64,000 nt of DNA from Cochleicola gelatinilyticus (GTDB lineage Bacteria; Bacteroidota; Bacteroidia; Flavobacteriales; Flavobacteriaceae), in contig NZ_LRXL01000012.1 of the NCBI RefSeq assembly GCF_001637325.1, forward strand, positions 62,001 through 126,000. The letters are read 5' to 3'. Numbering within the stretch: the stretch's first letter is position 1; the number at the start of each line of letters is the position of its first letter. The notes beneath the pieces are model-generated. The model saw nothing but the letters and a program-made list of their open reading frames with translations. It did no database searches and had not been told where the DNA came from. Of the stretch, positions 1 to 64,000 are shown one piece after another. Both the position numbers and the translations under genes were made by a program.

Positions 1-2
1 TC

Positions 3-74
3 TATGGGCCTGGAACCCGAATTAGTGATGCGGCCATTGAAATGCTTCAAATATTGATGGATTCGGTTGCGTGA
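3..74 (+). CDS. C-terminal end of a methylmalonyl-CoA mutase-type B12-binding protein (partial)
   Basis: Only the last 23 codons are inside the window; the gene starts upstream. The readable peptide begins YGPGTRISDAAIEML and ends at a TGA. A GPGT followed by an amphipathic helix is the usual end of the cobalamin-binding domain of methylmalonyl-CoA and isobutyryl-CoA mutases, so this is the likely identity. The next gene is a 2,4-dienoyl-CoA reductase-like enzyme, which fits an acyl-CoA metabolism neighbourhood. The fragment is short, so the exact mutase type cannot be decided here. Confidence 0.6.
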   Translation, partial: YGPGTRISDAAIEMLQILMDSVA

Positions 75-149
75 TATTAAAAATGTTATGCATGCATACT
101 AAATCGATTTCTTTCCTTATTTTTACTGCATTAACTAAACTAAAGAAAA

Positions 150-1028
150 ATGGATCTTAAAGCAAAAATGTTACGCGACGACGCACTAAAAGGAAAAACA
201 ATTGTAGTAACCGGTGGTGGTAGTGGATTGGGAAAATCGATGACCACCTACTTTCTGGAATTAGGTGCTAACGTGGTTATCACATCCCGTAACATGGAAA
301 AGCTTCAAAATGTCAAGACAGAATTAGAAGCACAGACCGGGGGTAATGTACTTCCCGTTCAATGTGATGTACGAAACTATGATGAAGTGGAAGCGATGGT
401 TGCGGCTTCGGTTGCAGAATTTGGTACCGTAGATGTGCTGTTAAATAATGCTGCTGGAAATTTCATCTCCCCTACCGAACGCCTTTCCGCAAATGCCTTC
501 GATACCATTATCGATATTGTATTAAAGGGTACAAAAAATTGCACGTTGGCTTTTGGGAAACACTGGATCGATAAAAAAGAAACGAATAAATCGATTGTAA
601 ATATCGTAACCACATACGCTTTTACAGGATCTGCCTATGTAGTGCCAAGTGCTACAGCGAAAGCAGGTGTATTAGCTTTAACAAGATCGTTAGCAGTAGA
701 ATGGGCAAAATACGGAATGCGATTTAACGCAATTGCTCCAGGACCATTCCCAACCAAAGGAGCGTGGGATCGTTTACTTCCAGGTGACTTAAAAGAAAAA
801 TTTAATCCGGCGAAAAAAGTTCCAGTAAAACGTGTGGGAGATCATCAAGAACTAGCAAATCTAGCTGCGTATTTAGTGTCTGATTTTTCAGGATATGTAA
901 ACGGAGAAGTGATCGTGATCGACGGTGGAGAATGGCTGCAAGGTGCCGGGCAAATGAATCAGCTTCAGCAAGTCCCTAAAGAAATGTGGGATATGATGGA
1001 AGCAATGATTCGTTCGAAGAAAAAGTAA
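150..1028 (+). CDS. SDR oxidoreductase, 2,4-dienoyl-CoA reductase-like
   Basis: A 292-residue short-chain dehydrogenase/reductase. The Rossmann nucleotide-binding motif TGGGSGLG is at residues 21-28 and the NNAAGNF motif at 99-105. The active site has the arrangement of mitochondrial 2,4-dienoyl-CoA reductase (DECR): the tyrosine lies 15 residues before the lysine (Y156 and K171) instead of YxxxK, and the PSATAK and IAPGPF segments also match that subfamily. By family knowledge it would use NADPH to reduce 2,4-dienoyl-CoA during beta-oxidation of unsaturated fatty acids. It follows the end of a B12-dependent acyl-CoA mutase gene by 75 bases and precedes parA by 134 bases, so it is probably not part of the par operon. 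The ATG at 150 directly follows an A-rich stretch, as is usual in this phylum. Confidence 0.85.
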   Translation: MDLKAKMLRDDALKGKTIVVTGGGSGLGKSMTTYFLELGANVVITSRNMEKLQNVKTELEAQTGGNVLPVQCDVRNYDEVEAMVAASVAEFGTVDVLLNNAAGNFISPTERLSANAFDTIIDIVLKGTKNCTLAFGKHWIDKKETNKSIVNIVTTYAFTGSAYVVPSATAKAGVLALTRSLAVEWAKYGMRFNAIAPGPFPTKGAWDRLLPGDLKEKFNPAKKVPVKRVGDHQELANLAAYLVSDFSGYVNGEVIVIDGGEWLQGAGQMNQLQQVPKEMWDMMEAMIRSKKK

Positions 1029-1162
1029 TAACCCGCTTAGTATCATTTTAAAACCAAATTTTTCAATTTTATTTTAAATATTTGTTCACTTCCTGTTAAC
1101 AAAAATCATTTTCATTCCGCATAATTAATCGTAATTTTAGCATCCTAATCTATCTGAAATTA

Positions 1163-1924
1163 ATGGGTAAAATAATCGCTATTGCTAATCAAAAAGGAGG
1201 TGTTGGGAAAACCACTACGTCTGTTAACTTAGCCGCTTCTTTGGGCGTTTTAGAAAAGAAAGTTTTGTTAATTGACGCTGATCCCCAAGCAAATGCTACT
1301 TCGGGTTTAGGAATCGATGTGGAAACCGTTGAATATGGTACATATCAACTACTTGAGCACACTATAAATGCTAAAGAAGCGATTGTTACTACGACGTCTC
1401 CAAATGTCGATGTTATTCCCTCGCATATTGACCTTGTAGCCATTGAGATTGAACTTGTAGATAAGGAGTCACGAGAATACATGTTAAAAAAAGCAATCGA
1501 ACCTCTTAAAAAAGAGTACGATTATATTTTAATAGACTGTGCTCCTTCCCTTGGTCTATTAACTCTTAATGCACTTACGGCTGCAGATTCGGTGATTATT
1601 CCTATTCAATGCGAATATTTTGCGTTAGAAGGATTGGGAAAATTACTTAATACAGTAAAAAGCGTTCAAAAGATACATAACAGCAATCTTGATATTGAAG
1701 GATTACTGCTTACTATGTACGATTCTAGATTACGTTTAAGCAATCAAGTAGTAGATGAAGTAAAGAAACATTTCGATGCAATGGTCTTTAAAACAATCAT
1801 TCAAAGAAATGTACGTTTAAGTGAAGCACCAAGTTACGGAGAAAGTATTATTAGTTACGATGCAGGAAGCAAAGGTGCCAATAATTATTTAAGTTTGGCG
1901 CAGGAATTAATTGAGAAAAATTAG
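1163..1924 (+). CDS. parA: Chromosome-partitioning ATPase ParA/Soj
   Basis: A 253-residue ParA/MinD-type ATPase of the short Soj class, without an N-terminal DNA-binding domain. The deviant Walker A motif KGGVGKTT is at residues 11-18, followed by LLIDADPQANAT and the Walker B-like segment DYILIDCAPSLG. It should dimerise on ATP, bind DNA non-specifically and move ParB-bound origins to the new cell poles. parB follows within a few bases and the two are certainly co-transcribed; ParA/ParB pairs usually lie near the replication origin in bacteria. No canonical parS (TGTTTCACGTGAAACA) is visible in or beside the gene. The 134-base upstream region has TAATTTTA, a weak version of the flavobacterial -7 box. 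Confidence 0.95.
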   Translation: MGKIIAIANQKGGVGKTTTSVNLAASLGVLEKKVLLIDADPQANATSGLGIDVETVEYGTYQLLEHTINAKEAIVTTTSPNVDVIPSHIDLVAIEIELVDKESREYMLKKAIEPLKKEYDYILIDCAPSLGLLTLNALTAADSVIIPIQCEYFALEGLGKLLNTVKSVQKIHNSNLDIEGLLLTMYDSRLRLSNQVVDEVKKHFDAMVFKTIIQRNVRLSEAPSYGESIISYDAGSKGANNYLSLAQELIEKN

Positions 1925-1932
1925 AAGTGAAC

Positions 1933-2835
1933 ATGGCGAAAGCAACTAAAAAACAAGCATTAGGCCGCGGTCTTTCTGCTTTACTGAAAGACCCTTCGAA
2001 CGACATACAATCGGTTGCCGATAAAAATGCAGATAAAGTTGTAGGAAGTATCGTGGAGCTTGAATTAACGGCTATTGAAGTAAATCCGTTTCAGCCACGT
2101 ACCAGCTTCAATGAAGAATCGTTACGTGAACTTGCCTCTTCCATTAAAGAATTAGGAGTTATTCAGCCTATCACGGTTCGAAAACTCGATTTTAACAAAT
2201 ACCAATTAGTAAGTGGGGAGCGTCGTTTTCGAGCTTCAAAATTAATAGGTCTTGAAACCGTACCAGCCTATATTCGTATTGCGAACGACCAGGAATCACT
2301 GGAAATGGCATTGGTTGAAAATATTCAACGACAAGATCTTGACCCTATCGAAATTGCTCTTTCATACCAGCGCCTTATTGAAGAAATTGATATTACCCAA
2401 GAAGAATTAAGTGATCGGGTGGGTAAAAACCGTTCAACGATTACTAATTACCTGCGCTTGTTAAAATTGGATCCTATCATTCAAACCGGCATGCGTGACG
2501 GTTTTATCTCAATGGGACACGGTCGGGCACTCATTAATATTGAAGATACCGATGAGCAACTTTCTATTTATGAAAAAGTGCTAGGTAAAAAATTATCGGT
2601 TCGGGATACAGAAGCATTAGTACGGGATATGAAGTCTTCAACACCCACAAAAACGCCTTCAGCAAAAAAAACAATTCCATCCTACGCTAAAGACGCTAAA
2701 AAGGAACTTTCTACCTTACTTGATAGAAAAATCGATGTTAAAATAGGCTCTTCAGGAAAAGGACAATTTGTGGTGCCTTTCGCAGACAAAGAAGACCTTT
2801 CTCGTCTTTTGAAGCTTATTAAAAGTGAAAAATAA
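1933..2835 (+). CDS. parB: Chromosome-partitioning protein ParB (CTP-dependent clamp)
   Basis: A 300-residue ParB/Spo0J protein. The N-terminal segment QALGRGLSALL is the typical ParA-interacting start. The CTP-binding domain shows NPFQPR (51-56) and GERRFR (95-100). A helix-turn-helix follows (near RVGKNRSTITNYLRLLKL), with a C-terminal dimerisation region ending in LLKLIKSEK. It loads at parS sites, slides as a CTP clamp and stimulates ParA. I chose the ATG at 1933; a GTG at 1927 in the same frame would add two residues and lies 2 bases after the parA stop. The end overlaps the next gene by 11 bases. Confidence 0.95.
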   Translation: MAKATKKQALGRGLSALLKDPSNDIQSVADKNADKVVGSIVELELTAIEVNPFQPRTSFNEESLRELASSIKELGVIQPITVRKLDFNKYQLVSGERRFRASKLIGLETVPAYIRIANDQESLEMALVENIQRQDLDPIEIALSYQRLIEEIDITQEELSDRVGKNRSTITNYLRLLKLDPIIQTGMRDGFISMGHGRALINIEDTDEQLSIYEKVLGKKLSVRDTEALVRDMKSSTPTKTPSAKKTIPSYAKDAKKELSTLLDRKIDVKIGSSGKGQFVVPFADKEDLSRLLKLIKSEK

Positions 2836-3406
2836 CCTCTTATATATACTCTTGTTTTTACCGATAGTTTTTCTTTCGGCACAGACAAGCGATACCATTC
2901 CGGTGACTAAAACCGAAACGATTGTAGTTACAAAAGACTCCATTAGTAATTTAGAACCTTACGATCCGCTAGCTCCTTCTCGAGCAGCATTTTATTCTGC
3001 TGTGGTTCCAGGGCTAGGACAAGCCTACAATAAAAAATATTGGAAGATTCCCTTAATTTATGCAGGAATGGCTTCAGGAGTATATTTTTATCTTAGAAAT
3101 GATAAAGACTATAATTTATTTCGAGATGCTTATAAACGAAGACTTGCCGGCTTTAACGACGATGAATTTCAAGGAATTTCTGACCAACGTTTAATTGATG
3201 CCCAAAAAAATGCCCAGAAAAACAAAGACGTAAGCATCATTGTAGCACTTGCTTTTTATATGGTGAATATTATCGATGCCAATGTAGACGCTCATTTACG
3301 GCAATACAATGTGAGTGAAGATATTTCTTTACAACCAAATTTTGAAGTAAATCCAATTAATACACAAGCCAATTACGGACTATCATTAACCTTTAGATTG
3401 AAATGA
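2825..3406 (+). CDS. DUF5683 family membrane protein
   Basis: A 193-residue protein that starts at a GTG inside the end of parB. It has a signal peptide or first membrane helix (residues about 3-20, ending FLSAQ). The core carries AFYSAVVPGLGQAYNKKYWK and then a hydrophobic segment, GMASGVYFYL, typical of DUF5683. A second membrane segment lies around residues 140-155. No enzymatic function is established. Its position between parB and dapB, with overlaps of 11 and 4 bases, shows tight translational coupling. This order is one I recognise from other Flavobacteriaceae. Function unknown; envelope location likely. Confidence 0.8.
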   Translation: MKNNLLYILLFLPIVFLSAQTSDTIPVTKTETIVVTKDSISNLEPYDPLAPSRAAFYSAVVPGLGQAYNKKYWKIPLIYAGMASGVYFYLRNDKDYNLFRDAYKRRLAGFNDDEFQGISDQRLIDAQKNAQKNKDVSIIVALAFYMVNIIDANVDAHLRQYNVSEDISLQPNFEVNPINTQANYGLSLTFRLK

Positions 3407-4110
3407 AAATTGCACTCTTAGGCTACGGAAAAATGGGAAAGACCATTGAAGCGCTTGCCATACAAAAAGGACATACTGTCGTATATAAAAGTACGAGTAC
3501 TACTTCGGAAGGAATTCTTTCTGAAGCCAATGTCGCTATCGAATTTTCATCACCCGACATTGCGATAAAAAACATTGCAAAATCCTTTGAAGCTGGAGTT
3601 CCTGTAGTATGCGGTACGACAGGATGGCTTGATCGCTACGAAGAAATATTAAAATTATGTGAACAGCGTAACGGAAGCTTCCTCTATGCGTCAAACTTCA
3701 GTGTAGGAGTAAATTTGTTTTTCAAACTTAATGCATACGCTGCCTCTCTTTTTGAGGATTGGAAAGAGTATATGCCCGCAATTGAAGAAGTTCATCACAC
3801 ACAAAAAAAAGATGCTCCAAGCGGAACGGCCATTACACTTGCTGAAGGGGTTTTAAAGCACCGCAACGAAACCGATTGGGTTTTAGACAAACAGCAAAAA
3901 GATAAAGTAACCATTAAAGCACAACGTATCGATGATGTAAAAGGTACACATACTGTGACCTATGCTTCAGATATTGATACGGTATCACTAAAGCACGAAG
4001 CACATTCTCGCGACGGATTTGCATTAGGAGCTATACTTGCAGCTGAGTGGCTTCAGAACAAGGAAGGAGTTTTTACTATGGAAGATGTACTGTTCCGAAG
4101 TAATTCTTAA
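3403..4110 (+). CDS. dapB: 4-hydroxy-tetrahydrodipicolinate reductase
   Basis: A 235-residue DapB that reduces 4-hydroxy-tetrahydrodipicolinate with NAD(P)H in the diaminopimelate/lysine pathway. The nucleotide-binding motif GYGKMGKT is at residues 7-14. The catalytic and substrate-binding block reads EEVHHTQKKDAPSGTA, and the C-terminal SRDGFALGAILAAEWL is typical. The protein is slightly shorter than the 270-residue E. coli enzyme, as is normal in Bacteroidota. The start overlaps the previous stop in ATGA. lysA, which ends the same pathway, lies separately near 38.6 kb. Two copies of the octamer CTTCRGAA in opposite orientation lie inside the gene at 3503 and 3519, with more at its end. Confidence 0.95.
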   Translation: MKIALLGYGKMGKTIEALAIQKGHTVVYKSTSTTSEGILSEANVAIEFSSPDIAIKNIAKSFEAGVPVVCGTTGWLDRYEEILKLCEQRNGSFLYASNFSVGVNLFFKLNAYAASLFEDWKEYMPAIEEVHHTQKKDAPSGTAITLAEGVLKHRNETDWVLDKQQKDKVTIKAQRIDDVKGTHTVTYASDIDTVSLKHEAHSRDGFALGAILAAEWLQNKEGVFTMEDVLFRSNS

Positions 4111-4161
4111 AATGAGACCTAACGAAACACGAATATAAAAATAGGGCTTCAGAACTTTTAG

Positions 4162-4169
4162 TACATTTG
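4162..4169 (+). promoter_or_regulatory. Predicted -7 box for lepB
   Basis: TACATTTG matches the Bacteroidota -7 consensus TAnnTTTG. It lies 47 bases before the lepB ATG. I see no clear TTG at the -33 distance, so the call rests on the -7 box alone. It would allow lepB to be transcribed apart from the upstream par-dapB genes. Confidence 0.45.
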
Positions 4170-4216
4170 ATCTCTATATAACAAAAAGTTTTTCTTCGGA
4201 ATAAAAATTATAAAAC

Positions 4217-5782
4217 ATGAGTTGGACAGGTTGGTTAATATTCATTCTTATCATTCAAGTAATCCATTTTTTAGGAACTTGGAAATTGTACATCAAAGCT
4301 GGAAGACAGGCTTGGGAAGCAGCTATTCCCGTGTACAATGCAGTTGTTTTAATGAAAATTATAAATCGCCCTTGGTGGTGGACGATTCTGTTATTTGTTC
4401 CTATTGTAAACCTTATTATGTTCCCGGTAGTGTGGGTAGAAACCATTCGTAGTTTTGGAAAAAACAATGCGACCGATACTTTTCTCGTACTTATTACTTT
4501 CGGATTATATATCTACTATATTAATTATACACAAGACGTTACCTATATAAATGATCGAAGTTTAAAACCCCGTACCAGTACGGGTGAATGGGTAAGCTCT
4601 GTCTTATTTGCAGTTGTTGCCGCGACTATTGTTCATACGTATTTTATTCAACCTTTTACTATTCCTACTTCCTCGTTAGAAAAAACATTACTTGTAGGTG
4701 ATTTTCTCTTTGTAAGTAAATTTCATTATGGAGCGAGAACCCCTATGACACCACTTTCATTTCCAATGGTTCACGATACTATCCCGGTAGTAAAAAGTAA
4801 ATCGTACTTAAAGAAACCACAAATTCCATATTTTAGATTACCAGGGTTTCAGAAAATAAAAAGAAATGATATTGTGGTTTTTAGTTGGCCACCAGATACT
4901 TTAACAAATATTACGAATCCTAATAGCAAGGTTGACATAAAGCCACTCGATAAAAAATCGAACTATGTAAAACGTTGTGTAGGATTGCCTGGTGATTCTC
5001 TTGAAGTTCGGGACGGTTATGTTTATATTAACGGAACACAAACCCAATTGCCAGATCGAGCGAAGGTTCAATTCATGTATTTCGCTCAGTTCTCAAAACC
5101 TTTCAACCCAAGATATGCGTATGAAAGATTCGATATTACAGATATTAACGGCAATCAATCAAGAACAGCTTTTCAATTTCATGCTACTAATGAAGTAGCC
5201 GATCGGTTTAAAAAACTACCTAATTTAGACACTATTTACAGGATTCGACCTGAAAAAGGTCAAGCTACCGGAGGCATGTTTCCACATACTCCAGACCACC
5301 CTTGGAATGTTAATTACTATGGTCCATTATACATACCACAACAAGGCGCTACGGTCGAAATTACTCAAGAAACACTACCCTTATATCGTCGCATTATAGA
5401 AGTCTATGAAGGCAGCGAGCTTGGTATTACTAACGACATCTCCCTAAATGGAAATCAGGTATTATTAAATGGTAGCCCAATTACCGAATATACCTTTAGA
5501 CAAGATTATTACTGGATGATGGGTGACAATCGAAACAATTCTCAAGATGCTCGTTCATGGGGGTTTGTTCCATTTACACATGTAGTTGGAAAACCTGTAT
5601 TTATTTGGATGAGTTGGGACTCTAACGCCCAAGGGTTTGCTAATAAAATTCGATGGGAACGCATGTTTACCACCGTAGGCGGAAGTGGAGAACCGGTATC
5701 TTATTTTAAATACTTCTTAATACTCTTAGTCGGGTGGTTTGCATTCGATTTCTACAGAAAGCGTAAAAAGAAAACAACATAA
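4217..5782 (+). CDS. lepB: Signal peptidase I with N-terminal DUF5684-like membrane domain
   Basis: A 521-residue serine/lysine signal peptidase (S26 family) that removes signal peptides from Sec-exported proteins. The first 115 residues are a hydrophobic domain with AGRQAWEAAIPVYNAVVLMK and RPWWW, which I recognise as DUF5684-like. The peptidase part follows: IPTSSLEKTL with the likely nucleophile S153, the general base K252 in YVKRCVGLPGD, and GDNRNNSQDSR-like box E (GDNRNNSQDARSWG) near residue 435. There is a long insertion between the boxes, and a final membrane helix before KRKKKT. The length is far above the 324 residues of E. coli LepB but normal for this phylum. It probably shares the operon with wbqC, 66 bases downstream. 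Confidence 0.92.
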   Translation: MSWTGWLIFILIIQVIHFLGTWKLYIKAGRQAWEAAIPVYNAVVLMKIINRPWWWTILLFVPIVNLIMFPVVWVETIRSFGKNNATDTFLVLITFGLYIYYINYTQDVTYINDRSLKPRTSTGEWVSSVLFAVVAATIVHTYFIQPFTIPTSSLEKTLLVGDFLFVSKFHYGARTPMTPLSFPMVHDTIPVVKSKSYLKKPQIPYFRLPGFQKIKRNDIVVFSWPPDTLTNITNPNSKVDIKPLDKKSNYVKRCVGLPGDSLEVRDGYVYINGTQTQLPDRAKVQFMYFAQFSKPFNPRYAYERFDITDINGNQSRTAFQFHATNEVADRFKKLPNLDTIYRIRPEKGQATGGMFPHTPDHPWNVNYYGPLYIPQQGATVEITQETLPLYRRIIEVYEGSELGITNDISLNGNQVLLNGSPITEYTFRQDYYWMMGDNRNNSQDARSWGFVPFTHVVGKPVFIWMSWDSNAQGFANKIRWERMFTTVGGSGEPVSYFKYFLILLVGWFAFDFYRKRKKKTT

Positions 5783-5848
5783 ATTTGTTTTAGAGACAAT
5801 CTTTTAACCCGTTAAATAATACGTTCGTAACACGCCGAATTCTAAAAA

Positions 5849-6472
5849 ATGAAGTCTGTTTTACTCTACCCAGCTTATTTTCCATGCATAGTACAAATGG
5901 TTGCGGTAGTTCAATCTTCTAATATAACCTTTGAGGTAGAAGACAATTACCAAAAGCAAACCTATCGAAATAGAGCATATATTGCCCATACTAATGGAAG
6001 GTTATTACTTAACGCTCCCATAAAACATTCAAAGAACGGAAGACACCAAAAAACTAGCGATGTACAATTTGAAAAAGCATTTCCTTGGCGCGAAGAACAT
6101 TGGAAGTCAATTCAAAATGCATATCGAACGTCTCCTTTTTTCGAATACTACGAAGACGATTTAGCACCACTTTTTAAACAACCAGAATCCTTTTTATTGA
6201 AGCATAATTTCACAATTTTTGAAACAATTTGTGAACTAATTGGTTTTGATCCTATCTATTCTAAAACTACGGTTTTTGAAAAAGAACCTACTTATACTGA
6301 TCTTCGTTATTTGGTAAATGCAAAATTGAAAAAGACATTTCAATTACAACCCTATACTCAAGTCTTTGAAGCTGGTCATGGTTTTTTACCTAACCTTTCT
6401 ATTTTAGATTTAGTATTTAACGAAGGTCCAAATACACTTAACTATCTTGAATCACAAGAATTGAATTTTTAA
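5849..6472 (+). CDS. WbqC family protein
   Basis: A 207-residue WbqC-like protein. The start reads LLYPAYFPCIVQMVAVVQ with NRAYIAHTNGRLLLNAPIKHS after it, which matches the family (PF08889). Some relatives lie in O-antigen clusters and are suspected of roles in sugar-nucleotide or glycan modification, but the biochemical activity is not established. It follows lepB on the same strand by 66 bases and is convergent with the EEP-family gene downstream, with only 35 bases between the stops. No hairpin terminator is obvious in that gap. Confidence 0.85.
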   Translation: MKSVLLYPAYFPCIVQMVAVVQSSNITFEVEDNYQKQTYRNRAYIAHTNGRLLLNAPIKHSKNGRHQKTSDVQFEKAFPWREEHWKSIQNAYRTSPFFEYYEDDLAPLFKQPESFLLKHNFTIFETICELIGFDPIYSKTTVFEKEPTYTDLRYLVNAKLKKTFQLQPYTQVFEAGHGFLPNLSILDLVFNEGPNTLNYLESQELNF

Positions 6473-6507
6473 TTTTTATAGAACACTAATCTATTTCAAA
6501 TAGTTTA

Positions 6508-7560
6508 TTACTCATCCTTTTCTATCCATCCCACAGTGGCACTTATTGGATAATGATCTGAAAAAGAATTTTGAATAGTTTCAAAATCGATTACATTGAA
6601 GTCAGGGTCTGTAAAAATAAAATCGATACGCATAGGATACGAGTCGAATAAAAAGGTAGTTCCTATTCCATTACCACGCTCTAAGAAAGCGTCTGAATAT
6701 GTTTCCTGTATGGTTTTATAATTATACGAAAAAGGAGTATTGTTAAAGTCTCCAGCAAAAATAACTGGATATTTTGATTGTTTAGCGTGTTTTAAAATTT
6801 CCGAAAGTTGATCCTGCTGTTTCGAAAAAGCATAAGAAATTCGTTGTCGCAAACGATCTTTATTTCCTTCCTGCAAATAGCTTACTTGAGGTTGTATTCC
6901 TAGTGATTGTAAATGTAAATTATAGATGCGTATGGTATCTGCCCCCTTTACTATATCTACATATAGTGCATTATTATAAGTTCCGTCAAAATTAAAAGCC
7001 CCTTGTCGTGCCATGGGGTATTTTGAAAAGATTGCATGACCTAATTTTGTCTTATCATCTTTAAAATGAATGTATTTATACGGATATGCCGAAAAATCTA
7101 CGGTTTCTTTTCTGTAATATTCCTGAATACAAAGCACATCCGGATCTTCCTCTTTCAATATAGATGCAACCGTTGAAGCGACTTTATTAGAAGCTTCAGA
7201 ATTGTCTCCGTCTTTTTCGTACGCATTAAAAAGACGCACATTATAACTTAATAGTTTTAATGATTGCTCGTATTCTGAAGCATCTCCTTCCGAAGAAAAT
7301 TGTACAAACTCATTAAAATGAAAATATGCAATGGCAAGTACTAATATTGACAATAACATTTGGCGGCGCATTCTAACTAACCAATACACTGCAAATAATG
7401 CGTTAATCACTAATAATGGAGATACAGCTAAGCTTAATAATGAAAGATTAGGATAGGATTTAGGGGGTACATATGGCAATACAAAAGAAAGCACTAAAAG
7501 AAATGCTGCTACAGAATTGAGCCAGAATATGAGCTTTCCAAAAAAACCTATTTTTTTCAA
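6508..7560 (-). CDS. Endonuclease/exonuclease/phosphatase (EEP) family membrane protein
   Basis: A 350-residue protein with three N-terminal membrane helices (about residues 10-30, 40-62 and 70-88). A soluble EEP domain follows: LSYNVRLFN, the metal-binding glutamate in CIQEYY, FAGDFNNTP, and the terminal SDHYPISATV. These are the Mg-dependent phosphodiesterase motifs shared with AP endonucleases and sphingomyelinases. Substrate unknown; the membrane anchor suggests the catalytic domain faces one side of the inner membrane. The start codon is TTG, 20 bases after the rhomboid stop. It is last in the run mutL-rhomboid-rhomboid-EEP on the minus strand. Confidence 0.88.
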   Translation of the reverse strand: MKKIGFFGKLIFWLNSVAAFLLVLSFVLPYVPPKSYPNLSLLSLAVSPLLVINALFAVYWLVRMRRQMLLSILVLAIAYFHFNEFVQFSSEGDASEYEQSLKLLSYNVRLFNAYEKDGDNSEASNKVASTVASILKEEDPDVLCIQEYYRKETVDFSAYPYKYIHFKDDKTKLGHAIFSKYPMARQGAFNFDGTYNNALYVDIVKGADTIRIYNLHLQSLGIQPQVSYLQEGNKDRLRQRISYAFSKQQDQLSEILKHAKQSKYPVIFAGDFNNTPFSYNYKTIQETYSDAFLERGNGIGTTFLFDSYPMRIDFIFTDPDFNVIDFETIQNSFSDHYPISATVGWIEKDE

Positions 7561-7580
7561 CCGTTAGTGTTTAGTGGTAT

Positions 7581-8456
7581 TTATTCTTCTTTACCCGCTT
7601 TAAAAAGAAAGTCTTTTTCTGTTTTTGTTAAACTGTCATAACCGCTTTTACCAATTTTATCTAAAATAGCATCTATCTTTTTTTGATGATCGTTTTTTCC
7701 AGTTGTTTTTGAAGTTCGGGTTGTAGTTGTTTTTTTTGTTCGGTGTACGGTCTTAAATGGTTTTTTTGATCTGGGTTTTAAAAGATTTTCAACCCAATCG
7801 ATAATTTTTTCGAACCAAAGTCCAATATCTTTCCCTTTAGCTAATTGTGTAGCATAGACATACCCAAACAGTCCTCCACCAACATGAGCTAATAAACCAC
7901 CAGCATTCCCACTAGAAGGCAGTCGCACTAAGTCAAGTATAAAAAGTACGGCAGCAATTTGCCATAATTTAATCGTCCATGAAAAAATTCGAAATGCAGT
8001 ATTAGGTGTGTACGTTGCGATAAAAACCATGATGGCCGTTACCGCTCCAGATGCACCAATAAGAAATGATCTGCTGTTAATAAACGCAGGAAAAACATTA
8101 TACGACACCACAAACAATAATCCTCCAAAAAAGGCACCAAGTAAATAGACCGTTAAAAACCGCTTTTCACTAAAAAGAGTCAAAATAAACTTTCCGAAGA
8201 AATGCAACCAAAGCATATTAAATAGAATATGGAAGAAGCCGAAATGCAGAAAGCTATACGTAATTAAAGACCACGGCTGAAGTATTAATTGCCCCAAATC
8301 CTCTGGTAATGAAAACCATGAAGTTATCGCTGCTTGTGAACTATCAAATAAAAATGCAGCCAATCCAACTACAATAAATATAATTGCATTAATAGCAATT
8401 ATCTTTATAATGATGTTTGCCGTTTTATACTGATATGCAAGGTTGTTTGCCGCCAT
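7581..8456 (-). CDS. Rhomboid family intramembrane serine protease (with C-terminal cytosolic tail)
   Basis: A 291-residue rhomboid. The core has the HILFNMLWLHFFG segment (N80), the catalytic serine S136 in GASG (134-137) and the partner histidine H191 in AHVGGGLFGY. Six or so membrane helices fill residues 15-205. After the core is a basic, threonine- and lysine-rich linker (about 232-255) and a conserved end with ILDKIGKSGYDSLTKTEKDFL, which is seen in Bacteroidota rhomboids. It should cut membrane-protein substrates within or near the bilayer; the substrates are unknown. It sits 3 bases after a second rhomboid gene, so the two are translated from one mRNA. Confidence 0.92.
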   Translation of the reverse strand: MAANNLAYQYKTANIIIKIIAINAIIFIVVGLAAFLFDSSQAAITSWFSLPEDLGQLILQPWSLITYSFLHFGFFHILFNMLWLHFFGKFILTLFSEKRFLTVYLLGAFFGGLLFVVSYNVFPAFINSRSFLIGASGAVTAIMVFIATYTPNTAFRIFSWTIKLWQIAAVLFILDLVRLPSSGNAGGLLAHVGGGLFGYVYATQLAKGKDIGLWFEKIIDWVENLLKPRSKKPFKTVHRTKKTTTTRTSKTTGKNDHQKKIDAILDKIGKSGYDSLTKTEKDFLFKAGKEE

Positions 8457-8459
8457 AAG

Positions 8460-9212
8460 TTAATTCCAACGATGTTTGTCCATACTATTTCGTTTCCAGT
8501 AATAAGCCATAATAAACCCGAATAAAGCTCCTCCTAAGTGTGCCCAGTTGGCGATATTCTGACCAAATAAAGAAAATCCAGTTAATCCCGAAAATAAATC
8601 TAAAAGCAATAACCCAGGTATAAAATACTTTGCCTTTATAGGAATTGGTAAAAAGATAAGCATTAATTCCATATTAGGATACATTAACCCAAACGCCACA
8701 AGAACCCCATAAATTGCACCTGAAGCTCCAACAGCAGGAGTATGAAATGCGGCATACATTGAGTCTATTTTTTCTTTTGAAACAAAATCTAGAACAGCGG
8801 TACTACCCCCAGAACCTGTTTCGAAATAATTTGTAATATCTAAAGGACTCCAACCACCAGAGATAAGCGCGTCCATCGTGCTATGAATCTGAATATACCC
8901 TACGAGATTGTGAATTAAAGCAGCACCAATCCCTGCTGAAAAATAAAAGAAAAGAAACTTATTTCTACCCCAAATAGTTTCCAAAGGAGATCCAAACATA
9001 TACAACCCAAACATATTGAAAAGAATATGCATAAAACTCGATTGATCGTGCATAAACATATGCGTAATGGGCTGCCATATCTTAAAATTCGGATTCTCAA
9101 AATAATACAATGAAAACAAACGATAGGCAACATCTCCAGTTAGCAACGATCCAATATAAACTAATACATTAATTATAATTAATGCCTTTACAGTATCTGT
9201 GATTCTTCCCAT
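8460..9212 (-). CDS. Rhomboid family intramembrane serine protease
   Basis: A 250-residue rhomboid with the motif HILFNMFGLYMFG (N66), catalytic S164 in GASG (162-165) and H225 in WAHLGGALFG. Between helices 3 and 4 there is a long insertion (about residues 108-155) rich in Ser, Thr and Gly. The paralogue just downstream lacks it. Both keep the complete Ser-His dyad, so both are predicted active. The gene starts 5 bases after the mutL stop and belongs to the same transcript. The pair may have different substrates, or may act together; the sequence does not decide. Confidence 0.92.
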   Translation of the reverse strand: MGRITDTVKALIIINVLVYIGSLLTGDVAYRLFSLYYFENPNFKIWQPITHMFMHDQSSFMHILFNMFGLYMFGSPLETIWGRNKFLFFYFSAGIGAALIHNLVGYIQIHSTMDALISGGWSPLDITNYFETGSGGSTAVLDFVSKEKIDSMYAAFHTPAVGASGAIYGVLVAFGLMYPNMELMLIFLPIPIKAKYFIPGLLLLDLFSGLTGFSLFGQNIANWAHLGGALFGFIMAYYWKRNSMDKHRWN

Positions 9213-9217
9213 GTAAT

Positions 9218-11110
9218 TTACATAAATTTTTTATCGAAGTCAGACGTATCCATCGTTATTAAGACGGGACGGTTTGCAGGCGAAACACTAGGCTCCTTAC
9301 AAGCAAATAACTGATGTATTAAATGTTCCTGTTCTTCTTTATTGAGTGAAGTTCCCGATTTAATGGCCATGCTTTTTGCCATCGATTTCGCTAATACATC
9401 ATTCTGACTAAACCCAGCGTCGGGGACTTCATTTTTAATATCGTTTAATAATTGCTCTAGCACTAATTCGGCATGACTTTCCACGACCGAAACCGGTATT
9501 CCGCTAATTTCAATGCGATCTTCTTCTATTGCTGAAAACACAAAGCCGGTATGTTCTAGTTGTTCACGAATCTTTTGTATTATTTCGATGTCTGGTTTCG
9601 TAAAATGCAGCAACAACGGAAATAACAACTGTTGACTCACTGCTTCTTGAACCGTAATATTTTTTAATAATTCCTCATATAGAATACGTTGGTGTGCCAG
9701 ATGCTGGTGTACGACCATCATTCCATTTTTCAAGGGAGTAATTATGTATTTATTCTGAAGCTGAAAAGTGGTTTGTCCCGTCTTTTGAATTGTATCTCCA
9801 AACAAACTTCCGGTCACCGAGTCGCTTTCCATATGAATCGAACTTTCATCTGAAGCCCAAGAGCTATGTGACACGTCTGGCAATTCACTTCCACCCGAAG
9901 TTCGTGCCTCAAAACCATCTTTTAAACCTACATACAACGATTCCCATGCAGGTTGTTTTTCTTTACGATACGAACTTCCACCTCCCGAAATCTTAGCTTC
10001 TTTCTGAAATGGATTAAAATCGCGATCCACTTCAACTGTAGGTGCCACTGGAGTTTTTTTACTGTATTCGTACGGAGTTTCAAATCCAGAATCTTTATTA
10101 AAATCTAGTACAGGAGCGATACTAAACTGTCCTAAACTGTGCTTTATAGTTGCCCGAAGCATCGCATACATGGCGTGTTCATCGTCGAATTTAATTTCCG
10201 TTTTGGTAGGATGAATATTAATATCGATCGATTTGGGGTCTACGTTCAAAAATAAAAAATAGCCCGGATGCGTTCCGGGTTTTATCAATCCTTCAAAAGC
10301 GGAAAGTACTGCATGGTGCAGGTAGGGGCTTTTCACAAATCGATTGTTTACGAAAAAGAATTGCTCCCCTCTACTCTTCCGTGCGAATTCAGGTTTAAAG
10401 ACAAATCCGTCGATTGTTAGAATTTCTGTTTCTTCAGTAACAGGAACCAGTTTTTCATTTGTTTTTGTTCCGAAGATATTTACAATACGCTGCCGTTCGT
10501 TGCTTTCTGGCAGATTAAACACGTCATTTCCGTTGTGTGTCATTGTGAACGCCACAGAAGGATGTGCTAATGCAACCCGATGAAACTCATCGATAATATG
10601 CCGTGTTTCTACTGTATCGCTTTTCAGAAAATTTCTCCGTGCGGGAATGTTGTAAAATAAATTTTTTACTGAAATAGTGGTTCCTTGAGGCACAACTGCA
10701 GGTTCTTGTTCGGTTACAGTACTGCCTTCAATACTAATCTTTGTCCCAATTTCTGAAGCTTCTGTCTTTGTTTTTAATTCTACATGAGCAATGGCAGCTA
10801 TGGAAGCTAAAGCCTCTCCGCGAAACCCTTTTGTATGTAAATTAAAGAGATCTTCGGCCGCTTTAATTTTAGAAGTGGCATGACGTTCAAAAGACAGTCG
10901 AGCATCTGTAGTACTCATCCCCATACCTGTATCGATTACCTGTATTAAGGTTTTACCAGCATCTTTTACTATAAGTTTAATGGAAGTAGCTCCTGCGTCT
11001 ATGGCATTTTCCAACAATTCTTTCACTACGGAAGCAGGACGCTGAACGACCTCTCCAGCAGCGATCTGATTCGCTACATGATCTGGTAAAAGTTGAATGA
11101 TGTCTTTCAT
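9218..11110 (-). CDS. mutL: DNA mismatch repair protein MutL
   Basis: A 630-residue MutL. The GHKL ATPase motifs are intact: LLENAIDAGAT, DTGMGM and KGFRGEALASI in the first 110 residues. A transducer domain carries RGEQFFFVNNRFVK and SIDINIHPTKTEIKF. The linker (about 340-430) is Ser/Gly-rich. In the C-terminal domain the metal-binding endonuclease motif of MutL proteins, DQHA(x)2E, is replaced by HQHLAHQ (468-474), so two acidic residues are missing. The distal ACK and P-rich segments are also diverged (ACKEPSVSPANRPVL). It therefore probably bridges MutS to downstream nucleases but may not nick DNA itself in the usual way. The start overlaps the stop of the upstream small gene. Confidence 0.95.
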   Translation of the reverse strand: MKDIIQLLPDHVANQIAAGEVVQRPASVVKELLENAIDAGATSIKLIVKDAGKTLIQVIDTGMGMSTTDARLSFERHATSKIKAAEDLFNLHTKGFRGEALASIAAIAHVELKTKTEASEIGTKISIEGSTVTEQEPAVVPQGTTISVKNLFYNIPARRNFLKSDTVETRHIIDEFHRVALAHPSVAFTMTHNGNDVFNLPESNERQRIVNIFGTKTNEKLVPVTEETEILTIDGFVFKPEFARKSRGEQFFFVNNRFVKSPYLHHAVLSAFEGLIKPGTHPGYFLFLNVDPKSIDINIHPTKTEIKFDDEHAMYAMLRATIKHSLGQFSIAPVLDFNKDSGFETPYEYSKKTPVAPTVEVDRDFNPFQKEAKISGGGSSYRKEKQPAWESLYVGLKDGFEARTSGGSELPDVSHSSWASDESSIHMESDSVTGSLFGDTIQKTGQTTFQLQNKYIITPLKNGMMVVHQHLAHQRILYEELLKNITVQEAVSQQLLFPLLLHFTKPDIEIIQKIREQLEHTGFVFSAIEEDRIEISGIPVSVVESHAELVLEQLLNDIKNEVPDAGFSQNDVLAKSMAKSMAIKSGTSLNKEEQEHLIHQLFACKEPSVSPANRPVLITMDTSDFDKKFM

Positions 11111-11400
11111 TAAGGTTGCTGCACAAAAATGGATAGATCGAAATCGATAATGTACAGGAATATTAGAATAAATAAGGCGACTACGAAGAATATAATTCTA
11201 TTAGGACTTTTAGATTTTGATTCGCGAAGTTCTTCCCAGGCATTCTTAAAGTTTCCTTTCATACCTTTATTCGAACCTACTGTCTTTCTGTATTTATCGA
11301 ATTTATGCTCGATTTGATACGGACTTCCTTCTCCGTCGTTCTTGTAATAACGCGGTTCATACCCAAACTTTTTGTTCTGTCTTGTTTTTAAAATTCCCAT
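11110..11400 (-). CDS. Small tail-anchored protein of unknown function (often labelled riboflavin synthase beta subunit-like)
   Basis: A 96-residue protein with a basic N-terminus (MGILKTRQNKKFGYEPRYY) and one C-terminal membrane helix (about residues 71-90, IIFFVVALFILIFLYII). Related flavobacterial proteins are often labelled riboflavin synthase subunit beta, apparently because ribH is close. Nothing in this sequence resembles lumazine synthase, and the true one is at 11629-12126. The ATG at 11400 is the best start: the frame is open further upstream, but the added residues look non-coding. The stop overlaps the mutL start, so the two are translationally coupled. I infer a membrane role; the function is unknown. 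Confidence 0.7.
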   Translation of the reverse strand: MGILKTRQNKKFGYEPRYYKNDGEGSPYQIEHKFDKYRKTVGSNKGMKGNFKNAWEELRESKSKSPNRIIFFVVALFILIFLYIIDFDLSIFVQQP

Positions 11401-11628
11401 AACGCTTGTGTTTTCAAAGTTACTTAAAATACAGCAGTTTTTGAAACGATACTGCTGCGGAATTATAAACAATTATTATTCCATTTTTTTAGCAGCAGTC
11501 GTGATACAAATCCATTTAAGAAGGACTCATAGGCTACATTTAAAAACGTCCTAGCTTGTTTTTTTTTAAGAATGGGTAAGAACTATCTCGTTCAAATAAA
11601 TTATGTAAAGGCTTAAAAAAAGGAAGTA

Positions 11629-12126
11629 TTAGAACTTGGCGTCTTTTCTTAGTTGTGCCATTTTAATTGCAGCAATAGCAGCTTCAGAGCCTTTATTACC
11701 GTGTTTTCCACCACTTCGATCTATCGCTTGTTGCATGGTATTATCGGTTAAAACGCAAAAGATAACAGGAATATCATTGTGAACATTGAGGTCTTTAATG
11801 CCTTGGGCTACAGCTTCACAAACATAATCGAAATGTTTTGTTTCGCCTTGTATCACGCTTCCAATAACAACGATTGCATCGAGCATATCGAAACTCTGTT
11901 GCATTTTTTTAGCTCCGTAAATTAATTCGAAACTTCCGGGGACATTCCAACGTACAATATTTTCTTTAATACCACCACAATCGAGAATGGTGTCGAAGGC
12001 TCCTTGAAACATCCCTTGGGTAATGTCTGGATTCCATTCTGAAACAACAATCCCAAACCGAAAATCTTTCGCATTTGGGATTGTTGTTTTATCGTACGCT
12101 GATAAATTCTTTGTAGCTGTTGCCAT
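11629..12126 (-). CDS. ribH: 6,7-dimethyl-8-ribityllumazine synthase
   Basis: A 165-residue lumazine synthase, the beta subunit of the riboflavin synthase complex. It condenses 5-amino-6-ribitylamino-uracil with 3,4-dihydroxybutanone phosphate. Visible motifs are VSEWNPDITQGM (substrate site), WNVPGSFELIYGAKKM, the catalytic-region histidine in VIQGETKHFDYV, and PVIFCVLTDNTMQQA with the C-terminal RSGGKHGNKGSEAA. The upstream TPR gene ends 29 bases before this start on the same strand, so they form a two-gene unit. The 228 bases between this gene and the next one downstream contain no visible gene. Confidence 0.96.
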   Translation of the reverse strand: MATATKNLSAYDKTTIPNAKDFRFGIVVSEWNPDITQGMFQGAFDTILDCGGIKENIVRWNVPGSFELIYGAKKMQQSFDMLDAIVVIGSVIQGETKHFDYVCEAVAQGIKDLNVHNDIPVIFCVLTDNTMQQAIDRSGGKHGNKGSEAAIAAIKMAQLRKDAKF

Positions 12127-12155
12127 TATTGATATCCTAAAGAACGGACAATTTT

Positions 12156-12920
12156 TTAGTTCATTGCTTCTGCTTCACCTGTATAGACAACTGCTTTAGT
12201 AGCTTCAGGAGATGTTGGATATTCATCAGAAATTTCAGTGAAATGCTTTAATGCTTTATCTTTATTTCCAACTTTCAATGCCATCACACCCGCTTTCAGA
12301 AGAAAACGTGGCGCTGTAAATTCGTTTGCACGCATGGTTGCAGCTTCCTCATAATATTTTAAGGCTTCTTCATTTTGATCTAATTGTGCAAAAGCATCTC
12401 CAATTCCTCCTTTTGCTAAAGGAGCTAAAATTGCATCGTCACTTTTAAAGTCATCTAAATAATCGATCGCTTTTTGGTAATCACCAGAATTTAAGTAAGA
12501 CATTCCTGCATAATAATTTGCAAGATTACCCGCCTTTGTTCCGCTGTATTCATCTGCGATATCTACAAATCCGTATTTTCCTTCTCCACCATTCAATGCT
12601 AGTGTATATAGCGAATCACTTTCTGTACCGCTCAACGCTTGTTCGAAATAGGTCTGCGCCTGAAACATTTCGTTCATAGCTTCGGTTTCTTTTGGCTTCT
12701 GTATAAATTGCTCATACGCCAAATATCCTAATACACAAACTGCTACAATCCCAATAAATCCTAGAATGAATTTTTGGTTTTTTTCTACCCATGCTTCGGT
12801 CTTGGAAGCTCCTTCATCTAAGGTATTAAATACCTCTGCTGTTGTGCTTTCTTCTTCGATTTGCGATTCCTTTTCAACTTTCGTTCTTGGTTTACCGCCA
12901 CGTTTCTTATAGGTTGCCAT
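12156..12920 (-). CDS. TPR-repeat inner-membrane protein (YfgM-like)
   Basis: A 254-residue protein. The N-terminus is charged (MATYKKRGGKPRTKVEKE), a single membrane helix lies around residues 51-70 (FILGFIGIVAVCVLGYLAY), and the rest is a periplasmic tetratricopeptide array: ANYYAGMSYLNSGDYQKAIDYL, then GDAFAQLDQNEEALKYYEEA, then GVMALKVGNKDKALKHFTEI. This layout matches YfgM-type proteins, which associate with the SecYEG-PpiD translocon in E. coli; whether this one does is inference. It shares a transcript with ribH. A good -7 box lies just upstream. Confidence 0.8.
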   Translation of the reverse strand: MATYKKRGGKPRTKVEKESQIEEESTTAEVFNTLDEGASKTEAWVEKNQKFILGFIGIVAVCVLGYLAYEQFIQKPKETEAMNEMFQAQTYFEQALSGTESDSLYTLALNGGEGKYGFVDIADEYSGTKAGNLANYYAGMSYLNSGDYQKAIDYLDDFKSDDAILAPLAKGGIGDAFAQLDQNEEALKYYEEAATMRANEFTAPRFLLKAGVMALKVGNKDKALKHFTEISDEYPTSPEATKAVVYTGEAEAMN

Positions 12921-12939
12921 AGTTTTATTTCTTGAAGCG

Positions 12940-12947
12940 CAAAAATA
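12940..12947 (-). promoter_or_regulatory. Predicted -7 box for the TPR-ribH unit
   Basis: On the minus strand this reads TATTTTTG, a match to TAnnTTTG, 20 bases before the ATG of the TPR gene. The predicted untranslated leader is about 15 bases. The -33 element is not evident. Confidence 0.45.
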
Positions 12948-13068
12948 AAATATTTATTAGAATTTTAAAGGGAAAAGATTCCTTATTTTTCGATAATTTG
13001 CAGGTTCGTATTTTGTGTTTTTCTGAAGCAATAATACGACCTAAAAAATATGTAATAAATTCATTTAC

Positions 13069-14148
13069 ATGATCTTAGAAAAAATATCATTACTTAACTA
13101 TAAAAACTTTGAAGCAGCCTCTTTCGATTTCGATCCAAAGATCAATTGTTTTGTGGGCCATAATGGTGTAGGAAAAACCAACGTATTAGACGCAATCTAC
13201 CATTTGTCTTTCGGAAAAAGCTATTTCAACCCCATTACGAGTCAGAACATGAAACACGGCACCGATTTTTTTGTTGTGGATGGTCTCTATGAAAAAGCAG
13301 AACGCCCCGAGAAGATTATCGTAAGCGCTAAAAAAGGACAAAAAAAAATTATTAAGCGCAATGGGAAAGCGTACGATAAATTTAGTGAGCATATTGGTTT
13401 TTTACCCTTAGTTATTATCTCTCCGGCTGATCGGGATTTAATTATCGAAGGCAGTGACACGCGCAGAAAATTTATAGATGGAGTGATCTCACAAGGGGAT
13501 GCCACTTATTTAAATACCTTAATTAAGTATAACAAAGTATTGGCCCAACGTAACTCGTTACTAAAGTATTTTGCCGCAAACAATACGTTCGCTACCGATA
13601 CGCTAGATATTTATAATGAACAACTGCATGAATTCGGAACCTTATTATATGGCAAAAGAACTGCATTTCTGGAAGACTTTTTACCCATTTTTCTAGAACG
13701 CTATCAATCGATTAGTAGTGGTGATGAAACTGTAGGACTCACCTATCAGAGTCAGTTATCCGAGAGCGACCTGCTTACTTTGCTTCAAAAAAACATACAC
13801 AAAGATAAAATTACGCAATACACAAATTTCGGGATTCATAAAGACGATCTAGTTTTTGAGATCGATGGGCATCCAATTAAGAAGTTCGGTTCGCAGGGAC
13901 AACAAAAATCGTATCTTATTGCTTTAAAATTAGCACAATTCGATTTCATTAAAAAACAAAATAAGGTAACTCCAATTTTGCTATTAGATGACATTTTCGA
14001 TAAATTAGATGAGCAACGCGTAGAGCATATTATTACTTTAGTAGATAATGAGAACTTCGGACAATTATTTATAAGTGACACCCATGCCGAACGCACCGAA
14101 CAAGTCATAAAAAAAGTACATCAAACCTATAAAATGTTTCCTTTGTAA
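13069..14148 (+). CDS. recF: DNA replication and repair protein RecF
   Basis: A 359-residue SMC-like ATPase that loads RecA at gapped DNA with RecO and RecR. The Walker A motif GHNGVGKT is at residues 30-37, after the standard start [12 protein letters not shown]. Further motifs are [22 protein letters not shown], the signature [17 protein letters not shown], and Walker [14 protein letters not shown] followed by [10 protein letters not shown]. Length and motif order are normal. It is transcribed away from the TPR-ribH unit, with 148 bases between the starts. A CTTCRGAA octamer (as its complement) lies in that gap at 13021. recF is convergent with the next gene. Confidence 0.96.
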
Positions 14149-14205
14149 AAGAAATAGCCGTTTTATTAATTACAATTCTATATGAATGGTCTTAAAGGAA
14201 AAACC

Positions 14206-15312
14206 TTATTTCATAAGTGCTTGATAGATCTTTAAAGTTTTTACTGCCGTTACATCTGCATTAAATTTATCCTCGAAAAGCGCATACGATTGTTCTTTAA
14301 ATTGTTTCTGAAGCATAGGATCTTCCAACAAAGTCTTCGTCTTTTCAGCAAGTGATTTATAGTCTTTCACTTCGGCTGAAAATCCATTAACCCCATCTTC
14401 AATTACTTCTGGGACTACACCTACGCGTGTACTTACAACTGGAATTTTTTTATAAAAAGATTCATAAACAGTGAGGGGACCTCCTTCGCGTTGAGAAGAC
14501 ATTATAAAAACATCGAATTGTGCCATAAGATCTGTAGCATGATCTTGATAGCCTGCTAGAGTTACATAATTGCTAATTTCTAAGGCTTCGATCTGCGCTT
14601 TAAAGCCGTCGGTTAGGTTTGTAAATTTTCCTATTTGCAGTAAATGAACATCTTTGTAATTCAATTCATGAACCAAATAGTGCATCATATTAAACAATGT
14701 TGAAAGGTCTTTAGCATCAAATTGGTTAGCGATGTTACCAATAATCTTTAGGTGCTTCGGAATATTGAACAGCTCGCGAACCGAATCTGTTCGCTTTGGC
14801 ACTAACCGCTCCACGTTAATTCCATCGTAAACCACCTCCAATTTCGAATGATTCTTTGGTTTAATTACCCCATCTTTCATAAAAGTGCGAACTGCTTCAG
14901 AAATACAAATTATCTTATGAAGATTTTTATAATTGTATTTGTAACGACTTAAAAAACTCATGCTACTACCCATCCCCTTTTTTGAAAATACGGTAGGTTT
15001 CTTTAAACCGTACAAAAGATCAGAAATTACATAGGTAGTCACTGCATTACTGGAATGAAGGTGCAATATATCGGTTTCGGTATTTTTCAGAATAGTTTTA
15101 AGAAATTTATAATTGGCGAACGTATTCATTTTTTCACCTTGTGCTTCAATAAAAGGAATTCTATGTGTTGCAGCATATGTATGTAAAGCACCATCTGTTA
15201 CCCCAAAAATAGCATTCTGAACTCCTATTTTTTCCAATTCAGGAATAAGATCGACCATTTGCTGTTCATTTCCTCCCCAACTTCCAGATCCAGAAATATG
15301 TAATACCTTCAT
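14206..15312 (-). CDS. Glycosyltransferase family 4 protein
   Basis: A 368-residue GT-B glycosyltransferase. The start reads MKVLHISGSGSWGGNEQQM, typical of a GT4 N-domain with the glycine-rich donor/acceptor loop. An HLHSS segment follows (near residue 98). The C-domain has KLEVVYDGIN, VTLAGYQDHATDLMAQFDVFIMSSQREGGPLTVYESF and the retaining-GT4 glutamates in that stretch, then VVSTRVGVVPEVI. It probably transfers a sugar from a nucleotide sugar to a lipid or glycan, for LPS or exopolysaccharide. The acceptor is not evident, and no other cell-surface glycan genes are adjacent. It appears to be a single-gene unit with its own -7 box. Confidence 0.88.
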   Translation of the reverse strand: MKVLHISGSGSWGGNEQQMVDLIPELEKIGVQNAIFGVTDGALHTYAATHRIPFIEAQGEKMNTFANYKFLKTILKNTETDILHLHSSNAVTTYVISDLLYGLKKPTVFSKKGMGSSMSFLSRYKYNYKNLHKIICISEAVRTFMKDGVIKPKNHSKLEVVYDGINVERLVPKRTDSVRELFNIPKHLKIIGNIANQFDAKDLSTLFNMMHYLVHELNYKDVHLLQIGKFTNLTDGFKAQIEALEISNYVTLAGYQDHATDLMAQFDVFIMSSQREGGPLTVYESFYKKIPVVSTRVGVVPEVIEDGVNGFSAEVKDYKSLAEKTKTLLEDPMLQKQFKEQSYALFEDKFNADVTAVKTLKIYQALMK

Positions 15313-15333
15313 GTGTGCTGCCTTAGTTTGTCA

Positions 15334-15341
15334 CAAATATA
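15334..15341 (-). promoter_or_regulatory. Predicted -7 box for the glycosyltransferase gene
   Basis: The minus strand reads TATATTTG (TAnnTTTG), 21 bases before the ATG of the glycosyltransferase. No clear -33 TTG is seen at the expected spacing. Confidence 0.42.
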
Positions 15342-15536
15342 TAGTAATTTTGCGGCAAAGAATTTTGCAGATAAGTTTGATACTATTTATACAACAGAAT
15401 AGTAATTTTTAAACCATTAAGCCAGTTAAACGGGCGGTTTATGTAAAGATTAATCTTTTCAAAATGAGATATGCATAACGAAGTAACAATATTCAATCCT
15501 CACGAACGGAAAGGAACAACTTAGAAACACAAACAC

Positions 15537-16097
15537 ATGAATACTGAAATACACAATTGCTTAGAGACATTAAAACGTGGCGGACTCATTCTCTATCCTA
15601 CCGATACTGTTTGGGGGATTGGCTGCGATGTAACTCATCCCGAAGCAATAGAACGCATTTATAAACTTAAACAACGGGTTGATAGTAAAGCACTCATTTG
15701 TTTGGTTTCCGATTTTAAAATGTTGAATCAGTTTGTGGAAGAGATTCCTGAAGTGGCGTACGATATTCTTAAATATGCTGTACAACCCACCACTATTATT
15801 TACGACGATCCAATACGAGTGGCTGAAAATTTAATTGCAAATGACAATACCCTGGCATTTCGAGTGACACAAGATGAATTCTGCAAAAAATTACTTCGAA
15901 AATTCCGCCGTCCTATTGTATCTACTTCGGCTAATATTAGTGGTCAAAAAACACCGGGAAGTTTTAAAGAAATCCCAAAAGAGATTTTGGAAGGCGTGGA
16001 CTATGTCGTAAATTTGCATCGCGATAAAAGAAGCGAAAAACCTTCGGCTATTATTAAGCTAGGGAAAGATGGAGGCGTTAAAATTATTCGGAAATAA
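15537..16097 (+). CDS. L-threonylcarbamoyladenylate synthase (Sua5/YciO/YrdC/YwlC family)
   Basis: A 186-residue YrdC-domain protein. It makes threonylcarbamoyl-AMP from threonine, bicarbonate and ATP, the first step of t6A37 tRNA modification. Motifs are GLILYPTDTVWGIGCD (residues 16-31), YKLKQRVDSKALICLV with the conserved KxR and SK basic residues, and RRPIVSTSANISGQKTPGSF. There is no C-terminal Sua5 domain, so this is the short TsaC/YwlC type. It stands alone, with 224 bases upstream and 141 downstream free of genes. Confidence 0.93.
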   Translation: MNTEIHNCLETLKRGGLILYPTDTVWGIGCDVTHPEAIERIYKLKQRVDSKALICLVSDFKMLNQFVEEIPEVAYDILKYAVQPTTIIYDDPIRVAENLIANDNTLAFRVTQDEFCKKLLRKFRRPIVSTSANISGQKTPGSFKEIPKEILEGVDYVVNLHRDKRSEKPSAIIKLGKDGGVKIIRK

Positions 16098-16233
16098 ATC
16101 GCTTTTTAAAGTTTTTAATAGTCGATATAAATCTTAAAATATCATTGTTAAAGCTTTAAAAAGTTATACAAAACAACGAACCAAATATTACGCTGAGTCT
16201 ATTTAATCAGCCAAATTGATTTTAAAAGTTACA

Positions 16234-16241
16234 TATTTTTG
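16234..16241 (+). promoter_or_regulatory. -7-like box overlapping the predicted start of the CCA/HD gene
   Basis: TATTTTTG matches TAnnTTTG perfectly, but its last three bases are the TTG start codon of the next gene. If it is a real promoter, transcription would begin after that start codon. It may be a chance match. Confidence 0.25.
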
Positions 16242-17669
16242 ACAACACAAAACTACAAAACCGCCCTCCAAAACCCAGTATTTAGAACGGTTTCGAAAGC
16301 TACCTCAAAATTACAATTCGATAGCTACGTGATTGGTGGTTTTGTACGTGATTTTATATTACAACGGGGGGATGCAAAAGACATAGATATTGTAACGGTA
16401 GGAAATGGTATCGAATTAGCACAAGAGGTTGCTCTTTTACTTCCTGGTAAACCAAAAGTGTCTGTTTTTAAAAACTACGGTACTGCCATGTTAAAAACCG
16501 CCGGTATCGAACTGGAGTTTGTAGGGGCTCGAAAAGAATCGTATTCTGAAGAAAGCCGAAATCCAGAAGTAGAAACTGGAACGTTAGAAGATGACCAAAA
16601 CCGTCGTGATTTTACAATTAATGCGCTTGCCTTAAGTTTAAACGAAGACACCTTTGGAGACCTTCTCGATCCTTTTAATGGTATTGAAGACCTTAAGAAG
16701 AAAATTATTCGTACTCCGTTGGATCCAGATATTACTTATAGCGACGATCCCTTACGAATGATGCGGGCTATTCGGTTTGCAACACAGTTAGATTTTACAA
16801 TAGAGGCAAAATCGTTAGCGGCAATTACTAAAAATGCCGACCGTATCAAGATTATTTCGAAAGAACGTATTGTAGATGAACTTCATAAAATACTTGCTTC
16901 GGAAGTTCCCTCGAAAGGATTTGCGTTGTTACATAAAACAAAATTGCTCCCATACATACTACCCGAATTAGTAGCATTACAGGGAATTGACGAAAAAGAA
17001 GGACAACGACATAAAGATAATTTCTGGCATACACTGGAAGTGGTTGATAATATTGCGCAAACTACCGATAATCTTTGGTTGCGATGGGCAGCATTGTTAC
17101 ACGATATTGGGAAGGCGCCTACGAAACGCTTCGATAAGAAAATCGGTTGGACGTTTCATGCACACGAATTTGTAGGTTCGAAAATGGTGTATAAATTATT
17201 CAAGCGTTTAAAAATGCCGTTAAATGACAAGATGAAATTTGTTCAGAAAATGGTGTTGATGAGCTCGAGACCTATCGTTTTGGCTTCAGAAGTGACCGAC
17301 AGTGCCGTCCGCCGTCTCATCTTCGATGCGGGGGAATATGTGGAGGATTTAATGACGTTATGTGAAGCGGATATCACGACAAAGAATCCCAAGAAATTCA
17401 GAAAATATCACAATAATTTTCAATTGGTACGCGACAAAATAGTTGAAGTAGAAGAACGAGATCATGTACGTACTTTTCAACCGCCAGTGAGTGGGGAAGA
17501 AATTATGAAAACCTTCGGACTAAAACCATCTCGGGAAATTGGGGTTATTAAAGAAGCGATCAAAGAAGCGATTTTAGAAGGTGAAATTCCTAATGAATAC
17601 GAAGCCGCAAAAGCGTTTATGCTACAAAAAGGAACTGCTATTGGATTAGAAGTTGTGAGTACTGAGTAG
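16239..17669 (+). CDS. tRNA nucleotidyltransferase / poly(A) polymerase family protein with HD domain
   Basis: A 476-residue class II nucleotidyltransferase. The head domain has [15 protein letters not shown] and the metal-binding DIDIV, then [13 protein letters not shown] and the template-binding block [16 protein letters not shown]. The middle has [13 protein letters not shown]-terminal HD phosphohydrolase domain shows [16 protein letters not shown] and HEFVGSKM. It should add or repair the CCA end of tRNAs. The only start before conserved sequence is TTG at 16239, because the next ATG falls deep inside the head domain. That TTG overlaps a perfect -7-like box, so the start is uncertain. heme A synthase follows 28 bases later. 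Confidence 0.92.
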
Positions 17670-17697
17670 TGAAAAGAAAATTGGAAATTCTAAAGAG

Positions 17698-18711
17698 ATG
17701 AAAGACAACAAAAAAGTTATCTATTGGTTGCTCACTGGATGTGTTTTAATTTTTATTATGGTCGTTGTTGGTGGAATTACCAGACTAACTCACTCCGGAC
17801 TTTCCATTTCAAATTATAAATTAATTAGTGGTACCATCCCTCCAATGAATGAAGTGGAATGGCAGGAAGCCTTCGACCTATATAAACAATATCCAGAATA
17901 TCAGAAACTCAACAATCATTTCGGACTTGAAGATTTTAAAGACATCTACTTCTGGGAATGGTTTCATCGCGTAATTGGTAGATTTATAGGAGTTGTATTT
18001 ATAATTCCATTTCTCTACTTTTTAATACGCAAACAGCTTACAAAACCGACAATTAAAAAATGTATTGTTCTATTGCTTTTAGGTGGATTCCAAGGGTTTT
18101 TAGGATGGTATATGGTATCTAGCGGACTGGTCGATCGTCCCGACGTGAGTCATTATCGTCTTGCCATGCACCTTACTACAGCATTTATTACTTTTGCTTA
18201 TACTCTTTGGGTAGCACTCGACCTGTGGTATCCTGTTAAAAAAGAAATTGACACAGGATTTAGAAATTTGATACGATGGGGGTTAGTTGTATTAATAATT
18301 CAAATAATTTGGGGTGCATTTGTTGCTGGTTTGGACGCAGGTTGGATTCACAACCACTGGCCCTTAATGAACGATGGAAAACTAATTCATGAAACCGTTA
18401 CTATCGAACAACAACCTGTCTGGAAAAACTTTGTAGAAGGCAAAAGTGGAGTTCAATTTGTGCACCGTTATTTGGCATATATTGTTGTTGCCTTTATTGC
18501 AGTAATTGGGTATCGCTCTAGAAAACATACAAAAACACTTCAGCAAAAAACAGGAATACAACTCTTAGTGGCACTCGTAGTACTACAATTTCTATTAGGT
18601 GTGTGTACGCTCATTTTTCAAGTACCTGTAGTGTTGGGTGTTTTGCATCAAGTCGTCGCTTTTTTCCTACTTGCAGCCATGACATTTAGCTTACATCGCT
18701 TTAGTAGATAA
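17698..18711 (+). CDS. ctaA: Heme A synthase (COX15/CtaA)
   Basis: A 337-residue, eight-helix membrane protein that oxidises the C8 methyl of heme O to make heme A for aa3-type cytochrome oxidase. It has GGITRLTHSGLSI (residues 25-37) and the heme-ligand histidines in EWFHRVIGR, HYRLAMHLTTAF, FVHRYLAY and VLHQVVAF, one per conserved helix. WGAFVAGLDAG between helices is also typical. Together these place it in the long COX15 form. It starts 28 bases after the CCA/HD gene, so the two are probably co-transcribed. An aerobic respiratory lifestyle is implied. Confidence 0.94.
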   Translation: MKDNKKVIYWLLTGCVLIFIMVVVGGITRLTHSGLSISNYKLISGTIPPMNEVEWQEAFDLYKQYPEYQKLNNHFGLEDFKDIYFWEWFHRVIGRFIGVVFIIPFLYFLIRKQLTKPTIKKCIVLLLLGGFQGFLGWYMVSSGLVDRPDVSHYRLAMHLTTAFITFAYTLWVALDLWYPVKKEIDTGFRNLIRWGLVVLIIQIIWGAFVAGLDAGWIHNHWPLMNDGKLIHETVTIEQQPVWKNFVEGKSGVQFVHRYLAYIVVAFIAVIGYRSRKHTKTLQQKTGIQLLVALVVLQFLLGVCTLIFQVPVVLGVLHQVVAFFLLAAMTFSLHRFSR

Positions 18712-18769
18712 TACATAAAACTACTATTGAAAATTCATTAGGATTCGTTTCCAAAGAGACAATAAATTG

Positions 18770-18777
18770 TAACTTTG
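18770..18777 (+). promoter_or_regulatory. Predicted -7 box before the pRiA4b ORF-3-like gene
   Basis: TAACTTTG matches TAnnTTTG and lies 19 bases before the ATG at 18797, giving a short leader of about 15 bases. No clear -33 element. Confidence 0.45.
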
Positions 18778-18796
18778 TACTCTTATATTTTTACCT

Positions 18797-19312
18797 ATGA
18801 TTTATCGTTTTAGAATAATACTGGATGCAACTGAAGACATTTTTCGAGACATCGAAATAGAAGCTTCTAGCACATTAGAGGAATTTCACAACGTAATTAC
18901 ACAATCCTTTGGATTTGCCGGACAGGAAATGGCATCTTTTTATGTAAGTAATGAAAAATGGGAACAAGGAGAAGAAATCGCTTTATTCGATCTAAGTGAA
19001 GGAGAGAATACAGTTCGAATTATGAGCGACACATTACTAGAAGATACAGTTTGGAAAGAACAAACTAAATTAATTTATGTGTACGACTTTCTTACTATGT
19101 GGACCTTTCTAGTAGAGCTTGCAGAAATTACCGATTACGAAGAAGGACAAACGTACCCCAATTTAATGTTTGCCGTAGGGGAAATTCCCGAATATGCTCC
19201 AGACAAAGAATTTATTGGTGACGATCCCGAACTAGATGCCGAATTTTCGGAAGATTTCGATCTAGACCCAGAAGATTACGACGAATTAGATTTTGACGAA
19301 AACTGGAACTAA
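18797..19312 (+). CDS. Plasmid pRiA4b ORF-3-like family protein
   Basis: A 171-residue protein with YRFRIILDATEDIFRDIEIEASSTLEEFHNVI at the start, the hallmark of the pRiA4b ORF-3-like fold. Here it is chromosomal, with no transposon remnants around it, and it is a common orphan in Flavobacteriaceae. The last 40 residues are extremely acidic (DDPELDAEFSEDFDLDPEDY), giving a strongly negative tail. No enzymatic motif is visible. The gene downstream starts directly after the stop (TAA then GTG), so coupling is likely. Function unknown; a cytosolic acidic binding protein is the most I can infer. Confidence 0.75.
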   Translation: MIYRFRIILDATEDIFRDIEIEASSTLEEFHNVITQSFGFAGQEMASFYVSNEKWEQGEEIALFDLSEGENTVRIMSDTLLEDTVWKEQTKLIYVYDFLTMWTFLVELAEITDYEEGQTYPNLMFAVGEIPEYAPDKEFIGDDPELDAEFSEDFDLDPEDYDELDFDENWN

Positions 19313-19990
19313 GTGGGCCTATTTACTTCCTTTTCTAAACGATTCTTTCTGAAGGGCTTTTTTCTGAAATGCCTCTCATCAGCTGTATTCGTATGCTTTA
19401 GCGTCACAGTTTTTTCGCAAGTTCCAGAAAATCACACCATCACGATTAATGGTGAAACGTTCGAATACACTTTGGGAACCCCATTTAATTATGAATCTAA
19501 GAAAAAAGGAACGATCAACATTAAGGTAGACCAAAAACCCATGCAAACCTATAATGATGGCATCATACAGTTTCAATATGGTATTAATTTTCCTGTTTCT
19601 GAAACTTTGCTAGATGAAGGCGTAAAACAAATTTCATCGATAAGCTCATCTGGCCTAGGTGTTTTTATTCAAGAATATGAAGGCATAGATCCCTCGTTAA
19701 TGCTTGACCTCATGCTAAATGAAGTTACTAAGGAAAGTGTAGAATATGGTTATTCACAAACTGTAACTCCTGTTGAGATCATCTCAAAAAACGGAAAAAA
19801 ACTCACTGGAAAAAAAGCAATTCTAGAATATCAAGGAATGACAGACGAATGGACCGTGGTCACCTATAGCTGGAAAGATGCTGGCGTGCTTATTGTTAGC
19901 ATGGCAACCGATGTAAACAATACAAATAAAAGTTCCGATTATATAAACTCATTTTTTAATTCATTAGAAATACTAGCAGAAACCCCATGA
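19313..19990 (+). CDS. Exported protein of unknown function
   Basis: A 225-residue protein with a basic N-terminus and a hydrophobic signal segment (about residues 16-35) ending SQVPENHT, so it is probably exported to the periplasm or outer membrane. I do not recognise the mature domain; it has two short beta-rich stretches and no catalytic motif. The start is GTG immediately after the previous TAA, with no better ATG. Its stop overlaps the start of the nucleoid-associated gene in ATGA, so three genes (pRiA4b-like, this, nucleoid-associated) are one operon. Confidence 0.65.
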   Translation: MGLFTSFSKRFFLKGFFLKCLSSAVFVCFSVTVFSQVPENHTITINGETFEYTLGTPFNYESKKKGTINIKVDQKPMQTYNDGIIQFQYGINFPVSETLLDEGVKQISSISSSGLGVFIQEYEGIDPSLMLDLMLNEVTKESVEYGYSQTVTPVEIISKNGKKLTGKKAILEYQGMTDEWTVVTYSWKDAGVLIVSMATDVNNTNKSSDYINSFFNSLEILAETP

Positions 19991-21045
19991 TCAACTTATA
20001 TAGTACTCATATATCGTCCCTTTCCATTCATCGCGTAGGTAACAAGAGTCGTAACGAATCGTTGCTACTTTCCTCAGAGCCTTATAAAATGGATGACGAG
20101 ATCACACCGCTATTAAAAGAATTTTTTCTGAAACCGTTTCGCGATAAAGAAGAGAACTACTACCATTTTGAACATGAAAGCGATTTAGAATTTCACGAAT
20201 TGTACAGGGCCGCTTCTAAAATTTTTTCGAATCCAGATACCATTCATGAACAAAGTAAAAAAATAACAAGACACTTATTCGACCAATCGAATCATCCGCA
20301 CATTAAAAGCGGAGAAGTTTATGTTGCCTTTCTTGAAGGAGTTCAGATCGACAATGTAAAAATGAATGCAATAGGCATCTTTAAATCGGAATTAAAACAA
20401 GATTTCCTTAAATTTTCAGAAAAAGAACATCAATTAGAAGCCTACCTTCAGCAAGGGGTTAACTTAAACAAACTTGACAAAGGATGTCTTATTTTTGAAG
20501 CAAATAAAGAAGAAGGATATAGAATACTCTCTATAGACAGCAATCGCTACGATACCAAATACTGGCTGGAAAGCTTTTTAAATGTAGCAGCTTCCGAAGA
20601 CGACAATTTCTACACCAAAAAATATTTAAAATTCTGTCAGGATTTCGCCAAAGATGTCGTACTTCCTGCTGAAGATAAAAAAGAAGAAGTAATGTTCATG
20701 AACCGCGCGGTTAATCATTTCGCAAAAAATGACAACTTCGAGGAAACCGCTTTTATGAATGAGGTGATCGATAATCCAGATCTCATTCCAGAATTTAATA
20801 ATTACAAATTCGAAAAAGCCCCCAAATACAGCATCGAAGACCTTACCACCTTCCCTATCGCCAATACTGCAGTAACGGCAGCACGTAAAAAAATAAAGAA
20901 TGTAATTCAGTTGGATACAAACATTCAGATTAAAATGGATTTCATCAATCCCGAAAGTGCCGATAAATTTGTGGAAAAAGGATGGGACGAAGAAAAACAA
21001 ATGTATTACTATTTGGTGTATTTCAATAAAGAGCAGAAATCGTAA
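19987..21045 (+). CDS. Nucleoid-associated protein (NdpA/YejK family)
   Basis: A 352-residue protein that I assign to the nucleoid-associated NA37/YejK family (PF04245). It opens with THISSLSIHRVGNKSRNESLLLS, then VYVAFLEGVQIDNVKMNAIGIFKSE. The middle carries CLIFEANKEEGYRILSIDSNRYDTKYW. The family is thought to bind DNA or the nucleoid, but its activity is not well described. It overlaps the upstream gene by 4 bases. The region from its stop to 21149 is 104 bases without features, before the frameshifted DUF6624-like gene. Confidence 0.82.
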   Translation: MINLYSTHISSLSIHRVGNKSRNESLLLSSEPYKMDDEITPLLKEFFLKPFRDKEENYYHFEHESDLEFHELYRAASKIFSNPDTIHEQSKKITRHLFDQSNHPHIKSGEVYVAFLEGVQIDNVKMNAIGIFKSELKQDFLKFSEKEHQLEAYLQQGVNLNKLDKGCLIFEANKEEGYRILSIDSNRYDTKYWLESFLNVAASEDDNFYTKKYLKFCQDFAKDVVLPAEDKKEEVMFMNRAVNHFAKNDNFEETAFMNEVIDNPDLIPEFNNYKFEKAPKYSIEDLTTFPIANTAVTAARKKIKNVIQLDTNIQIKMDFINPESADKFVEKGWDEEKQMYYYLVYFNKEQKS

Positions 21046-21149
21046 AGAGTGGATTTTTAAAAAATGTGACAATTCAATTGCTGCATGTATCGAAAACTAG
21101 TGTGAGCGATCATCTTGTTGGAACACCACAATAGAACTACCACATACCA

Positions 21150-21745
21150 ATGTATTCTGAATTTGCTAAAAAAATACTAGAGCTTCAAAAGAGAGACCTT
21201 GAATTAAGAGAACTCCTTATAAAAAAGGGACACTTTCTGAAGGCTACCATCAGGAAATGGAAGCGGTGCACCTACAGAATGCAAAGCAGTTGAACGAGAT
21301 CATAAAAACCATCGGATTCCCCACGATTGAAGCTGTAGGAAAAGAGGCAAACGAAGCCGCATGGTTAATTATTCAGCATGCTATAAGTGACCCCGCATTT
21401 ATGAAAAAATGCTTGAAACTTCTAGAACAAGCAGTTAACGAAAACAAAGCCAATCCCATTCACTTAGCGTATTTAAGTGATCGTATTGCTGTATTGGAAG
21501 GCAACCCACAGCAATACGGTACTCAGTTCGATTGGGATAAGAATTATCAGCTCAGTCCAAACAAATACGACGACCTACTAAAAGTAAACGAGAGAAGAAA
21601 GTCTCTTGGCCTTAATTCGCTCGAGACTCAAACCCTTCAAATACGTGAGCGGGCTCTTCACGAAAATCAATCACCCCCAAAAGATCTCCATAAAAGAAAT
21701 GCAGAGAGAAACACGTGGTTAAAACGAGTGGGATGGTTAAAATAA
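21150..21745 (+). CDS. DUF6624-like protein interrupted by a -1 frameshift
   Basis: In the first frame the gene starts at ATG 21150 (MYSEFAKKILELQKRDLELR) and stops early at 21293 with unrelated residues. From about 21227 on, the -1 frame reads KKGTLSEGYHQEMEAVHLQNA and continues, uninterrupted, to 21745, giving the typical DUF6624 features: GYH(x)EMEAVHLQNAK, AAWLIIQHAI and RVGW. Joined, the product is about 198 residues, close to the family length. The join falls on A AAA AAG at 21221-21227. Downstream is a possible weak stem-loop. Explanations are programmed -1 frameshifting, a one-base deletion (pseudogene), or a sequencing error in the A-run. An ATG at 21257 opens a shorter in-frame piece of the second part. 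Function unknown. Confidence 0.7.
21221..21227 (+). other. A_AAA_AAG slippery heptamer at the DUF6624 frameshift
   Basis: The heptamer is in phase with the upstream frame (ATA AAA AAG), as in the E. coli dnaX signal. Six bases after it, 21234-21240 (TTTCTGA) can pair with 21250-21257 (TCAGGAAA) with one bulged G. This is a weak stem. A -1 slip gives GGG ACA CTT and restores the conserved protein. Confidence 0.5.
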
Positions 21746-21792
21746 TATAATTTTACAGGGAACCTCATTACCTTACAAATTCGAGTCCGATA

Positions 21793-21817
21793 ATGTAACT
21801 ATGATGTAAAGATGTAA
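21793..21817. repeat. Three short ATGTAA direct repeats upstream of the ABC transporter
   Basis: ATGTAA occurs at 21793, 21804 and 21812, 51-75 bases before the transporter start. It could be an operator or a chance cluster. There is no matching palindrome. Confidence 0.25.
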
Positions 21818-21867
21818 CAAAACTAAGCTTCACTCGTCATACAGATACAACCACCAAAACTTTTCTT

Positions 21868-22767
21868 TTGAATACAATTCTCACAATCAATAATCTCACC
21901 AAACGATTTGGCACTTTAACTGCAGTCGACGATCTTTCTTTTACGATTGAAAAAGGAAATGTCTACGGAATTCTAGGCCCTAACGGAAGCGGAAAATCTA
22001 CAACCCTCGGCATCGTACTCAATGTTGTGAATAAAACTGCCGGGAACTTTCATTGGTTCGACGGAAGCAGCACCACGCATGAAGCTCTTAAAAATGTGGG
22101 TGCCATTATTGAGCATCCCAATTTCTATCCATATATGACGGCGGTTCAGAATTTAGAACTCGTCTGTAAAATAAAAGGAGTTGCTAAAGAAAAAGTGGAA
22201 GAAAAGTTAGCAATCGTAGATCTTTTAGAACGAAAGGATAGTAAATTCAAGGAGTTTTCACTGGGAATGAAACAGCGATTAGCGATTGCTTCCGCCCTTT
22301 TAAATGATCCGGAAATTTTAATCCTCGATGAACCAACCAACGGACTCGACCCACAAGGAATTCATCAAATTCGAGGCATTATAAAAAACATTGCTTCTCA
22401 AGGAACTACTATTTTACTGGCTTCACACCTCTTAGATGAAGTTGAAAAAGTATGCACGCATGTGGTTATTCTTCGGAAAGGAAAAAGTTTGTATACCGGC
22501 ACTGTCGATGGAATGAATGCAAGTCACGGATTTTTAACGCTTCAAAGCAACGACATGAATGCTTTAGAGGCAGCGATGCAAGGACACCCTTCATTTGGCA
22601 CCATGAAACGGGAGGCAGATTCATTAATCGTATATCTGAAGGAACCGATGGATGCTTCCGAAGTAAACCGCTTGCTATTCGAAAAAGGAATAAGTCTTTC
22701 TCACCTCGTAAAACGAAAAGAAAGTCTGGAAGAACAATTTTTGGAACTGACTAAAAAACAAAACTAA
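21868..22767 (+). CDS. ABC transporter ATP-binding protein
   Basis: A 299-residue ATPase of the ABC-2 exporter type. Walker A is GPNGSGKST (residues 36-44). The signature is FSLGMKQRLAIA, Walker B LILDEPTNGLDPQG, and the H-loop LLASHLLDEVEKV. A C-terminal extension of about 80 residues follows the NatA/BcrA-like core. It starts at TTG, without a better ATG. The permease gene begins 4 bases after its stop, so they form a two-component exporter. Substrate unknown; relatives move lantibiotics, sodium or drugs, and nothing here points to one. Confidence 0.92.
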   Translation: MNTILTINNLTKRFGTLTAVDDLSFTIEKGNVYGILGPNGSGKSTTLGIVLNVVNKTAGNFHWFDGSSTTHEALKNVGAIIEHPNFYPYMTAVQNLELVCKIKGVAKEKVEEKLAIVDLLERKDSKFKEFSLGMKQRLAIASALLNDPEILILDEPTNGLDPQGIHQIRGIIKNIASQGTTILLASHLLDEVEKVCTHVVILRKGKSLYTGTVDGMNASHGFLTLQSNDMNALEAAMQGHPSFGTMKREADSLIVYLKEPMDASEVNRLLFEKGISLSHLVKRKESLEEQFLELTKKQN

Positions 22768-22771
22768 CGCC

Positions 22772-23608
22772 ATGCTTCGACTCCTTTCTATAGAATTACA
22801 TAAATTACGATTCAGCAGATCTACGAAAATAATTTCGGCGGTCTATTTTATATTAATCACCTTTATCGCATTGATCGCCTCCATTGAATTTAGCTTTGGA
22901 GGTGTCAACTTTCGAATCGCCGATCAAGGAATTTTTAATTTTCCTTTTATCTGGCACTTTAACACGTACATTGCTGCAATTCTCAAATTTTTTCTTGCCA
23001 TTGTTATCGTTTCCATGGTTTCGAACGAATACAGCTTTCGTACCCTAAAACAGAACCTCATCGACGGATTGAGTAAAAAAGAATTTATTCTTTCTAAATT
23101 TCTTACGGTGTTATTATTTGCTGTGATCTCTACACTATTTGTGCTAATTGTATCGATAATTTTAGGGATGAGCTTTTCAGACAAGTTAGAATGGGATGTT
23201 ATTTTTTATGACCTGGATTATTTAGGTGCTTATTTTCTTAAACTTGTGGGCTTCTTTTCTTTTTGTTTATTCTTAGCGGTATTAATAAAGCGGTCTGCTT
23301 TTGCACTTGGTTTCTTATTTATTTGGTTCATTCTCGAACAAATAACCTATGCGATGATGAAATGGTGGATCTTTAAAGGAACCGATATTGCCGACACCAT
23401 TACACAATTTTATCCGCTGGAAGCCATGTCTAACCTTATTAAAGAACCTTGGACCCGACTAGGTTTGGTGCAAACCGCTGCAAGTCAGTTAGGAGAAAGT
23501 TTCACTAAAAACTACGAGGTGCAGCTGTTGCCTATTATTGTAGTTTCAGTTTGGACTGTTATTTTTATCTACGGTGCGTATGCGCTATTGAAAAAACGTG
23601 ATTTATAG
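22772..23608 (+). CDS. ABC-2 type transporter permease
   Basis: A 278-residue membrane protein with about six helices: residues 19-41, 60-85, 105-130, 145-170, 175-195 and 250-272. It opens MLRLLSIELHKLRFSRSTKII, the standard start of Bacteroidota ABC-2 permeases, with an EYSFRTLKQNLIDGLSKKEF segment after helix 2, as in NatB/YhaP-type exporters. It is the partner of the ATPase gene 4 bases upstream. The next gene, a T9SS cargo protein, starts 76 bases later and is probably separate. Confidence 0.85.
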   Translation: MLRLLSIELHKLRFSRSTKIISAVYFILITFIALIASIEFSFGGVNFRIADQGIFNFPFIWHFNTYIAAILKFFLAIVIVSMVSNEYSFRTLKQNLIDGLSKKEFILSKFLTVLLFAVISTLFVLIVSIILGMSFSDKLEWDVIFYDLDYLGAYFLKLVGFFSFCLFLAVLIKRSAFALGFLFIWFILEQITYAMMKWWIFKGTDIADTITQFYPLEAMSNLIKEPWTRLGLVQTAASQLGESFTKNYEVQLLPIIVVSVWTVIFIYGAYALLKKRDL

Positions 23609-23684
23609 GAGTAAGGATTCAACCGCAACAGACACGCTTCAGAAGTAAATAATACTTATATTTAACTTCATTTCCAGCGTCTGA

Positions 23685-26120
23685 ATGATGTTAAAGAACA
23701 TACTTTACTTATTATTTATTTTAACCCCACTCCTTGGTTGGGCGCAAGAAGTGAGTTTGTTTCAGCAATTTAACGGTCAGTTCGACTATACCGCTTTTGG
23801 AAATACTTTAAATCCAGATGAAAACGGCAGTACGGAAGAATGCATGATTTTTACTGAAAGCAGTGCCGATTTTCAATTAGAAGCTGGGCAGCAAGTTGTG
23901 GCAGCTTATTTATATTGGGCGGGTTCTGGCAGCGGTGATTTTGAAGTTGAATTGAATGGCAGCCCTATTACTTCGGAACGGAATTTCAGTTATATTTTCA
24001 CGGCAACAAGCGGAAATATCTACGAATATTTTGCGGCTTTTGCAGACGTCACCAATATCATTACGACCACTGGAAATGCCAATTATACACTTTCAGAATT
24101 AGACCTCACCGAAGTCATTCCCTTGTATTGTAATCCGATAGGAAACAGCACCAACTTTGGAGGCTGGGCGATCACGGTAATTTACGAAGATGCTTCGCTA
24201 CCACTGAATCAAGTAAATATTTTTGACGGACTCGAAGGAGTTTCAGCAACCAATACGGTAATCACGATAGAATTAAACAACCTCAACGTACTTGATAATG
24301 AGGGTGCAAAGATTGGTTTTCTTGCTTGGGAAGGCGACAGCACACTTGCTAATAATGAAACACTCCGGGTAAATGGAAATACCATTAGTAACCCTCCATT
24401 AAATCCTGCCGATAACGCATTTAATAGCACCAATAGTTTTACGAATTCTTCGGAATTGTATAATATGGACATCGATTTTTATAACATCGAAAACAACATC
24501 AGTCCCGGAGATACTAGCGCTACTATAACGTTAACTTCAAACCAGGATCTGGTAATGATCAACAACATTGTAACGGTACTTAACTCTGAATTGCCCGATG
24601 CTACTATAGAAATTGATGAAGCAACGGTTCCGGACGAATGCGGTAACAGAGTGATAGAAATCAACTATACGGTTTACAACTTAAATAGCACCGATGAATT
24701 ACCATCGAACACTCCCATCGCTTTTTATGCAGATACAACACTGGTAGGGCAATCGCAAACTACGACACCTCTCCCTATTGACGGATCGGAATCTGGTACG
24801 ATCACACTTACCATTCCCGAAAGTCTTCCACCCGACTTTACGCTGCGGGCCGTCGTAGATGACAACGGTACTGGTACTGGAATTATAAACGAAAGCAATG
24901 AAATTAATAACGATTTTACTATTGAAATTTCATTAACCGTCTTTCCTGTTATTACTTCATTAATAAATCTTACAGAGTGCGATGTAGAAGGGATTGAATT
25001 ATTTAACCTTACGGAAGCAATTACTACTACGAATAATACTGATAGTATTTCTTTTTACCTATCGGAAGAAGATGCAATGAGCGAAAATGACCCCATCAAT
25101 ACAACGGAAGCTTATGAAAATACATCAAATCCTCAGACTATCTTTTTCAGGGCAGAAAATGAAGATTGTTTTTTAATAGATAGTTTTCAAATTGAAGTGA
25201 TTACTTGCCCATTACCCGACGGCATTATTGCGATAGACAATAATTTAAATGCCTGCCGAAGAAGAGACCTCACGATACAATATACTGTAAGAAATATTGG
25301 AACGGCCCCATTGCCTGCAACAACGCCCATTACCTTTTATGCCAATTCAGAGTTGATCGCACAAGCGCAAACACAAAACAGCATTCCGGCAGGTGGTAGT
25401 GAACCGGGTGTAGTAATGGCTGTACTTCCCGAAGAAATTTCCGATGATTTTATAGTCACTGCTGTAATTGATGATGACGGTACCGGAAACGGACAAGTCA
25501 TAGAACTGATAGAATCTAACAATACGGTTAATTTACCGGTTAGCTTTGGCAGCATCCCTCCTATTTCAATGCTTCCCGATCTTTTACTTTGTGATACTGG
25601 CGGGAATTCTGCCGTTTTCGATTTAACGGTGCAATCACCTCTTATTGTAAATACTGATACCGATGGGGTACAGTATTACCGAACGTTGGATGATGCAATT
25701 TCAAACACAAATGCCATTGTAAATACAGAAAGCTATCAGAATATTTCAGATCCACAAACCATCTATGTACGACTCGAAAATGAGATATGTTTCACAACTG
25801 CCTCCTTTTTGCTCTCTACCGAAAATTGTGCTCCTTTTGTACCTCAGGGGTTCTCCCCCAATGGAGATCGCATTAACGACCTATTTGAAATCACAGGACT
25901 AATCAATGTGTTTGATGAGTTCGAATTATTTATTTACACCCGAGAAGGAAATCTTATTCATACCGCTACAAATAAAGATGGATTTTGGAATGGCATCGCC
26001 ACGCAAGGACTTTTATTCACAGGAAATGTAGTGCCTGTAGGAACCTATTATTATGTACTTATTCTTAACGATGCAGAATTTAAAGCACCCTTAACAGGGT
26101 TTGTTTACATCAATTATTAA
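23685..26120 (+). CDS. T9SS type B sorting-signal secreted protein with repeated domains
   Basis: An 811-residue secreted protein. It has a signal peptide (residues 1-20, ending LGWAQ). The first 300 residues are an Ig-like or DUF11-like region with NGSPITSERNF and conserved GWAITVIYEDAS. Two similar modules then follow, at about 305-440 and 520-680. Each has a CARDB-like sheet (Y-T-V-x-N-x(G/S)-x-x-P-LPAxTPI-T/A-F-Y-A) with an NEINNDF or SNNTVNL end, then a linker with LTECD or LLLCDTGG. The final 80 residues are the type B (CHU_C) sorting domain: FVPQGFSPNGDRINDLFEI, and PVGTYYYVLIL. It should be exported by the type IX secretion system. Cargo role is unknown; adhesion is a common guess. 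Confidence 0.88.
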   Translation: MMLKNILYLLFILTPLLGWAQEVSLFQQFNGQFDYTAFGNTLNPDENGSTEECMIFTESSADFQLEAGQQVVAAYLYWAGSGSGDFEVELNGSPITSERNFSYIFTATSGNIYEYFAAFADVTNIITTTGNANYTLSELDLTEVIPLYCNPIGNSTNFGGWAITVIYEDASLPLNQVNIFDGLEGVSATNTVITIELNNLNVLDNEGAKIGFLAWEGDSTLANNETLRVNGNTISNPPLNPADNAFNSTNSFTNSSELYNMDIDFYNIENNISPGDTSATITLTSNQDLVMINNIVTVLNSELPDATIEIDEATVPDECGNRVIEINYTVYNLNSTDELPSNTPIAFYADTTLVGQSQTTTPLPIDGSESGTITLTIPESLPPDFTLRAVVDDNGTGTGIINESNEINNDFTIEISLTVFPVITSLINLTECDVEGIELFNLTEAITTTNNTDSISFYLSEEDAMSENDPINTTEAYENTSNPQTIFFRAENEDCFLIDSFQIEVITCPLPDGIIAIDNNLNACRRRDLTIQYTVRNIGTAPLPATTPITFYANSELIAQAQTQNSIPAGGSEPGVVMAVLPEEISDDFIVTAVIDDDGTGNGQVIELIESNNTVNLPVSFGSIPPISMLPDLLLCDTGGNSAVFDLTVQSPLIVNTDTDGVQYYRTLDDAISNTNAIVNTESYQNISDPQTIYVRLENEICFTTASFLLSTENCAPFVPQGFSPNGDRINDLFEITGLINVFDEFELFIYTREGNLIHTATNKDGFWNGIATQGLLFTGNVVPVGTYYYVLILNDAEFKAPLTGFVYINY

Positions 26121-26153
26121 AAAAGTGGTACATTTCGCACTTAATCTTCTTTT

Positions 26154-26840
26154 ATGAAATACATATTATCGGTACTGCTTTTACTTTTTATTTTTACAGT
26201 TCATGCACAAGAAAATAGTTCCGAGAACTCAATACAGAATACTGCTCAATCTTATATTACAGCAAATTTATTAGTCCCTTTTGGTCCCTATACTCCAAGA
26301 TTTCGGGTAGGGTATATTCAGGTCCTATCACCCCGTTACCGAGCAGGTATCGATATTGGCTACGGAAATGAATCGCTGAGCTTCTTAGCTATTGGAGATA
26401 ATGCAGGAAACGATTATAAGCTATTCGAAATACGACCGGAATTTTATTTTATACTGAATCCTACCCGAAAAGGGAATCATTACATTTCTGCGGAAGCATT
26501 TTATCTTTATCAAGAAGAAACCCCCATCGACGACAATTACCAATCTGAAGCTACTGGCAATTACGTCCAATTTGATAGAGCTGATTTTGAACGAAAAAAA
26601 TACGGGCTACACATAAAATACGGTGTATTTTTTCCGTTTACTGAAAGTTTTGGTGGCAATGCCTACGCAGGAGTTGGCTTTAAGGTACGTGATAACACCT
26701 ATAGCAATGTGATAAATCCGCGTAGTAATGAAGATTATTTTAATGATTTTGCAGTTTTTGAAAGATATAGGGAGTATGAAGGGGTTGAGACAAACATAGA
26801 TTTCTCTTTGGGCTTTAAATTATATTATAGCTTTAACTAA
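26154..26840 (+). CDS. Predicted outer-membrane beta-barrel-like protein
   Basis: A 228-residue protein with a signal peptide (residues 1-18, MKYILSVLLLLFIFTVHAQ). The rest has alternating polar and hydrophobic strands with aromatic girdles (LLVPFGPYTPRFRVGYIQVL, YKLFEIRPEFYFIL, YGLHIKYGVFFPF) and ends in FSLGFKLYYSFN, a terminal aromatic strand of the beta-barrel type. I infer a small outer-membrane barrel, with no recognised family. It follows the T9SS cargo gene by 33 bases on the same strand and may be co-transcribed with it. Confidence 0.7.
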   Translation: MKYILSVLLLLFIFTVHAQENSSENSIQNTAQSYITANLLVPFGPYTPRFRVGYIQVLSPRYRAGIDIGYGNESLSFLAIGDNAGNDYKLFEIRPEFYFILNPTRKGNHYISAEAFYLYQEETPIDDNYQSEATGNYVQFDRADFERKKYGLHIKYGVFFPFTESFGGNAYAGVGFKVRDNTYSNVINPRSNEDYFNDFAVFERYREYEGVETNIDFSLGFKLYYSFN

Positions 26841-26947
26841 CAGAATCATACCATTCTCAATTTCTATTAACACCCCATAGTTTATAATTTCTTTACAACA
26901 ATTCTGTTGTGCTTTTCCTTATTTTTACCAAGCAAGGAAGCATACGT

Positions 26948-28948
26948 ATGAAATTTAAAATAAAATCAGAATTTAAGCCTACTGGTGACCAACCTGCTGC
27001 CATTAAGTCGTTAGTGCAAGGTATTGAGGCAAATGATAAATACCAGACCCTTTTGGGAGTAACAGGAAGTGGAAAAACCTTTACAGTTGCCAATGTGGTT
27101 GAGGAAATTCAAAAACCCACACTAGTACTAGCGCATAACAAAACACTCGCTGCACAGCTCTATACGGAGTTCAAAAATCTATTTCCAGATAATGCGGTAG
27201 AGTACTTTGTTTCTTACTACGATTATTACCAACCAGAAGCATTTATTCCTACCAGTGGGACCTATATAGAAAAAGATCTTTCGATTAACGAAGAAATTGA
27301 AGTAATGCGACTTAGTACGACTTCTTCCTTACTTTCCGGGCGTCGTGATGTACTTGTTGTAGCTTCAGTAAGTTGTTTATATGGTATTGGGAATCCGGTG
27401 GAATTTCAAAAGAATGTAATTAGTTTAAAAAAAGGCGAGGTCATTTCTCGAACAAAACTCTTGCATCAACTCGTACAAAGTTTGTATTCAAGGACCGAGG
27501 CAGAATTTAGTCACGGTCGTTTCAGAATAAAAGGAGATACGGTAGATGTATTCCCAGGGTATGCAGACCATGCTTTTAGAATACATTTTTTCGGAGATGA
27601 AATTGAAGAAATTGAGGCATTCGACCCCAAGAATAATGAGGTGGTGGAAAAATACGATCGCTTAAATATTTATCCGGCGAATATGTTTGTGACCTCCCCA
27701 GAAGTATTACAAGGTGCGATTAAAGAAATTCAAGACGACCTTGTTAAGCAAGTGGATTATTTTAAAGAAATTGGGAAACATCTGGAAGCAAAACGTCTTT
27801 TAGAGCGTACCGAATTTGATTTGGAAATGATTCGTGAATTGGGTTATTGCAGCGGAATCGAGAACTATTCCCGATATCTTGATGGTAGATTACCCGGAAC
27901 ACGTCCCTTTTGTTTGCTAGATTTCTTTCCAGACGATTATTTAATGATCGTAGACGAGAGTCATGTTTCTATTCCACAAGTGGGTGCGATGTATGGTGGG
28001 GACCGATCACGAAAAGAAAATTTGGTAGAGTATGGATTCCGTTTGCCAGCGGCAATGGATAACCGCCCGTTGAAGTTCGAAGAGTTTGAAGCCATGCAAA
28101 ATCAAGTGATCTACGTAAGTGCCACTCCAGCAGATTACGAGCTTGAAAAAAGTGATGGAGTCTATGTAGAGCAAATTATTCGTCCGACAGGATTGTTAGA
28201 TCCACCCATTGAAGTCCGTCCAAGTTTGAACCAAATTGATGACCTTTTAGAAGAAATTCATTTACGCATCGAAAAAGACGAACGCGTATTAGTTACCACC
28301 CTAACCAAACGAATGGCTGAAGAACTAACAAAATACTTAACTCGTGTACAAGTTCGCACTCGTTATATTCATAGCGATGTGGACACCTTAGAGCGGGTAG
28401 AGATCATGCAAGATCTGCGCTTGGGCTTATTCGATGTGTTGGTTGGAGTAAACTTATTAAGAGAAGGGCTCGATCTACCAGAAGTATCGTTGGTTGCAAT
28501 TTTAGATGCGGATAAGGAAGGTTTTTTAAGAAGCAATCGTTCCCTGACTCAAACCGTGGGCCGAGCTGCGAGAAACTTGAACGGACGAGCAATTATGTAT
28601 GCCGATAAGATTACTCGAAGCATGCAGGAAACTATCGATGCGACCAATTATAAACGAGAAAAACAAATCGCATATAATAAAGAACACAATATCACTCCAA
28701 CCGCTATTAAAAAATCGTTCGAAAATTCCTTGACGAAATCGAAGCAGGAAGCGTACATGCTTGAAACCATCGATTCGTTAGCGGCGGCTGAACCAGAAGA
28801 TCAATATTTAACAAAGCCTCAGGTTGAGAAGAAGATCCGCGATACTCGAAAAGCGATGGAAAAAGCAGCTAAAGAACTTGATTTTATGATGGCAGCCAAA
28901 TTGCGGGATAAAATTAAAACGCTTCAGAAGAATTTAGAAGAAGTGTAA
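26948..28948 (+). CDS. uvrB: UvrABC system protein B (excinuclease subunit B)
   Basis: A 666-residue UvrB, the helicase-like subunit that verifies damage and directs UvrC in nucleotide excision repair. Walker A is GVTGSGKT (37-44). The start is FKIKSEFKPTGDQPAAI, the beta-hairpin region YYDYYQPEAFIPTSGTYIEKD, motif II LMIVDESHVS, motif VI QTVGRAARN, and the C-terminal UvrC-binding domain ends KELDFMMAAKLRDKIKTL. I use the ATG at 26948; a GTG 39 bases earlier adds residues outside the family. The gene stands alone, with a 107-base upstream gap and a CTTCGGAA octamer just after its stop. Confidence 0.97.
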   Translation: MKFKIKSEFKPTGDQPAAIKSLVQGIEANDKYQTLLGVTGSGKTFTVANVVEEIQKPTLVLAHNKTLAAQLYTEFKNLFPDNAVEYFVSYYDYYQPEAFIPTSGTYIEKDLSINEEIEVMRLSTTSSLLSGRRDVLVVASVSCLYGIGNPVEFQKNVISLKKGEVISRTKLLHQLVQSLYSRTEAEFSHGRFRIKGDTVDVFPGYADHAFRIHFFGDEIEEIEAFDPKNNEVVEKYDRLNIYPANMFVTSPEVLQGAIKEIQDDLVKQVDYFKEIGKHLEAKRLLERTEFDLEMIRELGYCSGIENYSRYLDGRLPGTRPFCLLDFFPDDYLMIVDESHVSIPQVGAMYGGDRSRKENLVEYGFRLPAAMDNRPLKFEEFEAMQNQVIYVSATPADYELEKSDGVYVEQIIRPTGLLDPPIEVRPSLNQIDDLLEEIHLRIEKDERVLVTTLTKRMAEELTKYLTRVQVRTRYIHSDVDTLERVEIMQDLRLGLFDVLVGVNLLREGLDLPEVSLVAILDADKEGFLRSNRSLTQTVGRAARNLNGRAIMYADKITRSMQETIDATNYKREKQIAYNKEHNITPTAIKKSFENSLTKSKQEAYMLETIDSLAAAEPEDQYLTKPQVEKKIRDTRKAMEKAAKELDFMMAAKLRDKIKTLQKNLEEV

Positions 28949-29011
28949 GGCTTCGGAAAGTTTAAAGACCGAATACCTACCCTACACGTCGTTTTTAAAA
29001 ATTATTTTACA

Positions 29012-29656
29012 ATGACCTTAACACAGATTTTATTTTCATTCCTTTATTTTCCGTTATTCATGAACACTACACACGACATCACTTTAGAGAATAAAGTCAT
29101 TCCTGAAAGTATAAAAACTGAAGCCTTAACAGCCCTTTCCTATTACCCCGAATTAAAAGATGCGGAGATTACTTTTCAGTTTAAGGATAATATTAAAAAA
29201 TCTACCATGCAGGCACAGCCTAAATTTGCTAGTTTTTTTAAATCGAAAAAAAATCGCGGGTACATTATACTCATCAGTAAACGAATTCAGATTGAAGACG
29301 AGGAATTTACCATTGAAGACATTCCCAGTGATGTTATTGTAGGGTGGTTGGGGCATGAACTTGGCCATGTGATGGATTATAGAGATCGTAGTGCTTTTGG
29401 AATGATTATCTTCGGAATAAAATATCTATTTTCTGAAGGACATATTAAAGAGGTAGAACGCGCTGCAGATACCTATGCCATTCAACATGGAATGGGCGAT
29501 TACATTTTGGAAACTAAAAACTTTATTCTAGAACATGCCAATATTTCTGAAGTCTATAAAAACCGAATACGTTCTTTCTATATGTCTCCGGAAGAAGTCA
29601 TGCATCTTATAGAAAAAGGAGATGGTAAACTGGAAGAAGCTGTGAGCAATGAATAA
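29012..29656 (+). CDS. HELGH zinc metallopeptidase-like protein
   Basis: A 214-residue protein with a hydrophobic N-terminus (residues 4-17). The zinc motif HELGH is at residues 115-119, and the candidate third ligand is E149 in VERAADTYA. That spacing (about 30 residues) fits gluzincin-type peptidases. I do not recognise a named family. An ATG at 29060 would remove the hydrophobic segment, so export is uncertain. It is flanked by uvrB and, convergently, the GH3 gene. Proteolytic activity is inferred from the motif only. Confidence 0.65.
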   Translation: MTLTQILFSFLYFPLFMNTTHDITLENKVIPESIKTEALTALSYYPELKDAEITFQFKDNIKKSTMQAQPKFASFFKSKKNRGYIILISKRIQIEDEEFTIEDIPSDVIVGWLGHELGHVMDYRDRSAFGMIIFGIKYLFSEGHIKEVERAADTYAIQHGMGDYILETKNFILEHANISEVYKNRIRSFYMSPEEVMHLIEKGDGKLEEAVSNE

Positions 29657-29739
29657 TAAAAATTAGATAAGCAGCGTCGATTTTAAAACTCTTGCAACAC
29701 TATCTTATCACTTGATTATACATTTTACCCCCTTGAGAG

Positions 29740-31257
29740 CTATCCTTTCACAAAATCTTCCCATTCTGCAAATTTCTCTTCGTTCATTACACGTGCCATT
29801 TTTACTTGCCCACCTTTCTTTTTACTTTTTGCATTCCATTCATAAAAAACATCGGGAGCTACGGTAGTCACTTTTACTCCTTTTAATGCTTTCGAACGGG
29901 CAACTTTATAATTTTTATTAGCACCTTTTAATGCCTCATCTAGTGCACTAGAGAGTTGTTCTGCATCTATAGAGGCCTCGGTTCCTAAATACCAATGATG
30001 GTAAAATTCATCTTTAATTTTAACTGCGGCAAGTGTAAATTCGGGTATTTCAATATCGAATTGTTGTTCTAATTCTCTAAGTGCGGTGTCCATTTTGTTT
30101 ACTGAAAGTTGAGATCCCACAACATTTAAAAAGAATTTTGTTCTTCCAGTAATTTTTATTTCGGCACGTTCTATATCGGTAAAAGCGATGGTATCTCCAA
30201 TAATATAGCGCCATGCACCCGAAACACTGCTCATTATAAGTACATAATCCTGATCTTTTTTTACTTCGGAAAGTGGTATGGAAGGAGCTTCCTGTGAGAT
30301 CGATCCGTCTTCGTTGATGTATTCGGGTTTAAAAGGAACAAACTCAAAATAGATCCCATTGTCGGTTACCAATTTCATTGAGGTTGTATCGGGTCGTTGT
30401 TGAAAAGCAATAAATCCTTCGGAAGCTAAATACGTATCGATTACCGTGACCTCTTTGTTCAACAATTTTCTGAAGCTTTTTTCGTAGGGTTGAAACGCCA
30501 CTCCCCCACTTGTATACACTTGTAAATTTGGCCAGACATCGTGTATAGAATCGGCTTTATGATATTCGATAACTTTCTTCATCATTAATTCCATCCAAGA
30601 AGGAATTCCACTTAAAGCTCCAATATCCCATGTTTTTGCGCGTTCGGCAATGGTTTGCACGCGTTCGTCCCAATCGTCTATTTTTGAAATATCTTCACCA
30701 GGTTTGTAATATCCTTGAAACCAAAACGGAATGTTACTAGCACTTATACCACTTATTTCGCCTTCTAAGAATTCGTCTCGTTCTTGCAGATCGGTCGAGC
30801 TTCCCAGCATCATAATTTCTTTTTCAAAAAAATCGGAAGGAAGATCAAAATTAGACAACGCACTTACTTGTTGAATTCCTGCATCACGAATTGCCGTGAT
30901 CATCTCATCTGTAACTGGGATACGCTTGCTTGATTTTCCAGTTGTTCCACTGCTAAGCGCAAAATAAGAAGGTTTTCCTGGCCAGGTAATATTCTTTAAG
31001 CCCTTTTCGGTTCGACTCCACCACATGTCACGCATTTTAATGTAATCGTAATATGGAATTGCTTCAGAAAAGGCTTTTTGTATATCATCTGATTGCAAAA
31101 TTTGCTCGAAACCATAATACGTTCCAAAAGCTGTTGCTGATGCTTTTTCGAGTAGCTGCTTTAGAACCTCTTCTTGTTCTTTTACCGGATCTGTTTCCGA
31201 AGTAAAAGATCCCTTTAAATCGATTGCGCTTTTAATAATAGCACCTAATATGGCCAT
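29740..31257 (-). CDS. GH3 auxin-responsive promoter family protein (acyl-adenylate/amide synthetase-like)
   Basis: A 505-residue GH3-family enzyme of the ANL acyl-adenylating superfamily. In plants GH3 enzymes join amino acids to hormones; bacterial members have unassigned substrates. Motifs are SYFALSSGTTGKSSKRIPVT (the P-loop-like ATP site, residues 95-115), a YLASEGFIAFQQRP segment, and SGAWRYIIGDTIAFTDIE with the ATP-binding aspartate. It is a single-gene unit, divergent from rluF. The acid substrate and the nucleophile cannot be read from the sequence. Confidence 0.88.
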   Translation of the reverse strand: MAILGAIIKSAIDLKGSFTSETDPVKEQEEVLKQLLEKASATAFGTYYGFEQILQSDDIQKAFSEAIPYYDYIKMRDMWWSRTEKGLKNITWPGKPSYFALSSGTTGKSSKRIPVTDEMITAIRDAGIQQVSALSNFDLPSDFFEKEIMMLGSSTDLQERDEFLEGEISGISASNIPFWFQGYYKPGEDISKIDDWDERVQTIAERAKTWDIGALSGIPSWMELMMKKVIEYHKADSIHDVWPNLQVYTSGGVAFQPYEKSFRKLLNKEVTVIDTYLASEGFIAFQQRPDTTSMKLVTDNGIYFEFVPFKPEYINEDGSISQEAPSIPLSEVKKDQDYVLIMSSVSGAWRYIIGDTIAFTDIERAEIKITGRTKFFLNVVGSQLSVNKMDTALRELEQQFDIEIPEFTLAAVKIKDEFYHHWYLGTEASIDAEQLSSALDEALKGANKNYKVARSKALKGVKVTTVAPDVFYEWNAKSKKKGGQVKMARVMNEEKFAEWEDFVKG

Positions 31258-31350
31258 GAGTTTTCGTTTTCCACTAAATTACTATTTTATAATACGGTCT
31301 CAGTGCTCTTTAAAAGAAGTTTAACCATTTTACGAGAACCTAGTATTCCT

Positions 31351-31358
31351 TATCTTTG
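31351..31358 (+). promoter_or_regulatory. Predicted -7 box for rluF (near-leaderless)
   Basis: TATCTTTG matches TAnnTTTG and ends 4 bases before the ATG at 31363. If the box covers about -11 to -4, transcription starts within one base of the start codon, so the rluF mRNA would have essentially no leader. Confidence 0.5.
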
Positions 31359-31362
31359 CACT

Positions 31363-32151
31363 ATGACGCATCATCCCGATTCTACTCGATTAAATAAGGC
31401 CATTAGCGATAGTGGTTATTGCTCCCGAAGACAAGCAGACAAGCTCATTGAACAAGGCGTAGTTACTGTTAATGGCACTGTAGCGACCCTTGGTGATCGT
31501 GCCATGCCAGAAGACGAGATACGTGTTGAAGGAAAACTTATTAAAGAAAATGATACGCTTGTATATATTGCTTTAAACAAACCGGTGGGTATTACGTGTA
31601 CAACCGATCAACGTGTAGAAGGAAATGTAGTAGACTTTATAAATCATAAAGAGCGTATCTTCCACGTAGGGCGATTAGATAAACCCAGCGAAGGTCTTTT
31701 GTTAATGACCAATGACGGAGACATTGTAAATAAAATTTTACGCGCAGGAAACAAACATGAAAAGGAATATATCGTAAAAGTGGATCGGCCAATTACGGCT
31801 GATTTTATTCAAAAAATGGGGAATGGGATTCCATTGCATGAACTGGAAACTACGACCAAAAGATGCGAAGTAACTCAATTAAGTCGTTTTGTGTTTAAAA
31901 TAATCCTTGTACAAGGGTTAAATCGACAAATACGTAGAATGTGCGAATATTTGGGGTATGATGTAGTGGAGTTAAAACGTGTTAGAATTATGAATATTGA
32001 GTTAGGCGAGCTGCCTACTGGGAAATGGAGGTCTTTAACGCAAATGGAATTGAATGAATTAAAAAATGCGGTATCAGAAAGCGATAATACTCCAGCGATG
32101 TTGAAACCGCAACGTACCGAGGGGAAACGCAGAAGAGGAAGAAGTTCGTAA
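31363..32151 (+). CDS. rluF: 23S rRNA pseudouridine(2604) synthase
   Basis: A 262-residue RsuA-family pseudouridine synthase of the RluF type. The N-terminal S4 domain reads RLNKAISDSGYCSRRQADKLIEQG. The catalytic aspartate D106 sits in GRLDKPSEGLLLMTNDGD, and KEYIVKVDRPI and RRMCEYLGYDV follow. It converts U2604 of 23S rRNA to pseudouridine. The ATG at 31363 is the only start that gives a normal S4 start; the frame is open for 60 bases upstream. A basic C-terminal tail (KRRRGRSS) is present. A long gene-free stretch follows. Confidence 0.93.
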   Translation: MTHHPDSTRLNKAISDSGYCSRRQADKLIEQGVVTVNGTVATLGDRAMPEDEIRVEGKLIKENDTLVYIALNKPVGITCTTDQRVEGNVVDFINHKERIFHVGRLDKPSEGLLLMTNDGDIVNKILRAGNKHEKEYIVKVDRPITADFIQKMGNGIPLHELETTTKRCEVTQLSRFVFKIILVQGLNRQIRRMCEYLGYDVVELKRVRIMNIELGELPTGKWRSLTQMELNELKNAVSESDNTPAMLKPQRTEGKRRRGRSS

Positions 32152-32715
32152 TCTATATTGTTAGATTCTTCTTTAAAAAAAATCGCGCACCGATTGAGTA
32201 GCACGCGACCATTTCAACTAACTAACCAAATTAAATTTCAATTATGAAATCTCAACCATTTCTTTAATATTGTGAACAAAGTGATTGTCAACATTCGTGT
32301 TCTAAATTTTACCTATCGTGCTTTAAACAGCACTTCAAAATCTTTAAACATTTAGATTAAATAAATGAGTTATCAATGAACTTTAATTGATCAATTGCTT
32401 AATTGAGGAATATGTGTTAAAACTTTATTATTTACCCTTCAATGTAAGGACCAATACGGAATATAAAATTCGTGAATTTTTATTGATTTAACTCAATCGG
32501 GCATTAAAAATATCTAACAATATCTTTAAGTTTAACTGATTTTTAAGACTTTTCGACGAAAACACTTCTATGATAACATTAAATTTTTGATTCTACCTCC
32601 CATAAGCATAAATAACTGAAAACAATTTAGTTACAAATTCTCCAACCATATTTAAGTATCTTTTTGTTTAATGATGATTATTAAGTAATTATCTTTAATA
32701 ATCGATACAACTTTC
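32152..32715. other. Gene-free stretch with short palindromes
   Basis: 564 bases, very AT-rich, with no convincing gene. A tiny frame at 32244 (MKSQPFL then stop), preceded by an A/T leader of a flavobacterial kind, could be a remnant of a 5' region. Hairpins seen: TCGCG with CGCGA (near 32192-32216), GTGCT with AGCAC (32318-32333), AATTGATCAATT (32385-32396) and TCAATT-GCTT-AATTGA (32391-32406). No standard terminator, no tRNA. Confidence 0.5.
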
Positions 32716-34005
32716 ATGAAAACATTATTTATACGCATTATTACTTTCTTTAATACTGTACGAAGCAAAATCGCTTTTTACCCAACCCTCGTCGCTTTAG
32801 GTGGAGTTATAACAGCATTCGGGATGATGATCATAGAAAATGAAGGCGTCTCTAGAGCTCTTGTAGAGTCGTTTCCTAAACTATTAATAGAGGATGGTGA
32901 TACTGCATTAACTATAATGAGCGCTTGTATTGGAGGACTTATTTCAATGATGGTATTTAGTTTTTCCATGGTAATGCTGTTATTGAGTCAAGCTTCAAGT
33001 AACTTCTCTCCTCGATTATTACCTGGGCTTATTTCAGATAAAACACATCAAATTATTTTAGGGTTGTATCTGGGTACTATTATGTATAACATCTTTACAT
33101 TGTTTTCGATCGAGCCCACAGATGAAAAATATACCCTTCCTGGCCTCTCTATACTGTTTGGAATTTTTCTTACCATTTTATGTTTATGTGCTTTTATTTA
33201 TTTTATCCATAACATTTCACAAAGCATTCAAATTAATAATATATTAGATACTATTTATGATACCTCGAAAGAGCGTCTAAATGCCATTATTGAAAAAGAA
33301 AAAAGTAAAGACACATCACTAATTGAAAATTTCCCAGACACAGAAAACTGGCATTCTTACACGGCTCCCGAAACGGGATATTTTCAAAATATATCATTTT
33401 CAAATATTCAAGATATATGTGAAGAGCAAAAAACCAAATTGCATGTGACAGTGCCTCAAGGAGTATTTGCATTACAGCATAGAACTTTCTTTAAGTCTGA
33501 AAAAGAATTAGATGAAGAAACAATTAATAAAATTTTCTCGAATATTAATTTCGCTAGAGGAGAACTAATTGGAGACAATTATATTCTTGCTTTTAAGCAA
33601 ATGACAGAGATTATTGTAAAGGCGATGTCACCAGGTATAAACGACCCAGGAACAGCTATTAATGCTATAGATTATATAACAGAGCTATTTGCCTTACGCA
33701 TGAAAAAAAGAGATTCTGGAATTCTTATAAGTAATGATGTAGCATTTTTAAAGATGGCCATTGTAACTTTTAGAGAGTTGCTATATAACGTAATGGCATC
33801 TATAAGAACTTACTGTAAGCACGATCCCATTATTGTGCAAAAGTTAATTTTAATGCTTACCTATTTAAAAGAACAAAAAGGGTGTGATGCATCGTATACT
33901 GAAGCAATTACGACAGAATTAGAAAATCTTATAATAGATGCTGAACGTTCTTTTGAAAATGAATACGACATTCAAGCCATTAGAAACTTAAGTGAATTAA
34001 ATTAA
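32716..34005 (+). CDS. DUF2254 family membrane protein
   Basis: A 429-residue membrane protein with four N-terminal helices (about residues 18-40, 68-95, 108-130, 145-172) and a cytosolic domain after residue 180. Motifs match DUF2254: SACIGGLISMMVFSFSMVMLLLSQASSNFSPRLL, and IIVKAMSPGINDPGTAINAIDYITELF. The function of the family is unknown. It ends four bases inside the stop of a convergent TerB-like gene. Alternatives such as a channel are speculation. Confidence 0.85.
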   Translation: MKTLFIRIITFFNTVRSKIAFYPTLVALGGVITAFGMMIIENEGVSRALVESFPKLLIEDGDTALTIMSACIGGLISMMVFSFSMVMLLLSQASSNFSPRLLPGLISDKTHQIILGLYLGTIMYNIFTLFSIEPTDEKYTLPGLSILFGIFLTILCLCAFIYFIHNISQSIQINNILDTIYDTSKERLNAIIEKEKSKDTSLIENFPDTENWHSYTAPETGYFQNISFSNIQDICEEQKTKLHVTVPQGVFALQHRTFFKSEKELDEETINKIFSNINFARGELIGDNYILAFKQMTEIIVKAMSPGINDPGTAINAIDYITELFALRMKKRDSGILISNDVAFLKMAIVTFRELLYNVMASIRTYCKHDPIIVQKLILMLTYLKEQKGCDASYTEAITTELENLIIDAERSFENEYDIQAIRNLSELN

Positions 34006-34400
34006 TTGTAGTACGTCTGAAATATCTTAATTAATTCATCTGAAGGAATAATATTATTATCATATTCTTTCATTCGAAGAAGTATTTGATCCACGGCTCC
34101 TGGACGAATCCCCATTTTTAGACCAAAATTCTTGACCGTAATCACTTCTTTTTCATGCGTTTCGTTATCTACATTCATTACGAGCACGAGCTTATAAAAA
34201 TGTGTAATACGTTCTAATTCTGTAAAAAGCGTTTTTGAAGGAACAGGTGCTTCAAATAATGCATCCAATTCTTTTTTAGATAATCCCATTCGGTCGGCAA
34301 TTCGAAGAATAAATTCGTATTCGGAATCGGTTACTTTATTATCGGCATTTGCTAGAACGATAAGATCGCTTACAAGGGCATATGTTTTCTCTGTATTCAT
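34002..34400 (-). CDS. TerB-like helical protein
   Basis: A 132-residue protein with the TerB/DjlA-like start: VSDLIVLANADNKVTDSEYEFILRIADRMGLSK, ending in a helix after NNIIPSDELIKIF. TerB domains bind metals and occur in tellurite-resistance and stress genes, but no tellurite operon is here, so the role is unknown. It is tail-to-tail with the DUF2254 gene with the stops overlapping in TTAA. It has 248 bases upstream before the sucC gene's end, with one octamer at 34551. Confidence 0.7.
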   Translation of the reverse strand: MNTEKTYALVSDLIVLANADNKVTDSEYEFILRIADRMGLSKKELDALFEAPVPSKTLFTELERITHFYKLVLVMNVDNETHEKEVITVKNFGLKMGIRPGAVDQILLRMKEYDNNIIPSDELIKIFQTYYN

Positions 34401-34592
34401 TTCACAATTTTACTATAAAAGATTCAGAATTAAAAGTAGGCTGGTAATTTTCTATGCATAGCGAATGCGTATATTCCGATAGTTATAGTGATAAATGATG
34501 AGTTTAGAAGCTCTGTTATTAACTATAATTTAGATTTAAAAGAAATATTTTTCCGAAGCAATAAGTGATCTTGAGCCTATATATAATTGAAT

Positions 34593-34628
34593 AAAAAAAG
34601 CTCTGAAATAAACATCAGAGCTTTTTTT
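34593..34628 (-). terminator. Rho-independent terminator after sucC
   Basis: Perfect 8-base stem AGCTCTGA / TCAGAGCT with an 8-base loop, flanked by A7 and T7 tracts. On the minus strand it follows the sucC stop by about 20 bases. The T tract on both strands means it could stop transcription in both directions. Confidence 0.88.
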
Positions 34629-34648
34629 AAAAAATTTATTGTTTTAGA

Positions 34649-35839
34649 TTAGGATAAAACTTCCTGAACTTTATCGGCAGCTTCCTGAAACTCGATCACA
34701 CTATGCACATCTAATCCGCTATCATCGATAAGCTTCTTTGCAATATCTGCATTCGTTCCTTGCAGACGTACGATGATTGGTACACGAACAGTTCCTATGC
34801 TTTTATATGCATCTACAATACCTTGTGCTACACGGTCGCAACGTACGATACCACCAAATATATTCACTAAGATCGCTTTTACATTAGGATCCTTTAAAAT
34901 TAGGTTAAAAGCAGCTTCAACACGTTCTGCATCTGCTGTTCCTCCTACGTCTAGAAAGTTAGCTGGTTCACCACCTGCTTGCTTGATTAAATCCATAGTA
35001 GCCATTGCAAGACCAGCTCCATTTACCATACACCCAACGTTCCCATCAAGATCAACGTAATTTAAGCCCACCGCTTTTGCTTCTACTTCAGCTTCGTTTT
35101 CTTCACGGATATCGCGCATTGCCTCATAATCTTTATGACGAAATAAAGCATTATCGTCTAAGGTTACCTTTGCATCTACAGCAATAATTTTGTCGTCACT
35201 CGTTTTAAGTACTGGGTTAATTTCAAATAACGAAGAGTCACTATTTGTGTACGCTTTATAAAGTGCGCTCACAAATTTTGTCATTTCTTTAAAAGCTTTT
35301 CCGCTAAGTCCTAAATTAAAAGCAATTTTTCTTGCTTGGAACCCCATTAGGCCTAAAGAAGGGTCTATCTCTTCATGGAAAATTAAATGTGGAGTATCTT
35401 CTGCCACTTTTTCGATATCCATTCCACCTTCAGTAGAATACATAATCATGTTTTTTCCGTTGGCTCTATTTAATAAAACACTCATATAGTATTCTTCCGG
35501 CTCACTATCTCCTGGATAGTAAACATCTTCAGTTACTAAAACCTGATGTACTTTTTTACCTTCAGCACTTGTTTGAGGGGTTATTAAGTTCATTCCAATA
35601 ATATCTCCAGCAATCTGCTCTACTTCCTGTAAATTCTTGGCAAGTTTTACACCACCTCCTTTACCACGTCCTCCAGCATGGACTTGGGCTTTAATGACGT
35701 GCCATCCAGTTCCGGTCTCTTCGGTTAATTTTTTAGCTGCTTCTACTGCTTCGGCAGGAGTTTGCGCAACAATTCCTCTTTGGATTTCAACTCCAAAGCT
35801 GTTTAATATTTCTTTTCCTTGATATTCGTGTAAATTCAT
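34649..35839 (-). CDS. sucC: ADP-forming succinate-CoA ligase subunit beta
   Basis: A 396-residue succinyl-CoA synthetase beta subunit of the TCA cycle. ATP-grasp motifs: NLHEYQGKEILNSFGV at the start, IKAQVHAGGRGKGGGVKLAK, LFEINPVLKTSDDKIIAVDAK, then the ligase domain GCMVNGAGLAMATMDLIKQAGG, ANFLDVGGTADAERV and FGGIVRCDRVAQGIV. The alpha subunit gene is not beside it in this window. A strong terminator follows and a -7 box precedes it. Confidence 0.97.
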   Translation of the reverse strand: MNLHEYQGKEILNSFGVEIQRGIVAQTPAEAVEAAKKLTEETGTGWHVIKAQVHAGGRGKGGGVKLAKNLQEVEQIAGDIIGMNLITPQTSAEGKKVHQVLVTEDVYYPGDSEPEEYYMSVLLNRANGKNMIMYSTEGGMDIEKVAEDTPHLIFHEEIDPSLGLMGFQARKIAFNLGLSGKAFKEMTKFVSALYKAYTNSDSSLFEINPVLKTSDDKIIAVDAKVTLDDNALFRHKDYEAMRDIREENEAEVEAKAVGLNYVDLDGNVGCMVNGAGLAMATMDLIKQAGGEPANFLDVGGTADAERVEAAFNLILKDPNVKAILVNIFGGIVRCDRVAQGIVDAYKSIGTVRVPIIVRLQGTNADIAKKLIDDSGLDVHSVIEFQEAADKVQEVLS

Positions 35840-35866
35840 AATGGAATGTTATTCGTTTTCAGACTG

Positions 35867-35874
35867 CAAAAATA
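35867..35874 (-). promoter_or_regulatory. Predicted -7 box for sucC
   Basis: The minus strand reads TATTTTTG (TAnnTTTG), 28 bases before the sucC ATG. The -33 region has no obvious TTG. Confidence 0.42.
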
Positions 35875-36031
35875 ACAAATGTTCAAGGATTGCACTAATC
35901 TTTTTTAAAGAGGTTAGGAGAGCACATTTAAGACTTGATTATTTTACAAAAAGCGTAACTTAATTTATCTGATAATAGGAAAAATTATGTACCTTTATCA
36001 TACTCCCTTTTTTTAATTACGCACTTTAAAC

Positions 36032-38032
36032 GTGTCGACTTTTCAAGAGATTACAGATTCATCGACATTGATTTTAAAATTAGTTAACCCCAAGTTTAAA
36101 ATATATCCTCAAATTAATAAAAAGGTTTTAATACAAGGCAGTGCCATTTTTATTTTAGTGGTAAGCGTATTAGTTATCATAGGTTGGTTGTTTAAGATTA
36201 GAATGCTTTTAAGCATTGTTCCTGGAGCTCCTACAATGAAATTTAATACAGCTCTTTCATTTTTAATTGTTGGCACCATTATTTTTCTTTATTTAAAAAA
36301 GAAAAAGTCTTCTATGGTGATTACACTCCTCAGCATATTTTTATGTTCAGTTAGTATTTTTACATTGTTTCCTTATTTTTTTGAATTAAGTTTCAACATA
36401 GATAATTTAATTGTTTCCGATCGTTACTCTAGAAAATTCCCTGGAAGGATGTCGATTGCCACAACTATTTGTTTTTTAGTGTTTTCAACTGCAAGCTTAG
36501 GAAAACTTTCAAAAGTAAAATCATTTCAAAAAATTAGTGATCTCTTAGTTCTTGGAATAGGAATCGTTTCTTTACAAGTAATTGTTACGTACATTTTACA
36601 AATTCTTGCGAAAAGCAGCGTATTAGTCTTTAACTCTATGGCAATTCACACGGCAATTCTTTTCTTGCTCATTTCGATTGCTTTTTCAGCGATGAGCTCA
36701 AAAGGAGGATATACTTATCTTCTTTATGAAAATCACACTGGTAGTAAATTAGCAAGAACCTTAGTGCCATTTGTAATTATGCTTCCTATTTGTTTAAGCT
36801 TTTTATTACTATTTGTACTTAATAATGAATGGATTACGACAGATGTAAGCATTTCTCTTTATACTATAGCATATACTGTACTCAGCTTACTGTATTTATA
36901 TCACCTTACAAATCGCCTTAACAAGGCCGACATTAAGAAAAAGCAATTGGAAAGCTCGCTATATAACACAAATCAAGAGTTAATGCAATTTAAATATGCT
37001 TTGGACAAAAGTTCTATTGTAATGATAAATGATCCGCGAGGAATTATTGAGTACGTAAATGACAAATTTTGTGAAATCTCTAAATTTACAAGAGAGGAAA
37101 TACTTGGTAAATCAGAAAAAGTTTTAAGATCGGGCCATCATTCAAAAAATTTTCACCGAAAAATGTACGAAACGATATCTAACGGAGAAGTATGGTTAGG
37201 GGGCGTAAAGAAAATGGACAAATATGGTGTTTATTACTGGGTACAAACAGCAGTAATTCCTTTTAAGAATAAAAGCGGAGACATTTACCAATACCTTACT
37301 ATTGGACAGGATATTACCCGTCATAAGTGGCTTTCATCCCAATATGAAAATTTAAAATTGAAAACTAAGGAAATGGAGCAATTTACATATATTGCATCTC
37401 ATGATCTTCAGGAACCTCTACGTACAGTTAAAGGAATGTCTAATATTCTTCAACAAGAATATTCTAACAAGTTGGATAAAGACGGAAATGCCTGTTTAGA
37501 ATATATTACTTCAGCTACCGACCGAATGAGTCATTTAATTAAAGCGTTGCTTGATTATTCTAGAATTGGGATTCATCAGAAAAGAGAAAAAATAGATTGT
37601 AATGAAGTGATCGACATCGTATGTAAAGATCTTGCTATAATCATTAAGGAAACTAAAACTGTCATTACTGTAGATCCGTTACCAACTTTATTAGTTTATC
37701 CAATGGAATTTAGACTTCTACTTCAAAATTTAGTTAGTAACGCTATAAAATTTAGACAAGAGAACAAAACCCCAAAGATTCATATCGGTTCAGAAAAAAA
37801 AGATAAAATAATTCTTTTTTCGGTAAAGGATAATGGTATAGGAATCGAGAAAAAACATAAGCGAATAATTTTTGCTATCTTTAAAAGGCTACATTCTTTA
37901 GATGAATTTGAAGGAACTGGTATTGGTTTGGCCCATTCTGAAAAAATTGTCCATTTGCATGGAGGTGAAATTTGGGTCGACTCTAAACTTGGAGAAGGCA
38001 GCACCTTTTATTTTACCATCCCTTTAATCTAG
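36032..38032 (+). CDS. Membrane-bound PAS sensor histidine kinase
   Basis: A 666-residue kinase starting at GTG. About eight N-terminal membrane helices (residues 30-300) form a sensory module I do not recognise by name. A PAS domain follows (about 315-430: IVMINDPRGIIEYVNDKFCEISKFTREEILGKSEKVL, then VWLGGVKKMDKYGVYYWVQTAVIPF). HisKA contains the phospho-acceptor H457 in ASHDLQEPLRTVKG. HATPase_c has LLQNLVSNAIKF, DNGIGIE and GTGIGLAHSEKIV. It should autophosphorylate and pass the phosphate to the response regulator 5 bases downstream. The signal sensed is unknown. Confidence 0.9.
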   Translation: MSTFQEITDSSTLILKLVNPKFKIYPQINKKVLIQGSAIFILVVSVLVIIGWLFKIRMLLSIVPGAPTMKFNTALSFLIVGTIIFLYLKKKKSSMVITLLSIFLCSVSIFTLFPYFFELSFNIDNLIVSDRYSRKFPGRMSIATTICFLVFSTASLGKLSKVKSFQKISDLLVLGIGIVSLQVIVTYILQILAKSSVLVFNSMAIHTAILFLLISIAFSAMSSKGGYTYLLYENHTGSKLARTLVPFVIMLPICLSFLLLFVLNNEWITTDVSISLYTIAYTVLSLLYLYHLTNRLNKADIKKKQLESSLYNTNQELMQFKYALDKSSIVMINDPRGIIEYVNDKFCEISKFTREEILGKSEKVLRSGHHSKNFHRKMYETISNGEVWLGGVKKMDKYGVYYWVQTAVIPFKNKSGDIYQYLTIGQDITRHKWLSSQYENLKLKTKEMEQFTYIASHDLQEPLRTVKGMSNILQQEYSNKLDKDGNACLEYITSATDRMSHLIKALLDYSRIGIHQKREKIDCNEVIDIVCKDLAIIIKETKTVITVDPLPTLLVYPMEFRLLLQNLVSNAIKFRQENKTPKIHIGSEKKDKIILFSVKDNGIGIEKKHKRIIFAIFKRLHSLDEFEGTGIGLAHSEKIVHLHGGEIWVDSKLGEGSTFYFTIPLI

Positions 38033-38037
38033 ATGTT

Positions 38038-38454
38038 ATGAAGAAAAAACTTTCATGTGTATTATTAATCGATGATGACAAAGGAATAAACTTTATACAC
38101 CACCGTGTAATTAGTAATGCGAATTGTGCCGAAGAAATTGTTATTAAAAAAGACGGTAAAGAAGCTTTAAAGTTTTTAAAAACACAAGTTAATGGAGCGT
38201 GTCCGCAACCTGAGCTTATATTTCTTGATATTAATATGCCCAAAATGGATGGCTGGGAATTTCTAAATGAATACAGTAAATTATCCAATCTTGAGAAAGG
38301 TGAAATCGTATTACTAATGCTTACTACGTCGTTAAATCCCGATGATATCAAACAGGCAGAAGATAATAGTAACGTTGATGATTTTATCAACAAACCGCTA
38401 ACTCCAGCTATGTTACAAATAATTCTTAAAAAACATTTTGCTGAGTTTTTTTAA
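38038..38454 (+). CDS. Single-domain response regulator (CheY-like)
   Basis: A 138-residue receiver domain without an output domain. The acidic pocket is IDDD (residues 11-14), the phospho-acceptor D64 lies in LIFLDINMPKMDG, the switch threonine T96 in LMLTTS and the lysine K119 in FINKPL. It starts 5 bases after the histidine kinase stop, so the two are a pair. Because there is no DNA-binding domain, it may act by protein contact or as part of a phosphorelay. The first residues after the ATG are MKKKLSCVLL. Confidence 0.9.
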   Translation: MKKKLSCVLLIDDDKGINFIHHRVISNANCAEEIVIKKDGKEALKFLKTQVNGACPQPELIFLDINMPKMDGWEFLNEYSKLSNLEKGEIVLLMLTTSLNPDDIKQAEDNSNVDDFINKPLTPAMLQIILKKHFAEFF

Positions 38455-38570
38455 ATTTTATTGGTGTAAATCCTTTAGAAAATAATGTGAAAATTTCACA
38501 TTATTTATGATTTCTTTTCCCTCATAACCGTTTATTTTTACCAGCTTAATTAATTTTTAAATATTATATC

Positions 38571-39782
38571 ATGACACACAAAGACCTGTTGGCGGTGGTA
38601 AGCCAATTCGAAAGCCCAATTTATGTTTACGACGCTGCTAAAATAGAATCGCAGTATAAACGATTGCGTGATGCTTTTAAGAAGGTCAAACAGGTCAAGA
38701 TCAACTATGCTGTAAAAGCACTTTCAAACCTATCGGTAATTAAACTACTTAATTCACTGGGCTCAGGAATGGATACCGTTTCAATACAAGAGGTAAAATT
38801 AGCCTTAGAAGCGGGCGTTGCTCCGGGAGATATAATCTATACTCCCAATGGAGTTTCGTTAGCTGAGATTGAAAAAGCAGCAGAATTAGGCGTTCAAATT
38901 AATATCGACAACCTATCTATTTTGGAGCAATTTGGTACAAAGCATCCAAAAACTCCAGTTTGCATTCGAATTAATCCTCACGTTATGGCGGGAGGAAATA
39001 CTAATATTTCTGTGGGACACATCGATAGTAAATTCGGAATCTCAATTCACCAAATGCCTCACATCGAGCGCATCGTCGAAAATACTAAGATGACCATTAA
39101 CGGGATTCATATGCATACAGGTAGTGATATTCTCGATATTGAAGTCTTTTTATATGCTTCTGAAATATTATTCGAATCGGCCACTCATTTCTCTGATTTG
39201 GAATTTATCGATTTCGGAAGTGGTTTTAAAGTCCCTTATAAAGAAGGTGATATCGAAACTAATGTAGAAGAATTAGGAAAAAAACTAAGCAAACGGTTTA
39301 ATGAATTTTGTGTTTCTTATGGGAAAGAAATTACACTTGCATTCGAGCCAGGGAAATTTTTGGTGAGTGAAGCAGGGAAATTTTTAGTTCAAGTAAATGT
39401 TGTTAAACAAACTACTTCAACGGTGTTTGCCCAAGTTGATAGTGGGTTTAACCATTTAATTCGTCCTATGCTTTATGGTTCACAACACGAAATAGAAAAT
39501 ATCTCTAATCCAAATGGACGAGAACGTTTTTATAGTGTTGTAGGGTATATTTGTGAAACAGATACCTTTGCTAATAACCGGAGGATTGCTGAAATACGTG
39601 AAGGAGATATCCTGTCCTTTAGTAATGCAGGAGCTTACTGTGCTACAATGGCGAGTAATTACAACTCAAGATACCGACCAGCAGAGGTGCTATTTTATAA
39701 CGGAAAACCGCATTTAATAAGACAACGAGAGACCTTTGAAGACATCTTAAGGAATCAAGTTATATTTGATGTAAACGCCTGA
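38571..39782 (+). CDS. lysA: Diaminopimelate decarboxylase
   Basis: A 403-residue PLP-dependent fold-III decarboxylase that converts meso-diaminopimelate to lysine. The PLP lysine is K49 in INYAVKAL. Further motifs are GSGMDTVSIQEVKLALEAGV, the glycine loop FIDFGSGFKVPY, FEPGKFLVSEAG, and SVVGYICETDTFANNRR with the active-site cysteine in the CETD element. The ATG at 38571 is preceded by an A/T-rich leader after a 116-base gap. With dapB at 3.4 kb, the window holds two steps of lysine/DAP synthesis. Confidence 0.95.
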   Translation: MTHKDLLAVVSQFESPIYVYDAAKIESQYKRLRDAFKKVKQVKINYAVKALSNLSVIKLLNSLGSGMDTVSIQEVKLALEAGVAPGDIIYTPNGVSLAEIEKAAELGVQINIDNLSILEQFGTKHPKTPVCIRINPHVMAGGNTNISVGHIDSKFGISIHQMPHIERIVENTKMTINGIHMHTGSDILDIEVFLYASEILFESATHFSDLEFIDFGSGFKVPYKEGDIETNVEELGKKLSKRFNEFCVSYGKEITLAFEPGKFLVSEAGKFLVQVNVVKQTTSTVFAQVDSGFNHLIRPMLYGSQHEIENISNPNGRERFYSVVGYICETDTFANNRRIAEIREGDILSFSNAGAYCATMASNYNSRYRPAEVLFYNGKPHLIRQRETFEDILRNQVIFDVNA

Positions 39783-39838
39783 AAGTAAATTTTTTACTAA
39801 ATAAATGATAAAAAAAGGTATCCTCTCATTTATTCTTT

Positions 39839-39846
39839 TACCTTTG
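39839..39846 (+). promoter_or_regulatory. Predicted -7 box for the cold-shock gene
   Basis: TACCTTTG matches TAnnTTTG, 25 bases before the cspA-like ATG. The short leader leaves no room for the long cold-responsive 5' region of E. coli cspA. Confidence 0.45.
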
Positions 39847-39871
39847 CAACTTAATTTAATAATTTATTACA

Positions 39872-40063
39872 ATGAATAAAGGAACAGTAAAATTCTTCAA
39901 TGACACTAAAGGTTTTGGTTTTATCACTGAAGAAGGATCTAACAAAGAACATTTTGTACACATCTCAGGTTTAATCGACGAAGTTCGTGAAGGTGATGAA
40001 GTAGAATTTGATTTAACCGAAGGAAAAAAAGGATTAAACGCAGTAAACGTAAGAGTACTATAA
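39872..40063 (+). CDS. Cold shock protein (CspA family)
   Basis: A 63-residue single cold-shock domain with the RNA-binding motifs KGFGFIT (RNP1, residues 12-18) and HFVHIS (RNP2). It binds single-stranded RNA or DNA as a chaperone. It is slightly shorter than E. coli CspA (70). It is followed by a clear terminator, so it forms a single-gene unit. Confidence 0.95.
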   Translation: MNKGTVKFFNDTKGFGFITEEGSNKEHFVHISGLIDEVREGDEVEFDLTEGKKGLNAVNVRVL

Positions 40064-40085
40064 TATAAATCACTTTTTTATTACA

Positions 40086-40114
40086 AAAAGCTTCCCTATT
40101 GGGAGGCTTTTTTT
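40086..40114 (+). terminator. Rho-independent terminator after the cold-shock gene
   Basis: Stem GCTTCCC / GGGAGGC with a TATT loop (one G-T pair) and a T7 run, starting 27 bases after the stop codon. A5 on the 5' side may make it work for the opposite strand too, where a small open frame ends at 40113. Confidence 0.85.
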
Positions 40115-40280
40115 ATTTAGGCAGATCTTGAATAAATAAATAATGAACTGTCTTATAGAATAAATTTCTATTTGAAATATTTTTTCCCGAAAGTCGTGCA
40201 AGTTTTATTTTATAAATAGAATAGATAATCAAAACGACCAGTAAAGACACAGCAAGGACGATGCAGATGTACAAGAGCAT
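40113..40280 (-). CDS. Possible small membrane protein (55 residues)
   Basis: An open frame starting at ATG (40280) with MLLYICIVLAVSLLVVLIIY, a single clear membrane helix, then a basic stretch (KIKLARLSGKNISNRN) and an end at LFIQDLPK. Positively charged residues after the helix follow the positive-inside rule. It converges with the cold-shock gene and shares its terminator. I know of no homologue and see no promoter, so a chance frame cannot be excluded. Confidence 0.4.
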   Translation of the reverse strand: MLLYICIVLAVSLLVVLIIYSIYKIKLARLSGKNISNRNLFYKTVHYLFIQDLPK

Positions 40281-40595
40281 AAGTAGATAATTAAAAGAGT
40301 TAGTTTATAAGTATAGCTAAAAATAAATACCAATTAATGTACGAAATTTCTTTCTTTTTGGTTTTTGTAACTTTCTATTTTGCGCGAAAATTTATAATTA
40401 GATAGCAATTTAAATAAAATATACTAATCTTATTCGAGCTTAGCGCGAGATTTGGTTTAATGGAAAGGTTTTTAATTGTTTATAAAGGCTTCAGAAATAA
40501 ACCAGTCAGTTTCAAAAGCATATTTTTATCTAATTTCAACTTTAAAACTGAATAATAAAATACTCCTTTAAACTTTTTCAGAAGTAATTAATAAA
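40281..40595. other. Gene-free stretch downstream of the nitronate monooxygenase gene
   Basis: 315 bases, AT-rich, with no gene I can support. It holds a GCGCGA repeated twice about 60 bases apart (near 40383 and 40443) and one CTTCAGAA octamer at 40489. No terminator is apparent. Confidence 0.5.
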
Positions 40596-41537
40596 CTAAA
40601 GTTTTGAAACTTCTTTTTTAGATGCTTCAAATTCTAGAAGCATTTCCCTCACAATCTGTGCTGCGGGTTTTATATCATGTATTAAGCCAGCAATCTGACC
40701 AATCTCAAGTTCTCCTTCTTCTAAATCACCCTCGAACATACCTCTCTTTGCTCTTGCACGCCCTAAGTGTTTTATGAGGTCTTCCTTTGTTGGGTGCTGT
40801 GTATATAATTCCATAACACTCTCAAAAAACTTATTTTTAAGCATGCGAACAGGTGCTAGTTCTTTTAAGGTTAATAAGGTGTCACCTTCTTTTGCATCTA
40901 CTACCATTTTCTTAAAGGCACGATGTGCACTAGATTCTTCACTTGCAACAAAGCGACTCCCAACTTGCACCCCGTCGGCGCCCAATATCATGGCAGCAAG
41001 CATTCCTTGACCATTAGCAATTCCTCCCGCAGCAATTAAGGGAATATCTAATTGTTCCTTTACCATAGGAATAAGTGTGAACGTTGTGGTTTCTTCGCGA
41101 CCATTATGTCCCCCAGCTTCAAATCCTTCAGCAACCACAGCATCAACTCCTGCATCTTGTGCTTTTAATGCAAATTTTACACTACTTACCACATGTACCA
41201 CGGTGATTCCATGTTCTTTTAATCTGGCAGTGTGTGTTTTGGGGTTCCCAGCGGAAGTAAATACAATTTTCACTCCTTCTTTAATAATGATCTCTATGAT
41301 CTCCTCAATGTTCGGATATAACATCGGAACATTTACACCAAAGGGCTTGTTTGTTGCTTTCTGGCATTTAATAATATGTTCTCGTAGTACATCAGGATAC
41401 ATGGAGCCTGCGCCTAATAAACCAAGACCGCCTTCATTACTTACAGCACTTGCTAATCGCCAACCACTGTTCCAAATCATTCCGGCTTGAATAATAGGAT
41501 GTTCTATTCCAAAAAGTGTTGTAATTCTATTGTTCAC
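40596..41537 (-). CDS. Nitronate monooxygenase / FabK-like flavin oxidoreductase
   Basis: A 313-residue TIM-barrel FMN enzyme. Motifs are HPIIQAGMIWNSGWRLASAVSNEGGLGLLG, KPFGVNVPM, EGFEAGGHNGRE with the catalytic histidine H144, then LIAAGGIANGQGMLAAMILGADGVQVGSRF. This matches nitronate monooxygenases and the related enoyl-ACP reductase FabK, which sequence alone does not separate well. The start is GTG, whose first base is the last base of the stop (TAG) of the upstream protease gene, so the two are translationally coupled. The pairing with a T9SS protease has no clear meaning. Confidence 0.85.
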   Translation of the reverse strand: MNNRITTLFGIEHPIIQAGMIWNSGWRLASAVSNEGGLGLLGAGSMYPDVLREHIIKCQKATNKPFGVNVPMLYPNIEEIIEIIIKEGVKIVFTSAGNPKTHTARLKEHGITVVHVVSSVKFALKAQDAGVDAVVAEGFEAGGHNGREETTTFTLIPMVKEQLDIPLIAAGGIANGQGMLAAMILGADGVQVGSRFVASEESSAHRAFKKMVVDAKEGDTLLTLKELAPVRMLKNKFFESVMELYTQHPTKEDLIKHLGRARAKRGMFEGDLEEGELEIGQIAGLIHDIKPAAQIVREMLLEFEASKKEVSKL

Positions 41538-43168
41538 TATTGTTTAATAATTTTAAAACTATTCGATTTGTTCTCGGAAGTAATTTTAGCAATGTAAACA
41601 CCGCTACTTAAATGTGAAACATCCAATCCTCTAGATACAGAGGAAATTTCAGTTTCCAATATTTTTTTACCTAACACATTATAAAGTACAACCTGTGCTC
41701 TTCTACTATTCTTAGGAAAAACAACGTTCAACGTGGTAGTTACGGGATTAGGATAAATCGCAAACTGATCCTTTAATTGTTGTTCCTGAACTCCTAAAAG
41801 AATTGCAGCATTAACGGCATCTTCAAAATTTGGAATTCCGTATCCATATTCATCGTTCGGATTAGAAAAACGATCTGCCGACTCTCTTACTATTTGCATA
41901 ATTTGCATGTTAGTAAGCTCTGGGCTTGCTTGCCATAATGAAGCTACAGCTCCTGCCATAATTGGAGAACTAAATGAAGTTCCACTATTGGTTTCTACTT
42001 GTCCATTTTCACTTACCACAGCTGCAGATGATCCTTGTGCCATTACGTCTGGCTTAATTCTTCCATCAACTGTTGGCCCGATTGAGCTAAATCCCGACTT
42101 AATTTCTTCACTATTTACAGATCCTACCGTAAGAACTCCTGGAGCATCTGCAGGGGTTGCGACATAAAGAAAATTCCCAGGATTTCCGTCATTTCCAGCG
42201 GAAGTAACATTCAACATTCCTTTATCGAAAGCAAGATTTGCTCCACGGGCTGCAATCGTTGTTTGCCCATCAAGATCTTCATAAGAATGATCGTAACTTG
42301 GATTAACAAAATCTTGATAACCTAGTGAAGTATTTGTAACATATACCCCTAAGCTATCTGCTCTTTCTAAGGCTTCTACCCAGTAGGCTTCTTCTACAGG
42401 ACTTTCTCGATCTGGTCTTGCATCTTCAGTAACATATAAATAATAGGATGCTTTAGGAGCTGTCCCTACAAATTGTCCATCTAAAAAACCTCCCATATCG
42501 CTAAATGTTCTGGCTCCGTGAGATCCAAATCCATCACCATTTTCTATTCTTCGCACGAAATCATAGGTTCCCAATAATCGTCCTTCGTCTCTCATTTCTT
42601 GATAGGCAGGATTTGTATTAACATTTGGAAAACCACTATCCATAACAGCTACAGTAATGTTTTCTCCTGTATAATCTTGTTCATGTAAATAATCTACAGA
42701 AAGCATTTCCACTTGATTCAAAGCGGCACCGTAGTCGTAAATAATACTTGATTGTTCTCCCTCAAAATTAAATTTATCTTCTAGTGATCTTGTGGTTCGG
42801 AAAAAATTTAAACTTGAGTCTGAAAATTCAATTTCTGTAACAAAATCAAGATTGAGTAAATTGTTAATATTTGTTTCTGAACCTACTACATATACTGCAT
42901 TCATCCATTTCGATTTAGCCAATACTTCTATTCCTGAAGTTGATTTTAGTTGCGCAATATAATTTTCATTTACGGGTACATCTCGTTCATCGATAGGGGT
43001 ACTATGTAATGTTTTTCTATCGATCGCATCTTGCGTAAGAATTGTAATAGGATTTTCTAAAGAAGCCGCTACATTTTCTTTATCGGCCAGAAAAACCAAA
43101 GCCTCTTCTTGTCCGAAAGACCATTGAGAAACAATTAGTACACAAATAATTAGTATTTTTTTCATCAT
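41537..43168 (-). CDS. S8 subtilisin-like serine protease with T9SS type A sorting signal
   Basis: A 543-residue secreted protease. It has a signal peptide (residues 1-20, ending WSFGQ), a pro-region to about 150, and the catalytic domain with D177 (VAVMDSG), H217 (FGSHGART), N326 (SAGNDG) and S398 (GTSFSSP). The last 75 residues are the T9SS type A sorting domain: YPNPVTTTLNVVF, VLYNVLGKKI and SSGVYIAKI. It should reach the cell surface or medium through the T9SS, perhaps to digest proteins. I chose the ATG at 43168 because it gives a proper signal peptide; the frame is open 30 bases further upstream and would overlap mnmA. Confidence 0.92.
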   Translation of the reverse strand: MMKKILIICVLIVSQWSFGQEEALVFLADKENVAASLENPITILTQDAIDRKTLHSTPIDERDVPVNENYIAQLKSTSGIEVLAKSKWMNAVYVVGSETNINNLLNLDFVTEIEFSDSSLNFFRTTRSLEDKFNFEGEQSSIIYDYGAALNQVEMLSVDYLHEQDYTGENITVAVMDSGFPNVNTNPAYQEMRDEGRLLGTYDFVRRIENGDGFGSHGARTFSDMGGFLDGQFVGTAPKASYYLYVTEDARPDRESPVEEAYWVEALERADSLGVYVTNTSLGYQDFVNPSYDHSYEDLDGQTTIAARGANLAFDKGMLNVTSAGNDGNPGNFLYVATPADAPGVLTVGSVNSEEIKSGFSSIGPTVDGRIKPDVMAQGSSAAVVSENGQVETNSGTSFSSPIMAGAVASLWQASPELTNMQIMQIVRESADRFSNPNDEYGYGIPNFEDAVNAAILLGVQEQQLKDQFAIYPNPVTTTLNVVFPKNSRRAQVVLYNVLGKKILETEISSVSRGLDVSHLSSGVYIAKITSENKSNSFKIIKQ

Positions 43169-43184
43169 AGTTTTTTTAAAAAAA

Positions 43185-44372
43185 TTAAGAAATAACACCG
43201 CTTCCTATTAACTCATCATCTAGATACCAAGCTACAAATTGTCCTTCAGAAATAGCGGATTGTAGTTCATTAAAAATTACGTAAAGTCCCGATTCGGTTC
43301 GATGTAGGGTTGCAGCTTCTAATGGCTGTCTGTATCTAATGCGAGCCATGACTTGCATCGATTCATCTTCTTCAATGGCAAGATCTGGGCGAACCCAGTG
43401 AATTTCATTACTTTTCACAAAAAGTCCACGTCGATATAAGCCAGGGTGATCTTTTCCTTGTCCGGTATAAATTACATTTTCTTTTACATCGGTATCGATT
43501 ACAAATAGGGGTTCTTTCGTACCGCCAACCGCTAATCCTTTTCGTTGCCCTTTTGTAAAATAGTGTGCTCCTTGATGCATACCTACCTGTTTTCCATCGG
43601 TAATTTGATAGGCAGGTTTTTTAGATAGGTACGCTAGTTTTTCTACTTCGGAAGTAAAAGTGGGTTCGTCTTCTTCATACCCCGAAAACGTTGAGGGTAC
43701 TTCAACAATCGCTCCTTCTTTTGGTGCCAGTTGTTGCTGAAGAAAGTCAGGAAGCCGTACTTTACCAATAAAGCAAAGTCCTTGAGAGTCTCTTTTTTCC
43801 GCAGTAATAAGTCCTTGCTCTGAAGCAATTTTACGAACTTCAGGCTTTAAAAGTTCTCCAACTGGAAACAAAGTTTTTTCAAGTTGTTCTTGAGATAATT
43901 GACACAAGAAATAACTTTGATCTTTATTTGGGTCTTTACCTGAAAGTAACTGATACGATGTTGCTCCATCTTTTTGAAGCGTACCCTTTCTACAATAATG
44001 TCCTGTAGCTACGAAGTCGGCTCCCAATTCAAGAGCGATTTTCATAAATACGTCAAATTTAATCTCACGATTACAAAGAACATCTGGATTTGGAGTACGT
44101 CCCATTTGGTATTCATGAAACATATAATCTACAATACGTTCTTTGTATTGTTCACTAAGGTCGACTGTTTGAAAAGGAATACCCAACTTATCTGCAACTA
44201 GCATAGCATCGTTGCTATCTTCTAACCAAGGGCAATCATCACTTATTGTCACCGAGTCATCGTGCCAATTCTTCATGAATAAACCAATAACTTCATAACC
44301 TTGCTCTTTTAGAAGATAGGCTGCCACACTAGAATCTACTCCTCCGCTAAGTCCGACTACAACACGTTTCAT
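43185..44372 (-). CDS. mnmA: tRNA 2-thiouridine(34) synthase MnmA
   Basis: A 395-residue thiouridylase that adds sulfur to U34 of tRNA Lys, Glu and Gln. The PP-loop SGGVDS is at residues 9-14. Further motifs are [13 protein letters not shown] (the first active-site cysteine), [17 protein letters not shown], and the second cysteine in [13 protein letters not shown]. The C-terminal beta domains end in a normal [10 protein letters not shown]. It starts after a 116-base gap and ends 16 bases before the protease gene, so one transcript may cover mnmA, the protease and the flavin enzyme. Confidence 0.96.
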
Positions 44373-44488
44373 AATTTATTTTGAGATATTAAATTTACAA
44401 CAAAAACACTTTATATTTTGTAAAGACACCTGATAGTAACAGAACTTTAAGATTTTCTATGACAGGTCTATTTCTTCTTCTCTAAGAA

Positions 44489-45190
44489 TTAATCTTCAAT
44501 TTTTTTAAGGGGCTTCGGGTAAGTTTCTTCCAAGGCTATTTTTCCATTTTGGTAATACACCCAAAGGCCGTTTTTTCTGCCCTGCTTGTAGCTACCTTCA
44601 ATAGTCTTTGCCCCATTTCCGTCATAATATACAGAAGGTCCGTGAAGTTTGTCGTTGGCGTATTGAAGTTCTTTCAGAAGGATTCCTTTTTCTGTATAAT
44701 ATACATTTTTACCTTCCTTCATTCCATCAACATAATGGATCTCTTCCGTGATTTTTCCACTAGGGTAATAGATGGTTTTTTTTCCGTCAAGAACACCGTT
44801 TTTATAAAACTCACGTGTCATGACCTTATTAGATTTTTTATGGAAATACAACCATTCGCCAGTTCTCAATTTACCGTCCATCATCCCCTGACTCACGACA
44901 TCTCCTTTTGAAGTAAGATATTTAACTTCGGAAAGAGAAGAGTTTGGTTGAAAATTTTTAACGACATTCGGAGTTTTCCCGCACTTCTCACAATAGAATT
45001 TAAAAGTGCCGATCTCTTTCCCATGATCAAATTCACCTTCATAGCGAAGTTGCTTAGTTCCTGAGTAATATTTTTTCCAAACGCCATGACGCGCTCCGTT
45101 GGTATCAGATTGGTTTACGACTTCTTGAGCCATTAACGTCGCTGTGGAATAAAGAATTCCGAAGAAAAATAACACGTGTCTCATCTTCAT
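44489..45190 (-). CDS. YwqK-like MORN-repeat exported protein
   Basis: A 233-residue protein with a signal peptide (residues 1-21, ending LMAQE). At least six 22-residue MORN/YwqK repeats are visible, of the type GEFDHGKEIGTFKFY, GMMDGKLRTGEWLYFHKK, VLDGKKTIYYPSGKI, MKEGKNVYYTEKGI and KLHGPSVYYDGNGA. Some relatives are labelled toxin-antitoxin YwqK-family antitoxins, but there is no toxin gene next door. It ends KIALEETYPKPLKKIED. Envelope location is inferred; the role is unknown. Confidence 0.82.
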   Translation of the reverse strand: MKMRHVLFFFGILYSTATLMAQEVVNQSDTNGARHGVWKKYYSGTKQLRYEGEFDHGKEIGTFKFYCEKCGKTPNVVKNFQPNSSLSEVKYLTSKGDVVSQGMMDGKLRTGEWLYFHKKSNKVMTREFYKNGVLDGKKTIYYPSGKITEEIHYVDGMKEGKNVYYTEKGILLKELQYANDKLHGPSVYYDGNGAKTIEGSYKQGRKNGLWVYYQNGKIALEETYPKPLKKIED

Positions 45191-45303
45191 AGGAGGTTTT
45201 CTTAGATTAACGAAAAAAACGTAAAACTATTGAAGCATAAACTCAAAAAGAATGCCATTACAACAAAACAATGAAATCTATTGGCTAATTTATTTCAGAT
45301 TAT

Positions 45304-47178
45304 TTATCGCTTTTTCCCTGCATTTTTCTGCTGCTCTGCCTGCTCCATCATTTCTGCCATTTTCTTCTGAAAGCGATTCTGCTTCTTAGGCTGCTTCTTT
45401 TTTACTTGAATCTTAGCATGGATTTTATCTTCATCGATGATAAAGTTTTTAATCACCAACATAATTCCAATGGTAATAAGGTTCGAAACAAAGTAGTACA
45501 GTGATAATCCACTTGCATAGTTGTTAAAGAAAACCAACATAAATAGTGGCGACAAGTACATTAAGAATTTCATATTTGGCATTCCCGGTTGCTGCTGTGC
45601 CTGCATACTTTGTCCTGTAGTCATCATCATGTAGACAAAGATCGCAATCGATGCCAAAATTGGAAATAAACTCACATGATCCCCATAGAAAGGAATATGG
45701 AAAGGTAATTCTGCAATAGTATCGTAGCTAGAAAGATCGTCTGCCCACAAGAAACTCTTTTGCCTTAGATCGAATGCCGTTGGAAAAAATGTAAATAACG
45801 CATAGAACACCGGAATTTGAAGCAATGCTGGCAAACATCCTTTCAAAGGACTCGCACCCGCAGCATTTTGAAGTTTCATGGTTTCTTGCTGAATCTTCAT
45901 TTTATTTTCTCCGTATTTCTCACGAATCGCATCGATCTCAGGCTTTAACACCTTCATTTTTGCCTGTGAAACATACTGCTTGTATTGTACAGGAGACAAC
46001 ATTAATTTAATAAGTACCGTTAGTGCGATAATCGCAATTCCGGCAGGTAAGAACCCACTTAAAAATCCGAATAACGGAATAATTAAATACTTATTCAGCA
46101 TACCGAAGATCCCCCAACCTAATGGCATAGCTTCATCCAGATTACGATCGTATTCTTTAAAAAGCTTGTAATCGGTTGGTCCGTAATACATGTTCATGTT
46201 GTACGATAATGCACCTGCTTTAGGCTCCAATAACATTTTCGCCCCGTATTGTTTTGTAAACACAGTATCAATTTCTTCATCCTCAACAAGATCTATAGAA
46301 GTTAAGGCCACTTCTTTAAATGGCGTGTCGGTCAAGAGCATCGAACTAAAGAAATGCTGACGGAAATTCATCCAAGTCACATCCTTTTCTAATTCATCAT
46401 CTTCTCCCGTTGGAGATAATTTACTGTGATCACCATCATCGTATTCGTAAGTAAGTCGCGTATATCGGTTTTCATACGAAATACTTTTTGCATGTCTATA
46501 TCCTTTTAATTTCCAGTCAAGATACATTGGTTGTGATGTATCAAGCACCCCGTCTAGTCCTTTAGAAGTTACACTAAAATCGAGCATGTAATCTCCTTCC
46601 TTTAAAGCGTAGCGATATTCTAAATAAGAATCGGCTGCGGTTTTTAATCGCATGGTAAGAACGTTTCCAGAAAGTGAGGGTTCAAAATAAAGGTCTTTGG
46701 TATTCAATAACCTGTTTTCTGAAGAGAATTGCAAATTCAACGAAGCGTTCCCATCTTTTATAAGATACACTGGAAGCGAATCGTAGGTGGTATGTTGTTT
46801 TAGTTTTGCTTCGGAAATATATCCTCCTTTGTTACTCACAGTTAAGGAAAGTACATCATTTTCTATAGTGGTAGTGGCTCCTGAAGCTGACGGTAACGTC
46901 CCTGAGTAAGCAAAGGACCCTAGTTTATTCTTCAATTTCTCTATTGCTAACGAATCCTGTGCATTGGTAGCCGCATAATCTTCGGTAGCTTCAGTTAACG
47001 GAAGATCTTGTTTTGAAGCTTTTTCTGAAGCTGCTTTTTCTGCTGCCGCTTCAGTCTTCGCCTTTTCAGCTTGAATCTCCTCTTCGCTTGGTTTGTTCAT
47101 ATACAACATCCAAACTAGAATTCCTCCAATTAATACAAATCCAATAAGGGAGTTTACGTCGAATTTCTTTTCTTCCAT
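45304..47178 (-). CDS. yidC: Membrane protein insertase YidC
   Basis: A 624-residue Oxa1-superfamily insertase. It has an N-terminal helix (about 10-25), a large periplasmic domain (P1, residues 40-340), then the conserved membrane core with KYLIIPLFGFLSG, GIAIIALTVLIKLML, YVSQAKMKVLKPEIDAIREKYG, and PLKGCLPALLQIPVFYALFTFF. The C-terminal tail is basic (KIQVKKKQPKKQNRF), which could contact ribosomes. I use the ATG at 47178. It is separated from pyrG by 162 bases. Confidence 0.96.
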   Translation of the reverse strand: MEEKKFDVNSLIGFVLIGGILVWMLYMNKPSEEEIQAEKAKTEAAAEKAASEKASKQDLPLTEATEDYAATNAQDSLAIEKLKNKLGSFAYSGTLPSASGATTTIENDVLSLTVSNKGGYISEAKLKQHTTYDSLPVYLIKDGNASLNLQFSSENRLLNTKDLYFEPSLSGNVLTMRLKTAADSYLEYRYALKEGDYMLDFSVTSKGLDGVLDTSQPMYLDWKLKGYRHAKSISYENRYTRLTYEYDDGDHSKLSPTGEDDELEKDVTWMNFRQHFFSSMLLTDTPFKEVALTSIDLVEDEEIDTVFTKQYGAKMLLEPKAGALSYNMNMYYGPTDYKLFKEYDRNLDEAMPLGWGIFGMLNKYLIIPLFGFLSGFLPAGIAIIALTVLIKLMLSPVQYKQYVSQAKMKVLKPEIDAIREKYGENKMKIQQETMKLQNAAGASPLKGCLPALLQIPVFYALFTFFPTAFDLRQKSFLWADDLSSYDTIAELPFHIPFYGDHVSLFPILASIAIFVYMMMTTGQSMQAQQQPGMPNMKFLMYLSPLFMLVFFNNYASGLSLYYFVSNLITIGIMLVIKNFIIDEDKIHAKIQVKKKQPKKQNRFQKKMAEMMEQAEQQKNAGKKR

Positions 47179-47340
47179 ATTCACTGTCCGTCGCAACGGA
47201 TCACTTTAAAATTCCGGGTCCATACCCGAAACTGATTATTTGTTACTTTTTTTATGAACTTTCGTTGAACTGTAAAAATTCACACCTACTTGTTCTTTTC
47301 AACAATCCCGCCTAGTTTATAATTGCGCCAGATTGTCTTA

Positions 47341-49002
<1,662 letters not shown>

Positions 49003-49134
49003 TTATGTGTGAACTATTAAAATTAAATGAAGGTCAATTTATAGGAGATTTATAAATGCGGTTCTTATTAATTAAATAACAGAAGTAGTTAAAACTAAAG
49101 AATGAAAAATAGATGTTAAGAGATAAAAATTCTA

Positions 49135-49386
49135 CTATCGTTCAATTAATTTTTTAAGCAACCCTTCTAAGCCGTTCACCTTCAATTCGTCCATTTCACG
49201 CATCATACGGCCTAATTTCCCATCGGGAAACCCTTTTTGTTTGAACCAAGTAAAATAGGGTTCTGGAATATTTACGAGATACTGCCCTTTGTATTTACCA
49301 AAAGGCATTTTATAATTAGCTAATTCGATGAGATGTTTTGGGTCGGGGCCATTGGGTAATGGCATGTTTTTATTTCCAGCGTTCAT
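49135..49386 (-). CDS. DUF3820 family protein
   Basis: An 83-residue protein with the DUF3820 core YKMPFGKYKGQYLVNIPEP followed by YFTWFKQKGFPDGKLGRMM. The family occurs widely and is sometimes called a putative quorum-sensing-regulated factor, with no firm function. I used the ATG at 49386, which overlaps the upstream gene by 17 bases; an ATG at 49365 (MPLPNGPDP) would remove the overlap and give 76 residues. It is likely translated from the same mRNA as the DUF922 gene. Confidence 0.75.
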   Translation of the reverse strand: MNAGNKNMPLPNGPDPKHLIELANYKMPFGKYKGQYLVNIPEPYFTWFKQKGFPDGKLGRMMREMDELKVNGLEGLLKKLIER

Positions 49387-49909
49387 AACTTCTTAGTTGT
49401 TCTGCTACAAATAATTCCCATTGTATTTCGTTTTTTCTAATATTAGAGTGTACTGTTTCAACATCAAAACGATTTTGCATATCACGGCGTTCTTGTTCTG
49501 TTTTTTCGTAAATAACTTTTATTTCTGCTTTAATAGCATCACTAAAGGTTGCTTCAGAAAGCCGCTTTTTTAAAATACGCGCATGTAATTCAGAAATATC
49601 AAAATGAGTCTGTTCGTGCCCCAAAATATAATCGTTCACTTGTCCTTTCCGATACCAAGACAATTTTGGATAAAAATGACTTTCTACCGTAAAGTTAAAA
49701 TCTTTAACTCCATTTTTAAAAGATATAGAATACGAAAAAGAAACGCCCGAGTTTGTGCTTGCTACATAATCATCCCCTGCATTAGGTATCCCTTGAAAGT
49801 CTGACCAAGTAAGTGTTCTAGAATCACTCCAAGGCATTTTTTCTTTATCTACTTCCGTAGAAGGAAACGATGAAACCAAACATAGTAAAACGAAAGAAAT
49901 TAATTTCAT
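49370..49909 (-). CDS. DUF922-family exported protein with HEQTH zinc-type motif
   Basis: A 179-residue protein with a signal peptide (MKLISFVLLCLVSSFPSTE) and a DUF922-like body: WSDFQGIPNAGDDYVAST, then the putative metallopeptidase motif HEQTHFDI, followed by ELHARILKKRL. I take the ATG at 49909 because residues before it look spurious. HExxH suggests a zinc peptidase, but activity is not established for the family. Its stop lies inside the DUF3820 gene. Confidence 0.75.
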   Translation of the reverse strand: MKLISFVLLCLVSSFPSTEVDKEKMPWSDSRTLTWSDFQGIPNAGDDYVASTNSGVSFSYSISFKNGVKDFNFTVESHFYPKLSWYRKGQVNDYILGHEQTHFDISELHARILKKRLSEATFSDAIKAEIKVIYEKTEQERRDMQNRFDVETVHSNIRKNEIQWELFVAEQLRSYERWK

Positions 49910-50010
49910 GAAAGCATAACGCCACAAAAAGCATTTTATTTTTTAGATCTTCGTATGAAGGGATGAAGCTTTAGAATGTGTTCGGGAAGTAGTTAATTTC
50001 ACTATTAATA

Positions 50011-50415
50011 TTACCCCCAATTAAATTTCACTAGTTTTTCAATATCAGGGTGCAAACTATGATGCACCGGACAAGTACTGGCAGTTTTTTCGAGAATTTT
50101 TTGATTCTTTAAAGCAACCCCATTTGGCAGCGTAAATACCACTTCTATCTTCGAGATACGGCGGGGATTAGACGTCATTTCTTTAGTAACCAAAGCGGTA
50201 GAACCCTCTAAATCTACATTCAAATCTTTGGCTTTAATTCCCATAACGGTAAGCATACAATTTGCCAACCCTGTTGCTACAGTATCGGTTGGAAAAAAAG
50301 CTTCTCCTTTACCATTATTATCTGTGGGAGCATCTGTAATGAATGTACTACCCGACTTTAGATGCTCACATTTAGTTCTTAAATTGCCTAAATACGTGAC
50401 TTTTGCTGTGCTCAT
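50011..50415 (-). CDS. OsmC-like peroxiredoxin family protein
   Basis: A 134-residue OsmC/Ohr-fold protein. It starts MSTAKVTYLGNLRTKCEHLKSG, with FPTDTVATGLANCMLTVMGI carrying the first cysteine (about C53) and EKTASTCPVHHSLH the second (about C117). Both redox cysteines are present, so it could reduce organic hydroperoxides. The stop of the upstream LysM gene overlaps the start (ATGA), so they are coupled. Confidence 0.88.
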   Translation of the reverse strand: MSTAKVTYLGNLRTKCEHLKSGSTFITDAPTDNNGKGEAFFPTDTVATGLANCMLTVMGIKAKDLNVDLEGSTALVTKEMTSNPRRISKIEVVFTLPNGVALKNQKILEKTASTCPVHHSLHPDIEKLVKFNWG

Positions 50416-52352
50416 TCTATTACTTCGTATTGAAGGTCGTCTTTAAATTTTATTATATAACTCGCTTCATTTTGATATCCTGAAAGAAGTTTTTTAGAAT
50501 ACCTAAATTTGTTCTCCACGTATTCTGTTTCATAATCACTTGAAGTTGCATCGTATACGTCATCCGCAGAAGCCAATCTTAACAAAACATCGTAGGTAAT
50601 ATCGAAACCACGCACTGCAAATCTGTTGGGAAGTACTCCATATTTGTTTTTATAACTTGTAACAAAAGCGGTTCTTTTATTATAGTCATACGTTCTTTTA
50701 ACAGACGGAAATGTAAAACCTAATTTTGCCAAGTGCATATTAGAAACATCATGATAATCGTACGCATCATTTTTATCTAAGGTAAATAATCGAAGCTTGT
50801 ATTTAGGCGACATACCGTTTAAAACTCCTACGACATTACTTACTAGTACAGGATCTTGTGATTCTAATATCACCCAGTTTTCCTGTCCATCCACTACTTT
50901 CGAAGCAATATCGTTTACATATAAAAACCCTTCATTTCTTGGAGTGAGATTCTTTGCCTGCGGAAGAACAGAAAGCACAGCATCCTTTTGTGTTCTACGT
51001 TTACCATCGGCAATAACTATAAAATTTTTACCAGCTTCATTTTGTTTTAAATAATTGAGCATCGATTTTTCAAGCATTTCATCTGTGGGAAGTGTTTGAA
51101 ATAAATTAGAAGAAATTTTTATTGCCCGGTTGCTCAAAGGAGAAAATACAGGTACATCGCTTCGTTTTAAATCAGAGGCAGCGCGTTCAACATTTTTACG
51201 TAATAAGGGTCCTATAACAGCATGTGTATCGTCAAAATTATTTTGTGAAATGATGCTACCTACTTTACTATCGCTTGCTTCGGTATCGTACACATTTAAA
51301 TTAACCGAAATACCTTTGTCTTTAGCGAATTCTGTAGCCATTAACACACCGCTATAAAAATCAAGCGCTACACGCAGCGTACCATCTTCTTTAATAAGGT
51401 TTTCATTTCCCTCGGTAGAATCTCCTTGTGCACGATTTAAACGAAAAGGTAATAGTACAGCTATGTTCTTTTTGCTCCGATTTGTAATAGAACGTTCAAG
51501 ATCGACTTTAGTAGCCTTCGAGCCTTTTATAATTTCTGAATTTCCCTTCGGAATTTTTAATATCATTCCTTCTTTTAATCCGTCTTTTGCATATGGATTA
51601 AGTGCTACGATCTCTTCTTCTGAAAGTCCTAATTTCACTTTCAATCTGAAAAATCCTTCTTTAGATTGAACTTCATAAAAATCGTAGGCTTCATCTTCAA
51701 TCGTTGCAGATCCAATAACAGATTTCTTCGGAACGTTTAATACAATACCTATAGGAAGATTTGCTGGAAGGTTGGGATTTAACGACTCTAATTCAGCCAT
51801 TGTTATACCGTACTTTCGGGCAATCCCGAACTTAGTTTCTTTTGCCACGACCGTATGCATCCCTTCTCCAGAAACCGAACCGCTGTTGTTCGAATTTCCA
51901 GAACCATAAGAAGCAACTTTTTTAACAATAGGAATTCTTATTTTTTCTCCTTTTTTTAATTCTCTAGAGTAGAGCTCCTTGTTGTATTTTTTAAGTTCAT
52001 CTACCGAAACACCATATTGTTGAGAAATACCGAACAAGGTTTCTTTTCGTTTTACCCTGTGCATTTTAAACTTGTCGGTAAGTGTTTCTGTAATATCACT
52101 TGAAGAACTTCCTGCATTAATTAAATCTTTCGCAGGTAAAATTAAGACCGTATTTTCTTTAAGTCCATTTTTAGCTTCGGGGTTTAATCGATATAATTCA
52201 TCGGCAGTAATCCCATATTCTTTAGAAACACTATAAGCAGTATCACCTTTAGCTACTGTATGACTGGCATATTGTTGTTGTATTGTAGCTCCACAGCCTA
52301 AACTGAAAAGACTAACAAGAAGGATGTAAATAAAACTTTTCAAACTATACAT
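50412..52352 (-). CDS. LysM-repeat protein with periplasmic-binding (PBP1) domain
   Basis: A 646-residue secreted protein. It has a signal region with a cysteine near residue 20 (LFSLGCGATIQ), so it may be a lipoprotein. Four LysM domains follow, at about residues 32-74, 95-140, 164-208 and 226-268, each with the pattern VxxxxTxxxISxxYGVxxxELxxxN. The rest, about 290-640, is a type I periplasmic-binding fold like amino-acid ABC transporter receptors (VALDFYSGVLMATEFAKDKG, HAVIGPLLRKNVERAA). LysM would bind peptidoglycan. No transporter genes are adjacent, so it may sense or scaffold rather than transport. It precedes osmC and follows guaA by 109 bases. Confidence 0.85.
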   Translation of the reverse strand: MYSLKSFIYILLVSLFSLGCGATIQQQYASHTVAKGDTAYSVSKEYGITADELYRLNPEAKNGLKENTVLILPAKDLINAGSSSSDITETLTDKFKMHRVKRKETLFGISQQYGVSVDELKKYNKELYSRELKKGEKIRIPIVKKVASYGSGNSNNSGSVSGEGMHTVVAKETKFGIARKYGITMAELESLNPNLPANLPIGIVLNVPKKSVIGSATIEDEAYDFYEVQSKEGFFRLKVKLGLSEEEIVALNPYAKDGLKEGMILKIPKGNSEIIKGSKATKVDLERSITNRSKKNIAVLLPFRLNRAQGDSTEGNENLIKEDGTLRVALDFYSGVLMATEFAKDKGISVNLNVYDTEASDSKVGSIISQNNFDDTHAVIGPLLRKNVERAASDLKRSDVPVFSPLSNRAIKISSNLFQTLPTDEMLEKSMLNYLKQNEAGKNFIVIADGKRRTQKDAVLSVLPQAKNLTPRNEGFLYVNDIASKVVDGQENWVILESQDPVLVSNVVGVLNGMSPKYKLRLFTLDKNDAYDYHDVSNMHLAKLGFTFPSVKRTYDYNKRTAFVTSYKNKYGVLPNRFAVRGFDITYDVLLRLASADDVYDATSSDYETEYVENKFRYSKKLLSGYQNEASYIIKFKDDLQYEVIE

Positions 52353-52461
52353 ATGAGGTTGTGTTACTTGTGATTACTTTTAAAATTACATGTTTCAGGT
52401 AGAATTCCTCTTAAAAAATTCCCAATTCGTTTTTAATAGAACAAGTAACGGTTCGCAAAAA

Positions 52462-53991
52462 TTATTCCCATTCGATGGTAGCGGGTGGCTTCGAACTAAT
52501 GTCGTATACCACTCTATTAACGCCTTTTACTCGGTTTATTATATAATTAGAGGTTTCTTGCAAAAATTCATAAGGTAAATTTACCCAATCTGCCGTCATT
52601 CCGTCTGTTGATTCCACAGCACGTAAAGCTACTACTTTTTCGTAGGTGCGCTCATCTCCCATTACTCCTACACTGTTTACTGGCAGCAAGATGGCCCCTG
52701 CTTGCCATACCTTATCGTACAAGTCCCATTTTCGTAAACCTTCTATAAAGATCGCATCAACTTCTTGAAGAATACGAACTTTTTCTGCTGTAATATCTCC
52801 TAGAATACGAATTGCTAATCCTGGACCTGGAAATGGATGTCTTCCTAATAACTTTTTATCGATTCCCATCTCTGCGCCTACTCTTCGCACCTCATCTTTA
52901 AACAGCATTCGAAGTGGCTCTACTACTTTTAATTTCATGAAATCGGGCAATCCTCCCACATTGTGATGGGATTTAATAGTCACGGAAGGACCATTTACAG
53001 AAACACTTTCAATTACATCAGGGTAAATAGTTCCTTGTGCCAGCCAATTTACATTAGTTACTTGATGCGCTTCATCATCGAAAACTTCAATAAAAGCGTT
53101 TCCAATAGCTTTTCTTTTTGCTTCTGGATCACTAATGTCTTTTAAAGCATTCAAAAACCGAGCTGAAGCATCTACTCCTTTTACATTAAGCCCCATATCT
53201 TTGTATTGAGCTAAAACTTCATCGAATTCATTTTTCCGAAGTAAACCATTATTAACAAAAATACAATAGAGGTTTTTCCCTATTGCTTTGTGCAATAATA
53301 TAGCGGCAACCGTACTGTCCACTCCTCCACTTAAACCTAATACTACTTTATCATCGCCCAACTGTTCTTTAAGTCCATCTACTGTTGTATCTACAAAAGC
53401 AGCCGGAGTCCATGATTGTGCTACTCCAGCTATATGAACTAAGAAGTTTTCAAGCAGCTGTTTTCCATCGGTTGTATGGTATACTTCTGGATGAAATTGA
53501 ATCGCATACGTATCTTCGTCTTTAAAACGATATGCTGCATTCAATACATCGGGAGTACTTGCCAAACGCACCGCACCTTCTGGCAAACTAGCAATTGTAT
53601 CACTATGGCTCATCCAGACTTGAGTACCTTCAGCAATAGAAGCGAATAAAGGCTCTTTATCTTTTATCATCGATAATTTTGCCCGACCATATTCCCGAAT
53701 ATTACTTGGTGCCACGCTTCCACCGTTAAAATGCGCCAAATATTGTGCACCATAGCACACTCCCAATACTGGAAGAATACCTTTAATCTTTGAAAGATCT
53801 GGGTGAGCAGCTTCGTCGGATCGAACTGAAAGTGGACTTCCCGATAAAATCACGGCTTTAAAACTTGAAAGATCTTCTGGTACTTTGTGAAAAGGATGAA
53901 TTTCGCAGTAGATATTTAATTCTCGAACACGTCTTGCTATAAGCTGTGTATACTGCGATCCAAAATCTAAAATGAGGACGTTATTTTGCAT
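52462..53991 (-). CDS. guaA: GMP synthase (glutamine-hydrolysing)
   Basis: A 509-residue enzyme that converts XMP to GMP. The glutaminase domain has [19 protein letters not shown], the catalytic C79 in [11 protein letters not shown] and HPEVYHT (H168, E170). The PP-loop SGGVDS is at residues 221-226. The C-terminal dimerisation domain has [17 protein letters not shown] and ends PATIEWE. I take the ATG at 53991; two codons upstream there is only TTG. A -7 box ends 3 bases before this ATG, so the mRNA should be leaderless. Confidence 0.97.
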
Positions 53992-53994
53992 GTG

Positions 53995-54002
53995 CAAAAA
54001 TA
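53995..54002 (-). promoter_or_regulatory. Predicted -7 box for guaA (leaderless)
   Basis: The minus strand reads TATTTTTG, a TAnnTTTG match, and its last base is 4 bases before the A of the guaA ATG. With the box centred on -7, the transcription start falls on the ATG itself. Confidence 0.5.
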
Positions 54003-54177
54003 GTTAAAAATTTAGTGTATAAAAGTGGCAAATGAAAAAAAGTAAAAGAACTTTCAACAGGTTGTTTGCCAATGAGCCTTGTAAAATTGGCTTCAGAAAT
54101 AAAATCTAAATTACCGTTAAACATATCCTAAACACAGGAACTATCGTAACACACATCGCTAAAATATAGTATTTTTA

Positions 54178-56010
54178 ATGACAATGATAACAACTGAATT
54201 AATTGATAGTGTTTGTGAAAATCTGGAAGAAAATCTTCCTATAACTAAAACATTGCCGGAAGAAGGAATTCTTCACATCGATAAATTACTACCTTATATT
54301 TGTGTTTATCGATATAAAAAAAAAGACCGATATTTCTCTGGACTATTAAAAACGCAAGGATCCTACCTTATTGTTAAAGACACAGTAGATATTTCAAACC
54401 TACTTACTTGTTTATCGAGTGCTATAGCTTCAAAACTTAATGCTTGTCTTATTTTAGAAATGTGGCCCGTACGAAAAGACCATAAAGCAGATTTTGAAAT
54501 ATCGTGCCCAAAGGGAAAAGCTCCCGCTACAGTGGCAGCTTTTGAAGAAGGAATTAATGAGTTGCGTGTATTGTATCCAGAAGTTTCGGTGACAGTTTCA
54601 GATACGCATAAAAGACATCCTGAACGATTAGAACCGTTAATGAATGTTGATTCCTCTAAAGAAACCGGAAACCTTATTATTGGTTTGGCAGTTCCTACCA
54701 TTTATGAACGCCCGGAAGAACATCATGTATATTCTATTTTTTATAGAAAATTTACCACACAATTATCGGCTATTATTAAACGAGCCGTATATGAGTTTAT
54801 TAGGGTACAAACCTCAAATCCATTCGATCATTATTTGATGCTCGGAAAAACACATTTAGATCGACTTACATTAGAAGCAGATGCTGCCTTGGCCGAAATT
54901 AGTGAGGGCATGTCCTTTCTACTACGAACTACTCCCGTAAACAGTTCTCAAGAATGGGTAAAGTTTAAGGAAAATGATTTTACTAAAACACCATCTTTTA
55001 ATTACCGCCTCATCGCATTAGATCCCGAAAAAGAAAAAAGAAAACTCTTCGGAATACAAATAGATAAAGTGGATGACCCTACAATTTCTTTTATTTTAAG
55101 AGACAAGCGCCTCGAGATTGAAAAGCAACTTACCATGCTAGAGGAAAGGGAAACGGACAGCTTTAGGTTTATTGGAGAGAGTTTGTATGGTAGCATCGAA
55201 GAAAAAGTAATTAAAGGCGCAGATGCTATTCTGAAGACGTATCCTTCGGGAAAAGATCCCGACAATATTGTAAAATTCGATTGCCATGAATTTGCAGAGC
55301 ATGCACAAAAAGAGATAGATTTTTACCAAGAAAAATTTCCCCATCTTAAACTCTCTCTCGAAATAAGAAAAGATGTGGCTGGTATTATGGTGTCAGAATC
55401 TACGCTGCTTATAAGCACCGAATTATCGATGGATTCGGCTCGATGTGATGCTTTAATCCAACATGAGGTTGCGACGCATATTCTTACTTATTGCAACGGA
55501 AAAAGTCAACCTATAAAACAAATGTATACTGGTTTTTCGGGATACGATCAATTGCAAGAAGGGCTCGCAGTACTAGCTGAATATCTAGTTGACGGACTCA
55601 CGGTTAACAGGTTACGACTCCTAGCAGGAAGAGTACTTGCAGCCAATGCAATGGTGGGAGGGGCTACTTTTATTGAAACATTTGAGCTTCTTCGTCGAAC
55701 TCATAATTTCCCTGAAAAAACTGCTTATTATGTCACCATGCGTATTTTTCGAGGTGGCGGACTTACCAAAGATGCCGTGTATCTCGCAGGATTAATGCAG
55801 GTAATGGATTATTTAAAAGATGGAGGAAAACTTGAAACTCTATATACAGGGAAATTTAACACCAATCATGTAGCATTAATAGAAGAACTACTACATAGAA
55901 AGGTTTTAAAACAACCCCAATTACCTCGTTTTCTTGAACGAGACATTGCAAAAGAACGCTTAAAGAAATTACGACACGGAATTTCTATTACAGAACTAAT
56001 AAATAAATAA
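54178..56010 (+). CDS. QEGLA-motif DUF1704 family metallopeptidase (TIGR02421-like)
   Basis: A 610-residue protein of the flavohemoglobin expression-modulating QEGLA family. The zinc motif HEVATH (HExxxH) is at residues 429-434 and QEGLA at 460-464, supplying the likely third zinc ligand E461. DUF1704 is the domain of the human tubulin tyrosine carboxypeptidase MATCAP, so a carboxypeptidase role is reasonable; the bacterial substrate is unknown. The first ATG is 6 bases before another (M1 and M3), and a TATTTTTA box abuts it, so the second may be the true start. An ATP-grasp ligase follows after 3 bases, showing a tight pair. Confidence 0.85.
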   Translation: MTMITTELIDSVCENLEENLPITKTLPEEGILHIDKLLPYICVYRYKKKDRYFSGLLKTQGSYLIVKDTVDISNLLTCLSSAIASKLNACLILEMWPVRKDHKADFEISCPKGKAPATVAAFEEGINELRVLYPEVSVTVSDTHKRHPERLEPLMNVDSSKETGNLIIGLAVPTIYERPEEHHVYSIFYRKFTTQLSAIIKRAVYEFIRVQTSNPFDHYLMLGKTHLDRLTLEADAALAEISEGMSFLLRTTPVNSSQEWVKFKENDFTKTPSFNYRLIALDPEKEKRKLFGIQIDKVDDPTISFILRDKRLEIEKQLTMLEERETDSFRFIGESLYGSIEEKVIKGADAILKTYPSGKDPDNIVKFDCHEFAEHAQKEIDFYQEKFPHLKLSLEIRKDVAGIMVSESTLLISTELSMDSARCDALIQHEVATHILTYCNGKSQPIKQMYTGFSGYDQLQEGLAVLAEYLVDGLTVNRLRLLAGRVLAANAMVGGATFIETFELLRRTHNFPEKTAYYVTMRIFRGGGLTKDAVYLAGLMQVMDYLKDGGKLETLYTGKFNTNHVALIEELLHRKVLKQPQLPRFLERDIAKERLKKLRHGISITELINK

Positions 56011-56013
56011 ACT

Positions 56014-57057
56014 ATGAAAATTGCTTTTATAATAAACGATCACGCTACCGAATCTCCCAACTATACAACTCCTGCGTTGGGTTTTGCAGCCTATAAACGA
56101 GACCATGAAGTCTACTTTATTGGCGTTGGAGAATTAGCATACGCTAGTGATGGTCACCTCTCAGCACGCTGTAAGACCATTAAAGGAAAGAACTTTAAAA
56201 CTCAGGAAACTTTTTTTAAAGCCGTACAAAAAGAAGAACTTACTCGCATTACTTCCGAGGAGCTTGATGTTCTTTTTTTACGGAATGATCCTAGTGATGA
56301 GATCGGAGAACGGGACTGGGCACAAAACGCTGCCTTTATATTCGGAGAGATTGCAACCAGAGATAATGTAATTGTTCTAAATCACCCTAGTAGTTTGGCG
56401 GGAGCAGTAAACAAAATGTATTTTCAGCATTTTCCAGAAATCTTACGCCCAAAGACGATCATTACACGAGATCAAAAAGAAATTAAAGACTTCTTTGCTG
56501 AGCAAAAACAAAAAATGATTTTAAAGCCACTACAAGGTTCGGGAGGGAAAAATGTGTTTATGATGGACAAACAGAACGAACATAATTTATCGCAAACCAT
56601 CGATGCTATTTGCCGTGATGGATATGTTATCGCCCAAGAATATTTACCAAAAGCGAAAGATGGAGATACGCGTTTGTTTTTAATGAATGGGGTGCCATTA
56701 AAATCTAAAGATGGAAAATATGCCATGATGCAGCGGGTAAATGCAAGTGGCGATATTAGAAGTAATATTCATGCAGGAGGAATGCCGCAAAAAGTAAAAA
56801 TGACCGATCAAATTATGGAGCTCGCAGAAATTGTTCGTCCAAAATTAGTACAGGATGGAATGTTTCTCGTAGGAATCGATATTGTAGGTGATAAGCTTAT
56901 GGAAATAAATGTTTTTAGTCCCGGCGGATTAAACGTTATGGGAGAAATGTACGAAACCGATTTTGCGACTGTCGTAATCGAATCGATCGAAAAGAAAGTC
57001 CACTATAATAAAACCTATGAAGATTACCTTTTTAACAGTCGATTGGCTACGTTGTAA
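56014..57057 (+). CDS. ATP-grasp ligase, glutathione synthase-like
   Basis: A 347-residue ATP-grasp protein. Motifs: LNHPSSLAGAVNKMYFQHF, ILKPLQGSGGKNVFMMDK (the ATP-binding loop), VIAQEYLPKAKDGDTRLFLMNG and GIDIVGDKLMEINVFSPGGLNVM. It resembles prokaryotic GshB, but no gamma-glutamylcysteine ligase is seen here and the organism also has BshC, which makes glutathione less likely. It may instead join an amino acid or peptide to another acceptor. It starts 3 bases after the QEGLA gene and is followed by a strong terminator shared with bshC. Confidence 0.85.
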   Translation: MKIAFIINDHATESPNYTTPALGFAAYKRDHEVYFIGVGELAYASDGHLSARCKTIKGKNFKTQETFFKAVQKEELTRITSEELDVLFLRNDPSDEIGERDWAQNAAFIFGEIATRDNVIVLNHPSSLAGAVNKMYFQHFPEILRPKTIITRDQKEIKDFFAEQKQKMILKPLQGSGGKNVFMMDKQNEHNLSQTIDAICRDGYVIAQEYLPKAKDGDTRLFLMNGVPLKSKDGKYAMMQRVNASGDIRSNIHAGGMPQKVKMTDQIMELAEIVRPKLVQDGMFLVGIDIVGDKLMEINVFSPGGLNVMGEMYETDFATVVIESIEKKVHYNKTYEDYLFNSRLATL

Positions 57058-57071
57058 CTTTAAAAGAAAAG

Positions 57072-57116
57072 CAAATAGGCGCATAGAATCTTGTATTTTA
57101 TGCGCCTATTTTTTTT
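57072..57116. terminator. Bidirectional rho-independent terminator between ligase and bshC
   Basis: Perfect 12-base stem AATAGGCGCATA / TATGCGCCTATT with a 13-base loop and a T8 run on the plus strand. On the minus strand the tail is weaker (TTTGCTTT). It separates two convergent genes. Confidence 0.9.
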
Positions 57117-57118
57117 AG

Positions 57119-58714
57119 CTATAACTCAATTACTGTAAATTGATGGCGCAAAGGATCAAGTTCCTCTTTTAAGGTGTCGAGTAAAACTTCTCCATATTCA
57201 AGATACCATTCCGAAAAATTAATTGTTCGTTCTTGTAGGCTTTGCTTCGGAAACAATTCATCTTGAATTAACGTAACACGCTCTAAAGAATCTGCTAGCT
57301 TGCGTTTCTGGGCTTTCAACAACCTTTTTTCAAGGTGTGACAATCCATTAATTTGCTTTTTCTCTTGTGCTCCTACAGCTCCTACAAAAGAGGCATCGGT
57401 TTTCTTTGCGAGTTCATATAATGCTTCAAATTGTTTCTGAAGGTGTTCTTTTTGTGCTGTAAAATCGATTGCAATGTTTGAAACTTTCTTCGTGTATAAC
57501 GTTCTTAGATCAGACTGTTTCAGGAATAAATCGTTAAGCGATACTTGTAACTGCTTCAGTTTTTCTGAAAATTCTAAAGGCATGAGCAATACCGAATTCC
57601 GAAGTAATAATATAGGAAAAAGAACTTCTACGGCTTCAAAATAATCTTTTAACTGAAACCAATAGGCCAATTCTCCACCGCCACCCACATAGCAAAGATT
57701 GGGTAATATTACCTCTTGATATAATGGACGTAACAAGGCGTTTGGTGAAAATCGTTCCGGATGAGATTCAAGTTCTTTAAGAAGTTCTTCTTCAGAAAAA
57801 GACAAGTTAGTGTCATTAATGTAAAAGATTCCTTCTTTTTCAACAATGCGTTCACGAATCCCTTCTAGCAGGTAAAACAAATTAATTTCACGCGGATGTA
57901 CCTGCTCTGGGTATCCTAATTTTGTTAGCTTATTTGTGGTTTTTGTAATGGTTGTATACGAAATTCCCGACCGTAGTTCTTTTTCAGCAAAAGGAACAAA
58001 CGCCCGTTTTAAATCGGCATCGTCTCCATCGATTACGACAAGACCATAGTCTGAAAACAAAGCATTGGCAAGGTATCGGGTCGCTTCCGTTAAGGTAGCG
58101 TGTTTTGTATAAGCATCTTCAAATAATTGAAGAAGCTGCTTTGCATGGTGACTATTTCCTAAAGTTTTCTTTAAAGCTTTATGTACTTCTTCAAGTCCTT
58201 CTGTAGAAAGTGCGCCCACAGCGCCCCCCGAAGCATGATCCCACTGCACTTTTTTTCCGAAGAGATTAAAATAATTAATTTCTTCAAAATCGTGGTCTTC
58301 TGTTGCCATCCAATACACAGGCACAAAATGATTGTTGGAATGTGTCTTATTAAGTTTCTCTGATAAATTGATCACCGAAAAAATCTTGTACAGAAAATAC
58401 AAAGGCCCAGTAAACATATTTAATTGGTGCCCTGTAGTAATGGTAAACGTAGTTGCTTCGGAAAGTGAATCGATATTAATTTGAGTGGCTTGAGAAACAT
58501 TTATCCCTTTATACTGATTGGTAAGTGCTGCGACTAATGTTTTTCTTTGAACAGAACTAAACGTCTTTTGCTTTTCTTGAAGCTGTGGTTCAAAATTTTC
58601 TAACTTCGGAAACCGATGGTAAAAAGATTGTAACTCCTCTTTTTCTGCAAGATAGTCACAGATTAATTGCGAGAAATATTGGGTTTCGGAATACGGAAGG
58701 TAATGTACCGGCAT
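57119..58714 (-). CDS. bshC: Bacillithiol biosynthesis cysteine-adding enzyme BshC
   Basis: A 531-residue BshC. It begins MPVHYLPYSETQYFSQLI with the family-specific TTGHQLNMFTGPLYFLYKIFSVINLSEKL and YWMATEDHDFEEINYF. A long coiled-coil lies around residues 380-490. BshC joins cysteine to glucosaminyl-malate to finish bacillithiol, the low-molecular-weight thiol of many Bacteroidota and Firmicutes. bshA and bshB are not in the window. It converges with the ligase gene. Confidence 0.95.
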   Translation of the reverse strand: MPVHYLPYSETQYFSQLICDYLAEKEELQSFYHRFPKLENFEPQLQEKQKTFSSVQRKTLVAALTNQYKGINVSQATQINIDSLSEATTFTITTGHQLNMFTGPLYFLYKIFSVINLSEKLNKTHSNNHFVPVYWMATEDHDFEEINYFNLFGKKVQWDHASGGAVGALSTEGLEEVHKALKKTLGNSHHAKQLLQLFEDAYTKHATLTEATRYLANALFSDYGLVVIDGDDADLKRAFVPFAEKELRSGISYTTITKTTNKLTKLGYPEQVHPREINLFYLLEGIRERIVEKEGIFYINDTNLSFSEEELLKELESHPERFSPNALLRPLYQEVILPNLCYVGGGGELAYWFQLKDYFEAVEVLFPILLLRNSVLLMPLEFSEKLKQLQVSLNDLFLKQSDLRTLYTKKVSNIAIDFTAQKEHLQKQFEALYELAKKTDASFVGAVGAQEKKQINGLSHLEKRLLKAQKRKLADSLERVTLIQDELFPKQSLQERTINFSEWYLEYGEVLLDTLKEELDPLRHQFTVIEL

Positions 58715-58876
58715 AAAGGCTTCAGAAATTGAAGGATAAAAATACGGGTATTATTATGATTTCAGAATAGGCAATTCAGATTTTAGGAAAAGTTTTGGAA
58801 AATGTACTTGTAAATGCGCAACATTCGCTTAAGGAGACGAGTCTTCATTTTCCAATTTATACTTCTAAATTTCCAC

Positions 58877-58884
58877 TATATTTG
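58877..58884 (+). promoter_or_regulatory. Predicted -7 box for the M14 peptidase gene
   Basis: TATATTTG matches TAnnTTTG, 26 bases before the ATG at 58911. Confidence 0.42.
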
Positions 58885-58910
58885 ATTTCGATTTTTAAAA
58901 CACCATTCTA

Positions 58911-61400
58911 ATGACCCGCATTCTTTCGATAGCCCTTTTGCTTATTTCTACTGTCCTTTCCGCACAGGTACAATCTCCCGCCGAATTTTTGGGGTATGAG
59001 ATGGGAACACAGTTTACGCGCCATGCCGATGTTGTTTCTTATTTCGAACATGTTGCTGAAAATAGTGCGATGGTCACATTCGATACCTACGGAAAAACCA
59101 ACGAGCGACGCCCACTTACCTACGCGATTATTTCTTCTGAAGGCAATATTTCTACTATTAAAACCCTGCGTACCAATCACCTAACAAATGCCGGAATACA
59201 AAAAGGAACGGCAACTTCAAACACTGCGATTGTTTGGATGAGCTACAACGTACATGGAAATGAAGCTTCCAGTACCGAAGCAGCGATGAATACGATATAC
59301 AAACTAATTACCGAAAAGAAAGATTATTTACAAAACACCGTAGTGCTCATAGATCCTTGTGTAAATCCCGATGGCCGTGATCGCTATGTAAACTGGTACA
59401 ATCAGGTAAAATCAACTCCTTATAACAAACTACAAGATGCTGCAGAACACCACGAACCTTGGCCCGGAGGACGTCCCAACCATTATCTCTTCGATTTAAA
59501 CCGCGATTGGGCATGGGCGACGCAGGTTGAAAGTCAGCAGCGTTTAAAAATTTACAATCAATGGATGCCACATGTGCATGTCGATTTTCATGAACAAGGC
59601 ATTAACAATCCGTATTATTTTGCACCTGCTGCCGAACCTTTCCATGAGATCATAACCGATTTTCAACGGGACTTTCAAACAGAGATTGGGAAAAACCACG
59701 CTCGATACTTCGATAAGGAAGGTTGGTTGTTCTTTACGCGAGAAAGTTTCGACCTATTATATCCTAGTTATGGAGACACCTACCCCATGTTCATGGGTGC
59801 CATAGGAATGACATACGAGCAAGCAGGTCACGGACGTGCTGGTTTAGGCATTGATACCGATGAAGGATACGAACTTACCTTAGTTGATCGTGTGGCGCAT
59901 CACACAACTACTGGATTATCGACAATTGAAGTTGCTTCAAAAAACGCAAACAAACTTGTTACAGAGTTTAAAAATTATTTTTCGAAAACCAATTTTACAT
60001 ACAAAAGCTACGTTTTAAAAGGGCATCCCGATAAATTAAAAGCACTTACCACTCTTTTAGATCGACATGAGATTGTCTATGGATATACGAACAGTGGCAC
60101 CGTAAATGGGTATAATTATACTACGGCGACCAAAAGTTCTATGGATGCTACCGGGGCACTTGTTGTAAGTACCAACCAGCCAAAAGGAAACATGGTAAAA
60201 GTACTGTTTGAACCAGATGCTAAACTAAGTGATCCTTTAACCTACGATATTACGGCGTGGAGCATTCCGCATGCCTATGGATTAGAAGCCTTAGCAAGTA
60301 CGAGTTTAATAAATGCTACAGCGACTACACCTAACAAATTTAAGAATACAAGTGCAGCTACTCCTTCTGCGGCAGGGTATATCGCAGATTGGAACAGCGT
60401 ATACGATGCGGCCTTTCTTTCTGAATTACTAAAACAGGATATTCGAGTTCGGTTTTCTGAAAAAGAACTTCAGTTTAATGGAAAAACATTTAATCGGGGT
60501 AGTTTAATTATTACAAAAAGTGACAATCGAACCAATAACGAGTTTGATCAAAAAGTAATTAAAATAGCAAAGAAACACCAACGAAACTTATATGCTGCCA
60601 CAACAAGCTTTAGTGATAATGGAACCGATTTTGGTTCTCCCGATCTCAAATTAATCAACACACCACGTGTCGCCATGTTAAAAGGAAAGGGAGTGTCCTC
60701 ACTAAGCTATGGCACCTTATGGCACTTTTTTGAAACCCAGTTACAATATCCAATAACTTCTGTAGACACCGATTATTTTGATTCGGTTTCATTAAATACA
60801 TTCGACATTCTCGTCCTCCCCGATGGATGGTACTCTAGTGTTATTAATGAAGAAAGACTAAAAGAGATCACAGCTTGGGTTCGACGTGGAGGAAAAATAA
60901 TTTCATTGGGAAATGCGGTACGCTTTTTTGAAGGTAAAGAAGGTTTTGATCTAACAGAAAACAAACCCGATACTACCGAAACGAATGAAGCTTCGAAAGC
61001 AGAAAAATTAATTCCCTACGATCAACGCGAACGAAACGGAGTAACCGACCTTATAACAGGAAGTATTTACAAAATTAAGTTAGACCCTTCGCACCCCATG
61101 GCATTTGGTTATGGTGATTCTTATTTTAGTTTAAAACTTGGTAGTGATTCGTATCAGTTCTTAGAAAATGGCTACAATGTAGGGTATATACAAGATGAGC
61201 CTATCTCCGTTTCAGGTTTCTCTGGAAAGAATGCAAAAGCAAAGCTTAAAAATTCTATGGTATTTGGAGAAGCAAGAATGGGACGTGGGAGTATGATCTA
61301 TATAGTAGACGATGTGTTATTTCGTTCTTTTTGGGAAAACGGAAAATTACTCTTTGTAAATAGTTTGTTCTTTGTAAATCCAAATCGCTTTCGCGAGTAA
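58911..61400 (+). CDS. M14 family zinc carboxypeptidase, exported
   Basis: An 829-residue exported peptidase. Signal peptide residues 1-19 (ending TVLSAQ). The zinc ligands are H115 and E118 in SYNVHGNEASSTEA, with the third ligand in the HVDFHEQG segment near residue 225. DPCVNPDGRDRYVNWYNQ is the standard M14 NPDG arginine region. The C-terminal half (about 500-829) has a second, non-catalytic region with VLPDGWYSSVI and GRGSMIYIVDDVLF. There is no T9SS signal, so a periplasmic or outer-membrane location is more likely than secretion. It probably trims peptides. Confidence 0.88.
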   Translation: MTRILSIALLLISTVLSAQVQSPAEFLGYEMGTQFTRHADVVSYFEHVAENSAMVTFDTYGKTNERRPLTYAIISSEGNISTIKTLRTNHLTNAGIQKGTATSNTAIVWMSYNVHGNEASSTEAAMNTIYKLITEKKDYLQNTVVLIDPCVNPDGRDRYVNWYNQVKSTPYNKLQDAAEHHEPWPGGRPNHYLFDLNRDWAWATQVESQQRLKIYNQWMPHVHVDFHEQGINNPYYFAPAAEPFHEIITDFQRDFQTEIGKNHARYFDKEGWLFFTRESFDLLYPSYGDTYPMFMGAIGMTYEQAGHGRAGLGIDTDEGYELTLVDRVAHHTTTGLSTIEVASKNANKLVTEFKNYFSKTNFTYKSYVLKGHPDKLKALTTLLDRHEIVYGYTNSGTVNGYNYTTATKSSMDATGALVVSTNQPKGNMVKVLFEPDAKLSDPLTYDITAWSIPHAYGLEALASTSLINATATTPNKFKNTSAATPSAAGYIADWNSVYDAAFLSELLKQDIRVRFSEKELQFNGKTFNRGSLIITKSDNRTNNEFDQKVIKIAKKHQRNLYAATTSFSDNGTDFGSPDLKLINTPRVAMLKGKGVSSLSYGTLWHFFETQLQYPITSVDTDYFDSVSLNTFDILVLPDGWYSSVINEERLKEITAWVRRGGKIISLGNAVRFFEGKEGFDLTENKPDTTETNEASKAEKLIPYDQRERNGVTDLITGSIYKIKLDPSHPMAFGYGDSYFSLKLGSDSYQFLENGYNVGYIQDEPISVSGFSGKNAKAKLKNSMVFGEARMGRGSMIYIVDDVLFRSFWENGKLLFVNSLFFVNPNRFRE

Positions 61401-61416
61401 TATTTTCGACTAAACC

Positions 61417-62445
61417 TTACTCTTGACCTTCGTGTAATTTTTTTCGATAGGCTGTGGGTAAAATTCCAAAACGCTCAAAAAAGATTTTAGAAAAATAACT
61501 CCTACTTTTAAAACCAATGTTATAAACAATTTCCGACACAGAATCGTCGGTTTCTTTGAGCATATCCCTAGCAATGTCTAGTTTTTTCTCGCGAATATAT
61601 ACATTTACAGATTTTGAGTACAATGCATTAAAACCTGCCTGCATTTTTTTGGCGCTCAATCCAGATTCAGTTACTAGGTCTGAGACTGGAAGGGGTTCAG
61701 AAATATTCTCTTCAATAAATTCGGTGAGTTTATTTATTTTCTTAATGTCGTGAATAGAGATCGACTTTGGAAGGTGAATTTGATTCACGAAATTTTCATG
61801 ATCTAACAATTGCATTGCTAAAACAAGATTTACTTGAGCTTCTAAGGAAAGTGCTTTTATAATTCCTTTCCCGTGAATCTCGCTTATTTTTTTAATTTGT
61901 TGCGCGATCTCGAGATTGTAATTTCCTAAATGAGAATACACAAATTTAGATTCAGAATTCTTAACTATAGGTATAAATCGCTTTGTAATGCAGTGTTCTG
62001 AATTATCCTTTAGTTTTAAATAATCTTCTCTTCCTACTTGTATAAAGTTAACTTTTACATGTAGACCTGTTTTAAACTTTAACGAAGTATGCGAATATTT
62101 TTTATTATTTATAATGATATTTTGAAACTGATTCAACTTTAATTGCTCCCCATCATCATCACAGCAATACTCTAAATTACCTTCTGTGATATAGAAAAAA
62201 ACCAACGGATTAGATTCCTGTCGTTTAAAAATTAAAATTGTTTCTTCAGAAAAAGTTACATCATAATCGATTAAAGAAACACCCGAATCAAAATCAATGG
62301 TTTTAATAATTCCATTACCGTATTCATTATCGAATGTTAACACATGTTCTCCCCATTCTTTCTTTTCAATTTCCCCTCCTATTCTGCTTTTAATCTTTTC
62401 AAGTAAATTTTTGTCATATTCTGTATCTATGGTAATTGATGGCAT
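61417..62445 (-). CDS. AraC family transcriptional regulator
   Basis: A 342-residue regulator with an N-terminal cupin-like sensory region (residues 1-230) of no recognised ligand. The DNA-binding domain has two helix-turn-helix units: PLPVSDLVTESGLSAKKMQAGFNALY, and SVSEIVYNIGFKSRSYFSKIFFERFGILPTAYRKK, the AraC signature. The start of the domain is near residue 238. It stands alone, convergent with the M14 peptidase (16 bases between stops), with a 187-base upstream gap. The target genes are not evident. Confidence 0.88.
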   Translation of the reverse strand: MPSITIDTEYDKNLLEKIKSRIGGEIEKKEWGEHVLTFDNEYGNGIIKTIDFDSGVSLIDYDVTFSEETILIFKRQESNPLVFFYITEGNLEYCCDDDGEQLKLNQFQNIIINNKKYSHTSLKFKTGLHVKVNFIQVGREDYLKLKDNSEHCITKRFIPIVKNSESKFVYSHLGNYNLEIAQQIKKISEIHGKGIIKALSLEAQVNLVLAMQLLDHENFVNQIHLPKSISIHDIKKINKLTEFIEENISEPLPVSDLVTESGLSAKKMQAGFNALYSKSVNVYIREKKLDIARDMLKETDDSVSEIVYNIGFKSRSYFSKIFFERFGILPTAYRKKLHEGQE

Positions 62446-62632
62446 AATGTTTATTGACTTTTTACAGTTTTAAAAATAAAAAATAATATAGTACAAATTA
62501 ATTACTATCTATAAGAAGCGATTAACCTATATGATGTTTCTATTAACTCAAATGAGTTTTAGAAGGATACGCTCTATAAATAATACATGAACACAAACCA
62601 CAGCTACTCACATCTAACTGACAAATAGAAGA

Positions 62633-63865
62633 TTACCTGCCATTTTTAGCTTCGATCCATCGACTTAAATATTTAGAACTTTTTAATGTATGATGCTGAA
62701 ACACCTGTCCGAGAAAAAAAGAGTTACGATGTGCGCCAAGATTTCCTTGAAGCCATATAACTTTTTTTATAAATTTTTCTGAAAATAATTGTTTCTGAAA
62801 CCGCTTTTCTATGAGGTCAAATCCGTTTTTTTGTGCCCGAATCCATTTTGATTTTTCAGTGTACAATTGAATTGCTTCTGAAGCAAAATCGTAAGGTTCA
62901 TCTTTTATCGAGCCATTAAAAGGAAATATTCCACACATACCTTCAGCACCAACGGTAGTAGTAACTGATGGTGTACCATATTGCATTGCATCGAGCAATT
63001 TCCCTTTTAACCCTGCTCCAAAACGTAGCGGAGCCAAGCAAACTCGTGCAGATTGAAAAACATGCCCTGCATCTTCGGCCCATCCTTTTAAGAGAAAACC
63101 TTCTTTTTTATTATTTAATTCACGAATTTGTTGTGGAGCATAAGCCCCAAAGACCTGTAATGTTGCTTGCGGAAGCTCTCTTTTTATTAAAGGCCATATT
63201 TTATTCTTTAATTCTAAAACAGCATCAACGTTAGGAGCATGTAGAAAATTTCCAATCGTCATAAAATCGATTCGTGCTTCAAAAGGAGGGAGTTGTTCTA
63301 TGAAATCTTCAGTAAGTTCATCTAGTAACAATGGAAGATAGAACAATATTCCAAAAGGAACTTGAAAGGTTTTTTGCAGAAGTTCTATTTCAAATTCAGA
63401 AATAATTAAGGAGACATCACATCGAAATATACTTGCCAATTCCCGTTTTGCAATATCTGTGTAAAGATCAGCTTCAGAAACTGGTATCCCTTGCTTAACA
63501 GCTTTGGCTCTTGCTTTCCGAAGAAAATGAAGATCCTCGGTGTCTAAAATCCGTAAAGCATTCGGACAATGTTCTGCCACGCGCCAACCAAATTGCTCTT
63601 CAGTAATAAAACGATCAAACAACACGACCGACGGATTCAACGTTGAAATAAATACATCGAAACTAGGATCGTTTAACTGTATTGCTTCGTAAGTAATCCC
63701 CAGTATATCGAGATTTACAGAACGTTCAGAAATGCTTGCGGTACTGGCAAAAACAATAGTGTACTCATTTTGGGAAAATAATTTGATCAACTGCATCATC
63801 CGTCCACCTGCTGCAGTAGTTGCAGGTTCTGGAATTGTATGACCAATAATAAGAAGTGTTTTCAA
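62633..63865 (-). CDS. Glycosyltransferase (GT4-like)
   Basis: A 410-residue GT-B glycosyltransferase. It opens with MKTLLIIGHTIPEPATTAAGGRMMQLI. The C-domain contains FMTIGNFLHAPNVDAVLEL, LQVFGAYAPQQI, LKGWAEDAGHVFQSARVCLAPLRFGAGLKGKLLDAMQYGTPSVTTTVGAEGM, the donor-binding core of GT4 enzymes. The start codon is TTG. Acceptor and donor are unknown. It follows the partial gene at 63888 on the same strand by 22 bases. Confidence 0.82.
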   Translation of the reverse strand: MKTLLIIGHTIPEPATTAAGGRMMQLIKLFSQNEYTIVFASTASISERSVNLDILGITYEAIQLNDPSFDVFISTLNPSVVLFDRFITEEQFGWRVAEHCPNALRILDTEDLHFLRKARAKAVKQGIPVSEADLYTDIAKRELASIFRCDVSLIISEFEIELLQKTFQVPFGILFYLPLLLDELTEDFIEQLPPFEARIDFMTIGNFLHAPNVDAVLELKNKIWPLIKRELPQATLQVFGAYAPQQIRELNNKKEGFLLKGWAEDAGHVFQSARVCLAPLRFGAGLKGKLLDAMQYGTPSVTTTVGAEGMCGIFPFNGSIKDEPYDFASEAIQLYTEKSKWIRAQKNGFDLIEKRFQKQLFSEKFIKKVIWLQGNLGAHRNSFFLGQVFQHHTLKSSKYLSRWIEAKNGR

Positions 63866-63887
63866 AAAAAATTAAAATGAATGTTTT

Positions 63888-64000
63888 TTACAACTGTTCA
63901 ATAGCAAGATAGCTCATTTTAATGAACGGCTGCTTTTCTTTGCTAAATTCTGTCCAAGCAAAATACAACTTGTCATTGTACAATTCCATTTGAGGGAATC
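63888..64000 (-). CDS. C-terminal end of an unidentified protein (partial)
   Basis: The last 36 codons of a gene that starts beyond the window. The peptide reads FPQMELYNDKLYFAWTEFSK and ends SYLAIEQL. The pattern of a beta-strand with KLYFAWTE resembles the blades of sialidase-like or BNR-type propellers, but this is too short to decide. It lies 22 bases upstream of the glycosyltransferase start, so it is probably co-transcribed with it. Confidence 0.55.
   Translation of the reverse strand, partial: FPQMELYNDKLYFAWTEFSKEKQPFIKMSYLAIEQL

Follow-up and report, generated by a model that had tools for sequence, protein, structure and literature searches.

A DUF1704 metallopeptidase gene and a GshB-like ATP-grasp ligase gene of Cochleicola gelatinilyticus as a version of a proposed three-activity cassette

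RimK is a bacterial polyglutamate ligase of the ATP-grasp type that acts on ribosomal protein S6 and is encoded beside a hydrolase, RimB, which is its protease. Iyer et al. reportedly surveyed gene neighbourhoods of amidoligases and peptidases in 2009, and the general idea, ATP-grasp ligases encoded with peptidases, is common to that survey and to the locus studied here. N-formylglutamate-amidohydrolase-like zinc enzymes (hereafter FGAH) act on small molecules. In eukaryotes, the tubulin carboxypeptidases MATCAP1 and MATCAP2 (KIAA0895L and KIAA0895; TMCP1/2) form part of Pfam family PF08014, and the human enzymes take Tyr and Glu off C-termini and also cut polyglutamate chains shorter (PMC10499314). 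The open-licence literature yielded no report of DUF1704 paired with an ATP-grasp ligase, of an ATP-grasp ligase paired with N-formylglutamate amidohydrolase or of Sinorhizobium with glutathione synthetase and N-formylglutamate amidohydrolase, nor did it yield the origin of the name 'flavohemoglobin expression-modulating'.

Here we explore two genes in a stretch of 64,000 nucleotides from C. gelatinilyticus (the window). The original prediction described a DUF1704 gene with HExxxH and QEGLA motifs followed after 3 bases by a GshB-like ATP-grasp gene, with the bacillithiol gene bshC convergent next door. The gene pair is real: open reading frame calls, both on the forward strand, and Pfam matches agree with that description, and bshC is borne out by its profile score (Table 1).

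Table 1. Features of the gene pair and its neighbour, in coordinates of the window.
Feature	Coordinates	Strand	Description or basis
DUF1704L	54178..56010	+	610 aa; degenerate FGAH-like N-terminal domain, then DUF1704/MATCAP-family metallopeptidase domain
Predicted degenerate N-formylglutamate-amidohydrolase-like domain, ~234-235 residues	54178..54879	+	hhalign, motif counts
DUF1704/MATCAP catalytic domain, residues 262-598	54961..55971	+	PF08014, 303.3 bits (cut-off 27)
HEVATH (HExxxH), zinc-ligand/catalytic motif, residues 429-434	55462..55479	+	predicted from sequence
QEGLA, presumed third zinc ligand Glu, residues 460-464	55555..55569	+	aligns with MATCAP EEG motif
Ligase B, 347-aa GshB-like ATP-grasp ligase, PRK12458 subfamily	56014..57057	+
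ATP-grasp domain of ligase B (GSH-S_ATP, residues 133-309)	56410..56940	+
bshC	57119-58714		convergent with ligase B; 474.6 against a cut-off of 265.8

The window peptidase matches PF08014 and remains below the NCBIfam TIGR02421 'QEGLA' cut-off (317.9 against 338.65), as does the short DUF1704 protein of locus L034 (296.7); a plasmid DUF1704L (354.5) and a Photobacterium fusion (459.9) pass it. HExxxH is present in all 49 rows of the DUF1704 tree, and both its H, E and H and the Q, E and G of QEGLA are invariant in A1 and A2; a role for the corresponding EEG motif in MATCAP is given in PMC10499314. A profile of the DUF1704 family reaches solved MATCAP (7z5g, E 1.6e-16), and the window peptidase used as a single-sequence query against solved structures returned two chance rows and no relative. 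By VIA-align, which re-aligns candidates supplied by Foldseek, the DUF1704 model superposes on the gluzincin fold of MATCAP 7z6s with Z 23.9 and 3.0 A over 290 residues (next row 16.6); by itself Foldseek found no match at E <= 0.001, and MATCAP is absent from the 50 rows listed. Profile and fold thus uphold the earlier statement that the family includes MATCAP. Window DUF1704 and MATCAP have in common the HExxxH and EG motifs, but identity is about 19-20%; in bacteria the family comes without tubulin and with a linked ATP-grasp ligase and FGAH. The window enzyme is probably a carboxypeptidase that clips amino acids off.

Ligase B matches Pfam GSH-S_ATP and GSH-S_N, and its closest solved relative is GshB (1gsa; E 7e-37, Z 31.4), followed by RimK as second-best fold match (Z 24-25). 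Residues of catalytic type are conserved (R220, R241, R249, D289, E297 and N299), and the arginine and metal-ligand pattern is that of GshB, whereas the acceptor-side motif is SPGG instead of SPTG and the N-terminal substrate-side motif differs as well. The original prediction likened the ligase to tubulin tyrosine ligase (TTL). At the family level it is no TTL mirror, since its nearest relatives are GshB and then RimK and no TTL Pfam match is found in ligase B at E <= 0.001; that TTL is not in the 50 structural matches listed, headed by GshB and RimK, is uninformative alone. The likeness to RimK/RimB has its limits too, as the ligase belongs to a different subfamily and the protease is unrelated.

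The third partner in the relatives of this locus is FGAH, which is adjacent or fused to DUF1704 elsewhere, with FGAH::DUF1704 fusions in genome G045, Photobacterium and Vibrio. These adjacent genes or fused domains are related to HutG-type FGase (PF05013), but with weak-to-moderate Pfam scores of 45-81 bits. In the window, the N-terminal domain aligns with FGAH by hhalign at 95.6% (E 1.2e-8) and 90.3% (E 1.5e-6), against decoys at 0.0-0.3%, six decoy profiles lying at 0.0-0.2%; on its own it has no FGase Pfam match at E <= 1. The motifs HxGH, [DE]xNR and DxHS occur in 35, 37 and 37 of 37 FGAH rows and in 0, 1 and 0 of 15 N-terminal domains, the window copy being devoid of all three. As judged from profile alignment and motif counts, the window protein begins with a degenerate FGAH domain of ~235 residues, for which the structure model has low confidence.

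Within the phylum DUF1704 was found in 12 of 198 genomes and a ligase-model match at E <= 1e-60 likewise in 12, the two coinciding in 11, where the ligases score at least 396 bits; G186 has DUF1704 only and G194 a ligase match only (214.8 bits). Scored at 390 bits or above, the ligase is present in 11 genomes, and Fisher's test then gives p = 3e-17 for co-occurrence, which is overstated because the genomes are related. The nearest matched stretches lie at most 2.4 kb apart in all 11 genomes, so adjacency is not confined to C. gelatinilyticus, and the pair is also present on rhizobial plasmids and in Photobacterium, evidence outside Bacteroidota consisting of plasmid records and papers. Of the 80 best loci in a scan of genome contigs, 71 have short DUF1704 flanked by FGAH and ligase; eight of the others have neither FGAH nor ligase and one, at a contig end, has FGAH only. 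Complete versions of the locus, in which FGAH and DUF1704L are accompanied by two ligases, were found in G103 and G118. On rhizobial-type plasmids FGAH precedes DUF1704L with a 4-base overlap in 6/6 loci with both genes annotated intact (L132, L133, L139, L142, L143 and L144), the ligase being next in each. C. gelatinilyticus itself has a second cassette with ligase A, FGAH and short DUF1704, which holds the only true FGAH found in this genome (contig C44). The window genes are taken as the 'B' version of a conserved cassette of three putative activities, namely GshB-like amino-acid ligase, FGAH as zinc amidohydrolase and DUF1704 as zinc carboxypeptidase.

The phylogenies mirror this division in large part. 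The ligase tree resolves a B clade of 19 rows (support 100/99) and an A clade of 18 rows (89/97), and the DUF1704 tree a long clade of 17 rows (100/100) and a short clade of 27 rows (100/100). The match between the trees is incomplete, as the DUF1704 part of the fusions from Photobacterium and Vibrio joins the long clade only weakly (90/32) while the Photobacterium ligase groups with the A clade. In Photobacterium damselae a neighbouring pair is co-expressed, 38.4- and 27.5-fold up at 1% NaCl (PMC10308900).

We consider there to be an even chance that the cassette is cytoplasmic and serves both to assemble and to trim its product, a small acidic peptide or an N-acyl/gamma-glutamyl conjugate. 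The ligase would convert a carboxylate to an acyl phosphate and then join it to an amine, yielding either a short acidic peptide or a conjugate of gamma-glutamyl/N-acyl-glutamyl type. DUF1704, with a zinc presumably held by HExxxH and the QEGLA Glu, would shorten the compound at its C-terminus by one residue. FGAH would open an N-acyl or amide bond adjoining an acidic residue, and the two steps would allow the compound to be trimmed and recycled. The fused pseudo-FGAH of the window protein could serve as docking or regulatory partner for the true FGAH. The FGAH family name and the RimK fold likeness point to small substrates of glutamate type. A broader proposal is speculative and on balance unlikely: a dedicated bacterial peptide-editing pathway, comprising the paralogous ligases A and B, the true amidohydrolase with its pseudo counterpart and the MATCAP-type carboxypeptidase, might make and trim an acidic small peptide or peptide tag for stress or salinity adaptation. 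The eukaryotic tubulin carboxypeptidases might in that case have arisen from an enzyme that served small-peptide metabolism and not protein processing.

Salvage is the alternative that survives best, although we regard it as rather improbable. DUF1704 and FGAH would then degrade a scavenged acidic or N-acylated peptide end by end, with the ligase as an accessory that recaptures or detoxifies an intermediate. Consistent with this, DUF1704 persists on its own: in 8/8 genomes where ligase and FGAH are missing at the DUF1704 locus neither was detected anywhere in the genome (4/4 comparison genomes positive), which gives the peptidase a function independent of the ligase. DUF1704-only rows nest beside cassette-bearing rows (L047 with L044, 100/100; L077 with L064, 100/99), DUF1704 stands alone in loci of Pseudoalteromonas and Aeromonas as well as in G186, and the ligase is missing from the vicinity of some gammaproteobacterial DUF1704 genes. 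The joint absence of ligase and FGAH in those 8 genomes nevertheless means that the ligase goes with the hydrolase and is not a loose accessory, and Ensifer plasmids keep the ligase where neither DUF1704 nor the other hydrolase is nearby. An SDF symporter of dicarboxylate/glutamate type, which with aroC precedes many A cassettes, speaks for salvage, but among 30 symporter loci in the bacterial family aroC lies beside the symporter in 24 and a cassette piece in only 11 (1.5 kb flanks). It is thus a synteny landmark and not substrate evidence.

A protein-tail cycle, in which the C-terminus of a protein gains amino acids through the ligase and loses them through DUF1704, as in TTL/MATCAP or RimK/RimB, is unlikely. 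That MATCAP is the nearest solved relative of DUF1704, that its human members act on C-terminal Tyr and Glu and that RimK comes second among the fold matches of the ligase speak for it; the closer kinship of the ligase to GshB than to RimK or TTL and the small-molecule substrates of FGAH enzymes speak against it. On informal inspection no conserved small acidic-tailed protein was noticed beside the cassette, and a recurring TerB-like ORF of ~111 aa has no conserved acidic C-terminus among the rows listed. This ORF and a rhodanese gene, the latter in 16/80 loci, were rejected as partners: both are still present at L182, which has no called cassette gene. Like the symporter, these neighbours say little, because they stay where the cassette is absent. 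The original prediction's remove-and-add cycle after the tubulin example is accordingly supported in part. The conserved pair and the MATCAP family stand, but the unit comprises three activities and not two, FGAH having been missed, and ligase and peptidase are separable, given the 8 genomes with DUF1704 and no detected ligase or FGAH.

Ordinary glutathione synthesis beside an unrelated protease, as the genes are annotated, is very unlikely as an account of the cassette. Plasmid relatives of the ligase carry the label 'glutathione synthase/synthetase', PRK12458 is counted as GshB in a review (PMC3462692), and ligase B lies above the NF009110/PRK12458 'glutathione synthetase' cut-off (434.1 against 408). 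The A-type ligase even passes one glutathione-synthase equivalog (283.6 and 291.7 against 272), but ligase B fails both (NF003573, 220.7 against 272; TIGR01380, 204.1 against 299.05) and three plasmid ligases likewise fail. As the original prediction had suspected, a plain glutathione role is doubtful: PF04262 and PF04107 each gave 0 matches for GshA homologues in this 99.98% complete genome, their positive controls matching in 2 and 5 of 14. Glutathione synthesis by the window ligase in this bacterium is very unlikely because neither gamma-glutamylcysteine ligase family is found there. The SPGG motif in place of SPTG and a linkage with two hydrolases conserved in several phyla argue in the same direction. 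A bacillithiol-linked role, suggested by the adjoining convergent bshC, is highly improbable, as the neighbourhoods listed for relatives carry other genes, with no bshC-like pattern noticed among them by eye, and the cassette is also found in the glutathione-using Rhizobiales and Vibrionaceae.

If the peptide or conjugate pathway that we favour is correct, genes named 'glutathione synthase' and 'flavohemoglobin expression-modulating QEGLA motif protein' would belong to one peptide pathway, with such annotations spanning Bacteroidota, Rhizobiales and Vibrionaceae. Glutathione capacity read from PRK12458 matches would in that case be erroneous for organisms that lack GshA, and the bacterial relatives of the MATCAP tubulin carboxypeptidases would gain a first cellular context and a direct route to a substrate.

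The cassette is common to marine, soil and Vibrio-like bacteria. Neighbours of amino-acid type that hint at a substrate are rare. A gamma-glutamylcyclotransferase-like gene was discarded as a substrate clue, being present only at the A locus of this genome (0/80 and 0/14 other loci), and an AstE-like gene lies beside the cassette only at L043. Elsewhere in the C. gelatinilyticus genome (L008) there is an apparent RimK-RimB-RimK-AstE cluster, in which RimB and AstE were named by eye.

The two co-directional genes under study lie 3 bases apart and encode a long DUF1704 protein (DUF1704L) and a GshB-like ATP-grasp ligase (ligase B). PF08014 matches residues 262-598 of DUF1704L with 303.3 bits (cut-off 27), HEVATH is found at 429 and QEGLA at 460, and the score against the NCBIfam QEGLA model is slightly under its cut-off (317.9 vs 338.65). 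Ligase B exceeds the cut-off of the PRK12458 subfamily model (434.1 vs 408) and stays under both glutathione-synthase equivalog cut-offs in NCBIfam profile scores. ORFs, spacing and profile scores thus confirm the pair. It is flanked upstream by guaA on the opposite strand and downstream by convergent bshC. Adjoining bshC, an 829-aa protein (58911-61400) has an M14 zinc-carboxypeptidase domain and no NCBIfam match at E ≤ 0.001.

The ligase and peptidase genes of the window
Feature	Position	Strand	Basis
DUF1704/MATCAP protein, 610 aa	54178-56010	+	ORF; PF08014
GshB-like ATP-grasp ligase, 347 aa	56014-57057	+	ORF; PRK12458 subfamily

The pair is not adjacent only here, the outcome that would have counted against the original prediction, since it recurs in 11 phylum genomes and on rhizobial plasmids. 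DUF1704 was found in 12 of the 198 genomes of the phylum sample and the ligase model matched in 12 (E ≤ 1e-60); 11 have both, with ligases of at least 396 bits, and in all 11 the nearest DUF1704 and ligase stretches are at most 2.4 kb apart. G186 has DUF1704 without ligase and G194 a weak ligase match alone (214.8 bits). Fisher's p for co-occurrence, 3e-17 at a ligase threshold of at least 390 bits, is overstated because the genomes are related. A contig scan confirmed at least 573 relatives; among the best 80, a narrow sample from Flavobacteriaceae (one given as Bacteroidia only), ligase and an N-formylglutamate-amidohydrolase-like zinc enzyme (FGAH) lie near DUF1704 in 71 loci, neither in eight, and one locus ends at the contig edge with only FGAH visible. 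Among plasmid records, the window peptidase matched 116, mostly rhizobial (in 113 the match spans 80% of its length or more), and the ligase matched 123 (E ≤ 1e-40). Fifteen are common to the 60 peptidase and 40 ligase records listed, and among these matches both genes are on the same strand at most 20 bases apart in 15 of 15. COG3930 is presumably the DUF1704 family. Two studies give independent hints: in Photobacterium damselae at 1% NaCl the neighbouring RS17020 (GshB) and RS17025 (QEGLA protein) are reported 38.4-fold and 27.5-fold up (PMC10308900), and a list of clade-2-specific genes in Vibrio vulnificus includes both VV2_1203 (COG3930) and VV2_1204 (glutathione synthetase) (PMC3091676).

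According to neighbourhood maps, FGAH adjoins DUF1704 in most mapped loci. Ligase A (the other ligase version), FGAH, long DUF1704 and ligase B form a single run in G103, where a rhodanese gene interrupts it, and in G118; G122, G002 and G171 have FGAH, long DUF1704 and ligase B, and in G053 an AstE-like gene accompanies long DUF1704 and ligase B, with FGAH not in the map. FGAH and DUF1704 are fused in G045 (667 aa), in Photobacterium sp. DA100 (662 aa, preceded by an A-type ligase) and in Vibrio sp. HDW18 (663 aa, no ligase called nearby). The FGAH/DUF1704L overlap is 4 bases in all six plasmid loci with both genes annotated intact. In Sinorhizobium medicae ml29 they are separated by two reverse transcriptase genes of group II introns (L131 2138-5296). 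In Winogradskyella and elsewhere, the stretch between FGAH and the A ligase or rhodanese holds a recurring TerB-like ORF of about 111 aa (L040 7612-7938, with a weak Pfam match, E 0.008; L105 6812-7147; and similar loci). Directly before the A ligase several genera have secreted-looking proteins with a signal-like start and AQVGI(G/N)TT repeats (L095, L097, L098, L101, L102, L104, L116-L119; L007 7447-8241).

Pfam finds nothing at E ≤ 1 in the first ~235 residues of the window's DUF1704L, and its AlphaFold model is poor there. In profile-profile comparison, DUF1704L N-terminal domains match FGAH at 95.6% (E 1.2e-8, 206 columns), against 0.3% for a ligase control; with more sequences included the match to FGAH is 90.3% (E 1.5e-6, 148 columns), against 0.0-0.2% for six decoys. 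FGAH rows retain HxGH (35/37), [DE]xNR (37/37) and DxHS (37/37), which number 0/15, 1/15 and 0/15 in the N-terminal domains of long DUF1704. By profile match and motif loss, this N-terminus is a dead FGAH copy.

The genome has a second cassette (contig C44, L007), with a symporter, a PRK12458-subfamily ligase, a membrane protein bearing a gamma-glutamylcyclotransferase-like domain, an FGAH-like protein and a DUF1704 protein of 387 aa; it thus holds two versions, of which the window has one. The cyclotransferase-like gene (L007 9486-10682), whose product carries a gamma-glutamylcyclotransferase/AIG2-like domain and, judged by eye, a membrane segment at its N-terminus, lies between ligase A and FGAH and occurs, among the loci compared, in Cochleicola gelatinilyticus only. 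In the 38-row ligase tree, clade B (19 rows, 100/99) unites the window, Bacteroidota relatives and 12 plasmid ligases (all but Photobacterium's), and clade A (18 rows, 89/97) Flavobacteriaceae A ligases, G045 and Photobacterium; a distant GshB-like outlier sits beside A. The 49-row DUF1704 domain tree has a long clade (17 rows, 100/100), including the window and rhizobial plasmids, and a short one (27 rows, 100/100). The fusions are placed only tentatively, on the short side (G045, 94/55) or weakly on the long side (Photobacterium and Vibrio, 90/32). Long DUF1704 accompanies B ligases, and short or fused DUF1704 accompanies A ligases; the exceptions are the two full loci (G103, G118), where both ligases share a single long DUF1704.

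The proposed relation of DUF1704 to MATCAP was borne out: a profile of 13 DUF1704 domains matches chains 7z5g (E 1.6e-16) and 7z6s (E 3.2e-15), and the AlphaFold model of the window peptidase aligns with MATCAP at Z 23.9 (3.0 Å, 290 residues; next row 16.6), Foldseek alone giving no match at E ≤ 0.001. For the ligase model, the top structural alignment is to E. coli GshB (Z 31.4), followed by RimK (Z 24-25). R220, R241, R249, D289, E297 and N299 are invariant in a 20-row ligase alignment, and the motifs holding them are retained in the rows of a further motif comparison. Cassette ligases compared have [ST]PG[GA] where a GshB-like row has SPTG, and the N-terminal substrate-side segment of A is unlike that of B.

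We favour, at roughly even chances, a reading in which the three cassette enzymes (ligase, FGAH, DUF1704) assemble a small acidic conjugate or peptide and trim it. From family chemistry, the ligase would ligate through an acyl phosphate, FGAH would catalyse amidohydrolysis and DUF1704 zinc hydrolysis by HExxxH plus Glu, while the pseudo-FGAH domain of DUF1704L may dock or regulate the true FGAH. The human relatives are reported to cleave off C-terminal Tyr and Glu and to shorten polyglutamate chains (PMC10499314).

Salvage is the strongest alternative, if an unlikely one, and a protein-tail cycle is more doubtful still. The original prediction, whose observation stands and whose interpretation holds in part, saw a remove-and-add amino-acid cycle mirroring TTL and MATCAP. 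Against a simple cycle, ligase and peptidase each also occur alone. Eight loci have symporter and DUF1704 without ligase or FGAH, as does L185 over 13 kb. The whole genomes of the eight, of unstated completeness, gave no ligase (model, E ≤ 1e-40) and no FGAH (one query, E ≤ 1e-10, which a divergent FGAH could escape), with 4 of 4 comparison genomes positive. DUF1704-only rows are nested among cassette rows (L047 with L044, 100/100; L077 with L064, 100/99), so that joint loss of ligase and FGAH has probably happened repeatedly. Pseudoalteromonas and Aeromonas loci and G186 also have DUF1704 standing alone. Conversely, three Ensifer plasmids (L136, L137, L138) have a B-type ligase and no DUF1704 within 8 kb; in L138 it is surrounded by the stress-type genes CsbD, DUF2934, a sigma factor and a 'general stress protein'.

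Ordinary glutathione synthesis, already questioned in the original prediction, is highly improbable. A-type ligases score above the cut-off of one glutathione-synthase equivalog (283.6 and 291.7 vs 272); ligase B and three plasmid ligases tested stay below both. The gamma-glutamylcysteine ligase families PF04262 and PF04107 have no match in the Cochleicola gelatinilyticus genome, rated 99.98% complete (positive controls matched in 2 and 5 of 14 genomes), so glutathione is very probably not the product of its ligases, barring import of gamma-Glu-Cys. Rhizobiales and Vibrionaceae make glutathione, and there ligase subfamily and gene context would argue for another role. A bacillithiol link, with bshC as neighbour, is scarcely credible.

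The cassette is conserved; as a unit, no description was found in the open-licence literature searched. It is a variant of a known theme, ATP-grasp ligases paired with peptidases, and its substrate is a testable question.

This genome has a further ligase-plus-hydrolase cluster (L008 4833-8095, contig C25), a single run of two RimK-like ligases with a small RimB-like protease between them, then an AstE-like hydrolase, RimB and AstE being named by eye.
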